Origin: Aphrocallistes beatrix
Taxonomy: Eukaryota; Porifera; Hexactinellida; Sceptrulophora; Aphrocallistidae
DNA: 64,000 nucleotides
Direction of reading: 5' to 3'
Assembly (NCBI GenBank): GCA_963281255.1
Contig: OY725500.1
Span: forward strand, 1,550,001 to 1,614,000
Shown here: in pieces, positions 1 to 64,000 of the stretch
How positions within the stretch are numbered: position 1 is the first letter of the stretch
Layout of the letters: every line of letters starts with the position of its first letter
The notes under the pieces: generated by a model
What the model was told of the DNA's origin: nothing
Databases searched by the model: none
Seen by the model: the letters and a program-made list of their open reading frames with translations, nothing else
Made by a program: the position numbers and the translations under genes

Positions 1-221
1 AACTGTGGCAATATGAAAGAAGGTAATTGCATCGGATGATGAAACCGAAGATGAAATTGAAATGTGAACATATCAATCCATCTACGTATATATCCATCAA
101 TGCCACCTAAATTTTCCATGTTTATATTTCATAGGAGTTAGAGGGACAAAACAAAAATTTAGAGTATGTTTACCATTAAAAATAAATGAATACAACCAGC
201 CGCAAACCATAATATTTTAAA
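1..221. other. Unassigned AT-rich flank
   Basis: I see no coding region, repeat match or structured signal here beyond AT-rich sequence. It abuts a dispersed repeat. Confidence 0.4.
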
Positions 222-480
222 ACTAACCCTTCTAGACAATTTATATTAAGAAATTCATACTCAGCAAGCATAGCCGAGAAAAACAAGGGGTCACTCGATA
301 TGGTTTACGCCAAATTTGGAGATCGGAATTTTTACATTCCAGGCTGTTGCTAGGGAGGGCTCAAAAATATTTGCTCAAAATATAGTCAATATATATATAT
401 CAAATTGCCGGAAATTTGATGCTGAGCACGAATATGACAATAAAAACTGCTTTACAATCATTTGAAAGGTTAAATCTCAG
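222..480 (+). repeat. Dispersed repeat, copy 1
   Basis: The stretch around 265-345 (AAGGGGTCACTCGATATGG, then GGAGATCGGAA) recurs in diverged form at 22000-22210 and 22565-22700. All copies continue with a similar tail containing AATATGACAATAAAAA-type sequence. No coding capacity or inverted ends were found, so the family is unknown. Confidence 0.5.
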
Positions 481-664
481 TTTTCAAAACCGGCGATTTT
501 TATAGTCCGGGATCAACGACGGGGTCGTGCGAAATCACTTTCGGATATTCCGATTTCGGTAAACTTTTAGTATGTTACTCCTAATACATGATACTATGGA
601 AAAACGCAATAAAACAATTTCTTGCAATTTTTTTGGGGTCATGCATCATATTGACCTGACTAAC

Positions 665-1690
665 AGTAAAATAACCAAGGATGCGGTAATAACCGAATGG
701 ATTAATACACGATTAGCCTAAAATCGTTAACCATGTAGGATAGGCATTAAGAATGTATTACCAGCATATATAAACATGGCATCAAAGTACATATATCCGT
801 TGTCAAAATTACGATTAGTCATCATATCATTGCGCAACAGGTCATTTTAAGCACTATTTTGCCAATTTTCTAAGCTGTTTAAAGCCTACTTCTAAATGTT
901 ATTAAGGTATAATTTTTGTGTATAACTAAGATTAGTACGAGTTGATTTGAAAAATTTAAAAATTTTCAATGGAATGTTGTTACATTTCTAGGTTGCTATG
1001 GTAAAGCCTTTTGATCAGTTTGAGCCATATCCTGCAAACTGTAAGAACTAGGTCTTCAAATTTGATCGTATTTGATAGGCAATTGGCTACTTCCTATTAG
1101 GTAATAATACAATTTAAACTTCTAAATTCACAGACTATAGAGTTATGCGACAATTTAGTGTTTTGGTCACGTTCTTAAAATCAACCCATAACTCAAAACT
1201 TGTTGAATTTAGAAGTTCAAGTTGTATTATCACCTAATAGGAAGTAGTCCATTGCCTATCAAACACGATCAAATTTGAAGATCTAGTTACTACAGTTTGC
1301 ACGAAATGGCCAAAACTGAGCAAAATGCTTTACCATAGCAACGCAGGAATGTAATAACATTCCATTGAATTTTTCAATTCAACTCGTACCAATCTTAGTT
1401 CGACACAAAAATCACACCTTAATACCATTTAGAAATAGGGTTGAAACAACTTAGGAAATCGCTAAAATTGTCCTTAGAATGACCTGTTGCACAATGATAT
1501 GATGACTAATCGAAATTTTCCAACGGATATATGTACTTTGATACCATGTTTATATATGCTGGTAATACATTCTTAATGCCTATTCTGCATGGTTAACAAT
1601 TTTAGGCTAATAGTGTATTAATCCATTCGGCTACTACTTCATCCCTAGTCCATAATTTTCAGTCTACTGTGAGGCATTATTAGAGTAGGC
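665..1690. mobile_element. Foldback (palindromic) element, full hairpin
   Basis: Two arms are reverse complements of each other: about 665-1130 and 1203-1690, around a ~70-bp loop. Blocks such as CATGTTTATATATGCTGG and ATGACCTGTTGC pair across the arms with scattered mismatches. One arm alone recurs at 36206-36655 and a deleted piece at 2905-3050, so this is a mobile family rather than a local inversion. No ORF is present. It could be a very long MITE or a foldback element of unknown superfamily. Confidence 0.75.
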
Positions 1691-1721
1691 TATGATATAT
1701 AGTACTTTGATGCCGTGTTTA

Positions 1722-2899
1722 TATCTTATATATTAAAATGCTAGGATTTTTTTGTTTGTTTGTTTGTTCGAATTGATTGAAGAATTGGCAAGTCGTAGAG
1801 ATACGAAAATTGGCATGTAGGTTTCAAATGATGAATCTACGATTAAGTTCTTAGATCTAAGCGAATTTTTCACACCTCTGCAAAAAAATGGAAAACAATT
1901 TTTCACACCTTTTCTATACAATACTATGTACGGCTTCACTCTCACAATAGAAATCATTATACGACAATATTGTAGGCTGTAATTGTAATTAATACTTCAA
2001 AGCAATAAGTTTTATGAATGACTCAATTATATATTATAGTGTATAGCAGTTAAAAAGGTTATTTCTATATTTTCACACCTTTAGTATATACATATTTTCA
2101 CATGATTTGACGAATTTTGAAAATTATGCTAGAAACTAGCTTCCAACAGTTGACATGGGGTTTTTAGGGGTGTAGATTTCGAATATCATATTTTCAGATC
2201 GATATGATAAATTATTTGTTTACTTTTGTTTACAATAGATACATAAAGTAAACAAATTACAAAAATAGACTAGAAACTAGCTTCCAACGGTTGACAAGGG
2301 GTTTTTAGGGGTGTAGATTTCGAATATCATATTTTCAGATCGATATGATAAATTATCTGTTTACTTTTGTTTACAATAGATACATAAAGTAAATAATTCT
2401 CAAAAATATGCTAGAAACTTGATTTCAACGGTTGACATGGGGTTTTCAGGGGTGTAGATTTCGAATATCATATTTTCAGATCGATATGATAAATTATTTG
2501 TTTACTTTTGTTTACAATAGATACATGAAGTAAACAAATGACAAAATTAAGCGAGAAACTAGCTTCCAACGGTTGACATGGGGTTTTTAGGGTGTAGATT
2601 TCGAATATCATATTTTCAGATCGATATGATAAATTATTTGTTTACCTTTGTTTACTATATATACATAAAGTAAACAAATTACAAAAATAGGCTACAGACT
2701 TGCTTACAACGGTTGACATGGGGTTTTCAGGGGTGTAGATTTCGAATATCATATTTTCGGATCCATATGAAAAATTATTCGTTGACCTTTGTTTACAATA
2801 TATATATAAATAAAGGAAAAAAATTCCAAAAATAGTTTAGATTGATTAACTCCAAGCGCCCGCAGGGCGACTCTGCGCAAGCAAGCGAAGCGCGCTTGT
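1722..2899 (+). mobile_element. HINE-like (non-autonomous rolling-circle type) element, family A
   Basis: It starts near TATATTAAAATGCTAGG with a T-rich tract of TTTG units, carries five ~141-bp tandem units (2130-2836), and ends in GC-rich short palindromes followed by AAGCGAAGCGCGCTTGT. The same 5' block, internal units and 3' end occur at 28441-29189; partial copies lie at 37710-38330 and 58970-59150. Unequal ends, internal tandem repeats, a hairpin-rich 3' terminus and no evident TSD resemble Helentron-derived HINE/DINE elements. The class assignment is inference; no Rep/helicase is encoded here. Confidence 0.6.
2130..2836 (+). repeat. Five ~141-bp tandem units inside the HINE-like element
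   Basis: Units begin at about 2130, 2271, 2412, 2552 and 2693, each with a form of TAGAAACTAGCTTCCAACGG followed by GGGGTTTTTAGGGGTGTAGA and a GATCGATATGATAAATTA block. The element copy at 28441 carries two such units, so the array changes size between insertions. Confidence 0.8.
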
Positions 2900-2904
2900 A
2901 TGAA

Positions 2905-3050
2905 AGTAATACATTCTTAAGCTCTATTCTGCTTGCTTAATTAAATAATATTATAATTATTAATGATTTTAAGGTGATCGTGTAAGAATCCATTCGGCTA
3001 TTACTGCATCCTTGGTTATTTTACTGTGAGGTTTTGAGTAGGCTATGGCA
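2905..3050 (+). mobile_element. Deleted fragment of the foldback element
   Basis: GTAATACATTCTTAA and, further on, AATCCATTCGGCTATTACTG and TTGGTTATTTTACTGTG match the outer part of the foldback arm at 1570-1690 and 36520-36650. It lies immediately next to the 3' end of the preceding HINE-like element. Confidence 0.6.
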
Positions 3051-3072
3051 TAACCCATTATTTTCGAAAGTA

Positions 3073-3260
3073 CAGTCGACTCCGCTTAATACGGCCACTT
3101 GTTAATCGGGTCAACTGCTTAATCGGGCCACTTTTGGTAGGACCGGAATAGCTCTCACACATAGAAGCTAATACAAAATATTTTCGGTTAATAGGGTTCT
3201 CCGCTTGATCGGGGCAAAATGTCCTCTGACCGACGTGCCCCTATTAAATAGAGTCGACTG
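3073..3260. mobile_element. pogo/Tigger-like MITE, copy 1
   Basis: Inverted ends CAGTCGACTCCGCTTAATA and its imperfect complement lie between TA dinucleotides. The interior recurs at 21643-21830 and 29404-29529. The TA target and CAGT start suit a pogo/Tigger-type MITE; no transposase is present. Confidence 0.75.
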
Positions 3261-3617
3261 TATTTTTACAGGAGCGCATAGAGACCGCGCTCCTTTATTT
3301 TAGGAGCGAGAGGAGGAGCCTAATTTCGAGGAGTGCTTGATGCTCTTCTAGTTCAACAGGCCAGATATCATCAATTTATTATAATATATTTCCCGAGATG
3401 TTTAATACGTTTTTGGATCGATAAGTATTACGTATAATGCGTAGAGCTTCAAATTTTATTACTTTATAATAATATCAAATTTTATTACTTTATAATAATA
3501 TCAAATGAATTGAAAACACTTGTTTCTAGATTGCCTAGTAATAACGAGTACTTTTTGTGAATTTTAACTCCGTTAAACCTTTTCAGATACGTTATTGTGT
3601 ATAATATGTAGTTAACG

Positions 3618-3979
3618 TAGGGTATTGGGATCACGATCGCGATCCTATTTAACGATCGAATGAGGATCAGCGATCTTTTTATTTTTGAATGATCGGATTG
3701 AAGATCGCAATCTTTTTTTTAGTCCGATCATTTTTGGAAATTTATATTATCTTCTCTCCTCATCACATCATCATTAACTTATTCTATTTTTCTATGATTT
3801 ATCCATTTGAGTCTCCACCAGCACTATAATTATATAATGTTACGTATTCTGCTGATATAACTAAGCTTGATTAGTCTCTCGAATTTTAGTTCCAATAAAA
3901 AATACGTGTTAAGTAACAAAAACGATCGGAAAAATGATCGAGATCGAGATCTCTTTTTTCATGATCGACTAATGCCCTA
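3618..3979. mobile_element. GATC-rich MITE, copy 1
   Basis: It begins TAGGGTATTGGGATC and ends GATCGACTAATGCCCTA, an imperfect inverted pair. The terminal parts are dense in GATC and CGATC. A shorter relative is at 10584-10762. No clear TSD was found for this copy. Confidence 0.55.
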
Positions 3980-4032
3980 AATGTATATACTTAATACTCG
4001 TATTAAATAATTCAATATATTTCTTTATATAT

Positions 4033-4135
4033 AATGCAAGCGGAATTCGCTTGCTTGCGCTGCGCGGTTAGCGGATACTTTGTGTTCGCCAGAGGCGTCT
4101 TTTGGACCCCTAGGCTCACATTGATTAATTATTAT
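4033..4135 (-). mobile_element. Degenerate HINE-like 3' terminus
   Basis: GCTTGCTTGCGCTGCGCGG is followed by a decayed GCGGACAC...GTGT hairpin and CACATTGATTAATTATAA, the reverse-strand 3' terminus of the HINE-like family B also seen at 15684 and 47577. Confidence 0.6.
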
Positions 4136-4483
4136 AATGTATATCGCATCTCTAAATACGTCCATATGCTCTGTGTTGTCTACCTTTGTCTACCAGTTAG
4201 TCTGTGTGGGTGTTTAACTTAATTATATTTCTCACTGTTGAACAGAGTTCATACTTTCTTAAGGAATAGTCAGTCTAAGAACTTTGGGTTTTGTGGTTCT
4301 GATGACATTGCGATATGGCACGGACAATGAGACTGGATAACACTATCGATAAGTAGATTGAACGGACAATCAGTAGGCAAAACAGGTTCGGATAACCTAT
4401 CGGATATGATTTTTTTTGATTGTTCATTTTCTAGCTCCAAAATTGGTTTGCGGGTTCTAGGATAGCATTTAAACTGGCTTATA

Positions 4484-5817
4484 CTAGGGCGTTCAATAAG
4501 TCTTGCGGGTCATGGTATATTTCGCAGACTATAATAGTAAACTAATCAGTTTTCATCTATAATACAACCTTATATCTTAGCTTGATTTACTGAAAATCTT
4601 AGCTTGATTGAATGAAAATTACAAATTTCTGATCAATTTATTCACACATCATTTCAACATACTGGTAAAATTATGGCTTCCAAGGATGACAATTTTAATC
4701 TGAAATGGAGAGCTTACATTGAGTTTCGCACAAAACTCCGCATCCAGCCGGTACTCATCTACAATGAGTTGCAGGAGGTATTTTGCATGGACTGCCCTTC
4801 CAGATCAACGGTTGAGCAATGGGCTGCACGATTTCAGTCTGGAAATACAGACGTGTCAGATCTACCTCGATCTGGGAGACCGGTGTCCGTCAGCACCCCA
4901 GAGAATGTTGCTCTAATCGAGAGCAAAGTCAGGGAAGATAAGTGTATAACAATCGAGCAGTTAGAGCAGAGTATGGAGATTTCTTCGGGGGCCATTCATT
5001 CCATTCTGACTACTCAGCTTGGTTTCCGATCCATTTGCGGTAAGTGGGTCCCACATAACCTCGGCGATCAACAAAAGCTCGCACGTGTAAAGACTGCCAA
5101 GAAACTCCTGGAAACCTATGACGGTTGTGATCCTAGACGCCTAGCTGAAGTTATAACCGGGGATGAGACTTGGGTCTATTATTCAACCCCTTACAGCAAG
5201 TATAAAATGCGATCATGGGTGAGAGGGGACGAAAGACCGACCCAAATTCCTAGGCCCGACTTCAGAAAACCGAAGGTCATGTACCCGATTTTCTTCAATA
5301 GTAGTGGAATAGTCTTGCAAATACCTTCTGAAAGTGGTAAAACAGTAAGCTCAACGTTTTTTACAGAGAAAGTACTTCCAAACCTAATCAAAAACGCGGA
5401 AGAGCTCCGAGCCAAGGCTAAAACGAGGGGAATAAAATTATTGATAGATAATGCTAGCTCCCATACAGCCAAGCTCACTAAAAATTTCTTGGAATCAGAG
5501 GGGTTAGATTTACTTCCCCACCCACCCTACTCACCAGACCTAGCTCCCTGTGATTTTTGGCTATTCCCCAAGCTCAAAATCTACCTTCAGGCAGGGAACT
5601 TGAGCCGAAACAAACCCTCGGGTCGGCCCTGTACCACTGCTTCAAATCCATCCCCGAAGAAGAGTACAGAAATGCATTCATAAAGTAGGTGGAAAGATTG
5701 AAACGCTGTGTAGAATTAGGAGGGGGGTATTTCGAATAAATAATACATTGAAACATATTCTATGACATTTATTTATTATTTTATGGTATGACCCGCAAGA
5801 CTTTTTGAATGCCCTAG
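4484..5817 (+). mobile_element. mariner element 1 (1,334 bp)
   Basis: Terminal inverted repeats start CTAGGGCGTTCAATAAGTC and end with the imperfect complement at 5784-5817. TA dinucleotides flank both sides (4482-4483, 5818-5819). It contains one decayed transposase gene on the + strand. The length equals that of mariner element 2 once the assembly duplication in that element is collapsed. Confidence 0.92.
4673..5740 (+). pseudogene. mariner transposase (DD34D), frameshifted
   Basis: The open frame runs from the ATG at 4673 for 336 codons. It has an N-terminal helix-turn-helix region, a GDETWVYY block with the first catalytic Asp, an IDNASSH block with the second, and SPDLAPCDFWLFPKLK with the third; 34 residues separate the second and third Asp, the mariner signature. 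Near 5592 the frame shifts. The expected C-terminus continues in another frame to about 5740 and contains a TAG at 5686 where family members have Trp. Both lesions suggest a dead copy. A remnant of the same transposase is at 14546-14625. Confidence 0.9.
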
Positions 5818-5819
5818 TA

Positions 5820-6043
5820 ATTAGGGGTGCAAGGCTCAAAACCCAGACCCCCAATTTGAACGCTCGCTCGGCGTCTCCCCCAATTTTTTTGAAAAAAGAT
5901 TAAAACGTTACGCCTATAAAAAGGCACCCTAATTATTCAAACCCAGCTACGGTACTGACTGGGAACAGTTAAGAAATTGTTAAATTCCATAAAAACACAA
6001 TATACAGTAGATCGATTAAACTAAAAATCATTTCTTAAATTAA
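5820..6043. other. Short intergenic spacer
   Basis: This separates mariner 1 from the 3' end of the NHL gene. No feature was recognised, and no clear AATAAA for the minus-strand gene is evident. Confidence 0.3.
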
Positions 6044-7396
6044 TTATGACATGACTGTAGACAATAAAAACCCTACTACCCTATTGTTACCAGTATCGGC
6101 TACAAATAGAGTGTTTTCTGAGTTGACACAAACTCCATGAGGACAATTGAATTTTCCATATTCATAGCCTTCTCCACCTAATTTCAAGCAATGCCCATCA
6201 CATCTGTTGAATACGAACACGCAACTCTGAATGACATCACTCAATATTAACTCCCCTGTTTGCCCTGAGCAGATGTCCCAAGTTCCAGCACTAAATCCTG
6301 AACATAAATTTTGGGATCCAATTTGTGAAATTAAATGTCCCTCCCAACCGTATAAGTTAATACAAGGATTTCCATGATGTAGTACTATGATATTCTTTTT
6401 ACTAGAGACTGTGATTGACTTGGGCCTCCGTAAATCTCCTGGCATTTCGCATGAGTGACCAATGAAATGTACGAATGTGTGTGTTTGATCTTCAGTTTCA
6501 TTTAACACCTGCAACCTGTTGTTACTCCATTCACAAACAAGCAATTTTTTATCGGAGTATGCGAGCCCCATTGGGTGTAGGAATTCTAACCTACCGAATC
6601 CGCTTTTTCCAATGGATAGTTTATAATTAAGGTTTTCTTTACCATAAGCCTGTATATAAGATAGATTACAGACTGATACGTATACCAGATCTTCAGAAAG
6701 AGCTAATCCCCCAAGTATTATCTCTTTATCTTTGCCCCCATGTATGGCAACAGTACACACGAGGGTTCCTTCCCGATCAAAGTATCCGAGCTCCTTATCA
6801 CGATCTTTACTTAAGAAATAGATATTATCTTCCTTGTCTGTCTTAATATGAATCGGTGCAAAAGAGTGACACACGTCGCTTTTGTTATGTGGCAACACTA
6901 TGAAAGGTTGTGGAGGGTCAGACTTGATTAGCACCAATTTCCCAGTGGATTTTAAGATGTACGAGAGATAGTCGTCCATTACCAGATGAATATCTCTGTA
7001 ATGGGAAAAATCTTGCAACTTTAAGTCTAAAACTTGACATCGAATTTTATCAAGATAAACATCCTTACCACTAACCTCAGTATCACTGTCCAGAGAAGTG
7101 ATTATATCAAAAGATCTTTCAAAATTTTGTTCTTTTAATTGATTTTCCAGATTACGTCTTAGTTTTTGATTCATTTCATTATGTTCAATGAACTCTTTTT
7201 CTAATTTCTCTATTTGTTTTAGCAACTGGAACTTTCTGTATTTCAAGCTAAGTATCATCTCTTCAAACTTCTTTTCTACTTCTTCTTTGAGCTGTTTTAC
7301 TGATTTCAAAAAATTTTCCTTCAACAATTCATCGTGGAGAGCCGATGGGAGACCAAATTGGCTAAAGCTCCGTTTTAACTTTGATTTCACAGACAT
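6044..7396 (-). CDS. Coiled-coil NHL-repeat protein (TRIM-NHL-like without RING/B-box)
   Basis: A single-exon minus-strand gene of about 450 codons. I chose the second in-frame Met (MSVKSKLKRS, 7396) because the 13 residues upstream are hydrophobic and unlike the charged N-terminus expected; the frame is open up to 7435. Residues ~20-90 are rich in Lys, Glu and Leu in a coiled-coil pattern (KQLKEEVEKKFEEM and following). The C-terminal ~250 residues carry NHL-type beta-propeller blades, e.g. LRRPKSITVSSKKNIIVL and NCPHGVCVNSENTLFVADTG near the end. RING and B-box zinc fingers of true TRIM-NHL proteins are absent. NHL propellers usually bind protein or RNA; the partner here is unknown. The frame is intact and likely functional. 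Confidence 0.8.
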   Translation of the reverse strand: MSVKSKLKRSFSQFGLPSALHDELLKENFLKSVKQLKEEVEKKFEEMILSLKYRKFQLLKQIEKLEKEFIEHNEMNQKLRRNLENQLKEQNFERSFDIITSLDSDTEVSGKDVYLDKIRCQVLDLKLQDFSHYRDIHLVMDDYLSYILKSTGKLVLIKSDPPQPFIVLPHNKSDVCHSFAPIHIKTDKEDNIYFLSKDRDKELGYFDREGTLVCTVAIHGGKDKEIILGGLALSEDLVYVSVCNLSYIQAYGKENLNYKLSIGKSGFGRLEFLHPMGLAYSDKKLLVCEWSNNRLQVLNETEDQTHTFVHFIGHSCEMPGDLRRPKSITVSSKKNIIVLHHGNPCINLYGWEGHLISQIGSQNLCSGFSAGTWDICSGQTGELILSDVIQSCVFVFNRCDGHCLKLGGEGYEYGKFNCPHGVCVNSENTLFVADTGNNRVVGFLLSTVMS

Positions 7397-7439
7397 TGAA
7401 AATATAAAAAGTATACTATTTAATAATTGGATCAATCAT

Positions 7440-8189
7440 TTAGTGGATATTTATATTCGTATTTCATATTACATGGAAATTGTACCATCTGTAATATATA
7501 CAAGCTGGTGCCCAGAAATGAAATACACTTCTACACATGACTGAAAGTATAATCATGAGGAACTTCAACTACGAACTCTCTTATTCATCTTACACAATGC
7601 ATTAAAAGCTATTCTCATTAGGAAATATACATACTATATGTCATTAAAGATCACACACTAATTGTTACGTTCTTTAATTTCTATTAACTCGATCTTTTGA
7701 TTATTGAACTAATTATTATTATTCTAGATTAATTTTTTTTTAATAAGATATTTTCATTGGTTCAAACTGCTCTTATGAATACCATTCCCTCTTTAAAGTA
7801 TGCAGATAATTTTATAACTTAATTAAAAATGTGCAAAGGTCGTACCATTTTGGAGCACGTGCTATGCCACTAAGTAAAAGTCCAGTAAACGGATAACAGG
7901 CATTATTCAATGCTTATACAGGGATGTCAGAGAATAGCAAAATGTCGTAGTGAAAATACGTACAATGGCCATCAATGTGGAAAATACAAAAAGACCAATT
8001 GTAGAGCTTCAGTAAGTGACTAGGGGATGTAAAATGCAAATATGTCTTATGTATATTTAATTATAGTACTACAATCGAGATATACTCCTACGTATTCGCC
8101 CTGATCTTATGTGCTTTAACTTCAGATTCTAATCAGCTGCATATTATCAATCAACGACATTAATCTTTTCATCCAATGTTAGTGTTTTA
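7440..8189. other. Intergenic, upstream of the NHL gene
   Basis: AT-rich sequence. It should include the minus-strand NHL promoter, but I see no convincing TATA box or repeat. No coding region found. Confidence 0.3.
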
Positions 8190-8490
8190 TCAGAATTCCA
8201 ATCTAAAATAGTTTAACTTTGATTTTATACAGTGTATCCGATATATTAAAACTCACAGGGTTTTCATGTTTTTTCTTTTGTGTGTATTTATTTGTGCGAG
8301 TTGATTGAAGAACTGAGGTGTTAGAAACGTGAAATTTCGCATATAGGTAAATAATTATTAGTCTACAAAGGAGCTCGAAGAGCAAAGCAAAATATTGACA
8401 CCTCGCCGAGATAGATGAAAAACTGTTTGACCAATGAAATTCTACTATTATAGTACAAATGGATTGTAAACTAAACAGTCGTGACAACTT
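8190..8490 (+). mobile_element. Highly diverged HINE-like family A remnant
   Basis: GAGTTGATTGAAGAACTG, then GTTAGAAACGTGAAATTTCGCATATAGGT-type sequence and a CTACAAAGGAGCTCGAAG block, match the 5' region of family A (1770-1860) and the diverged copy at 37735. The 3' end is not recognisable. Confidence 0.4.
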
Positions 8491-9338
8491 AGTGCAGCGC
8501 CAAGTAGGAATTCCTATTTGGCGCTACAAGGTTCGAATAATTTTTTGAAATAAATCCTTTTTATCGCTGCGCAAAGTAAGAATTACATATTGGTAAGTTT
8601 TATTTGGAATTTATTTGGGTTTTACGGGGAGTTTCGAGGTTAAAAACATGTATTTGACTAACCACGAAAATAAATCTTTCTGAAGATTGGGTTGGAGGAT
8701 ATTTCGGTGCGGAGAATCTGATATATTGCTCACAAGTACATAGGTGTAACTATTTTGATTTTTTCATGGTTAGCTGGGGTGGCGAGATTTGTAAACATAT
8801 ATCAAACTAATGTGGCATGCCACCCCAAGTCAACATAACATTTAGGTCTGGGGTGGCACGCTACCCCTACCACCCCTGGAGTTATGCCTATGATTACATA
8901 GATGTTATAGTCCAGGAGTAATCGACGAAAACCCCAAAAATTCCGAACAAGGCCAAAATATCAGTAAAGCTAGTCAAAGGCATCCTTGAAAACATCAAAA
9001 GTCCAAATATCGGAAGACAATTTTTTGTACACTCAAACATGACGTTTGTGAATGTAGACTACTTACTCAGCTAAAATTTAGCTTCTATCGACTGATTGAA
9101 GACGAAGTTTCTGACTTTATAAAAGTAAAAGGAAGAGGCCGAAGTGGATTCATTCTAGTCATTGTAAATTCTGGTAACATAATGGTCATTAGCTCGGGTT
9201 CCCCGTCCCACCCATGAAATAATTGAAATAAAATATCTGCGAAGACTAAGAGATCGAGAAAAAGTTTAAAAGCTAATGACCCAAAGAAAGATAGAGTGCA
9301 TCCTTTCCTTGGTAATGGTGTATAAGATGCTATAATAG
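8491..9338. other. Intergenic; possible hAT-type end at 8790-8893
   Basis: The segment around 8810-8893 is rich in CCACCCC and ends ...GGAGTTATGCCTATG, whose complement begins CATAGGCATAACTCC, a hAT-like terminus. No matching opposite end or TSD was found. The rest shows nothing recognisable. Confidence 0.25.
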
Positions 9339-9736
9339 TTCAGGCCCGTGGCCACTGTTTAGTAGCGTTTCTAGCATTCTAAAACTGGGGGTGCAAAGGG
9401 GACCAAAACAAAAAGCCCAGGGGGCAAAGTTTACTTGTTAAGCTATGGTAATATACTACGAAAATATTTACGTAGACTCGGCATTTAAGCATAATTATTT
9501 GAGCAAGATATAATCTTAACCATTACAAAGAAGCGAGCGCGTAGTACAATTCTGGTCAATGTTTTCAGTACGAGACTCGCTAATGGACAGTATTGCAAAT
9601 TTTGTAAGCCTATCATTTGCCATTGAATTTCGTAGATATGTCTTAATTAATTAATTTTCGAAACCGAGATTCAAAAAATGTGGGGGGCAAAGGTGGGGCA
9701 AGCCCCCCCCCCCTAGAAACGACACTGCCACTGGTC
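9339..9736. mobile_element. Possible hAT-like MITE with GTTTCTAG ends
   Basis: GTGGCCACTGTTTAGTAGCG/TTTCTAG on the left pairs loosely with CTAGAAACGACACTGCCAC on the right, and G/C tracts lie just inside each end. No perfect TSD was seen, so this is tentative. Confidence 0.35.
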
Positions 9737-9869
9737 CAGTTGGTCCGGTTTCAACCTGACCACTTTTAGCTGCTGAATTTTTCTAATATGGCATCTTAGT
9801 TTGGTAAACCTGATGTCCTGATCACTCGGTCAGTTTGGTTAGGTTGGTTATTTTAACAGGACCGTTTGC

Positions 9870-9938
9870 TATTTGTTTCATTTCAAAAAAATAAAATCAT
9901 TGGCTTTGTTCTTCCATGTCAGGCCGAGAACTTTTAAA
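9870..9938 (+). mobile_element. Terminal fragment of mariner family 3
   Basis: CTTTGTTCTTCCATGTCAGG followed by CCGAGAACTTTTAAAACGCC matches the right end of the mariner remnant at 21165-21211. Only the terminus survives. Confidence 0.6.
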
Positions 9939-9939
9939 A

Positions 9940-10575
9940 CGCCCCTACTTATTAGTACACTTCCTTCTAATAGCTATATACTATAGCAAACCACCCTTGG
10001 AAGAATATTAATAATATTATAGTACCACTTTCATATATACATGTAGCCACCCTATTAAAACTCAGATCGCTACTAATATTTAGAATGAGTATCCCCATCA
10101 TCCAGAAGACTGTATTTCATTGTGCTCTGCGCAGAGTCAATTTTTTTGTAAGTTGGCCTTTCCTGAACTACGATGAAGGTCTAGATGTTGTCTACTGTCT
10201 CATCTCATTTAATTAACATAATTTTGGGGTTTAGTTGTAACCTATAAGTTTGTGTGGAGTCCTGCCATACCACAGCTTCCTCCACTGCTCCACTGCCCTG
10301 CACCACGGCCCCCCCCAGGTACCCACACCCGCCGCCCATGGTCAAGGGGAGATATATTTTGAAAAAAAGGGCAGGAATTGCTTCGCCACCCTAATTTTTT
10401 AATGTTTTTCAATGGAAATATATATAGTTTACCATCTTAGAATCCTGGGGCATTCAAAAGTCATTTAACACAAAATCCCAAATATAAAATCATTATTTTG
10501 CACGCACGAGTGCCTTTTTCCTGTTCAAAATTTATCTGCTCTTTGGGGGCGATTATTCGAGGGCCGGCTACTATA
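9940..10575. other. Intergenic spacer
   Basis: No gene recognised. The part at 10265-10340 is C-rich and low in complexity; the rest is AT-rich. Confidence 0.3.
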
Positions 10576-10583
10576 TATTCGAA

Positions 10584-10762
10584 TAGGGCATTAGGATCTT
10601 TCGATCCATGATCGAAAGATCCGGATCGCGATCCTTTTTTTGGGGATCGTGATCGGATCGAAGATCCTTTTATAAAATTAGGATCGTGATTGGATCGAAG
10701 ATCCTTTTATAAGTTAGGATCGGGATCTGGATCTAGATTTTTGAGGATCGACTAACGCCCTA
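10584..10762. mobile_element. GATC-rich MITE, copy 2, with 8-bp TSD
   Basis: It begins TAGGGCATTAGGATC and ends GGATCGACTAACGCCCTA. The flanks are TATTCGAA on the left (10576-10583) and TATTCGAG on the right (10763-10770), an 8-bp duplication with one mismatch. The interior repeats (G)GATCGAAGATCCTTTTATAA-type units. The 8-bp TSD would fit a hAT-type family. Confidence 0.65.
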
Positions 10763-10770
10763 TATTCGAG

Positions 10771-11347
10771 TATATATGGTCAGGGGAGCCTGCTATAACA
10801 GCCACTCTGTATAGCGGTCGCCTGTACATAACGGTCATTTTTGTCCAATCTTACTGTATTAGGAAATAGGCTCCACTGCTTGGTAGGTGTGCTTTATTTA
10901 AAATTTGAATTGAAAGATCTTTAATTAATGAACAAATGATTTGATCACTTATATGCACTGTATATATTATTAATAAAAAATTCTAATTGGTTATCATAAA
11001 AAAATTTCCGAGTTTAGGCATTAGAAAATATGGCAACCCTTAATGCCGCACTATATTTTCACTATCTTTCTAGTGTAAAATTATTAAGTTTGCTCATTCC
11101 ATTAAGAATTATTAATTGTTGGTTATTGATGGTAACCTCACACACTAAGTTTTTCTAATCGCTAGACCGCGTGCATTCACATTTTTCAATTCCTCCCATA
11201 TTTTGTATTCCTATTATTAAAAGTGTGGGAATTCCCATCGGCAAAAAGGCTTGGAACCGCACATCTTATAACTATTGCATGCTCCTATATTGACCAATGT
11301 CACTTTTTTAAAACTTTAGCTTTTTCATATGTTCTGGAATTAGAACT
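10771..11347. other. Upstream region of the glycosyltransferase gene
   Basis: AT-rich intergenic DNA with no convincing TATA box. It presumably contains the promoter and 5' UTR of the gene starting at 11348. Confidence 0.3.
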
Positions 11348-13639
11348 ATGTGGAAATCCACTCTTCGAAAATACGGGCCCCCTCTCTGTTTAGTCGCTCT
11401 CTGTATTATCGTCCTCTCTCAACTTGCAGGCCCATTTAGTAATCAAGATGTTCCTAATTATAAGCGAGATTTTCGTGGTTCCATTTCAATTGACGTGAAT
11501 GTTCGAGTGACTGACGATAACAACAATGAACACATCTCGGAAGAGAACATTGAACAAGAACATAAAGAAATTTCAAACGCTACAGAAAATTCAGTGATAC
11601 CGTCAGATCGAGTTACTCCTCCCGAAGACGATGCCACTGAAGAATCTAAGATTATTTTCCCGAAAGATATGAATCCAGACATGCCACGACTGCCTCCTGA
11701 ACTTCCAGATGGGAATGCACAGGAGCAGAATAAGAACGATCCTATCTCTCTAAATCCAATTACCAAACCTGAATCTAGCTCTAGTGAGGACGATATTTTT
11801 GATCCGAATCTTCTGAATATCAGGGAGAAAGTTGTTAAAATTATTCGGAGTTCTGACTACAAAGATAAGTTCCAAAATCCTGACGGTGTCTACACGTCGC
11901 TTAAAGAGGATTATCCAATGCCCGAGATTACCAGTGAAATGATGGGTAAACTGAATGTGTACGTTTGGTGGGAATTTTGTTCGTTGTATGTGGAGGCTCT
12001 CAGAGGTCTCGCTGGGTTTCCGTACAACCCCCCAACTAAGCTCTACACGGACAAACTCTTTATCTCTCGCGGCGTTCAGGCTTACGGGCAACGAATATTT
12101 GGCTACATTATCCCTCCAAGGACAGGGCTCTACAGGTTCGCTATTTCCTCAGACGACTGCTCGGAGCTCTGGCTATCCTACGACCATGACCCGCGGCACT
12201 CGGAGAAGATAGCCTATCTCGGCTATTACGGGCAGAATATGATGAAGCTGTGGGCTTCTCCGGGCGAATTCACCAAGGATCAGAACCAGCAGTCTCTGCT
12301 CACAAGGCTGATCCAGGGCAAACCTTACTACATGGAGATTCTGCACGTGAATAGCGCAGGAGACGATCACGTGCAGGTATCCTGGCTCGTTCCCGGGAAT
12401 GTGGAGTACGAGGTCATCTCTTCAAACTGCATGGCTGCTTTCATCATTGATCCAGAAGATAAGATCGTAGCGGAGACTTACCACCCCAAGTTCGCCCTGC
12501 CAATGCATAACGAGCACCTCGTCACTACTGAATACTCGCGGAATGATAGAGAGGGATTCCTGAAACTCCCCTTCTTCCCGGCCAAATTCTTCGAGGGTAC
12601 TTTTTCCTCGTGTGAGTACGCGCCTAGCTTCGCTGTACCCCACGAGGTAAAGCGGTACATGGGAGTTTACGAGGTGAGACAGCTAAGCATTTATCCTAAC
12701 GACCAAACTGACGTAATGAATGTAGATGATAAGAGCTATGGGAACCCGTTGGTGGAGGAAAGTGAGGTGAATGCTGTACTGGATATTTTAACAAGAAAAA
12801 TCAAAGAGTCACTACCAGATGTCAAGTTAATGAGTCTGGTTAATTTTGAGAAATCAGAGGATCCTGCCAAGGGGACAAGATACCTGATCGAGTGTAAGAT
12901 TAAACTGAATGGAACATCCTCCAAAATATTTCGCATCTCAGAATATCTATACAGACAGAACGATGATCTAGATAACCTCTGCTACCCTATCGGATTGCGG
13001 TGGAGCAAAAAAACCTTTGTACATATTGTGATTACTGTAAAAAATCAAGGCAGGTGGATTCGGATATTCGTTGAAAATATGGAACGAATACAGGAAGAAA
13101 CCAAAGATGAGGATTTCGGTATTATTTTGATAGACTTTGACAGTACAGATATCGATTTAGAGGTTCTTCTGCGACAGAGTAAACTGAAGAATTGGATCCT
13201 CCTTCGAATGTCCGGTAGCTTCATCAAGGTGCAAGCTCAGAACGCCGCGATTGACATTGTTAAGAACCATAACGAGATCGTATTTACCTGTGACTTGCAC
13301 CTAGACATCCCCTCAGACCTGATAGAGGTGATCCGCAAACACACCTTTAAGGGACGCTCCGGGTACGCGCCCGCCTTAACGCGTCTACAGTGCGGACACA
13401 CAATACAGAACCCGCTCGGGTTCTGGGAGGTGCACGGCTACGGACTCTACTCCTTCTTCAAGCCAGACTGGATGATGATTTCAGGAATGAACACACAGGA
13501 CTTCTCCGACTCGTGGGGCGGGGAAGACTGGGACCTGGTGGACCGAGTCTTGTCTCATGGTTATGAGATAGAACGTTTAAAGCATAAGGGTCTCTACCAT
13601 TTCTACCATTCTCGCCATGGCATGTGGAATAATAATTAA
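11348..13639 (+). CDS. PA14-domain beta-1,4-N-acetylgalactosaminyltransferase, B4GALNT3/4-like
   Basis: A single-exon gene of 763 codons. Residues ~12-28 form a hydrophobic signal anchor (LCLVALCIIVLSQLAGP), giving a type II Golgi topology. An acidic low-complexity stem runs to ~190. A PA14 domain spans ~200-355 (SSDDCSELWLSYD, DDHVQVSWLVPG). A chondroitin-GalNAc-transferase-type catalytic domain lies at ~585-763 with ILIDFDS, a CDLH metal-site motif (~647), WGGEDWDLVDRVL (~723) and a C-terminal YHFYHSRHGMW. These features and their order match B4GALNT3/4, which add GalNAc to GlcNAc to make LacdiNAc. At 763 aa it is shorter than vertebrate B4GALNT3/4 (around 1,000 aa), mainly in the stem and middle. 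The start is the first ATG of the frame, with A at -3. The absence of introns contrasts with the plastin gene. Confidence 0.88.
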   Translation: MWKSTLRKYGPPLCLVALCIIVLSQLAGPFSNQDVPNYKRDFRGSISIDVNVRVTDDNNNEHISEENIEQEHKEISNATENSVIPSDRVTPPEDDATEESKIIFPKDMNPDMPRLPPELPDGNAQEQNKNDPISLNPITKPESSSSEDDIFDPNLLNIREKVVKIIRSSDYKDKFQNPDGVYTSLKEDYPMPEITSEMMGKLNVYVWWEFCSLYVEALRGLAGFPYNPPTKLYTDKLFISRGVQAYGQRIFGYIIPPRTGLYRFAISSDDCSELWLSYDHDPRHSEKIAYLGYYGQNMMKLWASPGEFTKDQNQQSLLTRLIQGKPYYMEILHVNSAGDDHVQVSWLVPGNVEYEVISSNCMAAFIIDPEDKIVAETYHPKFALPMHNEHLVTTEYSRNDREGFLKLPFFPAKFFEGTFSSCEYAPSFAVPHEVKRYMGVYEVRQLSIYPNDQTDVMNVDDKSYGNPLVEESEVNAVLDILTRKIKESLPDVKLMSLVNFEKSEDPAKGTRYLIECKIKLNGTSSKIFRISEYLYRQNDDLDNLCYPIGLRWSKKTFVHIVITVKNQGRWIRIFVENMERIQEETKDEDFGIILIDFDSTDIDLEVLLRQSKLKNWILLRMSGSFIKVQAQNAAIDIVKNHNEIVFTCDLHLDIPSDLIEVIRKHTFKGRSGYAPALTRLQCGHTIQNPLGFWEVHGYGLYSFFKPDWMMISGMNTQDFSDSWGGEDWDLVDRVLSHGYEIERLKHKGLYHFYHSRHGMWNNN

Positions 13640-13850
13640 ACTATCTCTTTAATGGACATTTCCTTTATACTTCAATTGTTAGTGCTTATCTAATTTATGT
13701 AGTGTGCTACCACAATTGCTAATAGTACATATGCATTTTAATTACTGCTCGGTATAAAGGCAGGCGATTTTTGTGGTGGTCATTTCCCAGTATATTTAGG
13801 TTTCTAAAATATATATATTATTACGTATTAAAACTGATTCTTGTGCATAC

Positions 13851-14530
13851 TGGGTGTCTCAAAAGTTCTGCAACGAATTTTGCTAATGTATTATACATAG
13901 ATAAATAGATCGAACATCCGATACCTCATTTTAATCAAAAATAGAGAGGATTATCTTAATTAGTTTGCATTCCAATGGCCTCAATTTATTTGCAATGATG
14001 GATCATATACAGGTATCCCTCGCCGTTCGCGGGGGTTACATTCCTGAGAATTGTCGCGAATGGCAAAATCGCGAACGGCAAGACGTTAGTTCAATGAGAA
14101 TAGTGGGGTTACGTTCCTAGATTATAAAAACGACGCTAGATACTGTTTGCTAAATACGTCATTGATTCAATAGTTGAGCTGTAATACTCATACAAACACT
14201 GGCACAAGTAAAATGGTAGTAATAAATGAAGTGATAAATGAAAGATATAGATCCCCTAGTAGCAAACCTAAGTACCATACCTAAATAGTAAAGTCTAACC
14301 TTTAGTACTAAACCTAAATTGTAGATACGTATAAGGTTATGGACTTATGCTAGCCCATAAACTACTGAAGAGAGCAACGAAAATCGCGAATAGTCGAGGG
14401 AACGAGTCGCGAATAGCAAAACAAGACTCAAAAATTTTTCCGCGAATAGTCGAAACCGCGAACGGCGAGGGTTACCTGTATTTCATTGTCTCGTAAAGAA
14501 TATTTTTTAACTCGATAAAAAATCTCAATC
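13851..14530. mobile_element. mariner-type MITE, copy 1, split by another MITE
   Basis: GGGTGTCTCAAAAGTTCTGC and the following ~150 bp match the complement of 26320-26484, the right part of the intact copy at 25895-26484. The match resumes after the inserted MITE (14010-14478) with TTTCATTGTCTCGTAAAGAA. The far end is not clear. Confidence 0.65.
14010..14478. mobile_element. Tigger-like MITE with 25-bp inverted ends
   Basis: The ends are CAGGTATCCCTCGCCGTTCG and its near-exact complement, with TA on both sides (14008-14009, 14479-14480). It sits inside another MITE. No ORF. Confidence 0.85.
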
Positions 14531-14545
14531 CCAGGTACATTTTAT

Positions 14546-14625
14546 TTCAATTTGAAATGGAGAGCGTACATTGAATTTCGAACAACACTCAATATCCAAT
14601 CCGTACTCATTGATAATGAGTTGCA
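14546..14625 (+). pseudogene. mariner 1 transposase N-terminal remnant
   Basis: TTGAAATGGAGAGCGTACAT and TCATTGATAATGAGTTGCA align with codons ~8-35 of the mariner transposase at 4673, at roughly 80% identity by eye. Confidence 0.6.
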
Positions 14626-14629
14626 AAAA

Positions 14630-15683
14630 TCTAATAACGCTAAATTTTTCTGAATAAAGAGAAGACTCTTTTCATGTAACATTTTCTACACTCTAAATAA
14701 TCTTTCGTCATAAAATGTGGTTCAAAACTAAGTTTTCAGTGGGTAACCATTAATATCCGGTATCTGGGCTGGTAGGAAAAAAAAGATATTTTATGCTAAT
14801 TCCAAATGAATTTCCACATATTTCTATACAACTGGTCCATTGCGAGATTTCCTGTGATAATTAGACATTAATACATTAAATAGTATAAAACAGGTGAGAG
14901 AATTGCCTAAATTTGTTCCAAAAATGGTTTATTGCGCAATATAATTTTTTAAAAAAAACTCACAGACGGGATGGGAGTGTGGTTCCAACTTATTATGAGA
15001 ATACTCATGTGAAAGGTTATGTTATTGATTCACTGTTAGGGATGGGACGGAGTATTGAGCGGAGTATTAGGTTTCACTAATTTACATTATGCCATATTAA
15101 AAATACGTCAAAATGTTATTTAGGTACTTGGAATGTTTGCGTTAACCTCCAAACATCAACTCTGCCAGCGTTCGCTCCGTTCGTTCAGTGCAAATTACTT
15201 AGATTTCCTGTGTTCAGTTCGTTCTTTTCCAGTTCAAAAAGTTTGAATCTTTCATTCCCTGATACATACTCATATTTACAAGTACTATCGAAAATACCAA
15301 CAGCTAGCATCACTGAAAAGGATAGGCTTTCTCCCTTCTTAGCGTCACGAACTTGGACTGCATAATTTCCATAGTTCACTGAAGTATACTCGGCATCGTC
15401 CTTCTCATCTCTTTGAAGGCCAACAGACGCAACTTTGTTTCATACAACAAAGTTGCACTGGGTATGTTTGAAATTTGCATCGAAATAGGACATGTTCTGT
15501 TTTTGTGCAATTTTGTAATCCCTAAAGCTAACTCTTAACACTTATAGTTATGGTATTTCAACGGGCCGATAGGGGAAAATTTTTGTTTCTACTACATCAT
15601 TATTGAGTTACAACTTTTGAACGGATTGGCCGATTTTGAAAAAAATTTCTTCTATGTACTTGAGCCTTACTTGATATTTTATA
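14630..15683. other. Intergenic, no gene recognised
   Basis: A 64-codon minus-strand frame at 15185-15379 has no recognisable domain and is probably chance. A small hairpin, GCAACTTTGTT/AACAAAGTTGC, lies near 15429-15456. Otherwise featureless. Confidence 0.35.
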
Positions 15684-16132
15684 ACAAGCGCGCTTCGCTT
15701 GCTTGCGCAGCGCGGCTGGCGGACACTTTGTGTCCACCGGAGGCGCCCTTTGGGCGCCTGGGGTCATATTGATTAATTAAAAGGGAGATAACAGCTCTAA
15801 ATACGTCTGTCCTATTGTTATACTAATCGATACCGCACGAAAAATCACCAAATTTATCAATTTTTTAAATTTTGATGCGTAATGATGACGTCATAACAGA
15901 GTGATGAGTCATCATTTTTTGATGATAGTTGTATCATATGTGAGATACGTATATTAATAGACACATTCTATTAAAATTTCAGCCTTCTATCACTTAAAAT
16001 GGCTGAGTTATGGTCGAAAAACTGAAATTTCTAAATATAAAAATAGTGACAATTAAGTCATAATTCCATGATGAGTCGACATTTTCGTCTGAGCTCAGAA
16101 CTTAGTGGAGCCATAGCCAAAAGACTCCTACA
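15684..16132 (-). mobile_element. HINE-like family B element (reverse), truncated
   Basis: It opens with ACAAGCGCGCTTCGCTTGC and the hairpins GCGGACACTTTGTGTCC and GGCGCCCTTTGGGCGCC, then GATTAATTAAAAGGGAGATAAC and a perfect TGACGTCA at 15890-15897. It stops at ...CCAAAAGACTCCTACAT, where another MITE begins. Full copies elsewhere run ~500 bp. Confidence 0.7.
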
Positions 16133-16595
16133 TTTGTACACTATATTATTCCCCATACAAATAGTACTAAATTGATCTTTTCATCAAGGGAAAAGTATTC
16201 AAACTCTAAGAGCTATTAAGAGTCTGTTTTAAGATTCGAAATCTTCACATTCGAATTAGTAATAGTAGAAGATTTCTAACAAATGGCTCAACCCAATGAG
16301 TAAGATTATCAACATGTGGCACAAGGGGTAGTACATCACCATCATGTATAGTGATAGAAACGGACATATGTAGCACAAGGTGGCAGTGATTGATAATTTG
16401 AAATAATTGGGAATTAGTAATTGATTAGAAATATCCTACAATAACTAATTCGAATGCGAAGATTTCGAATTTGAACCCGATTAGTTGTATCACTTACCGT
16501 TTCGGAGTTTTAATTTTCATGAATTTTAGTATTACATTTGAGTATTAAATGCACGTAAGATAATGAAGTGTGCAAATACTTTTGTCCGGGTAGTG
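16133..16595. mobile_element. Tc1/mariner-type MITE, CCGGACAAA family, left end truncated
   Basis: The right end is ...CAAATACTTTTGTCCGGGTA followed by GTG and TA. The left end lacks the CACTAACCGGACAAAGG part found in the complete copy at 48579-49044; the interiors align throughout. Confidence 0.75.
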
Positions 16596-16600
16596 TATAT

Positions 16601-16696
<96 letters not shown>

Positions 16697-16702
16697 ACAC
16701 AT
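16601..16702. repeat. (CA)n microsatellite
   Basis: About 100 bp of nearly uninterrupted CA repeat, bridging a MITE end and a HINE-like terminus. The Cys/Val and His/Thr frames it creates are artefacts. Confidence 0.97.
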
Positions 16703-16729
16703 TAATCGAGTTTTAATAGTAAGGATTAT
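16703..16729 (-). mobile_element. HINE-like family B 5' terminus only
   Basis: ATTAATCGAGTTTTAATAGT followed by AAGGA is the reverse-strand 5' terminus of family B; the rest of this copy is missing. Confidence 0.6.
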
Positions 16730-16779
16730 ATATATATATCCGAAAACATCGCCAACTCGCACTTAGCGGGTTTTCATTA

Positions 16780-18490
16780 TTGCAGGTCAAGGCACGCCAT
16801 GAATCTCTCCATTCATGGCATGACTTGACCTGCAATCGAACACCCCACCATTAACGGTATTCCATTTACCCAAATGGGTAAGAACTCTCCAACGAGAGCA
16901 CAGATCCCTACTATCCCAGGTACAAAAATCCCTAAAAGAATATGACCTAACTATTTCACAAGTGGGCCTAATTCTCCTCCACCGACTAGAACTCACTCAT
17001 ATATACAACTCGTATTTACACTCCCAAACCGAACGTGTCCCCCCCTACTACTACTCAGAGAAAATTCGAGCCCTACGCGAAACTATCTGACATATCTCCT
17101 AAACTTAATCCGAAATGGGTGATAGACCCCTACCTTTTACTTCAAATTTAAGACTCATAAATCCGAGTTTAAAGTAACTATGGATACACCTGGTATCTAC
17201 GTCATCTCCCTAACCACAGCCCAACTGTCAAAGTTCACATGACCTATCGTGTCCCATAAGCCCTCCATTACGACCCTAGCCTCCTCACACCTCCGCCCCC
17301 TAATTACCCCCAATCATCACAGCGAGCCCGTACCTCGTCGAAGATGTGCAAGAAGCCACAAATCTACTCTTCTTTAACGGACCTCCTGATAAACTATACT
17401 GTTACGACATCGTTAAATTCTACCCCTCAACCCCGCACTTTCTCATCAAAGAAGCTTTTAGCTTTTACCACCCATCATCCCCATTGTTACCTCTCCTTGA
17501 ACAACTCCTAGACCTCAATTTCGTAACAGAAGGGTCAAACATCTACTCCCACGGCACCCTTGGTATCCCCATGGGACTCCCCTCGCACCAGAACTATCCA
17601 GAATGGTTACTGCCTACCTATTACGAGATTACATAACACCCCCTGAACAAATTCTCACCCTCTACTTTGACGACTTAGCTTCCACTTATCTCCTCCCTCT
17701 ATCCTTCCTCTCACCCTACCTTCTTGAAGAAGGACCACCCAATAGAACCCAAGACATATTCTATGACTCTACAGCGCACTTCATAGTTCCAATCACCCAA
17801 CCCTACAGAAACCCTGCCACTATCCATATCTCATCTAACCACCCATCCCGGAAACAGGTTCAAAAATCCTCACCCCCCGCGAAGCACTACAAAACTACTT
17901 CGCTCGCTACTTACCAGCACTCATACGAGCAGGTCACCCCCCATCGGAAATAGTTGCAGCTATCACCGATTTATTTTATTTCCCCACTCTAACTGAGAAA
18001 AAACCGCCTCCGGACACTTTCGCTATCTACTTCTCATATTCCCAAACTAGACCAACCCGCCACTTTGTGTCATGTCGCAAACGCTGTCGAGTATGCGAAG
18101 CATATGACCAAACTTTCAATTCCCCTATCAACTTCCCTTTTGAACCATGCTGGAACCTTGTAGTAGTCTACCTATTACCACCCCTACATCCCCAACTATG
18201 CTATGTTGGCCAAACAGGTGCCACCCCCCGCATAACCAAACAATTCCCCTCCAACCACCGCATATGGCAGCACCTTCGTGCCTGCCCCCAATTACGTTGG
18301 CAAATTCTCAAAGTCATCCCACCCGAGTTTCAAACTCCCACACGAATAGACACCTCCCTAGAACACCAAGCAATATCTAAGCTATCCACCCAAAACCCAA
18401 ATACTAAATTCCTTACCCACGACGCCTCCGAATTCTACCAAGCTGTAGCAGCAGCAGAAGCCCCCTTCACGATTACTGAGGATTAAGACC
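16780..18490 (+). pseudogene. Penelope-like retroelement: RT plus GIY-YIG-like region, frameshifted
   Basis: Coding blocks in three frames read in order. An upstream Arg/Leu-rich block is at ~16860-17030. An RT-like block at 17346-17600 has YCYDIVKFYPSTP (motif A) and HGTLGIPMGLP (motif B). A shifted block at 17603-17950 has LTLYFDDLAS (YxDD-type motif C). A third frame at 18067-18486 has a Cys pair region and LCYVGQTGATPRITKQF, like the start of a GIY-YIG endonuclease. RT followed by GIY-YIG is the Penelope-like arrangement. At least two frameshifts make it non-functional. The coding strand is strikingly C-rich and G-poor, unlike its surroundings. An imperfect ~22-bp hairpin lies at 16788-16840. 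Family placement is inferred. Confidence 0.6.
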
Positions 18491-19023
18491 CTCATAAAGA
18501 TATAGAGTAATTAAAATTATTTGATTACGCCAATTCTAAATTATTCTCTTATTTAGTTAATAAAAGTACTATATCGTTGAAAATTATTTAAAATCGTAAA
18601 TTGCGATGGCTTCTTCGATAATATAGAACAAATTAGCATCACATGTGAGACAAAAATTGCTTCGATGCACTGTCAACTCGGCCCTGTGATGATCAATACA
18701 ATAAAGCAACTAGGGAGTAGCCCAGTTTTAATTTGACTTTTTTCTTCGAAGTGAATTTGATACTTTATCTTAGAACTAGGATTGCCTTGTTTGGTGATAA
18801 TTAAATCTAGAGCCTTTGTATGGCCTAAACCAGTAGGCATAGTTGTATCGAGTTCAAGTTCTTCTCTTACCATACAAGTTTATTAGAGACGATTTCTCTC
18901 ACTTGATATGTAGAATTGAATAACCAAATTGCATTCCCAGGAATCCTTCATAATATTTGGGTAATTACCTATTCATGTCATAATAATGTTGTATGGTACC
19001 TATATTCCTCATAACTAATGTCA
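18491..19023. other. Upstream region of plastin
   Basis: AT-rich sequence without a recognisable repeat. It presumably contains the plastin promoter. A 66-codon minus-strand frame at 18673-18873 has no recognisable domain. Confidence 0.3.
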
Positions 19024-19031
19024 TATAAATA
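19024..19031 (+). promoter_or_regulatory. Possible TATA box of plastin
   Basis: TATAAATA lies 67 bp before the plastin start codon, a plausible distance for a short 5' UTR. It is inferred from position and sequence only. Confidence 0.4.
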
Positions 19032-19097
19032 GAGTTTGGTTCTACAGCAGCAGTTTTATCTCTGATTATATTGATTGTATATTGATAGCATTTAGTT

Positions 19098-19151
19098 ATG
19101 GCCGACTTTACGGACGCTGAAATGGAAGAAATTCGAGTTCAATTCGAATTG
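19098..19151 (+). CDS. Plastin exon 1
   Basis: Start codon and 18 codons leading into EF-hand 1 (...IRVQFEL), ending before GTGAGT; phase 0. Confidence 0.93.
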
Positions 19152-22100
19152 GTGAGTTCTATCTTCTTTTTGTTGTGATGCGAGGGACGAATTGTATTTT
19201 CGTTATTAATTAATTATTGTCAGCTTTTGGTAGCTTTTGATAATTAAATCAAGATGATTAATATTCGTTTGGAATACTTTTCAGGATGCTTGACTTTTCC
19301 TGGACTCAATAGCTAGCTAGTACAACTGTTATAAACTGCATTATCTCTATAGTACGATGCGGATGGTAATGGCCATATAACGTGCTCAGAGATCACAAAC
19401 CTGTTCAAAGCTCTGGGAGAACACGTGCCAGGCTATGAGGTGAGAGAAATGATAAAGGAGGTAGACAAGGATATGAACGGCACCGTTGAATTCGACGAGT
19501 TCCTTCAGGTAATGCTTTAATTATCACGTACAGTAAACTCGCTTTACAACTAAGTCCTCGAGGCATTGAATTTACTTCATTATAAGTCAAGTTTTGTTAT
19601 AACTCAGCAGAATTGCATGAATAATGCTACAACCGGATATTTTGTAATATCTGACTTGGTTATAACTTAATTTGACTCTATTATATGTATAATTTTCAAA
19701 AATAATTTTTAATACTTAATTTCTTCATTATCTACAGTCATGTATATTTACGTAGCTAGTAATTAATGATCTATGCAAAATACATGTAGTATGCTCGAGG
19801 ATGAAATAATGAGCTTTGTTAACTTGATTTCTCATCCGAGAGTATGGAACCTACGGGATGTCTCATTCCATTCTCCCATGCTGTCCATCTGTTCCTAAAT
19901 TCTGTTCACTCGTATCAGTGCACTCTCTGACATAAGGCAGCCATTGCCTTAAATGGCTTGCTAGTCTCTGCTGTGAGCTGTCGCATTCTTAGAAGAGCTG
20001 TGCAGTTACCTGTTTAAGGTTTCTACCTGGATTCCTCTATCCTACTACTACTACACGACTCTGTTCTCTTGTCTCTGTTTCAACTAAGAGAATAACTATA
20101 AGAATTTGATTCGTATTATTCTCATTGGATATGAGATAACGAGTGGATAAAACTAATATCCTTCCCCCAAACAACGCCTCTTGTTTAAATCTCTACCCTA
20201 TAAAGTCATCTTGTGATCGATTTAATAGAAAAATGTTTCAGTTTTGAATCTAAAAATGAATACCTTATACTAATATTTGTGATGCAATTTCTATCGTTAC
20301 TATGAAAGAACATCAAAGGCATATTATATTATAAATACATACATTGGTTAAAATCGACCCAGTAAATTTTTCAAAATAATTTGGACTGACGTCGTACACC
20401 GTCCGTGCCAATAGGACATCTAGAGTAGGAGCAGGTACTTAGAATATTCTAGCGTCCGGATAACGCTTCAAAAGAAGGATCTTCCTTGCAATATGCTTTT
20501 ACAGTGGATGTAATGTACGAGGGGCGTTTTAAAAGTTCTCGGCCTGACATAGAAAGAGATTGTTATTAACATTATTTAAATATTACTTTAAGATAATCCC
20601 CTTTGAGATAAACACACTTTTTCCAGCGGATCTACAGCATTCGGAAACCTACTTTATAGAAGTCAATGTCTTGGGCCCCTAAAAACATCTCAACAGCGTT
20701 GATCATCCATTGTCACAAATTGCTGAATAAAGTCGTCCGGATCTGCTTCAAAACGGGCCAAACTCTACTGTGACTTTTGTGTAGTATCCTTCTTTGATCA
20801 GGAGTCAGCAATTTCGGCACCCTGTGAGCTAACACTTTGGTCAGCAATTTATTCGTGATGATAGCATGGACTCGTTCCTGCGAGATTCCCACTTCATTGG
20901 CAATGTAGCACACGTTAATACGTCGGTCTGCCAAGATGAGATCGTGGATTTTGTCGACCATCTCTGGCGTGTACGCTACGCTGTAGGTCGTCCTGAACGG
21001 GAGTCTTCCTGACTCTTTCTTCCGCGCTTGAACTCTGTCCACTTTTTACAATGCTATAGGAAGGAGCATCGTCTCCAAGTGTGGTTACCATATCCTCGTG
21101 GATTTAAACTTGTCATATCAACAAACAATATAGTCATCTTTAAACACTAAAAAATTAAGTCATTGACTTTGTTCTTCCATGTTAGGCCGAGAACTTTTCA
21201 AACGCCCCTCGCAATTTAAGCCTATATTCTGGGATGTTTGTTACTAGGCCAAAACCCGAATTCTTAAAACTGATTTATAACTGACTTGGTTGTACCCGAT
21301 TTTAATTAACTTGATTTAATGTCCTGAATTTTGGATTTGTGTGAGATTATGGTCACAACATCTCAGAAAGAAACTTTTTAATTTTCATCCCTTCCATCCC
21401 TAAATACTATAATCCGCGATATAATTGTGTTTTCTAGTATTTTGGGATGGTTTTCAACTTATGAGTGTAAAATGGTTGGAACTAGTTTTGATATGTCAAA
21501 GAGAGTGGTTGCCGCATTACCATAACCCTTTTCCCACTTCCAACCACACAGAATAGTCGAGTCAAATAATGAAAAAAATGCGTTTTTATAACCTACTGAA
21601 TGCTTTGCACGAAAAAAGAGCTAGCTAGTACATTTCCATATACAGTCGACTCCGCTTAATAGGGTCACATCGGTCAGAGGACATTTTACCCCGATTAAGC
21701 GGAGAACCCTATTAACCGAAAATATTTTGTGTTAGCTTCTATGTGTGAGAGCTATTCCGATCCTGCCAAAAGTGGCCCGATTAAGCGGTTGACCCGATTA
21801 AACCGTGACCCTATTAAGCGGAGTTGACTGTATCTGTTGAATACAATACATACATATTATTACTTATAAACACTTATATAACAAATTTCAAAATAAACAA
21901 AATACATGACTGATAATAACAGTTCCGCGAATCGCACGCTTCATACTCAAGAGTCGCAGGTTGACTCCTGATTTAGACTGTTTACATTAACAAATTCGAA
22001 CTCAGTGAACATAGCCTAGAGAAGCAAGGGCTCACTTGATATGGTTCCTATCAAGTTTGGAGATCGGAATGTTGCTACATTTCACATGTGGCTAAGGAAA

Positions 22101-25100
22101 TGTAAAAAATATTCCTATCACCTTCTGGAAATTGAATGCCTAGTCCGAATCTGACAATAAAAATTGATATAAAAGCATTTGAAAAGGTTAACCTTGGTTC
22201 CAATTTCTTTCAGACACCAAATTTTTGACTCCCGAACTTTTTGACTTCGGGTGGTTTGATTCTGGTAGAGCTTTTGTCGTTCAAAGCATTCAGTAGGTTA
22301 TAAAACGAATGATAACCTTTCTTCGGAATTTGTTGGGGGTTAAACGCTATTTTTAGTCCAGGACAACCGAGAAATTTGAGAAGTATGAACTTTTTGATGG
22401 TTTTGAGTTCTTGGGGTCTCTTTGACCAAAATTAAGCCCATGCCACTTTGGCATGTTTGGGCAATTTCTTTTATGCAAGCTTAAATATTTGGGGACGCCT
22501 GAAAAATCGGACAATTCCGCATTCAGGAAATCCTACTAAATGATCATGTAGAGTGTTGATTTATGTTTATTTGAACTCATGGAATATAGGGGAGCAAAAC
22601 AAGGGGTCACTCGATGGGGTTTGAGATTGGAATGTTGCATATTCCTGCGTCGTGAAGGAAAATTTTCAGCTCGAATATCAAATTTCTCCAAATTTAATGC
22701 TGAATACGAAATACAAACCTAATTAAGTATGTTATGGCTGGTCCAACCGAGATTGGAAGGCATAGGCATTTACAGTCAGGGGGTCAGGGGCGGATACAGG
22801 GGGGGGTCCAGGGGGGCCATGGCCCCCCTGAAAATTTTACGAATTGATCTACGGGGGAGCTATTTGGGCCTAGCCCCCCAGATTTGTGAACTTTAGCCCT
22901 CAATTATATGAGTTTTTTTTCTCAATTCCAATGATATCTAGTACTAAGATACTGAAGATAGGATTAACCCTTCCTGTTTCATCATGTACTTCAGAGCGAT
23001 CCTTCAGTGAACTCAGGCTTGTTAAAACGTACTTGAGGTCTACTATGGTTGAAGAGCGACTTTATAGTCTTACTCTCATTTTTTGTAATAAGGACATCCG
23101 TGTAAACATTGAAAACGTCATCTCAAAGTTTGCCCATAGTAGTCCAAGAAGGTTAGAATTTTTGTTTTAGTCGTGTTCTTTTTATATTTCTAGTTGTATT
23201 TCAGTGCTTTCTTCACTACTAAAATGAGTATTGAAATCCGGTTTAACGCTTGTGATGAATTGGCGCGAAGCACAAAGTGGTAATCAGGTTACAAGAAGGA
23301 AATTCAAATCCCGTATGAGAATTGATAAGAATTGCTGTACATTGATATTTGACCACCTAAAGTTGAAAAAAATTTATGGGGGGTTCCCCCCCAGACCCCC
23401 CATTACCTTCGCTCGCTTTTGCCCCCCCCCCTGAGTCTAAACCCTGTATCCGCCCCTACAGGGGGTGGTCACAATAATTTTCCAAATCGGGGCGAGGCGG
23501 AGCCAAAAAGAACATCCGGGGCCCTTCCTATCATCTTGACTTAGGTGGTCGAATGAAATCCGGGGCCACAGAATCAAACTCGGGGCAAATACTCCGGATG
23601 TCCTCTACCCCCTGGGACCGCCCCTGTTTACAGTATGTCCCAAAATTATTAGCAGTGAACTTCAGCTTCGTGTAATATTAAACATATGTTGAGGAAGAGT
23701 ATTATAATTCCAGGATGACTTCATTTACGCGTTTTCATCCTATATATCACTATCTTGAGTCACACTATCACACCATGCGGTTAAACAGCACCTTTTCTGG
23801 AATGCAAACTCATTTTTTGTCGAAATTTTTTGAAAATTCAGCAAATATCTATCACAGTATAGCAATGTATTTTTATATAATACTACTGAATTTAGTTATG
23901 CAAATATTCATGTATGTCAGTATCATTTAGTTATGTAATTTTTTAGTATTTGTTCAAAAGATTCAGCAAGATATAGTAGGCGTTGAAAGTTAGAATTAGG
24001 TGAATAGTTGACTTTAGCACAAAATGGCAATGCAAATATTGTAATTTCGCTCTTAAAATTCACAATTTTATACTTGCCTTGTTTAAACTAATAGGTTAAC
24101 TAATAATTAGGACTCCTAGTTAGGATTAAACTCAAGTAAAATTATATTATATTAAAAATAACTTTTTTCCTCGATAAATCTGACTATTTTTTCAGAGCTT
24201 ACGTATATCTTGCTGAATCCTTTAACAAATGCTCAAGAATTACAACGTCCTGATTTGGATTCGGGAGTTCAATAAATTGATATATGATTAAATGAGCTGG
24301 GATTTTTCCGTTTGAGAATCATGTGAAATTTAAGGTAAGCATGAGAAAGATTATAATGTCCAATGTACACGCCAAAAGGATTGTGTTGAGCTCACATTTG
24401 ATTCACTATTAGCATCTTAAATGAATGTTTATTTCACAACAAATAGCAATTGTAACTTAATGCTAATGGGATATCTATTTTGTAGATGTACAGAGCGATT
24501 AAGCAAGGAAAGAAAGAGTTTAAGTTAGCGGATAAAGGAGCAGAGGCGAGTAAGAAGCTGGTCAAGACTGGAGGGACCTCCCAGGCCTCCGCAGAGGGAA
24601 CGACACACAGTTTCACAGAAGAGGAGAAGTACGCGTTTGTAGATTGGATCAACTACTTGTTAGTTGATGATCCGGATATGACCAGCATCCTCCCGATGAA
24701 TGGGGAAGATAATTCTCTCTTCGATGGAGTAGAGAATGGAATTATGCTCTGGTTTGTTTGTTATATTACTCGTTTCAGGGCCGGCGCCACCGGGGGTGTC
24801 CTGGGTGTCCAGACACCCACTGCGTCCTGTTTTATCATATTGTACAATATATATCCCTCCATAAATGGACACCCACTTCNNNNNNNNNNNNNNNNNNNNN
24901 NNNNNNNNNNNNNNNNNNNNNNNNNNNNNNNNNNNNNNNNNNNNNNNNNNNNNNNNNNNNNNNNNNNNNNNNNNNNNNNNNNNNNNNNNNNNNNNNNNNN
25001 NNNNNNNNNNNNNNNNNNNNNNNNNNNNNNNNNNNNNNNNNNNNNNNNNNNNNNNNNNNNNNNNNNNNNNNNNNNNNNNCCATGTGATTACCCAGCATAT

Positions 25101-28100
25101 TTTCTAGAATGCAAACTCATTCTTTGTCTCAGTTTTTTGTCAAAATTCCAACAACATTTTGCTATGGTATAGCAATGTTTTCTTCTATACCGCTTAATTT
25201 AGTTATAGAGATATCTAAGCATGTATATATCTTGTAGTTATGCAATTCTTAAGGATTTGTTCAAAGTATTCAGCAAGATACGCGTATAGGTTCTGAGAGT
25301 CAGAATTAGGAGTGTTCAAGTGATTACCCTACAAAAATCAAATTTCTCGAGAAAAAAAAATTAATTTGAGAAAAAATAATTGTATTTATGGTCAGTACTC
25401 ACAAATAGCACTAATTATTAGTTAAGCCATTACATTAAACAAGTTTTGTGAATTTTATGGGCTAAATTCCACTTTTTACATTGTTAATCTCTGCGGGCCT
25501 CAATTACACTCCTAATTCTGACTTTCAGAACCTATATCTTGCTGAATACTTTGAACAAATCCTTAAGAATTGCATAGCTACAAGATATATACATGCTTAG
25601 ATATCTCTATAACTAAATTAAGCGGTATAGAAGAAAACATTGCTATACCATAGCAAAATGTTGTTGGAATTTTGACAAAAAACTGAGACAAAGAATGAGT
25701 TTGCATTCTAGAAAATATGCTGAGTAATCACATGGTATGATAGTGTGACTCAAAACAATGTATATATAGTAAGAAGTTAAGAACATACATACATGAAGTT
25801 ATATTGAAATTATAATACTCTTTCTAATTACAAGTTTGATACTACATTAAGTTAAAGTCTAGTGCCAATAATTATGAAACACACTGTATATATACAGGGT
25901 GTCTCAAAAGTTCTGCAACAACCAATTTTACTTTGTTAATTTGACTAAGATCACTTGATTGTATTCCAAATTAGCCTCCATAAATGAAATCTAGCACCCT
26001 TCTAGCATATAAATGAGCCCAACTCATTATGCAAAAAATATTTTTATAAAATTTTATATAATTACATACTAATTACTCAAAAATTTGGAGCTCAAAAATG
26101 TTAAGTTTGAAGATCACTATTTTTCTAATGAAATATTACATCAATCACTTCTATATTCTGTAATTGATTCATAATACTAAAATAATATTATTACTTTTGA
26201 TTTATGTATCAGTAATCTTCGATAAGAACGAGTCTTTTTAAAGTATAGCCATAAAATGTAGCTGGAATTTGAGATTTTTTATTGAGTTAAAAAATATTAT
26301 TTAAGAGACAATGAAATATATGATCCATCATTGCAAATAAATTGAGAAATACAGGCCATTAGAATGCAAAATAATTAAGATAATCCTCACTATTTTTGAT
26401 TAAAATGAGGTATCGGATGTTCGATCTATTTATCTATGTATAATACTTTAGCAAAATTTGTTGCAGAACTTTTGAGACACCCTGTATATATATACGTATG
26501 ATATAAATATACATTAATCGAGTTTTAATAGTAAGGATATATATTATATATATACGTATATAAAAAGTGATTGTTATTAGCTAATTTTTAACAAAATGAT
26601 TATAACATATACATTGTTTAGTAAACTGATCAACACAGCCATCCCTGGTACAATAGACGAGCGCGCTATTAACAAAGGCAAACTGAACCAATTCACAATA
26701 GTGGAGAACCAAAACCTAGCGCTGAATAGCGCAGCGGCTATCGGCTGTAGTATCCAGAATATCGGAGCAAAGGATTTGATGTCTGGCACACATCATCTCA
26801 TCTTAGGACTAGTCTGGCAAGTCATTAGGGTAAGCCAGGATCTGGACAGGAACATTGACAGGTTTTGTCAAAGTGGTTAAAACTACCCCATCCAAAACTC
26901 ATTCGGATAAGGTTTTTTGAGTTATGTCTATTTTTGTTTAGTTTTATTAGTATTAAGTTAGGTTATACCGGTTTAATCTCGTTTTTATCCATTGTATTGT
27001 CCAAAACCTGTTTTTGTTTTTGACTTACAAACCCCTACCCTGGTGAGAAGAATCAATTGTTTGTTGAGTTTACAGACAAACTTCATTTTGACAATATAAA
27101 ATTGCCATAGATCCCCCGGATACTACCCGACATTGGCACGTTTGCCAAGAATTGATCAACATATAATACAAAAGTTAAGCAATATGACACACCCAGCAAC
27201 AGAACCTACTTGCGTCGATACTACCCAGTGATGCTCTTATTAAATTATGCCTGCGGACGCGATGTATTCGTTAGCCGCGCTACGCAAGTGTGCAAAGCGC
27301 GCTAGTGTGAATTAATATCCAATAATTATGTGAATTAATATTCAATAAATTTGTCTAGATCGGATTATTTTCTAAAATCGATTTGAAAGGAAACCCTGGG
27401 TTCTTCAGACTTTTAAAAGATGGAGAGACTATTCAAGACCTAATGAAGCTGCCTCCAGACCAGCTCTTGATTAGGTGGGTCAACTACCAGATGGAAGAGG
27501 CAGGACATCCTGAGAAGCAGATAAGAAATTTCACATCAGATATCAAGGTTAGAATTAATTTCAAATTATGCATTTCATGGTCTTCTCTGTTGGAAATTAA
27601 TTTACTCACTTACTGAGCTTGTACAGTCATTATACTTTATAAAACTTGTTTAATGAAATATAGGATTCTGAAGTGTACACCTACCTTATCCACCAGATCG
27701 CTCCCACCGGTTCAGGAGTAGAACTTTCTCCTCTCCAGGTAACATTCCATTAACATCCTACATTGCTAGTAGGACTGCTGACTAAACTGACTTTGTCACT
27801 AGGAAATAGACATGGAGACTCGAGCTGATAAAATGTTGCAGCAAGCTGATAAGATTGGCTGTAAGAAATTTGTGAGGCCAAAGGTAATTATATATCAATT
27901 CTATCTGATAGTTAAAAATTATACGATGTTTTTGTTTGTAGAGATGCATATAATACACATACATGGTAAATACTACATACGTATATTTAAGAGTTGCGAT
28001 TTCGTGACTTTTTAACTATTTTTAAACTTAGGATAAGTGCTGGGTTTGAAATAATATGATTTGCTTATTAATTAACTTGAGAAAATGGTTTTAGTTATGC

Positions 28101-31100
28101 ATACGACAGACGAATTTACACAAAAGTTATTGATGTGTTGTTTGTATTAGGACGTACTAAGTGGGAACAAGAAGTTAAACATGGCTTTCGTGGCTAACCT
28201 CTTCAACACATACCCAGCACTAGATCCCCCTGATGATCTACCGGACTTTGACATGAATGACGTGGGAGAGAAGAGGGAGGAGAAAACTTTCAGGAATTGG
28301 ATGAACTCGCTTGGAGTAGATCCATTCGTAAACAATATTTACTCAGATCTTAGCGACGGACTTATTTTATTACAAGTTAGTTTTGTTTTCTTTTATCCTA
28401 CATTATTAATGATAGAAATGACGTTTATCGCTAGTAATAATCTTATACATTAAGATGCTAGGTTTTTTGTTTGTTTGTTTGTCTGAATTGATTGAAGAAT
28501 TGGCAAGTCGTAGAGATACGAAAATTGGCATGTAGGTGTCAAATGATGAATCTATGATTAAGTTCGAAGATCTAAGCGATATTTTCACACCTCTGCAAAA
28601 AAAATGGAAACCAATTTTTCACACCTTTTCTATACAATACTATGTACGGCTTCACTCTCACAATATAATTAATTTTGCGACACTATTGTAGGCTGTCATT
28701 GTTATTAATAATTCAAAGCAATAACCTAGATGTCTCAATTATATTATAGTGTATAGCAATAAAAAAGGTTATGCGTATATTTTCACACCATTTGACGAAT
28801 TTTGAAAATTATGCTATAGACTAGCTTCCAACGGTTGACATAGGGTTTTTAGGGGTGTAGAATTCGAATATTATAATTTCAGATCGATATGATAAATTAT
28901 TAGTTTATTTTTGTTTACATTAGATACATAAAGTAAACAAATTACCAAAATAGGCTAGATACTATCTTCCAACGGTTTACATGGGGTTTCCAGGGGTGTA
29001 GATCTAGTATATTATATCATCAGATCTATATAATAAATTATTTGTTAACTTTTGTTTACAATATTTATATAAATTGAACAAATTCCCAAAATAGGCTAGA
29101 TTGAGTAACTCCAAGCGCCCGCAGGGCGACTCTGCGGATACAAAGTGTCCGCATACCGCGCAGCGCAAGCAAGCGAAGCGCACTTGTCTTTTAATAAATA
29201 GATCGCAGTTATGAGAAGCCACTGGCTTTGATTGACTAGAAGCAGGACAATGCCTTAGCAGAGTTTGGATCTAAGAGCCCATCATCAGTTTCACTAGTAC
29301 CACATATATCCATGATGATTAATTATATTTAATGTTGACAACGATCTACTAAAACCGGAAGATCATGAATTGTATTTAAGAACTAAGTCTCGTTTTTATA
29401 TTACAGTAGACTCCGCTTAATAGGGTCACTTTTGACAGGACCGGAATAGCTCTCACACATAGAAACTAATACAAAATATTTTCAAAATATTCCCCTGACC
29501 GATGTGCCCCTATTAAGCGGAGTCGACTGTATTACTTTTAGAAACCATACCTAGAACCTTTGTCATGTAGTTGAATAAGCCTCCATTCAATAAGAAAGGT
29601 GTACATGTAATTATACAAAATATTCAGCATAAAAGTTGACATAGAAAACACTTAATTGTTTACATATTCACCACTTTGTGTTGACCAATAGCATTCACTT
29701 TTACTATTATCTATCACTTCCGTTTGGGATACTCCACTATTATTGACTTACTAAATGAGGAATAAACGGATAAAAAAACAAACGGAAATTTACTGATCCT
29801 AGGTAATCATGCTTCAAAGAAACACTATTTACTTCCTTGCCCCTCATACATTTATTATATATATGATTCCCCCCCTTAGAATACTTTCCAAATGAAACCA
29901 TGTATACTGTATGTGATAACATTTACTTGTGGTAGAAGTCATTGTGGCCATACCTATCTCCTGCAATACTGGTACCTCGCAGTTCGCAGTTCGACGCCAC
30001 TAATTTATGTACTTCTATTGTAGCTTTTCGACAAGATCAAACCCGGAATTGTTGATTGGAAAAAAGTAACCAAGACATTCTCAGGTCCTTCTTCTAAGAT
30101 AAAGAAGATAGAGAATTGCAATCAAGTTATTGAGTGCGGGCATAAGTTGGATTTGAAGTTGGTTGGCATTGACGGGAATGACATTCACAGTGAGAACAAG
30201 ACTCTTTGCCTAGGTGAGTTATATGTTTTCTAGCGAGTTTACATGAACTTTAGTATTCTCGTAAAGAAACACAGTCTACTAAGTATATTATTAGTGTCAT
30301 ATGACCTACTATTCGCGTGATGTTCGTTCAAATGTTACACCTAAATCGTTGTAATCACAATCTAAACTGTTTTGTTATATTACATAATTTCTAGCTCTGA
30401 TATGGCAAATGATGCGCAACTACACACTCAAGATATTAAGCAGCATAACTCCGGGGAAGAAATTAGAAGATGCCGAAATAGTGGTCTGGGTCAACTCAAA
30501 GGTTGGATCTGTTGTTTCTAGCTTTAGATTATCTGATTTATTATTTCCTTTATATTTTGTGAATTTAAACGATATTTATTATATATCAAGACTTGCATCA
30601 TTACAGATATGAGACTACTGAAAATGCATATAGGAATTAGCTTCTCATGTATATATGTAATGTCTGCTGTTTCTAGTTGGAAGAAGGACAGAAAGAAACA
30701 AGGATTACTAGCTTTAAAGACGCGAGGATTGCTACAGGTATTCCTGTCATTGACCTAATTGACTGTATCAAGCCGGGAGCTATCAAGTACGACCTGGTAT
30801 ACCCTGGTGCAGATGATGAGGTAGGATCATATCTTAAAATTTGAAGTGGTTAAACGAATTTTCGAATTTAACGCTAAACAAATATTCCAAATTGATAAGT
30901 TGCGGTATACCTTCAGGTCTGTGACGTACCCAAGATTTAATTCATCGTGGTGTCCTGATGGTCCACTCTCTGTGGTAGTGCATACACTATTGAATGTGAC
31001 TATCGTTAAACAAGCATCTCGACTCTCAAATATCGTCGCATCACACAATTTAAAATAAAATGTTACGATTTCACCACAAGACCCTTCAATTCTCACGATT

Positions 31101-31574
31101 TATATCGCAATACATGTCTAAATGATTTTGTGCGTACAACTTGCACCGGTGCGAGTTATATTATAAATGCTGAGCACTGCTCATCATTTATAAAATGTAC
31201 CTTGGCTACGTCTATGTCAGGTGCAGGTTCACAGGCCCTAATTAGGGAACTGGGTGGGGGGAGACTGGAGGTGGCTGGTGGGTAACTCGGGGGTGCGAGG
31301 TTGAGCCGCTGGGGGTCTGCGTACAAAATTGTCGTAGTCCGAAACCGAGTGTTTTGTAGCCATGAAAAATATTACTTTGTTTTGGACCGAATTCATTTGT
31401 ATTATTTTAATTGTATAGCAAAAGATGCTGAACGCCAAGTACGCCATCAGCATGTCCCGTAAGATTGGGGCCCGCGTATACGCACTCCCTGAAGACATCG
31501 TAGAAGGTAACAACAAGATGGTCCTCACAATATTCGCAGTGCTGATGGCAAAAGCACACAATATCAAAATGTAA
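19098..31574 (+). CDS. Plastin/fimbrin, actin-bundling protein (12 exons, 616 aa)
   Basis: Joined exons: 19098-19151, 19353-19508, 24486-24751, 26622-26829, 27359-27547, 27664-27738, 27803-27883, 28151-28375, 30024-30213, 30395-30501, 30677-30820, 31419-31574. All introns are GT-AG and all phases agree, giving 616 codons, close to the usual ~627. Domain order: two EF-hands ([12 protein letters not shown] and [12 protein letters not shown], both canonical loops), a linker, then four calponin-homology domains in two actin-binding pairs. Landmarks are [38 protein letters not shown] and [14 protein letters not shown]. Plastins cross-link actin filaments into bundles; the EF-hands make many of them calcium-sensitive. 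The ATG has G at -3 and +4. Introns carry many transposons (intron 2 is ~5 kb) and one N gap, but no exon is damaged. Very secure. Confidence 0.97.
19353..19508 (+). CDS. Plastin exon 2 (EF-hands)
   Basis: 52 codons with both EF-hand loops. It follows CTATAG and ends before GTAATG; phase 0. Confidence 0.96.
20518..21211 (-). mobile_element. mariner family 3, deleted copy
   Basis: The ends CGAGGGGCGTTTTAAAAGTT and its complement (AACTTTTCAAACGCCCCTCG) bound ~694 bp holding only the N-terminal third of a transposase. The left end is preceded by TA; the right TA is mutated. Confidence 0.8.
20713..21042 (-). pseudogene. mariner family 3 transposase, N-terminal fragment
   Basis: A fragment reading ...[20 protein letters not shown], then [20 protein letters not shown] and [12 protein letters not shown], matches the helix-turn-helix part of mariner transposases. 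The catalytic domain is deleted. Confidence 0.8.
21643..21830. mobile_element. pogo/Tigger-like MITE, copy 2
   Basis: Ends CAGTCGACTCCGCTTAATAG and the near complement lie between TA dinucleotides. The interior is the reverse complement of copy 1 at 3073-3260. Confidence 0.8.
22000..22740. repeat. Dispersed repeat, copies 2 and 3
   Basis: GATCGGAATGTTGCTACATT at ~22050-22080 and AACAAGGGGTCACTCGAT at ~22598 correspond to copy 1 at 222-480. The two copies lie in direct orientation ~560 bp apart. No ORF. Confidence 0.5.
22785..23458. mobile_element. hAT element (inner) inserted in the hAT MITE
   Basis: It begins CAGGGGCGGATACAGGG and ends CCCTGTATCCGCCCCTA. The 8-bp duplication CAGGGGGT is at 22777-22784 and 23459-23466, exactly the first 8 bp of the outer element. 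It contains a hAT transposase C-terminal fragment. Confidence 0.9.
22886..23170 (+). pseudogene. hAT transposase C-terminal (dimerisation) fragment
   Basis: [20 protein letters not shown] followed by [11 protein letters not shown] is the conserved hAT dimerisation signature. Only ~90 codons remain and the catalytic part is gone, so the element is non-autonomous. Confidence 0.85.
23629..24250. mobile_element. Palindromic Tc1-like MITE, degenerate copy
   Basis: It opens TACAGTATGTCCCAAAATTA and carries inner blocks (GGAATGCAAACTCATT, TTTGTTCAAAAGATTCAGC) in both orientations, matching the better-preserved palindrome at 25080-25887. The far end is truncated. Confidence 0.65.
24486..24751 (+). 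CDS. Plastin exon 3
   Basis: Linker plus start of CH1 ([20 protein letters not shown] ... ENGIML). It follows TTTTGTAG and ends TG before GTTTGT, splitting a Cys codon completed by exon 4. Confidence 0.96.
24777..24879 (+). mobile_element. Probable hAT-type terminus running into the N gap
   Basis: CAGGGCCGGCGCCACC followed by GGGGTGTCCTGGGTGTCCAG is a typical hAT-like start. The other end is hidden by, or lost in, the gap. Confidence 0.45.
24880..25079. other. Assembly gap (200 N)
   Basis: Exactly 200 N, so a placeholder rather than a measured length. It lies in plastin intron 3 next to a palindrome. Confidence 0.99.
25080..25886. mobile_element. Palindromic Tc1-like MITE, left end lost in gap
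   Basis: 25081-25330 and ~25495-25735 are near-perfect reverse complements (e.g. GGAATTTTGACAAAAAACTG against its complement). The right end reads ...AATAATTATGAAACACACTG then TA, matching the TACAGT(A/G)TGTCCC-type end at 23629. Confidence 0.8.
25895..26484. mobile_element. mariner-type MITE, copy 2 (complete)
   Basis: Ends CAGGGTGTCTCAAAAGTTCT and its near complement lie between TA dinucleotides; ~590 bp, no ORF. It is related to the split copy at 13851. Confidence 0.8.
26512..26540 (-). mobile_element. HINE-like family B 5' terminus only
   Basis: CATTAATCGAGTTTTAATAG followed by TAAGGATAT. An isolated terminus in plastin intron 3. Confidence 0.6.
26622..26829 (+). CDS. Plastin exon 4 (CH1)
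   Basis: Completes the Cys codon, then [20 protein letters not shown] through [11 protein letters not shown]. It follows TTGTTTAG and ends before GTAAGC. Confidence 0.97.
27243..27312 (+). mobile_element. Degenerate HINE-like 3' terminus
   Basis: CGCGCTACGCAAGTGTGCAA followed by AGCGCGCTAGT resembles a decayed 3' end, ~50 bp before exon 5. Confidence 0.4.
27359..27547 (+). CDS. Plastin exon 5 (CH1/CH2)
   Basis: 63 codons, [20 protein letters not shown] through FTSDIK. It follows TTGTCTAG and ends before GTTAGA; phase 0. Confidence 0.96.
27664..27738 (+). CDS. Plastin exon 6
   Basis: 25 codons, [16 protein letters not shown] through SPLQ. It follows ATATAG and ends before GTAACA. Confidence 0.95.
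27803..27883 (+). CDS. Plastin exon 7
   Basis: 27 codons, [17 protein letters not shown], within CH2. It follows TCACTAG and ends before GTAATT. Confidence 0.95.
28151..28375 (+). CDS. Plastin exon 8 (CH2/CH3)
   Basis: 75 codons with [17 protein letters not shown] and [14 protein letters not shown]. It follows GTATTAG and ends before GTTAGT. Confidence 0.97.
28441..29189 (+). mobile_element. HINE-like family A element in plastin intron 8
   Basis: The same 5' block as 1722 (ATGCTAGG, TTTG repeats, GAATTGATTGAAGAATTGGC), two ~141-bp units, then GCGCCCGCAGGGCGACTCTG, a GCGGA...TCCGC hairpin and AAGCAAGCGAAGCGCACTTG plus T. Confidence 0.7.
29404..29529. mobile_element. pogo/Tigger-like MITE, copy 3 (internally deleted)
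   Basis: Ends CAGTAGACTCCGCTTAATAG and its near complement lie between TA dinucleotides; ~126 bp versus 188 bp in the other copies. Confidence 0.75.
29534..30023. other. Remainder of plastin intron 8
   Basis: No further repeat recognised. Ends in the acceptor CTATTGTAG. Confidence 0.5.
30024..30213 (+). CDS. Plastin exon 9 (CH3)
   Basis: [20 protein letters not shown] through ENKTLCL, ending in the first base of an Ala codon before GTGAGT. Confidence 0.96.
30395..30501 (+). CDS. Plastin exon 10 (CH3/CH4)
   Basis: [20 protein letters not shown] through VVWVNSK. It follows TTTCTAG and ends before GTTGGA. Confidence 0.96.
30677..30820 (+). CDS. Plastin exon 11 (CH4)
   Basis: 48 codons, [20 protein letters not shown] through PGADDE. 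It follows TTTCTAG and ends before GTAGGA. Confidence 0.96.
31419..31574 (+). CDS. Plastin exon 12 (CH4, stop)
   Basis: [20 protein letters not shown] then YALPEDIVE, ending ...HNIKM and TAA. It follows TTGTATAG. Intron 11 contains a G-rich stretch at 31248-31310. Confidence 0.97.
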
Positions 31575-32456
31575 CCACTCTTTAGAGTATCGAGTGTTCA
31601 AATTGTCAATATGATAGGATTTCTAGGTTAGATAGCGTGTTGATCATTATATTTATTTTTATACAAATTGTTGTTCACAAGTGCTAGATGTATTAGGGTG
31701 TTGTTTCCTGTAGTTATTAGCTATTATTACATTGTTATTTAGGTATGTTCATACGTTCCTTATTAATGAGATATTTGTACTAATGTAGTTGTAGTAAACT
31801 TGCATCCATTAAGCATAGCCCATCGCTCTCGAATCACTTCAGTATCCAGCCTATAAAGCTATAAAGGTTATAAGAATACAGGGTAACAAATAAGTTCTGC
31901 TACAAGCTTCATTAAGTAGAACATTTCTTATACTCAAACAGTCTTAGTTATTATGGTCTTAGAGATTGTAATTCGAATATTTTTAACGATTTTAAAAAAT
32001 TTTTCTAGTTTGAGACCTAGAACTGTGTTTTGTATGATGAGTTTTGGTAAAAAAAAGTGTGTCCTAGCATGCAGCGGAAATCGCGAACTGCTTCTGTAAA
32101 AAAATGTCTTCATAATCGATGTTACATGACGATTTAGCACCAGATATGTCCTCCGAGCATTAGTTACTGGACGATAGGTAACGGAATTCTCGTCTCTGTT
32201 TCATTTCACCTCACTTGAGACTAAAATTAACGGGCACTAATGTGTACGGAACGGAAGTTGAAGCTTTTAAATAAAAGGATGAAAATGGTGTGAAAAAAGT
32301 GTATATCAATATGTTCATAACTCATAAAATATTCATATTATCACTTACAAAACGCGAATATCGGATCCTACATGGTTAAATACCCAACATTAGTCGTTGA
32401 GATCTTACTAATATCTTTAAACAAAACTTTGCGATGGTGTTGTTAAAATATGAATA
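31575..32456. other. 3' flank of plastin
   Basis: Presumably 3' UTR and intergenic DNA. I do not see a clear canonical AATAAA close to the stop, and no other gene is recognised. Confidence 0.35.
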
Positions 32457-32458
32457 TA

Positions 32459-32973
32459 TCCTTACTATTAAAACTCGATTAATGTATATATACATATATA
32501 TATATATATATCTGTAACGAATTGATTGAAGAAACTGCCGGGCGCAGAAAGCTGATTTTTGGCTATGGCTCCAGTAAGTTCTGAGTTAAGAGCAAAATGT
32601 CGACTCATCATGGAATTATGACGTATTGTCACATTTTTAAAAGTTAAGCAACACAGTTATTCGGGCATAACTCAGCCATTATAGGAGATAGAAGGCTGAA
32701 ATTTTAATAGAATGTGTATATTAATATATCTTACATATGATGAAATGATTACTCATCACTTTGTTATGACGTCATCATTACTCATCAAAATTTTAAAAAT
32801 TGATAAATTTGGTGATTTTTCGTGTGATATAGATTATAACAGTAGAAAATACGTATTTAGAGATGCTATCTCCCTTATAATTAACCAATGTGACTCCAGG
32901 CGACCGAAGGGAGCCTCTAGCGGACACAAAGTGTCCGCCAGCCGCGCAGCGCAAGCAAGCGAAGCGCGCTTGT
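32459..32973 (+). mobile_element. HINE-like family B element, tandem copy 1
   Basis: It starts TCCTTACTATTAAAACTCGA and a (TA)n tract, then TCTGTAACGAATTGATTGAA and a TGACGTCA at 32766-32773. It ends with a GCGGACACAAAGTGTCCGC hairpin, CGCGCAGCGCAAGCAAGCG and AAGCGCGCTTGT. The next copy begins at the following base. No ORF. The asymmetric ends, 3' hairpins and head-to-tail array suggest rolling-circle (Helitron/Helentron-type) spread; this is inference. Confidence 0.7.
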
Positions 32974-33461
32974 CCTTACTATTAAAACTCGATTAATGTG
33001 TATATATATATATATATATATCTGTAACGAATTGATTGAAGAAACTGCCAGGCGTAGAAAGCTGATTTTTGGCATGTGGGAGTCTTTTGGCTATGGCTCC
33101 ACTAAGTTCTGAGCTCAGACGAAAATGTCGACTCATAGAATTATGACGTCATTGTCACCTTTTTATAATTAGAAATTTTTATAGAATGTGTATATTAATA
33201 TACCTCACATATAATGCAACTATCATCAAAAAATGATGACTCATCACATTGTTATGACGTTATCATTACGCATCAAAATTTAAAAAATTGACAAATTTGG
33301 TGATTTTTTGTGCGATATTAATTATAACAGTAGGACAGATGTATTTAGAGATGTTATCACCCTTATAATTAATCAATGTGACCCCAGGCGCCCGAAGGGC
33401 GCTTCTGGCGGACACTTTGTGTCCGCTATCTGCGCAGCGCAAACAAGCGAAGCGCGCTTGT
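32974..33461 (+). mobile_element. HINE-like family B element, tandem copy 2
   Basis: Same structure as copy 1 and abutting it directly. Hairpins GCGCCCGAAGGGCGC and GCGGACACTTTGTGTCCGC are followed by the terminal AAGCGAAGCGCGCTTGT. Confidence 0.75.
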
Positions 33462-34180
33462 ACTTATAAAAACCGGAAGTGATGAGATTTTACGAAAAAT
33501 GGTAAAAAACGGACTGTTATATTTCGCAGTAGCTCGCTTACGGACATGAATACACACGGGAGTCCAACATTTCGATGCTAATTTCTTTGGCTAATTTTCT
33601 AACATCTAATATACTATGAAAACATAACGTTTCTGTGCTAAGACGATAATTAAAAGATCTCAATACATCAGTTTTGACATATTAAGATGTTTAGAAGTAC
33701 GTATACCGTGATTAATAGTATCTGAACAATGGAATGTAAATTCTCATCTCTCAAATACTTGTAAGATCGCTTTATGACCATGATTTGTATTTTTGGAAAT
33801 CTGCTGAAAGGTTTCTCCCTACTTTAAGTAACATATTATGCTACACTAGATTCATTTTTAGCAATTCTATGCAGGCGTATCATTTTAGTATAAACAATGT
33901 TCTTATACGTCGTATTACACACTTCACTTCCATTCTACACTGTTAGTTTATGAAATTTTGTTATCATCATTTCGATGTCAGAGGCTTCATCCCAACAAGT
34001 TGGATACTTCTATCTGAGTTTAGGTTTACTGGTGGGATTGAGGACGTCAAAATTAATATGACAGGGAACCTTACGTTTCGATAATGTCACCAAAGGAGTT
34101 TAAGTAGCAAGGATTTATGCGAAGAAACCATGGGATTATGTGCTGCTAAAAAAATATAATACGGTGCACTTCCGAATACA
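33462..34180. other. Intergenic, nothing recognised
   Basis: AT-rich, no coding region or repeat identified. Confidence 0.35.
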
Positions 34181-35457
34181 GGTGTAGCAGCCCGGAATAT
34201 ACCCGGGCATATTATGGGCTAGGACAGATTATACCCCCTGGGTATATTATGGGCTAGGACAGATTATACCCGGGTATGAAGTGGGTTAGCTCAGAATACA
34301 CCCCCATGGGGTGCATTCTGTGCAAGGACAGAATATACCCGGTATAAACTGTCCTGATTATGCCCCCAACCCTGATAGGGGACCAGTCAACTCGTACCAA
34401 CTACCAACTCGTCCAAAAACACTTGGTCAACTCGTACCAATTACCGTGAAATACTGTTGTAACAACATAGAAAACCTGGAACCAGTCAACTCGTCCCTAT
34501 CAAAGTGTTCAAAACCTGATAAGGAGGGCTTTGGGGTTTTTGAGGAATCCTGGAGACCAGTGGGGTCTTTGGGGGTCTTTTGTGTGTCTTTGGGGTCGCT
34601 TGTGTTTTTGTGTGTCTTTGGACGATTTGGTATTTGGGATACACATAGTATGGGCTCAACATACGTAGTACAGTTAGCCTTCGATTAGCCGAACAATTTC
34701 ACTTCTCAATTAGAAATCTTTAAAGTAGCAGACGGATGCTGTTTGTTAACCAAGGGTGTACTGCTACGTATATGGAATTGATAATTTTTACACTTGTACT
34801 TGTTATTATAGTGAAATATAATTGGAAAAACATAGAAATATTTTGTTGAGTTCTGTCCAGGGGCAAAGCAAGGTTTATTAAAGAGGGCGAACCGTGGTAT
34901 TAAGATTATTATTAGCTAAGACTTGACTATTGCACTTTCTCTTTGAGTGGAGGATGGAGACCCTGGATATCATGCCACCCCTGGGTCGGTCCCTGCTGTC
35001 TATCTATACATGTCATGATCATATTAGGAGTAGCTGCCATCACTCTACAATTTTCCAATTTATAAGACAGTGCAACTCCTACAACAAAATGTTAACAGAT
35101 ACCCCAAACAGGGCCGTCGGAAGCTCAGAAAAAGTGGTAAGGCCATTGTCGCTGTGTTAATCAAAAGTGGTAAGGCTCATCCTGAGTCATCCACATCATC
35201 GTCCAATAGATCTAAGACAGTTTATAAAAAAAGTGGTAAGGCCATGGCCTTGCCAGCCGCACCACTTCCTATGGCCATGCCAAAAGATTCACATTCATTT
35301 GATATTACGAAAACAGGGAGAATATTCTGGGCTAGTCCGCTTCATATCCGGGGGTATAATCTAGGCTAGGACAGAATATACCTGGGTATAATATGGGCTA
35401 GGACAGATTATACCCGGGTATATTCGAGGACGAGCGTATAATCTGGGCTGTTACACC
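34181..35457. mobile_element. DNA element with TATACCCGGG subterminal repeats
   Basis: Inverted ends GGTGTAGCAGCCCGGAATAT and (complement of 35438-35457) GGTGTAACAGCCCAGATTAT. Just inside both ends are several copies of TATTATGGGCTAGGACAG and ATTATACCCGGGTATA. No transposase is recognised inside; a short Ser/Lys-rich frame at 35070-35369 is probably chance. It sits beside a MULE fragment, so a MULE relationship is possible. No TSD was found. Confidence 0.55.
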
Positions 35458-35535
35458 GGGGCAGATTTGTGGGAAATCGGGGGACCCATTTGAAAAGTAT
35501 TATCAGGTGCATAAAGGGGACATAATTGAGGAATT

Positions 35536-36205
35536 TCATGGAAAAACGAGTCGTACTTCCACAAGTCCCTGTTCACGCTTCAAGGCAGTGATACACTTCC
35601 AAATATTAGGATGGTGACAGCCAACAGTAGCATTGAAAGAGCGGTGCCATGCTTCAACTGCATTGGTTGTACGAGGTAACCCAAACGCTGTGACGTAGTG
35701 ATAGTTCCACATCTCAATTGGGAACAAGGGATCCTGGTAGGTACCACCAGGGAGTTTGCGCCCGACAGGTTTTCTCAAAGTATAGAACTAGACAAGTGGC
35801 TTGGGGCATTGGAAGTTCCTGTACTACATCAACAAACACCTCGAGTACATCAAAGGGTGAAGCAAAGGCGAGTGCTGGCAACAGGCGTATGCGTAGGGCT
35901 AGTTCCTCATCTTGGTTGTAAGCAACTTGCAGTCCTTCAGCATGTACTTTGCGCCAGATATTCTGTGTGAGGTAAAAGAAGCAGCACTTCACCTGTGTAG
36001 CGGGCCACACCTGCTGGAAACTGTTAATGGCAGCCTTCTCAAAGTCCATAAGCATCCGAGATGGTTGAGCATTAGGACAGAGTAACTGGATCTGTTGCCA
36101 CATCCGTGTGTAGGTAGCTTGGGTTTTATTAGGTAGGAGAATGAACAGGCTAGGTAACAGATGGCCATCCTTTAGGGGTTCTGGTCCTCCTCGGAGTGCA
36201 TGCAA
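35536..36205 (-). pseudogene. MULE transposase fragment, frameshifted
   Basis: The first frame (36205-35714) reads LPNKTQATYTRMWQQIQLLC, then MLMDFEKAAINSFQQVWP and CCFFYLTQNIWRKV: the MULE DDE core with the catalytic Asp in MDFE. After a frameshift near 35715-35778 the downstream part reads MWNYHYVTAFGLPRTTNAVE and AWHRSFNATVGCHHPNIWK. The 5' side is cut by the foldback half-element at 36206. Confidence 0.85.
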
Positions 36206-36655
36206 TTTTCAAATATGATCAAATTTGAAGACGTAGTTCTTACAGTTTGCAGGATATGGCTCAAACTGATCAAAATGCTTTACCATAGCAACGCAGGAAT
36301 GTAACAAGATTCCATTGAAAAATTCTAAATTTTTCAAATCAACTCGTACTAATCTTATTTCTACACAAAAACTCTACCTTAATAACATTTAGAAGTAGGT
36401 TTAAAACAGCTTAGAAAATTGCCAAAATCCTCCATAAAATGACCTGTTCCGCAATGATATGATGACTAATCGAAATTTTGACAACGGATATATGTACTTT
36501 GATGCCATGTTTATATATGCTGGTAATACATTCTTAATGCCTATCCTACATGATTAACGATTTTAGGCTAATCGTGTATTAATCCATTCGGCTATTACCG
36601 CATCCTTGGTTATTTTACTGTGCGGCATTATTAGAGTAGGCTATGGCTCACACTA
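36206..36655 (+). mobile_element. Single-arm copy of the foldback element
   Basis: It matches the right arm of the 665-1690 hairpin (ATGCTTTACCATAGCAACGC ... TATTAGAGTAGGCTATGG). It sits exactly between two divergent MULE pieces. Confidence 0.75.
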
Positions 36656-36661
36656 ATAGAT

Positions 36662-38913
36662 GCAAGAAGAAATTTGACCAATGAGAAGAGTTTCAATTCT
36701 GCTCAGAAATTTCTTACAACTTTATATGACAAAAGGCAACAATGGGCTGCTCGATGGACTTGGCAACATCTAACCTTAGGAGCGCATTCCACTCAGCGCT
36801 CAGAGTCAGTACATTCATGCATAAAGCAGTTCCTGAATTCACATAGTCTTCTTACTCAACTAGCTACAAAAATTGACGAATACCGACGAACAACTTCATG
36901 CCAAAATGAAGGACATGCAACCCGATTAGCACTTAAATTTGGATACAACATCACTGCAAGGCATCCTTTGGAGAAAAACCTTAAAATCACCCCGTTTGCG
37001 TTAGCTATTATGAGAGCACAAATTGCTCAGTGCTTGCAGTATAACATTGAAGGAAACCCCACTCAGTCTGTTTATGAAGTTAGACATATATCTGAAGATC
37101 ATTCTGCAGGTAATGTGTATTATTTTTGTATTATAATTTAACAAGCATGTATATTATAAATTTTATCTCCCAAGAAAAGACTAGTGATGGCATCGAATCT
37201 GAACAGTTGATAGATATAGATTTAGGTTTGTCGTCTGCAATTTCCGGACATCCTACACGGAAAGTAACTTTGACATCGTGTTCATGTTTATTCCCCTCAT
37301 GTTGGGGTTTACCTTGTCGTCATATGCTCTTGGTATATCACCATGAAAAAATGACTCTTGTGCCGGACAATGCAATATCAGATTTTTGGAAGGTGAGTTA
37401 TTTAGATAGATTGTATTGCAGTTATCATGGACGCCGAACCCGGGGGGCTGGGGGGCTCGAGCCCTCCTGGATTCGAAAGTGCTGCTCCATAGAGCTCCAC
37501 TTTCGAAAAATACTTTCCTGTTCATTTTTTTTCAAAATTTCATCGCCTATGGCCGGTATTATATAATTTCAGATGATTGCCTCTTTTGGAGGCTTAAAAT
37601 TGTGTTCGGAATAATCAACGGAACATTAAGTCAGAATAGAATCTGTAGTAAAGCGAGAAACTAGAATAATTAGTTATGGACAATATTTCTAATGAATTAT
37701 CTTATCTTCTTATATATTACAACTTTTTTTTTTGTCCGAATTAATAGAGGAATTGAAAAGTGCTAGAAACTTGAAAATTGGCATGAAAGTGTCAAATGAT
37801 ATATCTACAAAGGAGTTCGAGTGGCTAATAATTTTTTCACACCTTCCCTGAAAAAGGTGACAAAATGTTTATCATTACATATGACAAGACAAATATACTA
37901 GATATTCACTGACAGTACATTCAAATGGTACTCTATACTGTATATAATACAAACAAGATACAATTGTTCTCAATTTATAAAATGAACGTTTAAAATGAAT
38001 AGCAAGTATACCACAATATACATGTAATCTGTATTATGTACCATATATTCACACCTTTGGAGGATTATTCAAACAGATGGCAGTGGTTAGATTTCAACGA
38101 TTCATATAGGGCGAGGGTGTAGATTCCGAATATTGTGTTTTCGAGTCTATGATAAATATTTTTTTTGTTTACAATAGGTACATAAAGCAAACAAATGTCA
38201 AAATATGCGATATACTTGCTTTTGATAGTTCAACATGCCAATAATTCTTCTTCAACTATAGTTTAGAATACTACACTGGGCGTCCGAGGGTGCGCTTCCT
38301 GCGAATTGCGGACACTTGTATTAGTCAAGGGGTTCTGTGGGGTTATACTACAATGATGGGTTTATGGTGCTAAATGGTAAGAATGGTAGAATCTCCACTT
38401 TTGCTGCGAGGGTTGGCTAACGTCCTAGAGTTGCCAATATTCCATAATAAACATGCCAATTCTTAGAATTCTAGTTATGCCAATAACCCCCTGCTACCCC
38501 ATTTCTAACTTCTCTAAATTATATGGTATGATTATATATTTTGATAGATAAAGTGCGATGCAGAAGTCATTAATTTGATGCACAATTGTTTACTCAAAGA
38601 TCATGAGAGAGAAGCAAATCTTAGCTCTAATGTGATGCTATCTAAAGATGAAAGATACGCTATCTTAACAGGAGAGTTCAAAAATATCGCACATATAGCC
38701 TCCTTAGATAAAATTTCATTTGAATTATTGAGAAAAAAGCTCAGTGATATTTCAAACGAGCTGGTGGTGTCAGAAGTACGATCTGAAAAGGATAACATCG
38801 AAACAATGATTCAAAACCCTAAAATTGCGAAGTGTAAAGGGCGACCATCAACTAGACGTAAAAGAAGCCTTCATGAGGGCATGAGAAAGAGGAAAAACAA
38901 GAAAATAGATTGA
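36662..38913 (+). CDS. MULE/FAR1-type transposase C-terminal part with SWIM finger (3 exons)
   Basis: Exons 36662-37109, 37175-37392 and 38548-38913 join in phase through GT-AG introns. Exon 1 has LGAHSTQRSESVHSCIKQFL, typical of the region before the SWIM domain in MULE/FAR1 proteins. Exon 2 has the SWIM motif SCSCLFPSCWGLPCRHMLLV (CxC...CxH). Exon 3 ends in a basic KCKGRPSTRRKRS tail and TGA. There are no frameshifts or stops. The N-terminal DDE part is missing upstream, where a foldback arm sits. It may be the 3' half of a disrupted autonomous element or of a MULE-derived host gene. Intron 2 holds a HINE-like insertion. Confidence 0.7.
37710..38330 (+). mobile_element. Diverged HINE-like family A copy in the SWIM gene intron
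   Basis: GAATTAATAGAGGAATTG, GAAAATTGGCATGAAAGTG and a GGGGTGTAGATTCC-like unit parallel family A; the 3' end is degenerate (GGGCGTCCGAGGGTGCGC). Confidence 0.5.
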
Positions 38914-39049
38914 TTCTATAGCGTTATAACAAATGGATTATAATTGCGTATAAATTATAGGACATTCTGGTTAATACTCATATCTAAGCTATAGTACTTG
39001 TTTTCTATGTACTAGAATTATTTATTCTTATTAAGGAAAATACTCAATA

Positions 39050-39200
39050 TCGGCGAGGTCTGCTTATGTATCGGCAAATACTTATATATCGGCGAGATTT
39101 ACTTATATACCGGCGAATACTTAAATATCGGCGAGATTTGCTTATATATCGGCTAGCCGATTGTATCGGCGGCCGATATATAAGTAAGCCGAATATAAAT
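39050..39200. repeat. Short tandem/inverted repeats with ATATCGGCGA
   Basis: At least five ATATCGGCGA/ATACCGGCGA units, spaced ~17-36 bp with TTTGCTTAT between, ending in a palindromic CGGCTAGCCG...CGGCGGCCG part. Confidence 0.75.
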
Positions 39201-39491
39201 TGAGTAAAATATTTACATACTGATATTTATTTCATTGGAATTCAAACAGCTGACAACTTGTCTAGGAGAAACCTGTAAGTATCTGCTGATTATTTCATTA
39301 CAATGCAAGTTCTAAAAAGTATTTGACAGGATGAGAATTCTAATTTCAATCTGTGATAGCTTATTTGTCATGATTATGTAAACTATTCGAAAAAACATGC
39401 GTTTTGGTGTTTTTTAAAAGAAATTTTGTGCTACTATTAAATTAATCATATGATCTATTTTATTATCTACATGATAATTAGTCAATCAAAT

Positions 39492-39555
39492 TAGTGGCGA
39501 ATTGTCGTGTAGCGAAATGTCGTGAAGCGAATTGTCTGTAGCGAAATGTCGGTAT
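39492..39555 (+). repeat. Four ~15-bp tandem units (GCGAAATGTCGT)
   Basis: Units AGTGGCGAATTGTCGT, GTAGCGAAATGTCGT, GAAGCGAATTGTCT, GTAGCGAAATGTCGG. Confidence 0.8.
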
Positions 39556-40457
39556 CCGATTTTGATTGCTATAATAATAACTGAGATTGTTGGAGTTTTG
39601 GAAATTTAACACAGTTAAATACAGTTGAACTTGTAACTGGGCCCTATAATAGCTAATATAACATATTTATTTAAAATTATAGTCATTATTTGGTTGCATT
39701 TGGCATAATCGAAGTTACCTATTATAGATTTGATTTATGTTTAGAATTTGGTTATATCTCGCCAAGTTTGTTTTAAATGCAAACTATATAATAATATACT
39801 GCTTTTAATGTTTCAACATTTCAAAACTGATCAAACTGTAGGTTAAAATGATAACTGCTGACTTGCTAACTCGTGATTTTATCCAACAAATATAGGATAC
39901 AGTTAATGCGACCTACAGTCACTGAACTCGTTTTATCTGTTGTTGTAAGTTTCGGGTTTCTAACCCGTCATAAAGATACCAACTGTCTTCATATTTGGTC
40001 TTCAGATAGAAGTGTATTCCAGCATGTTGAGTATAACCAATTATATTCTTTTGAATCTGTTCTTTATTGTGTTTAATCTATAAAGTATCTTCAATTTGCT
40101 TTGGGTGGATGTTATTTTTCATATGGAGGTGGCCAGCTTCGAGTATTAAAATTTGAGGTATTTTCAAAAAATTTCTTGAAATTTGTTCAATATTTGCTTC
40201 TCCATCTCGACATTTGAGGCATTTGAAGCCTGAGCTGATTTGTTCATTTATAGATTTCTGACAACCATCCTTAAAATTATGGACTGAAGATCAAGACGTT
40301 TCTTCTAGATACAGCAACAACTCCAACATTGGAATGTAATCATATATAGGTTGGAGGAAAGGCCAATATTCAAAAAGAAGAATTTCGTTAGTTTTCCCTC
40401 GTTTCCGAATTTATATCTGGAATTAGTTAGTGGAACGTCTAGTTTGGGAGCAATCCA
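39556..40457. other. Intergenic, nothing recognised
   Basis: AT-rich. A 67-codon frame at 39873-40076 has no recognisable domain. Confidence 0.35.
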
Positions 40458-41330
40458 GGGGCCTTATTCACTAAACTTCTTGACTTAAGTTTTGCTTAAG
40501 TTGGTATTCACTAAGCAAAACTTAAGCAAAAACTATTTGCTTATAATTAAGTACAAGTAAATACTTTTAAACTTTTTTAACTTAACTCATGTCTGGGGTT
40601 GACTTAACTCGTATGTAAATCATGTTTCTGTCTATAAATTAGTATAGAATCTTGTGTAGGTAGTTTTATTTATTTATGATGAATGAATCATTGGTGCGCT
40701 AGGGGTGTTTTTTCAATTCTATCATTGTGGTGGTATTAGAATGAAAGTTGGCGAAAAATGTGAGAATATTATTTGTATAAAAACGTTTTCCAAGAGTGAT
40801 TGAGATGCGTAAAGGATGGTATTGTCTAAAAATATTCATGACGTATTAAAATGATCGAAATGAAAGTTTGCGAATAACTACTTAGTGCAGAAGCCATGAA
40901 ATCTAACTAAACTAGAATATTCCTTCAGAAATTTATACTACCTGCTTAATTAATAACAGGACTATTGTTCATATAATGTTAACCATTGAACTTTGGATAA
41001 TTCAAAAGTATTACATTCTTGACATTTTCTTAAAGCAAGCAGGTTCTTAGCTGTTTCTTAAGTTAAGCAAATACAGTCAGGGTCGCTTATTGTGAACCAC
41101 TAAGGGGCAAAAAAATATGTTCATAATATAGATACTTCATTTTAAGCGAACTTGGTTCAATACAAATCCTATCTAAAAAATGAAATATGACCAGCCTGCA
41201 GGAGGTTAGTTCATAATAAACGTTCATATTAAGCGGGTTCATATTCATAATAAGCGACACTGACTGTACTTAGATTTTGTTTAAGTTTTAAATTAAGCAA
41301 AACATAAGTTTTGTTAGTGAATAAGGCTCC
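40458..41330. mobile_element. MITE with CCTTATTCACTAA inverted ends
   Basis: GGGGCCTTATTCACTAAACT on the left pairs with GTTAGTGAATAAGGCTCC on the right. Both ends carry CTTAAGTTTTGCTTAAG-type inner palindromes. No ORF. It is split by the MITE at 41074. Confidence 0.7.
41074..41266. mobile_element. pogo-like MITE nested in the CCTTATTCACTAA MITE
   Basis: CAGTCAGGGTCGCTTATTGT and the imperfect complement ...AATAAGCGACACTGACTG lie between TA dinucleotides. Confidence 0.75.
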
Positions 41331-41511
41331 AGTATCGTAATTCATCGAAATTTTGATTATCTACCAATTATCTCCAAATTGTTTGAATTTTTATGGTGAA
41401 CATTTGGTGATCAAAGTAAACTATTTGAAGGGCAATCATCTGAAGATTCAGACTTTGGATTTTTTTGACACACGCGAATATATATATATATATATTCGTA
41501 TATACACAAAC

Positions 41512-41537
41512 ATTAATCGAGTTTTAATAGTAAGGAT
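41512..41537 (-). mobile_element. HINE-like family B 5' terminus only
   Basis: ATTAATCGAGTTTTAATAGT followed by AAGGA, right before the large inverted repeat. Confidence 0.6.
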
Positions 41538-43231
41538 GTATATATATATGGGTCATTCCATGTGAAATCGACCAATTCGACCAACTGTTCCATGTCGAGC
41601 ATCTCAGAAATTCTTGTAATTTTGCCTGTAGGTTTTGCATACTAGTGCATGATCATTTGTACAATATCAGCTTTCAATACCTTTTGGTTTTATAACTATA
41701 GCCATTTCAAAATTTGACGATTTTCATAGTTCGGACATTCTTGTTTTAGAGGCCCCTTAATCAAATGTGACATATATCTTTCAATTCTTAACTTAGATGT
41801 CCAGTTTTTTTTACTGGTTGTTAATCATATAGTTACCTAATATTCTTAGCTAAATTGGGTATTATTATTGCCTAGTTTAGATTTAATTCTTATCTAAACA
41901 TATATTTTCATCAATTTATCAAAAAAATTTCAAAATAATAATTCTTCATGTCTCCAATGGTTTAGAATTTGCCCATTTACTTTTTAATTTTGCTCTATAT
42001 ATGTACAATCTTCCTGGAAAAATTCATGGCTTACATCAATTCTTTTACTGTTAAATTCCAACCTATTTTAAATTATTCCAAATTTTAATTGTTATCAAAT
42101 TTTTCAAATTTTCCTGATGCCTACGAATGAATAACTCTGAAATAATTGATATTTGTTTCTATTTCTTAGTCCTACAATTATATAGATATACTTTCTCCAG
42201 TTGTGCGAATTGTAGTTGAAATTTGTGTGTGTTTTTATCACTTGTACTATATATTAGAAGTATTTGTACAAGTACTAATAATCTTCTTTTTTCCTAATAT
42301 TGTAAAACGATTATCTTCTTAATTTATTTAGTTATCGATATGTCTAGCTTTCTATTGACAAAATAATTAATATATTGTTCTGTTTATACACATAGCATGG
42401 CAACGTTTCGTTACCATCCAAAACTTGTCAAATGTGGTTTCTAATTCGGGATCAAATTTCATCTGCACAACTTTGCATATAATTAAGTATTGTAATAGTA
42501 ATCCATCTAAGGGTTCAGTTTATTTCGCATAGCATGGCAAGTTTATGTTGTTATGTAAAACTTGCCAAATACGGTTTCTATTTCGGGATCGAATTCCAGC
42601 TGCACTACTTTCCAGATAATGAATTAATTTTTATAGCAATCCAATTAATTTCATTGCTAAGTGAAATTTTTTAAATTCGTAAAGAAAATTTATCGAAGCA
42701 TTGATAGTACAACTTTTGACCTGGCTTTATAGTAAACTCATTTGTTGTTGGGATGATTTTGTTTAGAACGTCTGCTAATGAAGTATTCAGAGTTTTAAGG
42801 TATTTGTACTATTTTTTTGTTGTGCAACTGCCATGGGTCACAGCAAGCTAACTGACAACGGGACTACTTTGAGATATAAACTTGTTCATGATGAAGACAG
42901 ATTGTATCAATTTCTGGTGTAAAGATGTGACCAGCTCTGATCTCCAAAAGATGTATTGCATCATTATCGAGATCATATATTTTCTTAAGGCCTTGTTTTC
43001 TAACATATTTCGTTTTGTGACAATTTTCGTATAAAATTATACTACGGGCGTTCAATAAGTTCTGATGATTAAGAGATAACATGACTATATTGTACAAGTA
43101 CCATAATTCGCTCATAGAATATGTTTATTCTATCAATTACCTAAAAGTCAGTTTTTATTTCATCTTGATATTACATTTACTTATTGATTTACACATTATT
43201 TTGTAAAACCGATTTTGCATACTAATCAATT

Positions 43232-44314
43232 ATGGCGTCATCAAAGAAGAATTCTTATATTGAGCAGATATCATACGTTAAGATTCGTACTCTGCTCGGG
43301 AAATCTGCGCACGATATACATGTTGACTTGGTGCAAGTCTACAGTATGAAAGGTGCTCTATCTTATCCTGGAGTCAGACGATGGGCCCAGCGCTTTAGGG
43401 TAGGTAGAGAGTCTGTGGAAGATGACCCTCGGGCTGGAGCACCTGTTACGGCGGTTGTCCCCAAGTATTCCAGTGCTGTTAAGGAACTCGTTGATTCAGA
43501 TCCTCATATCACTGTTAAAGAGTTAGCTCATATTATTGGGATCTCAACGGGAAGTGTTGATCACATTCTGAAGTCAAAACTCAATCTATCAAAGGTTTGT
43601 GCCCGATGGGTCCCTCATTGCTTAACAAAGGCCCAAATGGCAACCAGGGTTAGATGTTGCCGAAACCTCTTAAAATTGTATAAAGGAGCTGACCCTCGCC
43701 GTTTATTTGAAGTAGTGACTGGTGATGAAACGTGGGTACAGTATAGCACACCTCTATCTAAAGAAGCGAACAAGGTGTGGAAGGAGAGTCACTCGGATCC
43801 ACCAATGATCCCTAGGCCCGATTTCAGGTCATCCAAGGTGATGTACTGTATATTCTTTGATGGATATGGCCCAGTTGCTCAGATAATAGTTCCAAAAGGA
43901 CAAACCATTACAGGGAATTTCTATACTAGCCAGTGTCTTCGTGAAGTTGAACAAAGACTTTTTAAACGAAGACCTAGTACGCGAGCAAAGGGGTTAAAAT
44001 TATTGCACGATAATGCCCGCCCTCACAAAACCAAGCAGGTCAAAGCCAAAATTGCAAGCATGGGGATGGTTGAGCTTGAGCATCCACCCTACAGTCCAGA
44101 CCTAGCTCCTTGTGACTTTTATTTATTCCCGAAGCTAAAAGAGTACCTTTCTGGCCGCCATTTCGACACAAATGCAGCACTGGGTTCGGCGATTTTCCAG
44201 TATCTAAACCTTATACCTCCAGAGGACTATAAAAAAGTATTTGAACAATGGTTAGAACGTTTACAACGCTGTATCAATAATCGTGGGGAGTATTTTGAAA
44301 AAATAAAACATTAA
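43232..44314 (+). CDS. mariner transposase, intact (360 aa, DD34D)
   Basis: An uninterrupted 360-codon frame from ATG to TAA, the normal mariner size. The N-terminal half has paired helix-turn-helix segments (VKELAHIIGISTGSVDHILK). The catalytic core has VTGDETWVQYSTP (first Asp), LLHDNARPHKTK (second Asp) and YSPDLAPCDFYLFPKLKEYL (third Asp), with 34 residues between the second and third. WVPHCL also matches the family. It cuts and pastes its own element at TA sites. No key residue is missing, so it may be active or recently so, in contrast to the decayed mariner 1. Confidence 0.93.
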   Translation: MASSKKNSYIEQISYVKIRTLLGKSAHDIHVDLVQVYSMKGALSYPGVRRWAQRFRVGRESVEDDPRAGAPVTAVVPKYSSAVKELVDSDPHITVKELAHIIGISTGSVDHILKSKLNLSKVCARWVPHCLTKAQMATRVRCCRNLLKLYKGADPRRLFEVVTGDETWVQYSTPLSKEANKVWKESHSDPPMIPRPDFRSSKVMYCIFFDGYGPVAQIIVPKGQTITGNFYTSQCLREVEQRLFKRRPSTRAKGLKLLHDNARPHKTKQVKAKIASMGMVELEHPPYSPDLAPCDFYLFPKLKEYLSGRHFDTNAALGSAIFQYLNLIPPEDYKKVFEQWLERLQRCINNRGEYFEKIKH

Positions 44315-44352
44315 CAACTTGTTTATTGTGTATTTTAAATGTTTTACAGTGT

Positions 44353-44552
44353 NNNNNNNNNNNNNNNNNNNNNNNNNNNNNNNNNNNNNNNNNNNNNNNN
44401 NNNNNNNNNNNNNNNNNNNNNNNNNNNNNNNNNNNNNNNNNNNNNNNNNNNNNNNNNNNNNNNNNNNNNNNNNNNNNNNNNNNNNNNNNNNNNNNNNNNN
44501 NNNNNNNNNNNNNNNNNNNNNNNNNNNNNNNNNNNNNNNNNNNNNNNNNNNN
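44353..44552. other. Assembly gap (200 N)
   Basis: A placeholder of exactly 200 N inside mariner 2. Sequence before it (43870-44352) repeats after it. Confidence 0.99.
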
Positions 44553-44997
44553 CCCAGTTGCTCAGATAATAGTTCCAAAAGGACAAACCATTACAGGGAA
44601 TTTCTATACTAGCCAGTGTCTTCGTGAAGTTGAACAAAGACTTTTTAAACGAAGACCTAGTACTGGAGCGAAGGGGTTAAAATTATTGCACGATAATGCC
44701 CGCCCTCACAAAACCAAGCAGGTCAAAGCCAAAATTGCAAGCATGGGGATGGTTGAGCTTGAGCATCCACCCTACAGTCCAGACCTAGCTCCTTGTGACT
44801 TTTATTTATTCCCGAAGCTAAAAGAGTACCTTTCTGGCCGCCATTTCGACACAAATGCAGCACTGGGTTCGGCGATTTTCCAGTATCTAAACCTTATACC
44901 TCCAGAGGACTATAAAAAAGTATTTGAACAATGGTTAGAACGTTTACAACGCTGTATCAATAATCGTGGGGAGTATTTTGAAAAAATAAAACATTAA
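44553..44997 (+). pseudogene. Duplicate 3' part of mariner 2 transposase (probable misassembly)
   Basis: Codons for ...PVAQIIVPKGQTITGNFY through to the stop repeat the end of the 43232 gene with a few substitutions near 44660. Most likely an unmerged contig overlap, not a biological duplicate. Confidence 0.8.
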
Positions 44998-46273
44998 CAA
45001 CTTGTTTATTGTGTATTTTAAATGTTTTACAGTGTACTGATCAGAACTTATTGAACGCCCGTAGTACCAACAGAACACCCTGCAATATCCATATTGCTTT
45101 AGACAAGAACAAGTTATATAAATCTGAATTATCAATGATTGCAGTTTTCGCATGATCATACGACGACACCAAAGTATTTATGTTATTACAATACTTATGA
45201 CAATCCTTCATTATATACAAAGTAGTGCAGCTGGAATTCGATCCCGAAATAGAAACCGTATTTGGCAAGTTTTACATAACAACATAAACTTGCCATGCTA
45301 TGCGAAATAAACTGAACCCTTAGATGGATTACTATTACAATACTTAATTATATGCAAAGTTGTGCAGATGAAATTTGATCCCGAATTAGAAACCACATTT
45401 GACAAGTTTTGGATGGTAACGAAACGTTGCCATGCTATGTGTATAAACAGAACAATATATTAATTATTTTGTCAATAGAAAGCTAGACATATCGATAACT
45501 AAATAAATTAAGAAGATAATCGTTTTACAATATTAGGAAAAAAGAAGATTATTAGTACTTGTACAAATACTTCTAATATATAGTACAAGTGATAAAAACA
45601 CACACAAATTTCAACTACAATTCGCACAACTGGAGAAAGTATATCTATATAATTGTAGGACTAAGAAATAGAAACAAATATCAATTATTTCAGAGTTATT
45701 CATTCGTAGGCATCAGGAAAATTTGAAAAATTTGATAACAATTAAAATTTGGAATAATTTAAAATAGGTTGGAATTTAACAGTAAAAGAATTGATGTAAG
45801 CCATGAATTTTTCCAGGAAGATTGTACATATATAGAGCAAAATTAAAAAGTAAATGGGCAAATTCTAAACCATTGGAGACATGAAGAATTATTATTTTGA
45901 AATTTTTTTGATAAATTGATGAAAATATATGTTTAGATAAGAATTAAATCTAAACTAGGAAATAATAATACCCAATTTAGCTAAGAATATTAGGTAGCAA
46001 TATGATTAACAACCAGTAAAAAAACTGGACATCTAAGTTAAGAATTGAAAGATATATGTCACATTTGATTAAGGGGCCTCTAAAACAAGAATGTCCGAAC
46101 TATGAAAATCGTCAAATTTTGAAATGGCTATAATTATAAAACCAAAAGGTATTGAAAGCTGATATTGTACAAATGATCATGCACTAGTATGCAAAACCTA
46201 CAGGCAAAATTACAAGAATTTCTGAGATGCTCGACATGGAACAGTTGGTCGAATTGGGATGGAATGACCCATA

Positions 46274-46410
46274 TACAAGTGCCATATTTCCATGATGAGT
46301 GGACATTTTCGTCTGAGCTTGGAACTTAATGGAGCCATAGCAAAGAGTCAGCTTTCTGTACCTGGTAGTTTCTTCAATCAATTCGTTAAAGATATATATC
46401 CATACTATTA
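46274..46410 (-). mobile_element. HINE-like family B fragment
   Basis: CCATGATGAGTGGACATTTT and AGTTTCTTCAATCAATTCGT are the inner and 5' parts of family B in reverse. Confidence 0.6.
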
Positions 46411-46414
46411 TAGA

Positions 46415-46604
46415 CAGTAGAACTCGGTTAGTACGTACCCCACCGGGAAGCGGAAAAAAAGCACGTACTATCCGTAGGTACGCACTAACCTAACTTGTTA
46501 TTACATAGGAAGCTATATAATAAATGAATTCTGGTTCAGAGAAATGAGTACGTACTAAGCCGAAGTACGTTGTATCCCTAGTACGTACTAACCGAGTTAT
46601 ACTG
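46415..46604. mobile_element. pogo-like MITE with GGTTAGTACGTAC ends
   Basis: CAGTAGAACTCGGTTAGTAC on the left and GTACTAACCGAGTTATACTG on the right form inverted ends; TA-rich flanks. Confidence 0.7.
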
Positions 46605-47049
46605 TATATATGTATAAGGAATTGATTGAAGAAACTGCTAGGCACAGAAAGCTGATTTTTAGCATATGGGGGTCTTTTGGCTATGGCTCCAGTAAGTTCT
46701 GAGTTCAGACCGAAATGTCGACTCATCATGGAATTATAACGTCATTGTTACTTTTTTTATAATTAGAAATTTCAGTTTTTTTGGTTATAACTCAGCCATT
46801 TTAGGTCATAGAAAGCTGAAATTTTCATAGAATGTGTATATAATTATATCTCAAAAATGATATAACTTTCATCAAAAAATGATGATCCTTCACTCTGTTA
46901 TGACATCATTATTACTCAGCAAAATTTTAAAATTTGACAAATTTGGTGATTTTTGTTGCGATATCGATTATCACAATAGGACAGAGGTATTTAGTGATGT
47001 TATCTCCTTTATTTAGTGATGTTATCTCCAGCAAGCGAAGCGTGCTTGT
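46605..47049 (+). mobile_element. HINE-like family B copy
   Basis: AAGGAATTGATTGAAGAAAC through to CAGCAAGCGAAGCGTGCTTG plus T. The 3' hairpins are partly deleted. Followed directly by the next copy's 5' end, TCCTTACTATAAAAACTCG. Confidence 0.6.
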
Positions 47050-47575
47050 CCTTACTATAAAAACTCGATTAATTTTTATTTGTTCACAAGCGCGCTACGC
47101 TTGCTTTTGCTGCGCGGCTGGCAGACACTTTGTGTCTTCCGGAGGCGCCTGGGGTCAAATTGATTAATTATAAGGGAGATAACATCTCTAAATAAGTCTG
47201 TCCTACTGTTATAATTGATATCGCATGAAAAATAATCAAATTTGTCAATTTTAAAATATTTGATGCGTAATGGTGAAGTCATAACAGAGTGATGAGTTAT
47301 CTTTTTTGATGATCGTTGCATCATATGTGAGGTATATTAATATGCATTCTATTAAAATTTCAGCCTTCTGTTACCTAAAATGACAGTTATAGTCGAAAAA
47401 CTGAAATTTAAAATTATAAAAATGTGACAATTACGTCATAATTCCATGATGAGTCGACATTTTGGTCTGAGGTCAGAACTTAGTAGAGCCATAGCTAAAA
47501 GACTCCCACATGCCCAAAATCAGCTTTTTGTGTCTTGCAGTTTCTTCAATAAATTAGTTTCAGTGTTATATATAT
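47050..47575 (-). mobile_element. HINE-like family B copy (reverse)
   Basis: From ACAAGCGCGCTACGCTTGC (47086) through the GGCAGACACTTTGTGTCTTCC hairpin region to CAGTTTCTTCAATAAATTAG. It faces the short forward 5' end at 47050-47075. Confidence 0.6.
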
Positions 47576-48103
47576 ACAAGCGCGCTTCGCTTGCTTGCGC
47601 TGCGCGGCTGGCGGACACTGTGTCCGCCGGAGGCGCCTGGGATAACATTGATTAATTATAAGGGGAATAACATCTCTAAATACGTCTGTCCTACTGTTAT
47701 AATCGATATTGCACGAAAAATCACCAAATTTATCAATTTTTAAAATTTTGATGAGTAATGATGACGTCATAACAAAGTGATGAGTAATCATTTTCTGATG
47801 ATAGTTGCATCATATGTGAAGTATGTTACTATACAGATTCTATTAAAATTTCAGCCTTCTATCTCCTATAATGGCTGAGTTATGCTCGAATAACTGTATT
47901 GCTTAACTTTTAAAAATGTGACAATGACGTCATAATTCTATGATGAGTCGACATTTTGCTCTGAGCTCAGAACTTAGTGGAGCCATAGCCAAAAAACTCC
48001 CACATGCCAAAAATCAGCTTTCTGGCCCTGACAGTTTCTTCAATCAATTCGTTACAGATATATATATATATATACACAAACATTAATCGAGTTTTAATCA
48101 GGA
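47576..48103 (-). mobile_element. HINE-like family B copy (reverse), full length
   Basis: It begins ACAAGCGCGCTTCGCTTGC, has TGACGTCA at 47762-47769 and again near 47928, a (TA)n tract, and ends ATTAATCGAGTTTTAATC AGGA at the start of the next copy. Confidence 0.7.
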
Positions 48104-48507
48104 CAAGCGCGCTTCGCTTGCTTGCGCTGCGCGGCTGGCGGACATTTTGTGTCCGCCGGAGGCTCCCTTCGGTCGCCTGGAGGTGACATTGGTTAATTAT
48201 AAGGGAGATATAATCTCTAAATATGTCCATCTTAATTTAAAAATCGATGTCACTCGAAAAAACACCAAATTTGTCAATTTTTAAAATTTGATGAATAATG
48301 ATGACGTCATAGCAAAGTGTTGAGTCATCATTTTTTGATGATAGTTGCATCTTATGTGAGATATGTTAGTATACAGATTCTATTAAAATTTCAGCCTTCT
48401 ATCTCCTATAATGGCTGAGTTATGCTCGAATAGCTGTGTTGCTTAACTTATATATATATATATATATACACACACATACACATTAATCGAGTTTTAATAG
48501 TAAGGAT
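48104..48507 (-). mobile_element. HINE-like family B copy (reverse), internally deleted
   Basis: Begins CAAGCGCGCTTCGCTTGC directly after the previous copy and ends ATTAATCGAGTTTTAATAGT AAGGA. A stray second 5' terminus lies at 48523-48549. Confidence 0.7.
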
Positions 48508-48578
48508 ACATATATATGGACACATTAATCGAGTTTTAATAGCAAGGATATACTTGTATGTATTTATATACATATATA

Positions 48579-49044
48579 CACTAACCGGACAAAGGTATTT
48601 GTACACTATATTATTCTCCATACAAATAGTACTAAATTGGCTTTTTTCATGAAGGGAAAAGTATTCAAACTCTAAGAGCTATTAAGAGTCTGATTTAAGA
48701 TTCGAAATCTTCACATTCGAATTAGTAATAGTAGAAGATTTCTAACAAATTGCTCAACCCAATGAGTAAAATTATCAACCTATGGCACAGTACACCATCA
48801 TGTATAGTGACAAAAAGGGTCATATGTGGCACAAAGTGGCAGTGATTGATAATTTGAAAACATAGGAAATAATAATTGATTAGAAATATCCTGCAATAAC
48901 TAATTCGAATGAGAAGATTTCGAATTTGAAACCCGGTTAGTTATCACTTACCGTTTCGGAGTTTTAATCTTCATGAATAGACCCATTTCAGTATTAAATG
49001 CACTTGATATAATGAAGTGTGCAAATACTTTTGTCCGGGTAGTG
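48579..49044. mobile_element. Tc1/mariner-type MITE, CCGGACAAA family, complete
   Basis: CACTAACCGGACAAAGGTAT on the left, ATACTTTTGTCCGGGTAGTG on the right, TA on both sides; 466 bp, no ORF. Confidence 0.85.
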
Positions 49045-49055
49045 TATATACGTAT

Positions 49056-49135
49056 ATATATCTGTAACGAATTGATTGATGAAAATGCCTGGCACAGAAA
49101 GCTGATTTTTGGTATGTGGGAGTCAAAGGTCCAGC
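49056..49135 (+). mobile_element. HINE-like family B 5' fragment
   Basis: TCTGTAACGAATTGATTGAT then GCACAGAAAGCTGATTTTTG, cut short after ~80 bp. Confidence 0.6.
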
Positions 49136-49199
49136 TAACACAAAACTTATTATAACTACGGTTATGGGAACACAGTGAATAATGTATGGCTCATAACAT

Positions 49200-50284
49200 G
49201 CCTATCTGTATCATCACCCCCCTCTTATTGACTTTATGTCCCTGCCATACCCGATCCTAGTTCGCTTCATCTGTTGACTCTGATGGTCTCTCAGCCCCTC
49301 TCGACGGGATCTCGTCTTCGGCAGCCTGGACTTCGTTTTCAGTCCGTTTTGCTGTCGCCGTAACTCAATGTAACTCACAGGCCACATCCAACGATTGATG
49401 AATTTTTGAGGGTGCATTCCGATTAAGCACAGGACTCCACTTCCCCGCTACCTGGAATTCCTGTTGATAAACCTTACATCTATCCAAGTGCACCCATTTA
49501 TTTCTTCGCACGAGTCTCAGCTTCACGTTTGAACCTCTCCTTGCCAACACTTTGCAGGGACCATTGTATTTCCCGCGGAGTAGTTTGCTTGAGATCCGCT
49601 AAGCGACCATGAAAAGTACGAAAGTGGTCGGAGCTTACTGATCACAGTCCTTTTGCGAGAGGACTGCTGCAACTCCGTCTCTGCTCCCATCTGCCTCAAT
49701 GTAAAACGCATCTTCCCAGTTCGGGTATTTCAACACCACCTTCTCACTGATAAATGTCTAAATCACTATTGCAAGACTTGTCTCAGATTTTTCAAATGCT
49801 CATTCCTTTTAACTGGTCTATAGCTTTATTCATCAATCGTTGGATGTGGCCTGTGAGTTACATAGGCCAAAAGGTGGTACATTTCAAACCGTCCTCGCGG
49901 TGTATAGAACGCAGCTTTTTCGACGTTTTGAGCACGCACGGCGATACACCAGTAAGCAGAAGCAATGTCCAAGAAGCTGAAGTATATACTCCACGCAAGT
50001 TGAAATCCACAGAATGGTCTGTGGATTAGGGAGGTTATATGCATCCTTTTTTGTCACGGTGATTAATCTCCGATAATCTATGGCAAACCTAAGGCTGCCA
50101 TCTTTCTTGCGTACTAGTATTACGTCACTGGCCCACGGGCCTTTGAGAGGCGTATTTTCCCGTTGTTGAGCATCTCCTTGGATTGTCTCGCGATTTCGTC
50201 CTCCCATTGTGGGGGACCTCTTCTTGGCCACATATTAATTCCCGAATTTCCCGTCTCTATCGCGTGTTCTACATTTAGGGGCGT
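49200..50284 (-). pseudogene. Gypsy (Ty3-like) pol remnant, internally deleted
   Basis: On the minus strand, 50231-49884 encodes an RT start (SDVILVRKKDGSLRFAIDYR RL, then FLDIASAYW in another frame). 49745-49200 encodes an integrase C-terminal part (VLARRGSNVKLRLVRRNKW, VHLDRCKVY) and an RTRIGYGRDI-type tail. The RNase H and integrase core between them are gone. A ~35-bp block appears inverted at 49368-49404 and 49827-49863. Confidence 0.75.
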
Positions 50285-50443
50285 TTGGGCGAAGACGTGA
50301 GTAAATATCTACTTAGGTGGTGCAGTGATTAGGGCGTTTGAATACCAAGACTTAGTTAAGTCAGGTGCTATATTTCTTGCCTACTGTTAGCCGATTTTTT
50401 CCTCTGTAACACTCTATCATATGCATACACCACAGTCAGCAAC

Positions 50444-50888
50444 CATAGGCGTCGGAAATGGGTCCGCCGGGCCTTCGGGCCGCCCGGCACGAAGGATCCG
50501 GGGTCGGACCAATCTATTCCGGGGCCGCTACATTCACGACATAAATAAATATCACACTCACAATTCACTAACATAACTAAAACTCTATAGAAATCGACTA
50601 TTATCATAATCTACTCTACTGTATTGCGATAGTGGTTTCCCAAGACGGGAAACTCCCTACTGAGCTACCTGCTCGCTTGTTGCGCAGTTAAACTGCATGA
50701 TACACGGTTCTAGGACTTTGGGAATGTATCGAGAAAGCTTGTACCCAGCCAGGTAGTCCCTCTGGGCCTATCCGGCCTCATAACCGACGATGCCGGGTAG
50801 AGTCGGTCATAGTCCGGGCATGGGCCGGGTAGAGCCGGGCAGCCCCTTAGGGCCGCCCGGCCCATGCCGGGTGGGTCCGACGCCTATG
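50444..50888. mobile_element. hAT-type MITE, GC-rich, perfect 8-bp TSD
   Basis: Starts CATAGGCGTCGGAAATGGG, ends GGTCCGACGCCTATG. TCAGCAAC is duplicated at 50436-50443 and 50889-50896. The ends hold GGGCCGCCCGGC-type palindromes. No ORF. Confidence 0.9.
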
Positions 50889-50896
50889 TCAGCAAC

Positions 50897-51184
50897 TATC
50901 AGTAGGTTTAGCACCTCACCCAGATTGTAAACCCCCTGAGAACTTATTAGCATGGATTCGGGGGGTATATAAATTTATAAACTTTTTTTACTTTAATCTG
51001 ATACGACATCCTTTCCAATCAAAAGATACTTCGCGAAACTGTTCCATATAACTTCTGTCTGTCAACAGATAGTAATAAGTATAAGAAATCTAATCGAGTA
51101 TTCGGATATAACAATATTACTATACTATTCTAAACTAACTACGCTACTTGTGGTGTCTAGACTAACTAAGAGAGTTAAGGGTCG
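50897..51184. other. Spacer, nothing recognised
   Basis: AT-rich DNA between a hAT MITE and the Gypsy tail; it could contain LTR sequence, but I cannot identify LTR ends. Confidence 0.3.
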
Positions 51185-51617
51185 ATATTATAATCTACTG
51201 CGTGTACCCCGTATCATCACCCCATTCTTTGAATGGCTCCCGACCGGTCTCTTTTGCGGGAGTGAACGATTTCTCTCTAAACCCTCTAGACAAATGATCC
51301 CACCTGATAAATCCGTCTTGTAATTGAGTGGGCTTGACCCGACTAGGATAACGTCTCTCTTTGTCGCTTTCTTGTGTCTCCATGATTGTGTGCGAGCTGT
51401 GATTGATCTCATCTTCGTCCAGCTGTGATCAATTTCCTCTTCATTTCCCGATCTTTGAGGCTCCGAGCTGTCGGCACTCCCTCGAATACAATCTTCCTCT
51501 ACCAGAGCCCCTGTAATTCCAGGTTCTTTTGTCGATCCAAGTGATATCTCGTCAGATATATCGCCAATGAGTGAAACGGGTCGCGAGCCTATTGAAAACT
51601 CCTTGTATCTATCCAGA
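51185..51617 (-). pseudogene. Gypsy pol C-terminal tail (left flank of the P element)
   Basis: Minus-strand fragment with KERRYPSRVKPTQLQDGFIR, like the tail after the Gypsy integrase. It continues the Gypsy element at 62004-64000 once the P element is removed; TSD TATCCAGA at 51610-51617. Confidence 0.7.
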
Positions 51618-52344
51618 CATAGACTCCTTAAATAGAAGGACTAGTATCTCCTATGCTCGGGTCCTGGAACTTGGGTCCCATCATAGATTGGGTTGTACAC
51701 ATGCTAAAAGCTTCATCTTGGTGTTTAACATGGGGTTTTGAGGGATGTGGAATTCATCTTTTATACTTTTGACATTCTATAAGGTCACCTGAAAGTCATT
51801 TGAAGGTTAAAACACTCAAAATAACAGGAATTTATCTAAAATTTTGTGTATTTTTCTATTCAAATGCAAGGTAACGAGACAAACACAGTCAAAATAGTTT
51901 ACATTGTGATAATATAAGTCAAAATGACAGTTTAAATGCTAACATTAGCACGGATGAATTAATAAGGTCAGTATAAAATGCAAACAAAAGGTAAAACATT
52001 GCAAATTGGCGCATAATCAACCATACACAATATTACACATATAGGGATATCATTGTGAACAGGAATATTACTCCCTATTTAGTTTTGAGATGAGAGTTTT
52101 TCCTTCCTTCTCAAGCAGCCAATTTGCCTTTCTTTATCACTATTATCAAGCACAAAGGACTTTAAAAGTATGTTTGACAAAGTAATACATGCTCCTTGAA
52201 TAATAGCCATTGGACTGTCAATACGAGATAAAGCTTGGCTGAGGTGAGCTCGACAGCAGTGTAAATTGCAATTAACAAACAGTTTGTACGCTGAATGAAC
52301 GAAAAGAACAGTTGAAATTAGGGGTACAGTTAGTCTACCCCTGT

Positions 52345-52949
52345 TTAAATAAGTGAGAACTCCGAATCAGTCAGATTGTCATCATCATCTTCAGCTTCGG
52401 CCGTTGAAATATTAGCTCGAAATTTATGTTCCAAATATCCAGCGAGAAATATTACTTTATGTTTCATTGTGTCATTACTTTGAACAAGACATTCAGTCTC
52501 TGAAATAGTGATATCAAATTGATCTTCTTCTAGGTGAATGCTACAAGTGCAAGCTACTTCACTATGAGGCTGTGGGGTCGAATCATATTTCAAAAGAGTG
52601 TGAAGATTCTTGGTTTCTGCAGATGCCTTGATGTCAATGACGTCAATATAGAAATTTCCTGCACTGCGTTGTCTAGCTTGGCCAAAAAACTTCTCTAGGG
52701 CCTCATCCGCGAACACACCAGGCAAAACATACCTGAAGTTGTGGTGTGCCAACATTAGCAGGTTGACGACACTCATCACGCGTATTTATCCCAGAAAACC
52801 TATATTTGACATTCATCATATGGAACCAGTCAGTGATGAGTTTAACAAAAACAATGGCCCCTTCACTAATACGGAGCTTATCTTTTAAAGTTGAAAGAGC
52901 AGCAACAGTTTTGTCATTGAATATCTGACAAACAAAAGGCACACTTTGT
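52345..52949 (-). pseudogene. P-element transposase, C-terminal part
   Basis: Continues the gene from 60240. 52949-52703 reads RQSVPFVCQIFNDKTVAALS and on. After a frameshift near 52770, VFADEALEKFFGQARQRSAG precedes NFYIDVID, which holds the likely third acidic catalytic residue of the P/THAP9 RNase-H fold. It ends at a stop in 52345-52347. Confidence 0.8.
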
Positions 52950-52957
52950 CTTTGCAA
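52950..52957. repeat. 8-bp TSD CTTTGCAA (left)
   Basis: Identical to 60232-60239. Joining the transposase across it restores a continuous coding context. Confidence 0.85.
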
Positions 52958-53045
52958 GAGGTATTGAAAAGTCCAGGGCACATGTGCCTTGGGTCCAGAG
53001 CGCATGTGCCTTGGGTCCAGTGCACATGTGCCTTAAGGTCCAGAG

Positions 53046-53613
53046 CACATACATGCATACACCCCAAGTGCATATATTAAAAAGTACATTTCGCATCATC
53101 AATCGGCACATTGCGGATGATTAATTGAGAGTTGACCTAATTGAAAATAGAATTGAGACAATCGAGTTATTTGGGGAGGAATACAATCCTAATGATGGAG
53201 AATGGAGGCGGTCCCAGGTTTGTCATGGTAAACCGGACAACTTTTTGATAGTGGTCCAGTTGGTTAGGTAAAAACTGGACCACTTCTAAAACCATGGCAC
53301 CGGCGCGTTAATGTCATGCCTAACAATAAAGCATTGTGTTGATAGATTCTAAACAAAAATTTTCAATTCACTGCTTCTCAGCCAGAAAATAGAGACATTG
53401 GAATTCTGTCGGGATTCCATCACTCGGAAACATTCAAATATATGAGGGTATATGTTATTTACTAAACTAGAGTATGGGCATAGCCAGGAATTTTGGTAGG
53501 GGGTATATCAACCAGCTGGGGGTCTTGGGGGCGCAGTAAGCCCCCTAATGGGGTCCAGGGACAAGCTCCTGGAAGCTAACAACATCTGTTCCGCTATTTG
53601 GACAGATAACACT
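53046..53613. other. Left interior of the GTCCAG element
   Basis: Non-coding. 53200-53290 holds GGACCACTTCTAAAACC-type hAT-like sequence; otherwise nothing recognised. Confidence 0.3.
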
Positions 53614-54322
53614 CCCCCCACAGGTGTAATATTTGGAAGATAAAATGGGAAAAATTCCCAACGTAGATGAGCATTTATGTTAGCTATTTTGGACAATATG
53701 GAATAAGAATTCGTGATTCTTTAACCTCTGTGACGTCCAAAAATTTTTTTTTTCGCAAAAATAGCCCGCCTGTCCGGAAAAAATATTTTTTTTAAAAAAA
53801 TTCCTAAAAAATATTTTAGCTGTACTTGTCAAATATTACCATTCACAGATTTATATTACACTATTTTTGGTGCAAATATCTTCTTTGTTTGATTTAATTT
53901 TGCATTAATTTAAACTAAAAATACACATTTATTGGATAATGCCAAATTTATTCTCTGTCAGTCAGAGTATAATTTCTGCATGTCATTGCAATTTTATTCA
54001 CTTTGACAATTCTCTATGCCTATGTTCTAAAACTGATTTTATTGAAATAATGAGTTTAAGTAATTAACCGTTGGGTAACGCTATGTTATAGTATGCTCGT
54101 GCTTAGCCAACGGTTGGCTGATACTACTTCTGTATTCTAATACTAACCATAAAATTATATTCTGATAACATAAAAATACAAATATGAGTAAGATTTTAAG
54201 ACTTCTTCATTGCATGCTATTTGGCTGTCTTGCTAATCTATTGTTATTATGTAGGAACCATATACATACCATTTCTATATAAGTGTCACAAAAATTTAAT
54301 TCTTTATTCATTTTTCAGTAAC

Positions 54323-56577
54323 ATGTCTTCTTCATTATTAATACCAGATAATCTCTTGAATATTTGGGATGATTACCATGTGGATTCACTGTACAAAGTA
54401 TGCCGTTTTTGTTATATCCGCTTATCGCCAAAAGATTTGCCTAAGAAAAATTTGCGACAGCCTCCTACTAATCTAGTGATTGACAGAGCCTATAAGTTTT
54501 ACAACATAGATCTTCGCGCTGAAATAATTGATCTCTTTAAGCCAAAGGTATTTTGTTGTAGTTGTAGATCTCGGTTATCAGACTTAGAAAGTGGCAAACT
54601 TAACATACATAAATGGCTTTCCGATAGATCTATTATTGAATCCAACCTAAATGTCGAAATTCCATGTAACATTACTCGGAAGGCGATTCTTTGTGTCCCT
54701 ACAGATCGATGCCATCTATGCAAAATATACTCGTCCTCCATGAATAATCATCTCTCAAAACTCAAGACACAAGGCCCTAATCCTGGTAGGCCTTTAGAAC
54801 AATCTCCTGTCAGATTAATGTGCAGCAAGTGTGGAATGTCTACTGATGTTCATGATATCGACTTTTGCAAACAAGTTATGAAACGCCCACAATCTTCTCG
54901 GCAGGCTGGAAAACACTTCGCAGAAAGGGTAGAGTCTCGTGGATACACTGAAAATCTCACTACTAACTTCCTGGTAAGTAGTCTCGAAGGTTCAGTTAGC
55001 GACAATAGCCTTATTACACCATTTAATGCCCTATAATTACGTCATCCATTCGATTCGAATAATCAATTAGCTGTGGCTACAATTCCGTATAAGAGTGCAA
55101 AACAAAATATTAGTAATCACGTTTTAAGCAGAGAGGCAGTCCGAGATATGCAGAAGTTAGGTCACCTTGGTTTGGGGAAAAAGTCGTATTTTGAGCTGGG
55201 TAGAATTCTTCGCAAAGAAGGAATCCATTTTCCCACGGGGGGAATAAAAGGAGCATGGGATGAAAAATGGTCAATATTTGGAGAAATATTTACTTCACTA
55301 TCCATCAAAATGATCCGTTCAGAAACACAAAACTTTGAACTGGTTCCAATGGGAATTTGTACCGATGTTGAAAGATTATTAAATATAATCACATATAAAC
55401 AATCGAACAGAATTTCGAGACTTAAAGTACAATTGGATGGCGGTAAACAATTCCTCAAGCTATCTGTCAATATAGTTTCAATGCTTCCGAATAGAGCAAA
55501 TCCTAATAGCGTTCTTTCCAACTTTGTAATCGCGATGGGTCACGCATCCGAAAATTCAGAAAACTTGCGCTCATTACTAAATTTAACATCTATTCGAAAC
55601 ATCTTTAACTTGGATATTCCGATCCAAATTGCATGCGATTTTAAGTGGCTGCTATGCTCGTTGGAATTCAGCAAGCATCCAGCAAGCATCCTTGCCCATT
55701 TTGTATATGGCGGAAGAATACAAAATGTACCGGAACACCTCTTCGTGCAAGAAGGTATAAGGAATTAATTAAGGATTTTCATTCAAAAACTAATAGCGTA
55801 TCTCATGAACCAATTATCAAGTGGTCAGATTCACCTATGGAAATACTTGCTCTTGCTCCTCTCCATATACTTCTTGGTCTCGTCAATCGGTTGTATGGTG
55901 TAGCTAGGCCATCTCAGAATGCGACTAACCGATATGATCGTTTACTGTATAAACAACATTGTCAAGCTTTGCAAAGATGCAAAGTATATCGATCTGAGTA
56001 CTGGGATGGCGCTCTAGAAGGTAACTCTTGCTCTCGACTTTTGGATAATTTAGATATTATACCATTCCCTAGCCATCACACCTCCTTGTTAAACGCCCTA
56101 AAATCATTAAAGATGGTAAAAGACAGGTGTTTGGGTCTTTTAAGAAAGCCTGGTTGGGAAGAGAGTATTTGTCTATTCAGAGAATCATGGGATGCAACCG
56201 GTTTACCTTGGTCATTAAAATCGCATATACTTTCCGACCATTATATGGAATACTTCTTCCATTATGAACCTCAATTAACAGCAGGGGCAGCAATAAGTTC
56301 AGAGCAGAGCGGAGAGATGCTACATTCCAGAATACAAAATCTTTGGGATCTTAGATTTAAGACCAAGTTAGAGCACGAGCTATACCCACAGAGATTGGTT
56401 GATTGTATGGTGACATATAATTATAATTTACGGTGGGATAATGCAGAGAGGCTTTCTAAAGAACAGGGGAAAATATTCACTGATACTTGCAGCGACTGTC
56501 ATGATGAAGAAAGTGATATAGAGAGGGTAGAACTTCATAATTGGGACACAGATGAAGAATCTTCTGATATTGATTAA
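54323..56577 (+). pseudogene. Zinc-rich DDE-type transposase with RAG1 N-terminal-like region
   Basis: Reads from MSSSLLIPDN (54323) to TAA at 56575-56577, ~750 codons, broken by an in-frame TAA at 55034-55036 and a one-base frameshift near 55645. N-terminal order: VCRFC, then FYNIDLRAEIIDL, VFCCSC, DRCHLC, a GPNPGRP basic turn, LMCSKC and DIDFC. This CxxC / ID-R / C..C / CxxC layout resembles the RAG1 N-terminal region. The catalytic-like part has LKVQLDGGKQFLKL (first Asp?), IACDFK (second Asp?) followed by HPCPFC, LHILLGLVNRL, and SSEQSGEMLHSRIQ (Glu?). An acidic tail ends it. The RAG1 link is from remembered family layout, not a search; other zinc-rich DDE families are possible. Confidence 0.6.
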
Positions 56578-56994
56578 CAAAATTCTTAATTACTTAAGTA
56601 TATAAGTACATAATACGTAGTATAGATAGGTAAGTTATTGAAATGACTTGCAAATTTAACTGAAATAAGTAAATTTTAGGTTTGGTTATCTACTATATAA
56701 TTAAATAGAATGCTATTTGTCTGCTTCTCTGTGTTGTTTGTCTGATTTGGAGATTGAATTATGGTATATTAACTACTGTAAATATACAAGATTAATAAAA
56801 ACTTTCTAGAAATTAATTCTTCAGCTAGTATAATTACCAAAGTAAAGAATTCAACATTACATTTCTCATTTGAAGGGTCTATTATGAAATACACTAATTT
56901 AAAAAAGTATACTAAAAATAGTTAAATTAATTTGTTGTGGAGTGAACGAACCAAAAGCTCATATTTTTCATATGTAAATATTACGGGAAATAAA
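56578..56994. other. 3' interior of the RAG-like element
   Basis: Non-coding AT-rich DNA between the stop codon and the right inverted repeat. Confidence 0.5.
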
Positions 56995-57284
56995 TTCGGC
57001 AATATCCAATAAATAGGCATTTTAGTTTAAAATTTTTGCCAATATATAATCAAACAAAGAAGATATTTGCACCAAAAATAGAGTATTATAAATCTGTGAA
57101 TGGGAATATTTGACAAGTACAGCTAAAATATTTTTGAGGAATTTTTTATAAAAAAAAGAATTACGATTTCTTATTCCATATTGTCCAAAATAGCTAACAT
57201 AAATGCTCATCTACGTTGGGAATTTTTCCCATTTTATCTTCCAAATATTACACCCGTGCCCCCTCTCACCAATTACGTATTTTA

Positions 57285-57320
57285 TCCTTACTATTAAAAC
57301 TCGAGTAATGTGTATATATA
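57285..57320 (+). mobile_element. HINE-like family B 5' terminus
   Basis: TCCTTACTATTAAAACTCGA followed by GTAATGTGTATATA; the matching 3' terminus in reverse is at 57970-58050. Confidence 0.5.
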
Positions 57321-57393
57321 TGTTATAATATATGTTATAAAAAGTGTAAATTGGCCAAGATTTTAGAATCTTGGCTAAATCTTATGTTATATA

Positions 57394-57954
57394 CGAGGGT
57401 CACTCGACAAGTTTTGAGCCTGGAGTAGTTGCTTCCATTTGATTGTGTTGAAAATTCCTAGGATTATTCATCTACATATTATTATCTTTGGCTTTGAGTT
57501 TGATTTCAATCGGAGAAGTTTCTAAAATATTATGCCACATATAATGGAGTGTCCTTATGGCTCCGACACATTTGCAAGCCATTTCCTATGGAATTTTATT
57601 TATTCTCTTTATGGAAAATGATAGTTGGGAACAAACTTTTGATAATTCAATATTATCAATGATGCGATATATTCACAATCAGGGGGGATTCTATGATTAT
57701 CATATTTAGATTTCGTTTGCAAAACATAAATAAATGTAAAGATATCCCAATTCAACACTTGTGGTTGTCTTTTCATAGATGCTAATACAAAATATCTTAG
57801 ACAATTTCTTCATCACAATATTTTAGAAACTTTTCCGATTGAAATAAAACTCAAAGCCAAAGATAATAATAGGTAGATGAATAATCCTATGAATTTTCAA
57901 CAAAATCAAACGGAAGCAACTACTCCAGGCTCAAAACATATTGAGTGACTCTCG
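57394..57954. mobile_element. Palindromic mariner-type MITE with CGAGGGTCACTCG ends
   Basis: CGAGGGTCACTCGACAAGTT on the left and ACATATTGAGTGACTCTCG on the right. The ~140-bp arms pair well (GCAACTACTCCAGGCTCAAA). TA on both sides. Confidence 0.8.
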
Positions 57955-57969
57955 TATATATATATATAC

Positions 57970-58050
57970 ACACAAGCGCGCTTCGCTTGCTTTCGCTGCG
58001 CGGCTTGCAGACACTGCGTGTCCGCAGATTTACCCAGTGGGCGCTTGGGG
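57970..58050 (-). mobile_element. HINE-like family B 3' terminus fragment
   Basis: ACAAGCGCGCTTCGCTTGC, then GCAGACACTGCGTGTCCGC hairpin and GGCGCTTGGGG. Confidence 0.6.
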
Positions 58051-58059
58051 ATATTAGAG

Positions 58060-58417
58060 AAGCAATACGTCGCTTTCTTGTTTTATACTAAGTACGCTGG
58101 ATTGTCATTTGTCTACGGTTACATTAATGAAATCAGAACTAGAAATTTTGTTTCGTGATAAATATAATTTACTTCGTATTAAGTCAACTAATCCTGAATG
58201 TAAGCTCAATTTGAACACACAAAGTTCACATTGCTAAATATTATTATACTTGAATAATCAATTCCAGTCCATGTCGTTAAAAGTTATTTTATGATCGAAT
58301 TGATTGATCGTAGCATATAACACACTTTAATTGTTGTTAACAATCAAATTATAGACTCAAAATGGCAGTATTCAATCATTTATATGAAAAAGAATCGTGA
58401 GAATGGCATTATAAAGG
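58060..58417. other. Nothing recognised
   Basis: AT-rich interior of the GTCCAG element. Confidence 0.3.
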
Positions 58418-58425
58418 CTGATAAT

Positions 58426-58874
58426 CAGGGTTGGCAGGTTTTGTCCATGTGGTAAAAACCATAGTGGTAAAAACTGTCCTGTCCAAAACCTCCTGACTGG
58501 ACAAAACTGGTCAAAACCTAATTATAGTACTAACGAATGTTACTTCTTACTTGTATATTTTAATAAGATGTACATAAATATGGTGAATACATAATTGAAT
58601 CAATGGGCCTTCCTCCTTGTGTAATTTCAAATTGGTTAATTCAAATAAAATAAACAATCTGCACGATACTACACATTTTATCACTTTACTGTTTCATTGT
58701 ATACGTAGTCAATAGCATATTACCAACTCAAAATAAGATATCTAAACAAGATTTGTACGTTTTCAGTTTCTTATTATTCAAGGATATAGTATTGACCAGT
58801 ATTGACCGGTAAAAACCGTTTTTTTCCCACTGTCCGTCCAAAACCAGTTTTGGACAGGACAAAACCCAACCCTG
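58426..58874. mobile_element. hAT-type MITE with perfect 8-bp TSD
   Basis: Starts CAGGGTTGGCAGGTTTTGTC, ends AGGACAAAACCCAACCCTG. CTGATAAT is duplicated at 58418-58425 and 58875-58882. Inner TGGTAAAAAC/GGTAAAAACC blocks repeat. No ORF. Confidence 0.9.
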
Positions 58875-58969
58875 CTGATAATTGATTGGTTTTCACATAA
58901 TCCAATGAATTTCAATCACAAATAGTTATTTTGATTGTATGCATTATAAAATAATAGAATTTGATTGGT

Positions 58970-59150
58970 CAGCACATTTTGTCACCTATCTCGGCGAGGT
59001 GTGAACATTTCACTTAGATCTTCGAACTTAATCCTAGATTCATCATTTGACACCTACTTGCCAATTTTCGTATCTCTACGACTTGCCAATTCTTCAATCA
59101 ATTCGGACAAACAAAAACAAAAAAATCCTAGCATTTTAATATATAAGATA
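58970..59150 (-). mobile_element. HINE-like family A 5' fragment (reverse)
   Basis: AGGTGTGAACATTTCACTTAG through GCCAATTCTTCAATCAATTC to CCTAGCATTTTAATATATAA, the complement of 1725-1890. Confidence 0.65.
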
Positions 59151-59187
59151 TACGTATATATATATACAGTATATATATATATACTAT

Positions 59188-59440
59188 ATATCCTTACTAT
59201 TAAAACTATATATACAAGCGCGCTTCGCTTGTTTGCGTCGCGGCTGGCGGACACTTTGTGTCAGCCGGAGGAGCCCTTGGGGCGCCTGGGGTCAACATTA
59301 ATTAATTATATAGAACATAACATCTCGAACTACGAGTGTCCTATTGTTATAATCGATATTACTCGAAAAATCATCAAACTTGTCAATTTTTGATGCGTGA
59401 TGATGACGTCATAACAGAGTGATGAGTCAGCTAGCGAAGC
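59188..59440 (-). mobile_element. HINE-like family B copy (reverse), truncated
   Basis: A short forward 5' end (TCCTTACTATTAAAACTA) then ACAAGCGCGCTTCGCTTG, the GCGGACACTTTGTGTC hairpin, GATGACGTCATAAC (59401-59414) and a second GCGAAGCGCGCTTGT end. Confidence 0.6.
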
Positions 59441-60147
59441 GCGCTTGTAATTTACTAAATAAATACGTATTCAGATTTTATCCAGCCAGGGGGGGTGGGG
59501 CAGCTGCGCCTCCTGACCCCCCTCCATACGCCCTTGAAATAGAGCACATTTGACTAAACGTACGTATATGTATAACTATGAAACTTGCTATCCATCAGTT
59601 GTAAATGAACACATTTTATATATATGTCGACGTGCCTGCGCCCCTCCCGGATTCGTTTCCTTAGGGTCAGATGTCTCACGGATTCAACATCATAGCCATA
59701 GGTTCGGGGGACATCTCACCACGGGGTCACAGATCCAAGGGATGAATTAAGGGGGAACTTCTGGCAATACGACATTTTCACCATAAAACTAAAACAAGAA
59801 TAGTCTCATTCAAACTGGGATGCAACAGTGTGATGAGCACCCGCCATTCAATCCACGTTTTGATCTCACAATTAGAACGAAACAACAACGAACAAATCTA
59901 ATACTGTAGTTTTTGCATACATTATTATATGTTAATAATTATCTGTAACCATTAGACAAGGGTACTCAACGAAAAAGTGCTAAATGTTGTATCTTCTAAA
60001 CCGCTTCTCCAGGCACTGCATTTACTTGTAGATTTCAACATGATTGTACCAACCAAAATCTTAGAAACATAATTATTGGTAAGGGGTGGCAGAAAAGGAC
60101 CAGCGTTTGAACACTTCATAAGTTGGGATATATGATACATCCACTCT
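59441..60147. other. Right interior of the GTCCAG element
   Basis: Contains G/C-tract DNA at 59480-59530 (possible hAT-like end) and AT-rich DNA; no gene recognised. Confidence 0.3.
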
Positions 60148-60231
60148 GGACTTAAAGGCACATGTGCACTGGACCCAAGGCACATGCGCTCTGGACCCAA
60201 GGCACATGTGCTCTGGACTTTTCAATATATG

Positions 60232-60239
60232 CTTTGCAA
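60232..60239. repeat. 8-bp TSD CTTTGCAA (right)
   Basis: Pairs with 52950-52957. Confidence 0.85.
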
Positions 60240-61770
60240 AGGCTTGGGATACACAGCTGTGTATGTAATCTTGGTCAAACGGATGCTGTTCTTCCTGTCT
60301 TCAATGTAAAGTGCATCTATGTCTTTCCAACGTGCTATGTGTGATTTGCCATCTTTTGTGAATGCGAGTTCCTTATGAGGTACAGTTATCCAGTTATTCC
60401 TAATGTTTTTGAATAAATGGACAGTCATAAACGAGAAAAACATGAGAGTTTAAAATGTCTATAAACACTCTACCAGGTCCACCTAATTTAGCATAGACGG
60501 AGACATTTGTATTGCAATTGTCACATATACACGAAATTGTAGTGTCACCAGCATTGCTAACTGCTGCTAGAGCTTCGAGTAATATATCCTTGAGTTGATC
60601 TGAATTGCGTTTCGCGACAGGATGAATACGTAGAATATATTTAGGGCCACCAAAATGGCATACAACCTCGATCACTAAAGCATGTGTTGCGAGAACTTCA
60701 GCGTCACCAGACCCATTTTGAGCATACCCAACATGACCACCAGAGTATCTAAGAGTTTCTGTTAGCTTCACTTCATCAAATAAAATGTTTACAAGACGCT
60801 GCTGGGGTTGAAGCTCTTGAAGAAGTTGCCTCAAGTTTTCATCATGTAGACTATTAGAAATAAGTTTCTTCAACAGTTCTACTCGAGGTAATGCAATAGC
60901 ACCAGATTTTCCTAGCATTCTATACGCAGCTGGTGAAATGTTATGAAGTTCAGCAGCAAAAACATAAAGATTTCTATACAAACGACGGCCTTTTGGTGCA
61001 GTAAGTAACAAACCTAGCTGAGCATACAAACATTGATAATGGGGAAGTTCAGAGCAATTCATACGACTCAATTCCTCAAGGGCACTTTTCAGGTAATCTG
61101 TGTCTTTGAATTCATACTCTGGAATACTATTTTAAATGCTATTGAATTGTGACCATTTGCTGATGAGGCTGTTCTTATGTAGGAAACCAGCTTCGGAAAA
61201 ATACGATTTAGGTATTTCCTTTCCATTTTTCTCAACACATTTAAGAAATAAAAATCCAAATGGTGATTTCGCATGTGGTAAGTGTAGAAACTGGACGACT
61301 GAACGTCCTTGTGTATCAGTTTTGGAAATGTAAACATCATCACCATCAAGAATAATAAGATGATTTTGGGAGAAACGCTGTTGGATGACTGTGTAACAAA
61401 AGGAATCAAAGTCACCAATTTTATCAAGAGCGTTAGTTCTAAGCTCTTCATTTCTGGCACGTGTTTCTGCCGAAGAACTTGTATTTCTAGGGGTTGAAGA
61501 GACTTGCTTTAAACATGACTGTGGGACATCAGGAAAAATGGATGGCGGTTGGCTAGGTCGTTTACCACCTTTAACTGTGACCCATTCACAGTCAAAATGA
61601 TGGACGCAAGCATAGATTTGTTTAAGTTGTAACAGACTGGAGCGCTCATTTGGCATAGCATCAATCCAACGATTTCGCTCCACTCCATCACTTGGAAATG
61701 GTACTACTTTTGTGTAAGATTCACCCCTGTAATTTCCACGACAACTATATACGTTACACTTCTTAGGCAT
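60240..61770 (-). pseudogene. P-element THAP transposase, N-terminal and catalytic part
   Basis: The start is MPKKCNVYSC (61770). A THAP zinc finger follows: C5, C10, W35, C55, H58, then a SIFPDVP block like the AVPTIF end. Frameshifts occur near 61130 and 60427. The catalytic part has NILFDEVKLTETLRYSGGHV (first Asp), ICDNCNTNVSVYAKLGG (second Asp) and, in the next frame, VHLFKNIRNNWITVPHK. The gene is cut at 60239 by the GTCCAG element and continues at 52949. THAP binds the element ends; the P-type core catalyses transposition with GTP as cofactor in known members. This copy is dead. Confidence 0.88.
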
Positions 61771-61907
61771 TATGAAGTTAAACCAACACCACCAAGCTAC
61801 AAACCTGAAAAAAAAATCATAATACAGCAGCACATGAGGTAAGGACAGCGTCAGTTGGCGCCAGGAACGGCAAAAAAAGCAAAAACTTTCCATGATCTGC
61901 CATTTTC

Positions 61908-61935
61908 GTGACACAACGACGTCGTTGCGTCACGA
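61908..61935. promoter_or_regulatory. 28-bp near-perfect palindrome in the P-element end
   Basis: CGTGACACAACGAC is followed at once by GTCGTTGCGTCACG, one mismatch pair only, between the P TIR and its transposase start. It could be a THAP-protein site or an operator-like element; function is unproven. Confidence 0.5.
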
Positions 61936-62003
61936 AACAATGGGACCCAAGTTCCGTGATCCGAGATTGCCAGATACTAGTCCTTCTATTTAAGGAGTCT
62001 ATG

Positions 62004-64000
62004 TATCCAGATGAACCCACTTCTTCCGATACCCCGGACGTCGTTCCCCGATATTCCCTCCTCTCCCTTTTGAGATGAGCAATTTGACGTCTGGCCCTTT
62101 CCTATCCAACACTTTGTATGGTCCATTATATCTCGAGTCAAGTGCATCGTGTCTAGCAGTGGTTCAGGAGCATTACTTCATCGCCCACTTGTATCTCAGA
62201 GCTTGTTCTCCCTTTATTATGATATTATCGAGCTCTACCTAGGCTTGACGCTATATTCTCCTCCGCTATGGCCTTCAGTTCGGCTTTCCTCTTTTTTCAA
62301 GTCGTGCAGTGGTCTACAAATCCTCGAAATTCCGTGCCATCTAACTGTGATCCCTGATCCGTAACTACAATCTCGGGTACTCCATGCCCTTGATATATCC
62401 ACCTCTTTTCAAACGCGATAACCACGCTTTCATAAGTTTGATCGTGAAGGGGGACTATCTCAATCAACCTAGGAAACAGGTCGACCATCAAGAGAAAGTA
62501 TTGGAATTCACCGTCTGCCCAGGGGAGTGTACCAATATCAACCCCGACAGCAGCTCCAGGATAATCTTTTCCCAATACCATCCAATGGGCTGCTTCGGCC
62601 GGTTCGACGGCTTCGAACGTTGACAAACAACGCAGATGCGACAAAACTGCTTTGTGTCTCGTGCCATTTTAGCCCAAAAAATATCTTCCTCAAAGCATGA
62701 AGGGTTCCGGCTCGTCCTAAATGGGCCTGGCCTGTCGGTGAACTTCTTCGAGAATTTCATTCTGCAACACCTTGGGTACCACTAAGCGATCGTCGAAGTA
62801 CAAAGCATTCCCTTCCAATCTCATATGCCTAGTTGCCCGTTTGAGTTGGCCCTCCTGAATGGACCCCCTGATTGGAGCTAGTTGACTTCTCGTTGAATCA
62901 TTGGGTTTTGTCTATGTTTGTCCAGGATTCGACCTCGCATCCCCTTCGGTTCTTCGAATACGTATACCTTGTTCTCAATGGAGTCTTCATCATTTACTCG
63001 AGTGTCATACTCTAGCTTAGGAACCCGGCTGAGATAATCGGCGGTGTTATTTTGGGCTCCTGGACGGTACTCGACTCAGTGTGGCAACCCCTTCAGTTCG
63101 AGAATCCAACGCGGATATGTGTGGCGAGGATCTCTTTGCCTCCTGAGCCACTGGAGGGACCAGTGATCAGTGACAAAAACTACTTCTGATGCACCACTTA
63201 TGTATACCGCCCATTTCCGTGCAGCCGCCACCAGAGCCCACGCCTCTGATTGCCCCGCACTGTAGTTTTTCTGCGAATCACTTAGAGCTGATGAATGGTA
63301 ACGAATAGGAAGAAGTTTTCCCGTGTTCATGTCATTCTGAGAAAGAACTGCTGCAATTCCTGACGTGCTAGCGTCTGATTCAACGTAGAAAGTTTCGGAC
63401 CAGTCTGGAAATGTCAGCACAATCGGCTCGCTGATCAACTTCCCTCTTTGCTCTTTGAATGCTCTATTACAACCTTCATCCCATTCCCAGCGAATTTCCT
63501 TCTTCTTTAGTCTGTATAGAAGCGCCGCGATTTCAGCCATGTGAGGAATATAGTCTCGATAGTAATTTATCGTCCCAAGAAATCGTTGCTCATGTACCCT
63601 CTCTGGTAGAGGAAATGAAGCTATCTTCTCCAAATACGATTTGTAGGTTCCCTCCCTTGTGATGTAATCAAATATCCCAAGAATTCGCATTCGAAATTCA
63701 GGAAGTGACATTTATCTCTCGGAGTTGGATGTTTGCATCAGTGAGCCGTTGGATTACCTCCTGTAGTCTGTTGATATGTTCTTCGAACGTTCTCGAATAG
63801 ATAGCATTCCACCCCACTCACCTCCTATGCATCGGTCGATCAGTCTTTGGAAGGTAGCGCCCCCGTTTACCATGCTAAATAGCATGACCAGCATCTCATA
63901 TAACCCTTTGGGAGTGTAGAAAGCCATTCTGGGGATATCATCTCTCGCATGGGAACGAACCAATAGGCGCTCGCGACGTTGAGGCAGGAATAGTGGCGAC
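62004..64000 (-). pseudogene. Gypsy (Ty3-like) pol: RT, RNase H, integrase, frameshifted
   Basis: From the window edge leftwards on the minus strand come several pol blocks. RT is at 63963-63710 (MAFYTPKGLYEMLVMLFSMV, NGGATFQRLIDR). The RT thumb and RNase H are at 63711-63076 (FLGTINYYRDYIPHM, FYVESDASTSGIAAVLSQND, VFVTDHWSLQWLRR). An integrase zinc finger is at ~62690-62620 (FCRICVVCQRSKP). The integrase core is at 62577-62297 (GVDIGTLPW, IVVTDQGSQLDGTEF). A C-terminal remnant (LDTMHLTRDIMDHTKCWIGK) runs to 62012. Several frame changes make it defective. It is interrupted by the P element; the tail is at 51185-51617. The 5' part lies beyond the window. Confidence 0.88.

What the first reader, a model, noticed from the sequence alone, without database searches (positions are those of the whole stretch)
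53614..57263. Candidate RAG/Transib-like transposon with CAC-starting long TIRs and a CCCCC target duplication
Seen: inverted ends starting CACAGGTG/CACGGGTG, arms of ~260-330 bp, CCCCC on both sides, and one ~750-codon zinc-rich gene with Asp-Asp-Glu-like blocks. Known: Transib and RAG-family elements start with CAC, make 5-bp GC-rich duplications and use a DDE core. N-RAG-TP elements (described from Aplysia and other invertebrates) encode a RAG1 N-terminal-like protein. Inferred: this element joins a RAG1-N-like cysteine region to a DDE core and lacks RAG2, so it could represent a RAG1-like lineage in an early-branching animal, if the host is a sponge.
Basis: partly seen in the sequence, partly recalled or inferred. 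Interest (0 to 1): 0.9.

Follow-up and report, generated by a model that had tools for sequence, protein, structure and literature searches.

The report
Chapaev-like jumping gene in glass sponge
This is a worn-out copy of a DNA jumping gene, present in many copies in a glass sponge, whose cutting enzyme is predicted to fold like the antibody-gene recombinase RAG1 but which fits a neighbouring transposon group (Chapaev-like) better than the RAG/Transib line itself.

Summary
A real transposon lies at 53619-57258 (3,640 bp). It has long inverted repeats, CAC...GTG ends and one transposase gene, broken in this copy. It is multi-copy: 12 copies, the window included, have both ends recognisable, and two others carry open frames of 754 and 753 aa.

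The RAG/Transib filing fails. Exact 4-bp flank repeats occur in 9 of 12 copies, 5-bp in 1 of 12, the window alone. A second family gives 6 of 9 and 0 of 9. The closest empty site also implies 4 bp here. No sequence match to RAG1 or Transib was found, although Transib-like transposases elsewhere in this genome match HzTransib easily (E 6e-14).

The predicted core nevertheless resembles RAG1: all 22 Foldseek hits with E<=0.001 are RAG1. D, D, C(2)C, LH, H(4)H and E are present. Best reading: a Chapaev-like member of the CACTA-Mirage-Chapaev-Transib clade. All 11 named relatives found are Perkinsus proteins. The RAG1-like N-terminus is not established.

The parts
53619..57258 (+). whole element, 3,640 bp, CAC...GTG ends
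53615..53618 (.). left copy of the target duplication, CCCC (4 bp; the fifth C is taken as part of the original site)
   Evidence: 4 bp inferred from other copies and the closest empty site
57259..57262 (.). right copy of the target duplication, CCCC
53619..53952 (+). left inverted repeat (arms 53619-53722, 53786-53902, 53899-53952)
56989..57258 (-). right inverted repeat (arms 57155-57258, 57040-57156, 56989-57042)
54323..55033 (+). transposase N-terminal part, 237 codons, with four C-x2-C pairs; ends at stop 55034-55036
55037..55644 (+). transposase middle part: first catalytic Asp at 55436-55438, second at 55637-55639
   Evidence: window positions read by alignment to P0001
55645..56574 (+). 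transposase C-terminal part in another frame: C(2)C at 55693-55704, LH, H(4)H at 56224-56241, catalytic Glu at 56302-56304; stop 56575-56577
   Evidence: window positions read by alignment to P0001

Best explanation
It is a dead copy of a cut-and-paste DNA transposon of the CMCT clade (CACTA/EnSpm, Mirage, Chapaev, Transib), best filed as Chapaev-like. Shown: long TIRs with CAC...GTG ends, 4-bp target duplications, one ~754-aa transposase gene, many copies, two of them open, and a predicted core that resembles RAG1/Transib. Inferred: the Cys-rich N-terminus helps bind the TIRs or pair subunits; the DDE core cuts at the CAC ends, hairpins and releases the element, and joins it to two target strands staggered by 4 bp. 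This copy moves, if at all, only with transposase supplied by open copies elsewhere in the genome.
Confidence: 0.7

Rival explanations
1. It belongs to a separate, so far unnamed CMCT lineage shared by glass sponges and Perkinsus-like protists, neither Chapaev nor Transib, with 4-bp duplications of its own.
For: All 11 named relatives are Perkinsus proteins (39-53% identity); no Pfam family covers it; Perkinsus rows (10) and sponge/unnamed rows (11) are parted by one split with 100/100 support.
Against: Termini, TSD length and motifs are all within the published Chapaev description. The protein search scored only the 7,991 candidates sharing most words, so missing Chapaev hits mean little.
Confidence: 0.23
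2. It is a RAG1-like/Transib element with 5-bp duplications, as first read.
For: CAC ends, CCCCC on both sides of this copy, RAG1-like predicted core.
Against: 4-bp duplications in two families and at the closest empty site; no sequence match to RAG1/Transib, while Transib-like genes elsewhere in this genome do match.
Confidence: 0.04
3. It is a recent transfer between a Perkinsus-like parasite and the sponge.
For: Only Perkinsus among the named relatives.
Against: Sponge and Perkinsus rows do not interleave and have long branches (long rows are placed less surely), and at least three divergent families live in the sponge; any transfer would be old.
Confidence: 0.03

Closest known systems
Chapaev DNA transposons (CMC group)
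   Same: CAC...GTG ends, 4-bp TSD, DDE core with C(2)C, LH and H(4)H
   Different: No sequence tie shown here; long TIRs of about 270-330 bp (about 860 bp in the sister family). Whether the Cys-rich N-terminus is the published Chapa domain could not be tested.
Uncharacterised Perkinsus proteins (e.g. Pmar_PMAR020401)
   Same: Homologues, 39-53% identical; P0005 (Pmar_PMAR020401, 96% of the query covered) has the same catalytic motifs and spacings
   Different: Alveolate protists, not animals; most of the other named ones are partial; their TIRs and TSDs were not seen.
Transib / RAG1-RAG1L (HzTransib, BbRAGL, RAG1)
   Same: Predicted fold of the core, CAC ends, D2-to-C(2)C spacing of 19
   Different: 5-bp TSD in those (PMC7204232, passages) against 4 bp here; no detectable sequence match; no RAG2 gene seen in the element.
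N-RAG-TP
   Different: No N-RAG-TP sequence was available; only a review's passage was read (PMC8355894).

Membership tests
Chapaev | 5'-CAC...GTG-3' termini (PMC4079192) | tested here: met
Chapaev | 3- to 4-bp TSD (PMC4079192) | tested here: met
   4 bp: 9 of 12, 6 of 9, closest empty site
Chapaev | DDE core with C(2)C, LH, H(4)H (PMC4079192) | tested here: met
   shared with other CMCT groups
Chapaev | sequence or tree kinship with described Chapaev transposases | not testable with these tools
   no Chapaev protein at hand; none named among hits
Chapaev | Chapa zinc domain at the N-terminus (PMC4411706, passages and one section read) | tested here: inconclusive
   Cys-rich N-terminus present, but only compared with typed RAG1, Pfam and PDB
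CMCT clade | C(2)C and H(3-4)H between second D and E; CA..TG ends; 2-5 bp TSD (PMC12730594) | tested here: met
CMCT clade | RAG1/Transib-type core fold | tested here: met
   on a middling model of the sister-family protein P0003
Transib / RAGL transposon | 5-bp TSD | tested here: not met
   5 bp in 1 of 12 and 0 of 9
Transib / RAGL transposon | transposase recognisable by sequence as RAG1/Transib | tested here: not met
   positive control
Transib / RAGL transposon | CAC-starting TIRs | tested here: met
RAGL transposon | RAG2-like gene in the element | tested here: not met
   no second coding frame of that size in the window element. The genome-wide RAG2 search found nothing but its controls did not ring either, so absence from the genome is not shown.
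RAGL transposon | RAG1-like N-terminal region | tested here: inconclusive
N-RAG-TP | protein like the RAG1 N-terminus alone | not testable with these tools
   no sequence available; RAG1-N likeness itself inconclusive

The most novel reading that the evidence does not exclude
A distinct, unnamed lineage of RAG1-fold transposons with 4-bp staggers, resident in glass sponges and in Perkinsus protists, branches near the Chapaev/Transib split. It would show that a cysteine-rich module joined to a RAG1-type core predates the animal RAG line and has crossed between protists and animals.
Probability: 0.2. Interest if true: 0.6.

Novelty: new member of a known kind. Interest (0 to 1): 0.37.

Why it matters
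It adds a multi-family, apparently recently mobile group of RAG1-fold transposons in an early-branching animal, with open reading frames and clear target duplications, and it ties that group to an alveolate lineage. This gives an outgroup for testing which parts of RAG1 (core, zinc modules, 5-bp stagger) are shared with its transposon cousins. It also corrects a false lead: it does not pass as a RAG1/Transib element, and Transib-like genes of this sponge lie elsewhere.

Full report
WHAT IS THERE. The window carries a transposon at 53619-57258. Its arms are inverted copies of each other (blocks of 104 nt at 97%, 117 nt at 92% and 54 nt at 78%), it starts CACAGGTG on the left and CACGGGTG on the right, and it holds one coding region at 54323-56577, broken by a stop and a frame change. 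A search of the host genome (G000: 100.5 Mb, 28 contigs; the window is on C14) with the 104-nt end gave 40 scored matches, a lower bound. I fetched 20 loci: 11 have both termini recognisable (L031-L041), one (L042) lacks its left terminus, and eight (L043-L050) were treated as single-ended. Two copies have open frames: L033 (754 aa) and L034 (753 aa). Between these two, differences are 12 synonymous and 18 non-synonymous, pN/pS 0.41, a weak sign of past selection on the protein.

TARGET DUPLICATIONS. In the 12 copies scored (window and L031-L041) the flanks repeat exactly at 4 bp in 9, and at 5 bp in 1, the window, where both sides are C runs. None of 20,000 shuffles of the right flanks reached 9. 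Three copies (L034, L036, L041) show none. A second family, whose protein is about 55% identical (L053, identical to the database protein P0003), has ten elements with the end CACGGGTGTAATATTT; in L053 the TIRs are about 860 bp. Of nine with readable ends, 6 match at 4 bp (1 of 20,000 shuffles reaches this) and 0 at 5 bp. The window inserted into a repeat of which other copies exist. The closest, on C1 (L098), runs CACT-CCCCCC-TTTCACC where the window has five C, the element, and five C: ten minus six is four. A more distant one on C6 (L099) runs CACT-CACC-TCTCACC, which fits neither 4 nor 5 without further change. A C run can slip, so this supports rather than proves 4 bp here.

HOST. Contig C28 carries cox1 (Pfam) and, by my reading of the frames, cox2 and nad3. 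Reading AGA as Ser and TGA as Trp gives a normal-looking cox1. Its best named matches are glass sponges: Aphrocallistes vastus 92%, A. beatrix 88%, Rossellidae, Vazella, Sympagella and Docosaccus at 85-87%, Oopsacas 80%, Lophophysema 78%; the named rows listed below these are at 73% or less (best 120 of 7,999 listed).

RELATIVES. Searches returned 15 and 28 proteins, together 32 besides the query. Of these, 11 are named and all 11 are from Perkinsus marinus, P. chesapeaki or P. olseni; 21 are unnamed 'ena' proteins, one of them identical to a locus of this genome. Only the 7,991 candidates sharing most words were scored, so others may exist. In a tree of 21 rows, ten Perkinsus rows and eleven sponge or unnamed rows are parted by one split with 100/100 support. 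It is drawn with a midpoint root; P0033 and 12 of the 21 'ena' rows were left out, and several long rows are placed less surely. Within the sponge there are at least three families, 55-66% identical, with open frames. This speaks for an old split and against a recent transfer.

A CONTROL IN THE SAME GENOME. The Pfam RAG1 model gives three hits below its cut-off elsewhere in the genome. Two were fetched (L096, L097): fragments of transposases that match HzTransib at E 6e-10 and 6e-14 by simple phmmer. The window family does not match them: best tblastn E is 4.3. So a Transib in this genome is recognisable by these means, and the window element is not one.

MECHANISM. Shown: ends, duplications, multiplicity, motifs, predicted fold. 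Inferred from the family: the transposase binds both TIRs, cuts at the CAC ends through a DDE site with a nick-hairpin step (stated for RAG in PMC7204232; for Transib recalled), and inserts with a 4-bp stagger. The C(2)C and H(4)H residues would hold a structural zinc in the core (recalled for RAG1). The N-terminal zinc module probably serves DNA binding or pairing. The window copy cannot make the enzyme and would need it in trans.

VERDICT. An ordinary kind of thing, a Chapaev-like DNA transposon, in a rarely studied host and with an unusual protist kinship. It is not a RAG1-like/Transib lineage by membership, though it probably works like one at the level of the catalytic core. Chapaev hallmarks come from PMC4079192 (passages and section 14), the CMCT definition from PMC12730594 (passages), and RAGL/Transib TSD length from PMC7204232 (passages).

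Noticed in passing
L096 (G000:C2:5041448-5044621) and L097 (G000:C14:2916952-2919861): Transib-like transposase fragments in a glass sponge, matching HzTransib (E 6e-10 and 6e-14) and RAG1 near the catalytic Glu; RAG1 Pfam scores just below cut-off. A better lead for RAG/Transib in sponges than the window element. TIRs not resolved.
   Followed up: partly
L054 (G000:C20:224763-229271): A copy of the second transposase family whose open frame (1,108 aa in the fetched stretch) begins with a long in-frame run of an eight-residue repeat (TQLVVERA/P type), apparently a tandem expansion of a short stretch of the transposase itself.
   Followed up: no
C28 (L051, mitochondrial contig): Mitochondrial genes in which AGA reads best as Ser and TGA as Trp; best named cox1 matches are glass sponges (92% to Aphrocallistes vastus).
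   Followed up: yes
window:4616-5680 (+) and 43226-44311 (+): Two mariner-type transposase frames (Transposase_1, DDE_3; HTH_48 in the second; some below Pfam cut-off).
   Followed up: partly
window:60403-61929 (-): P-element-like pieces: a THAP domain frame next to a TNP-like RNase H frame.
   Followed up: partly
window:62300-63711 (-): Retroelement pieces with integrase core and RT RNase H domains.
   Followed up: partly
window:11312-13636 (+): A 775-codon open frame with PA14 and chondroitin N-acetylgalactosaminyltransferase-type domains, probably a host glycosyltransferase gene.
   Followed up: partly
window:6047-7435 (-): A 463-codon open frame with an NHL repeat at its end.
   Followed up: partly
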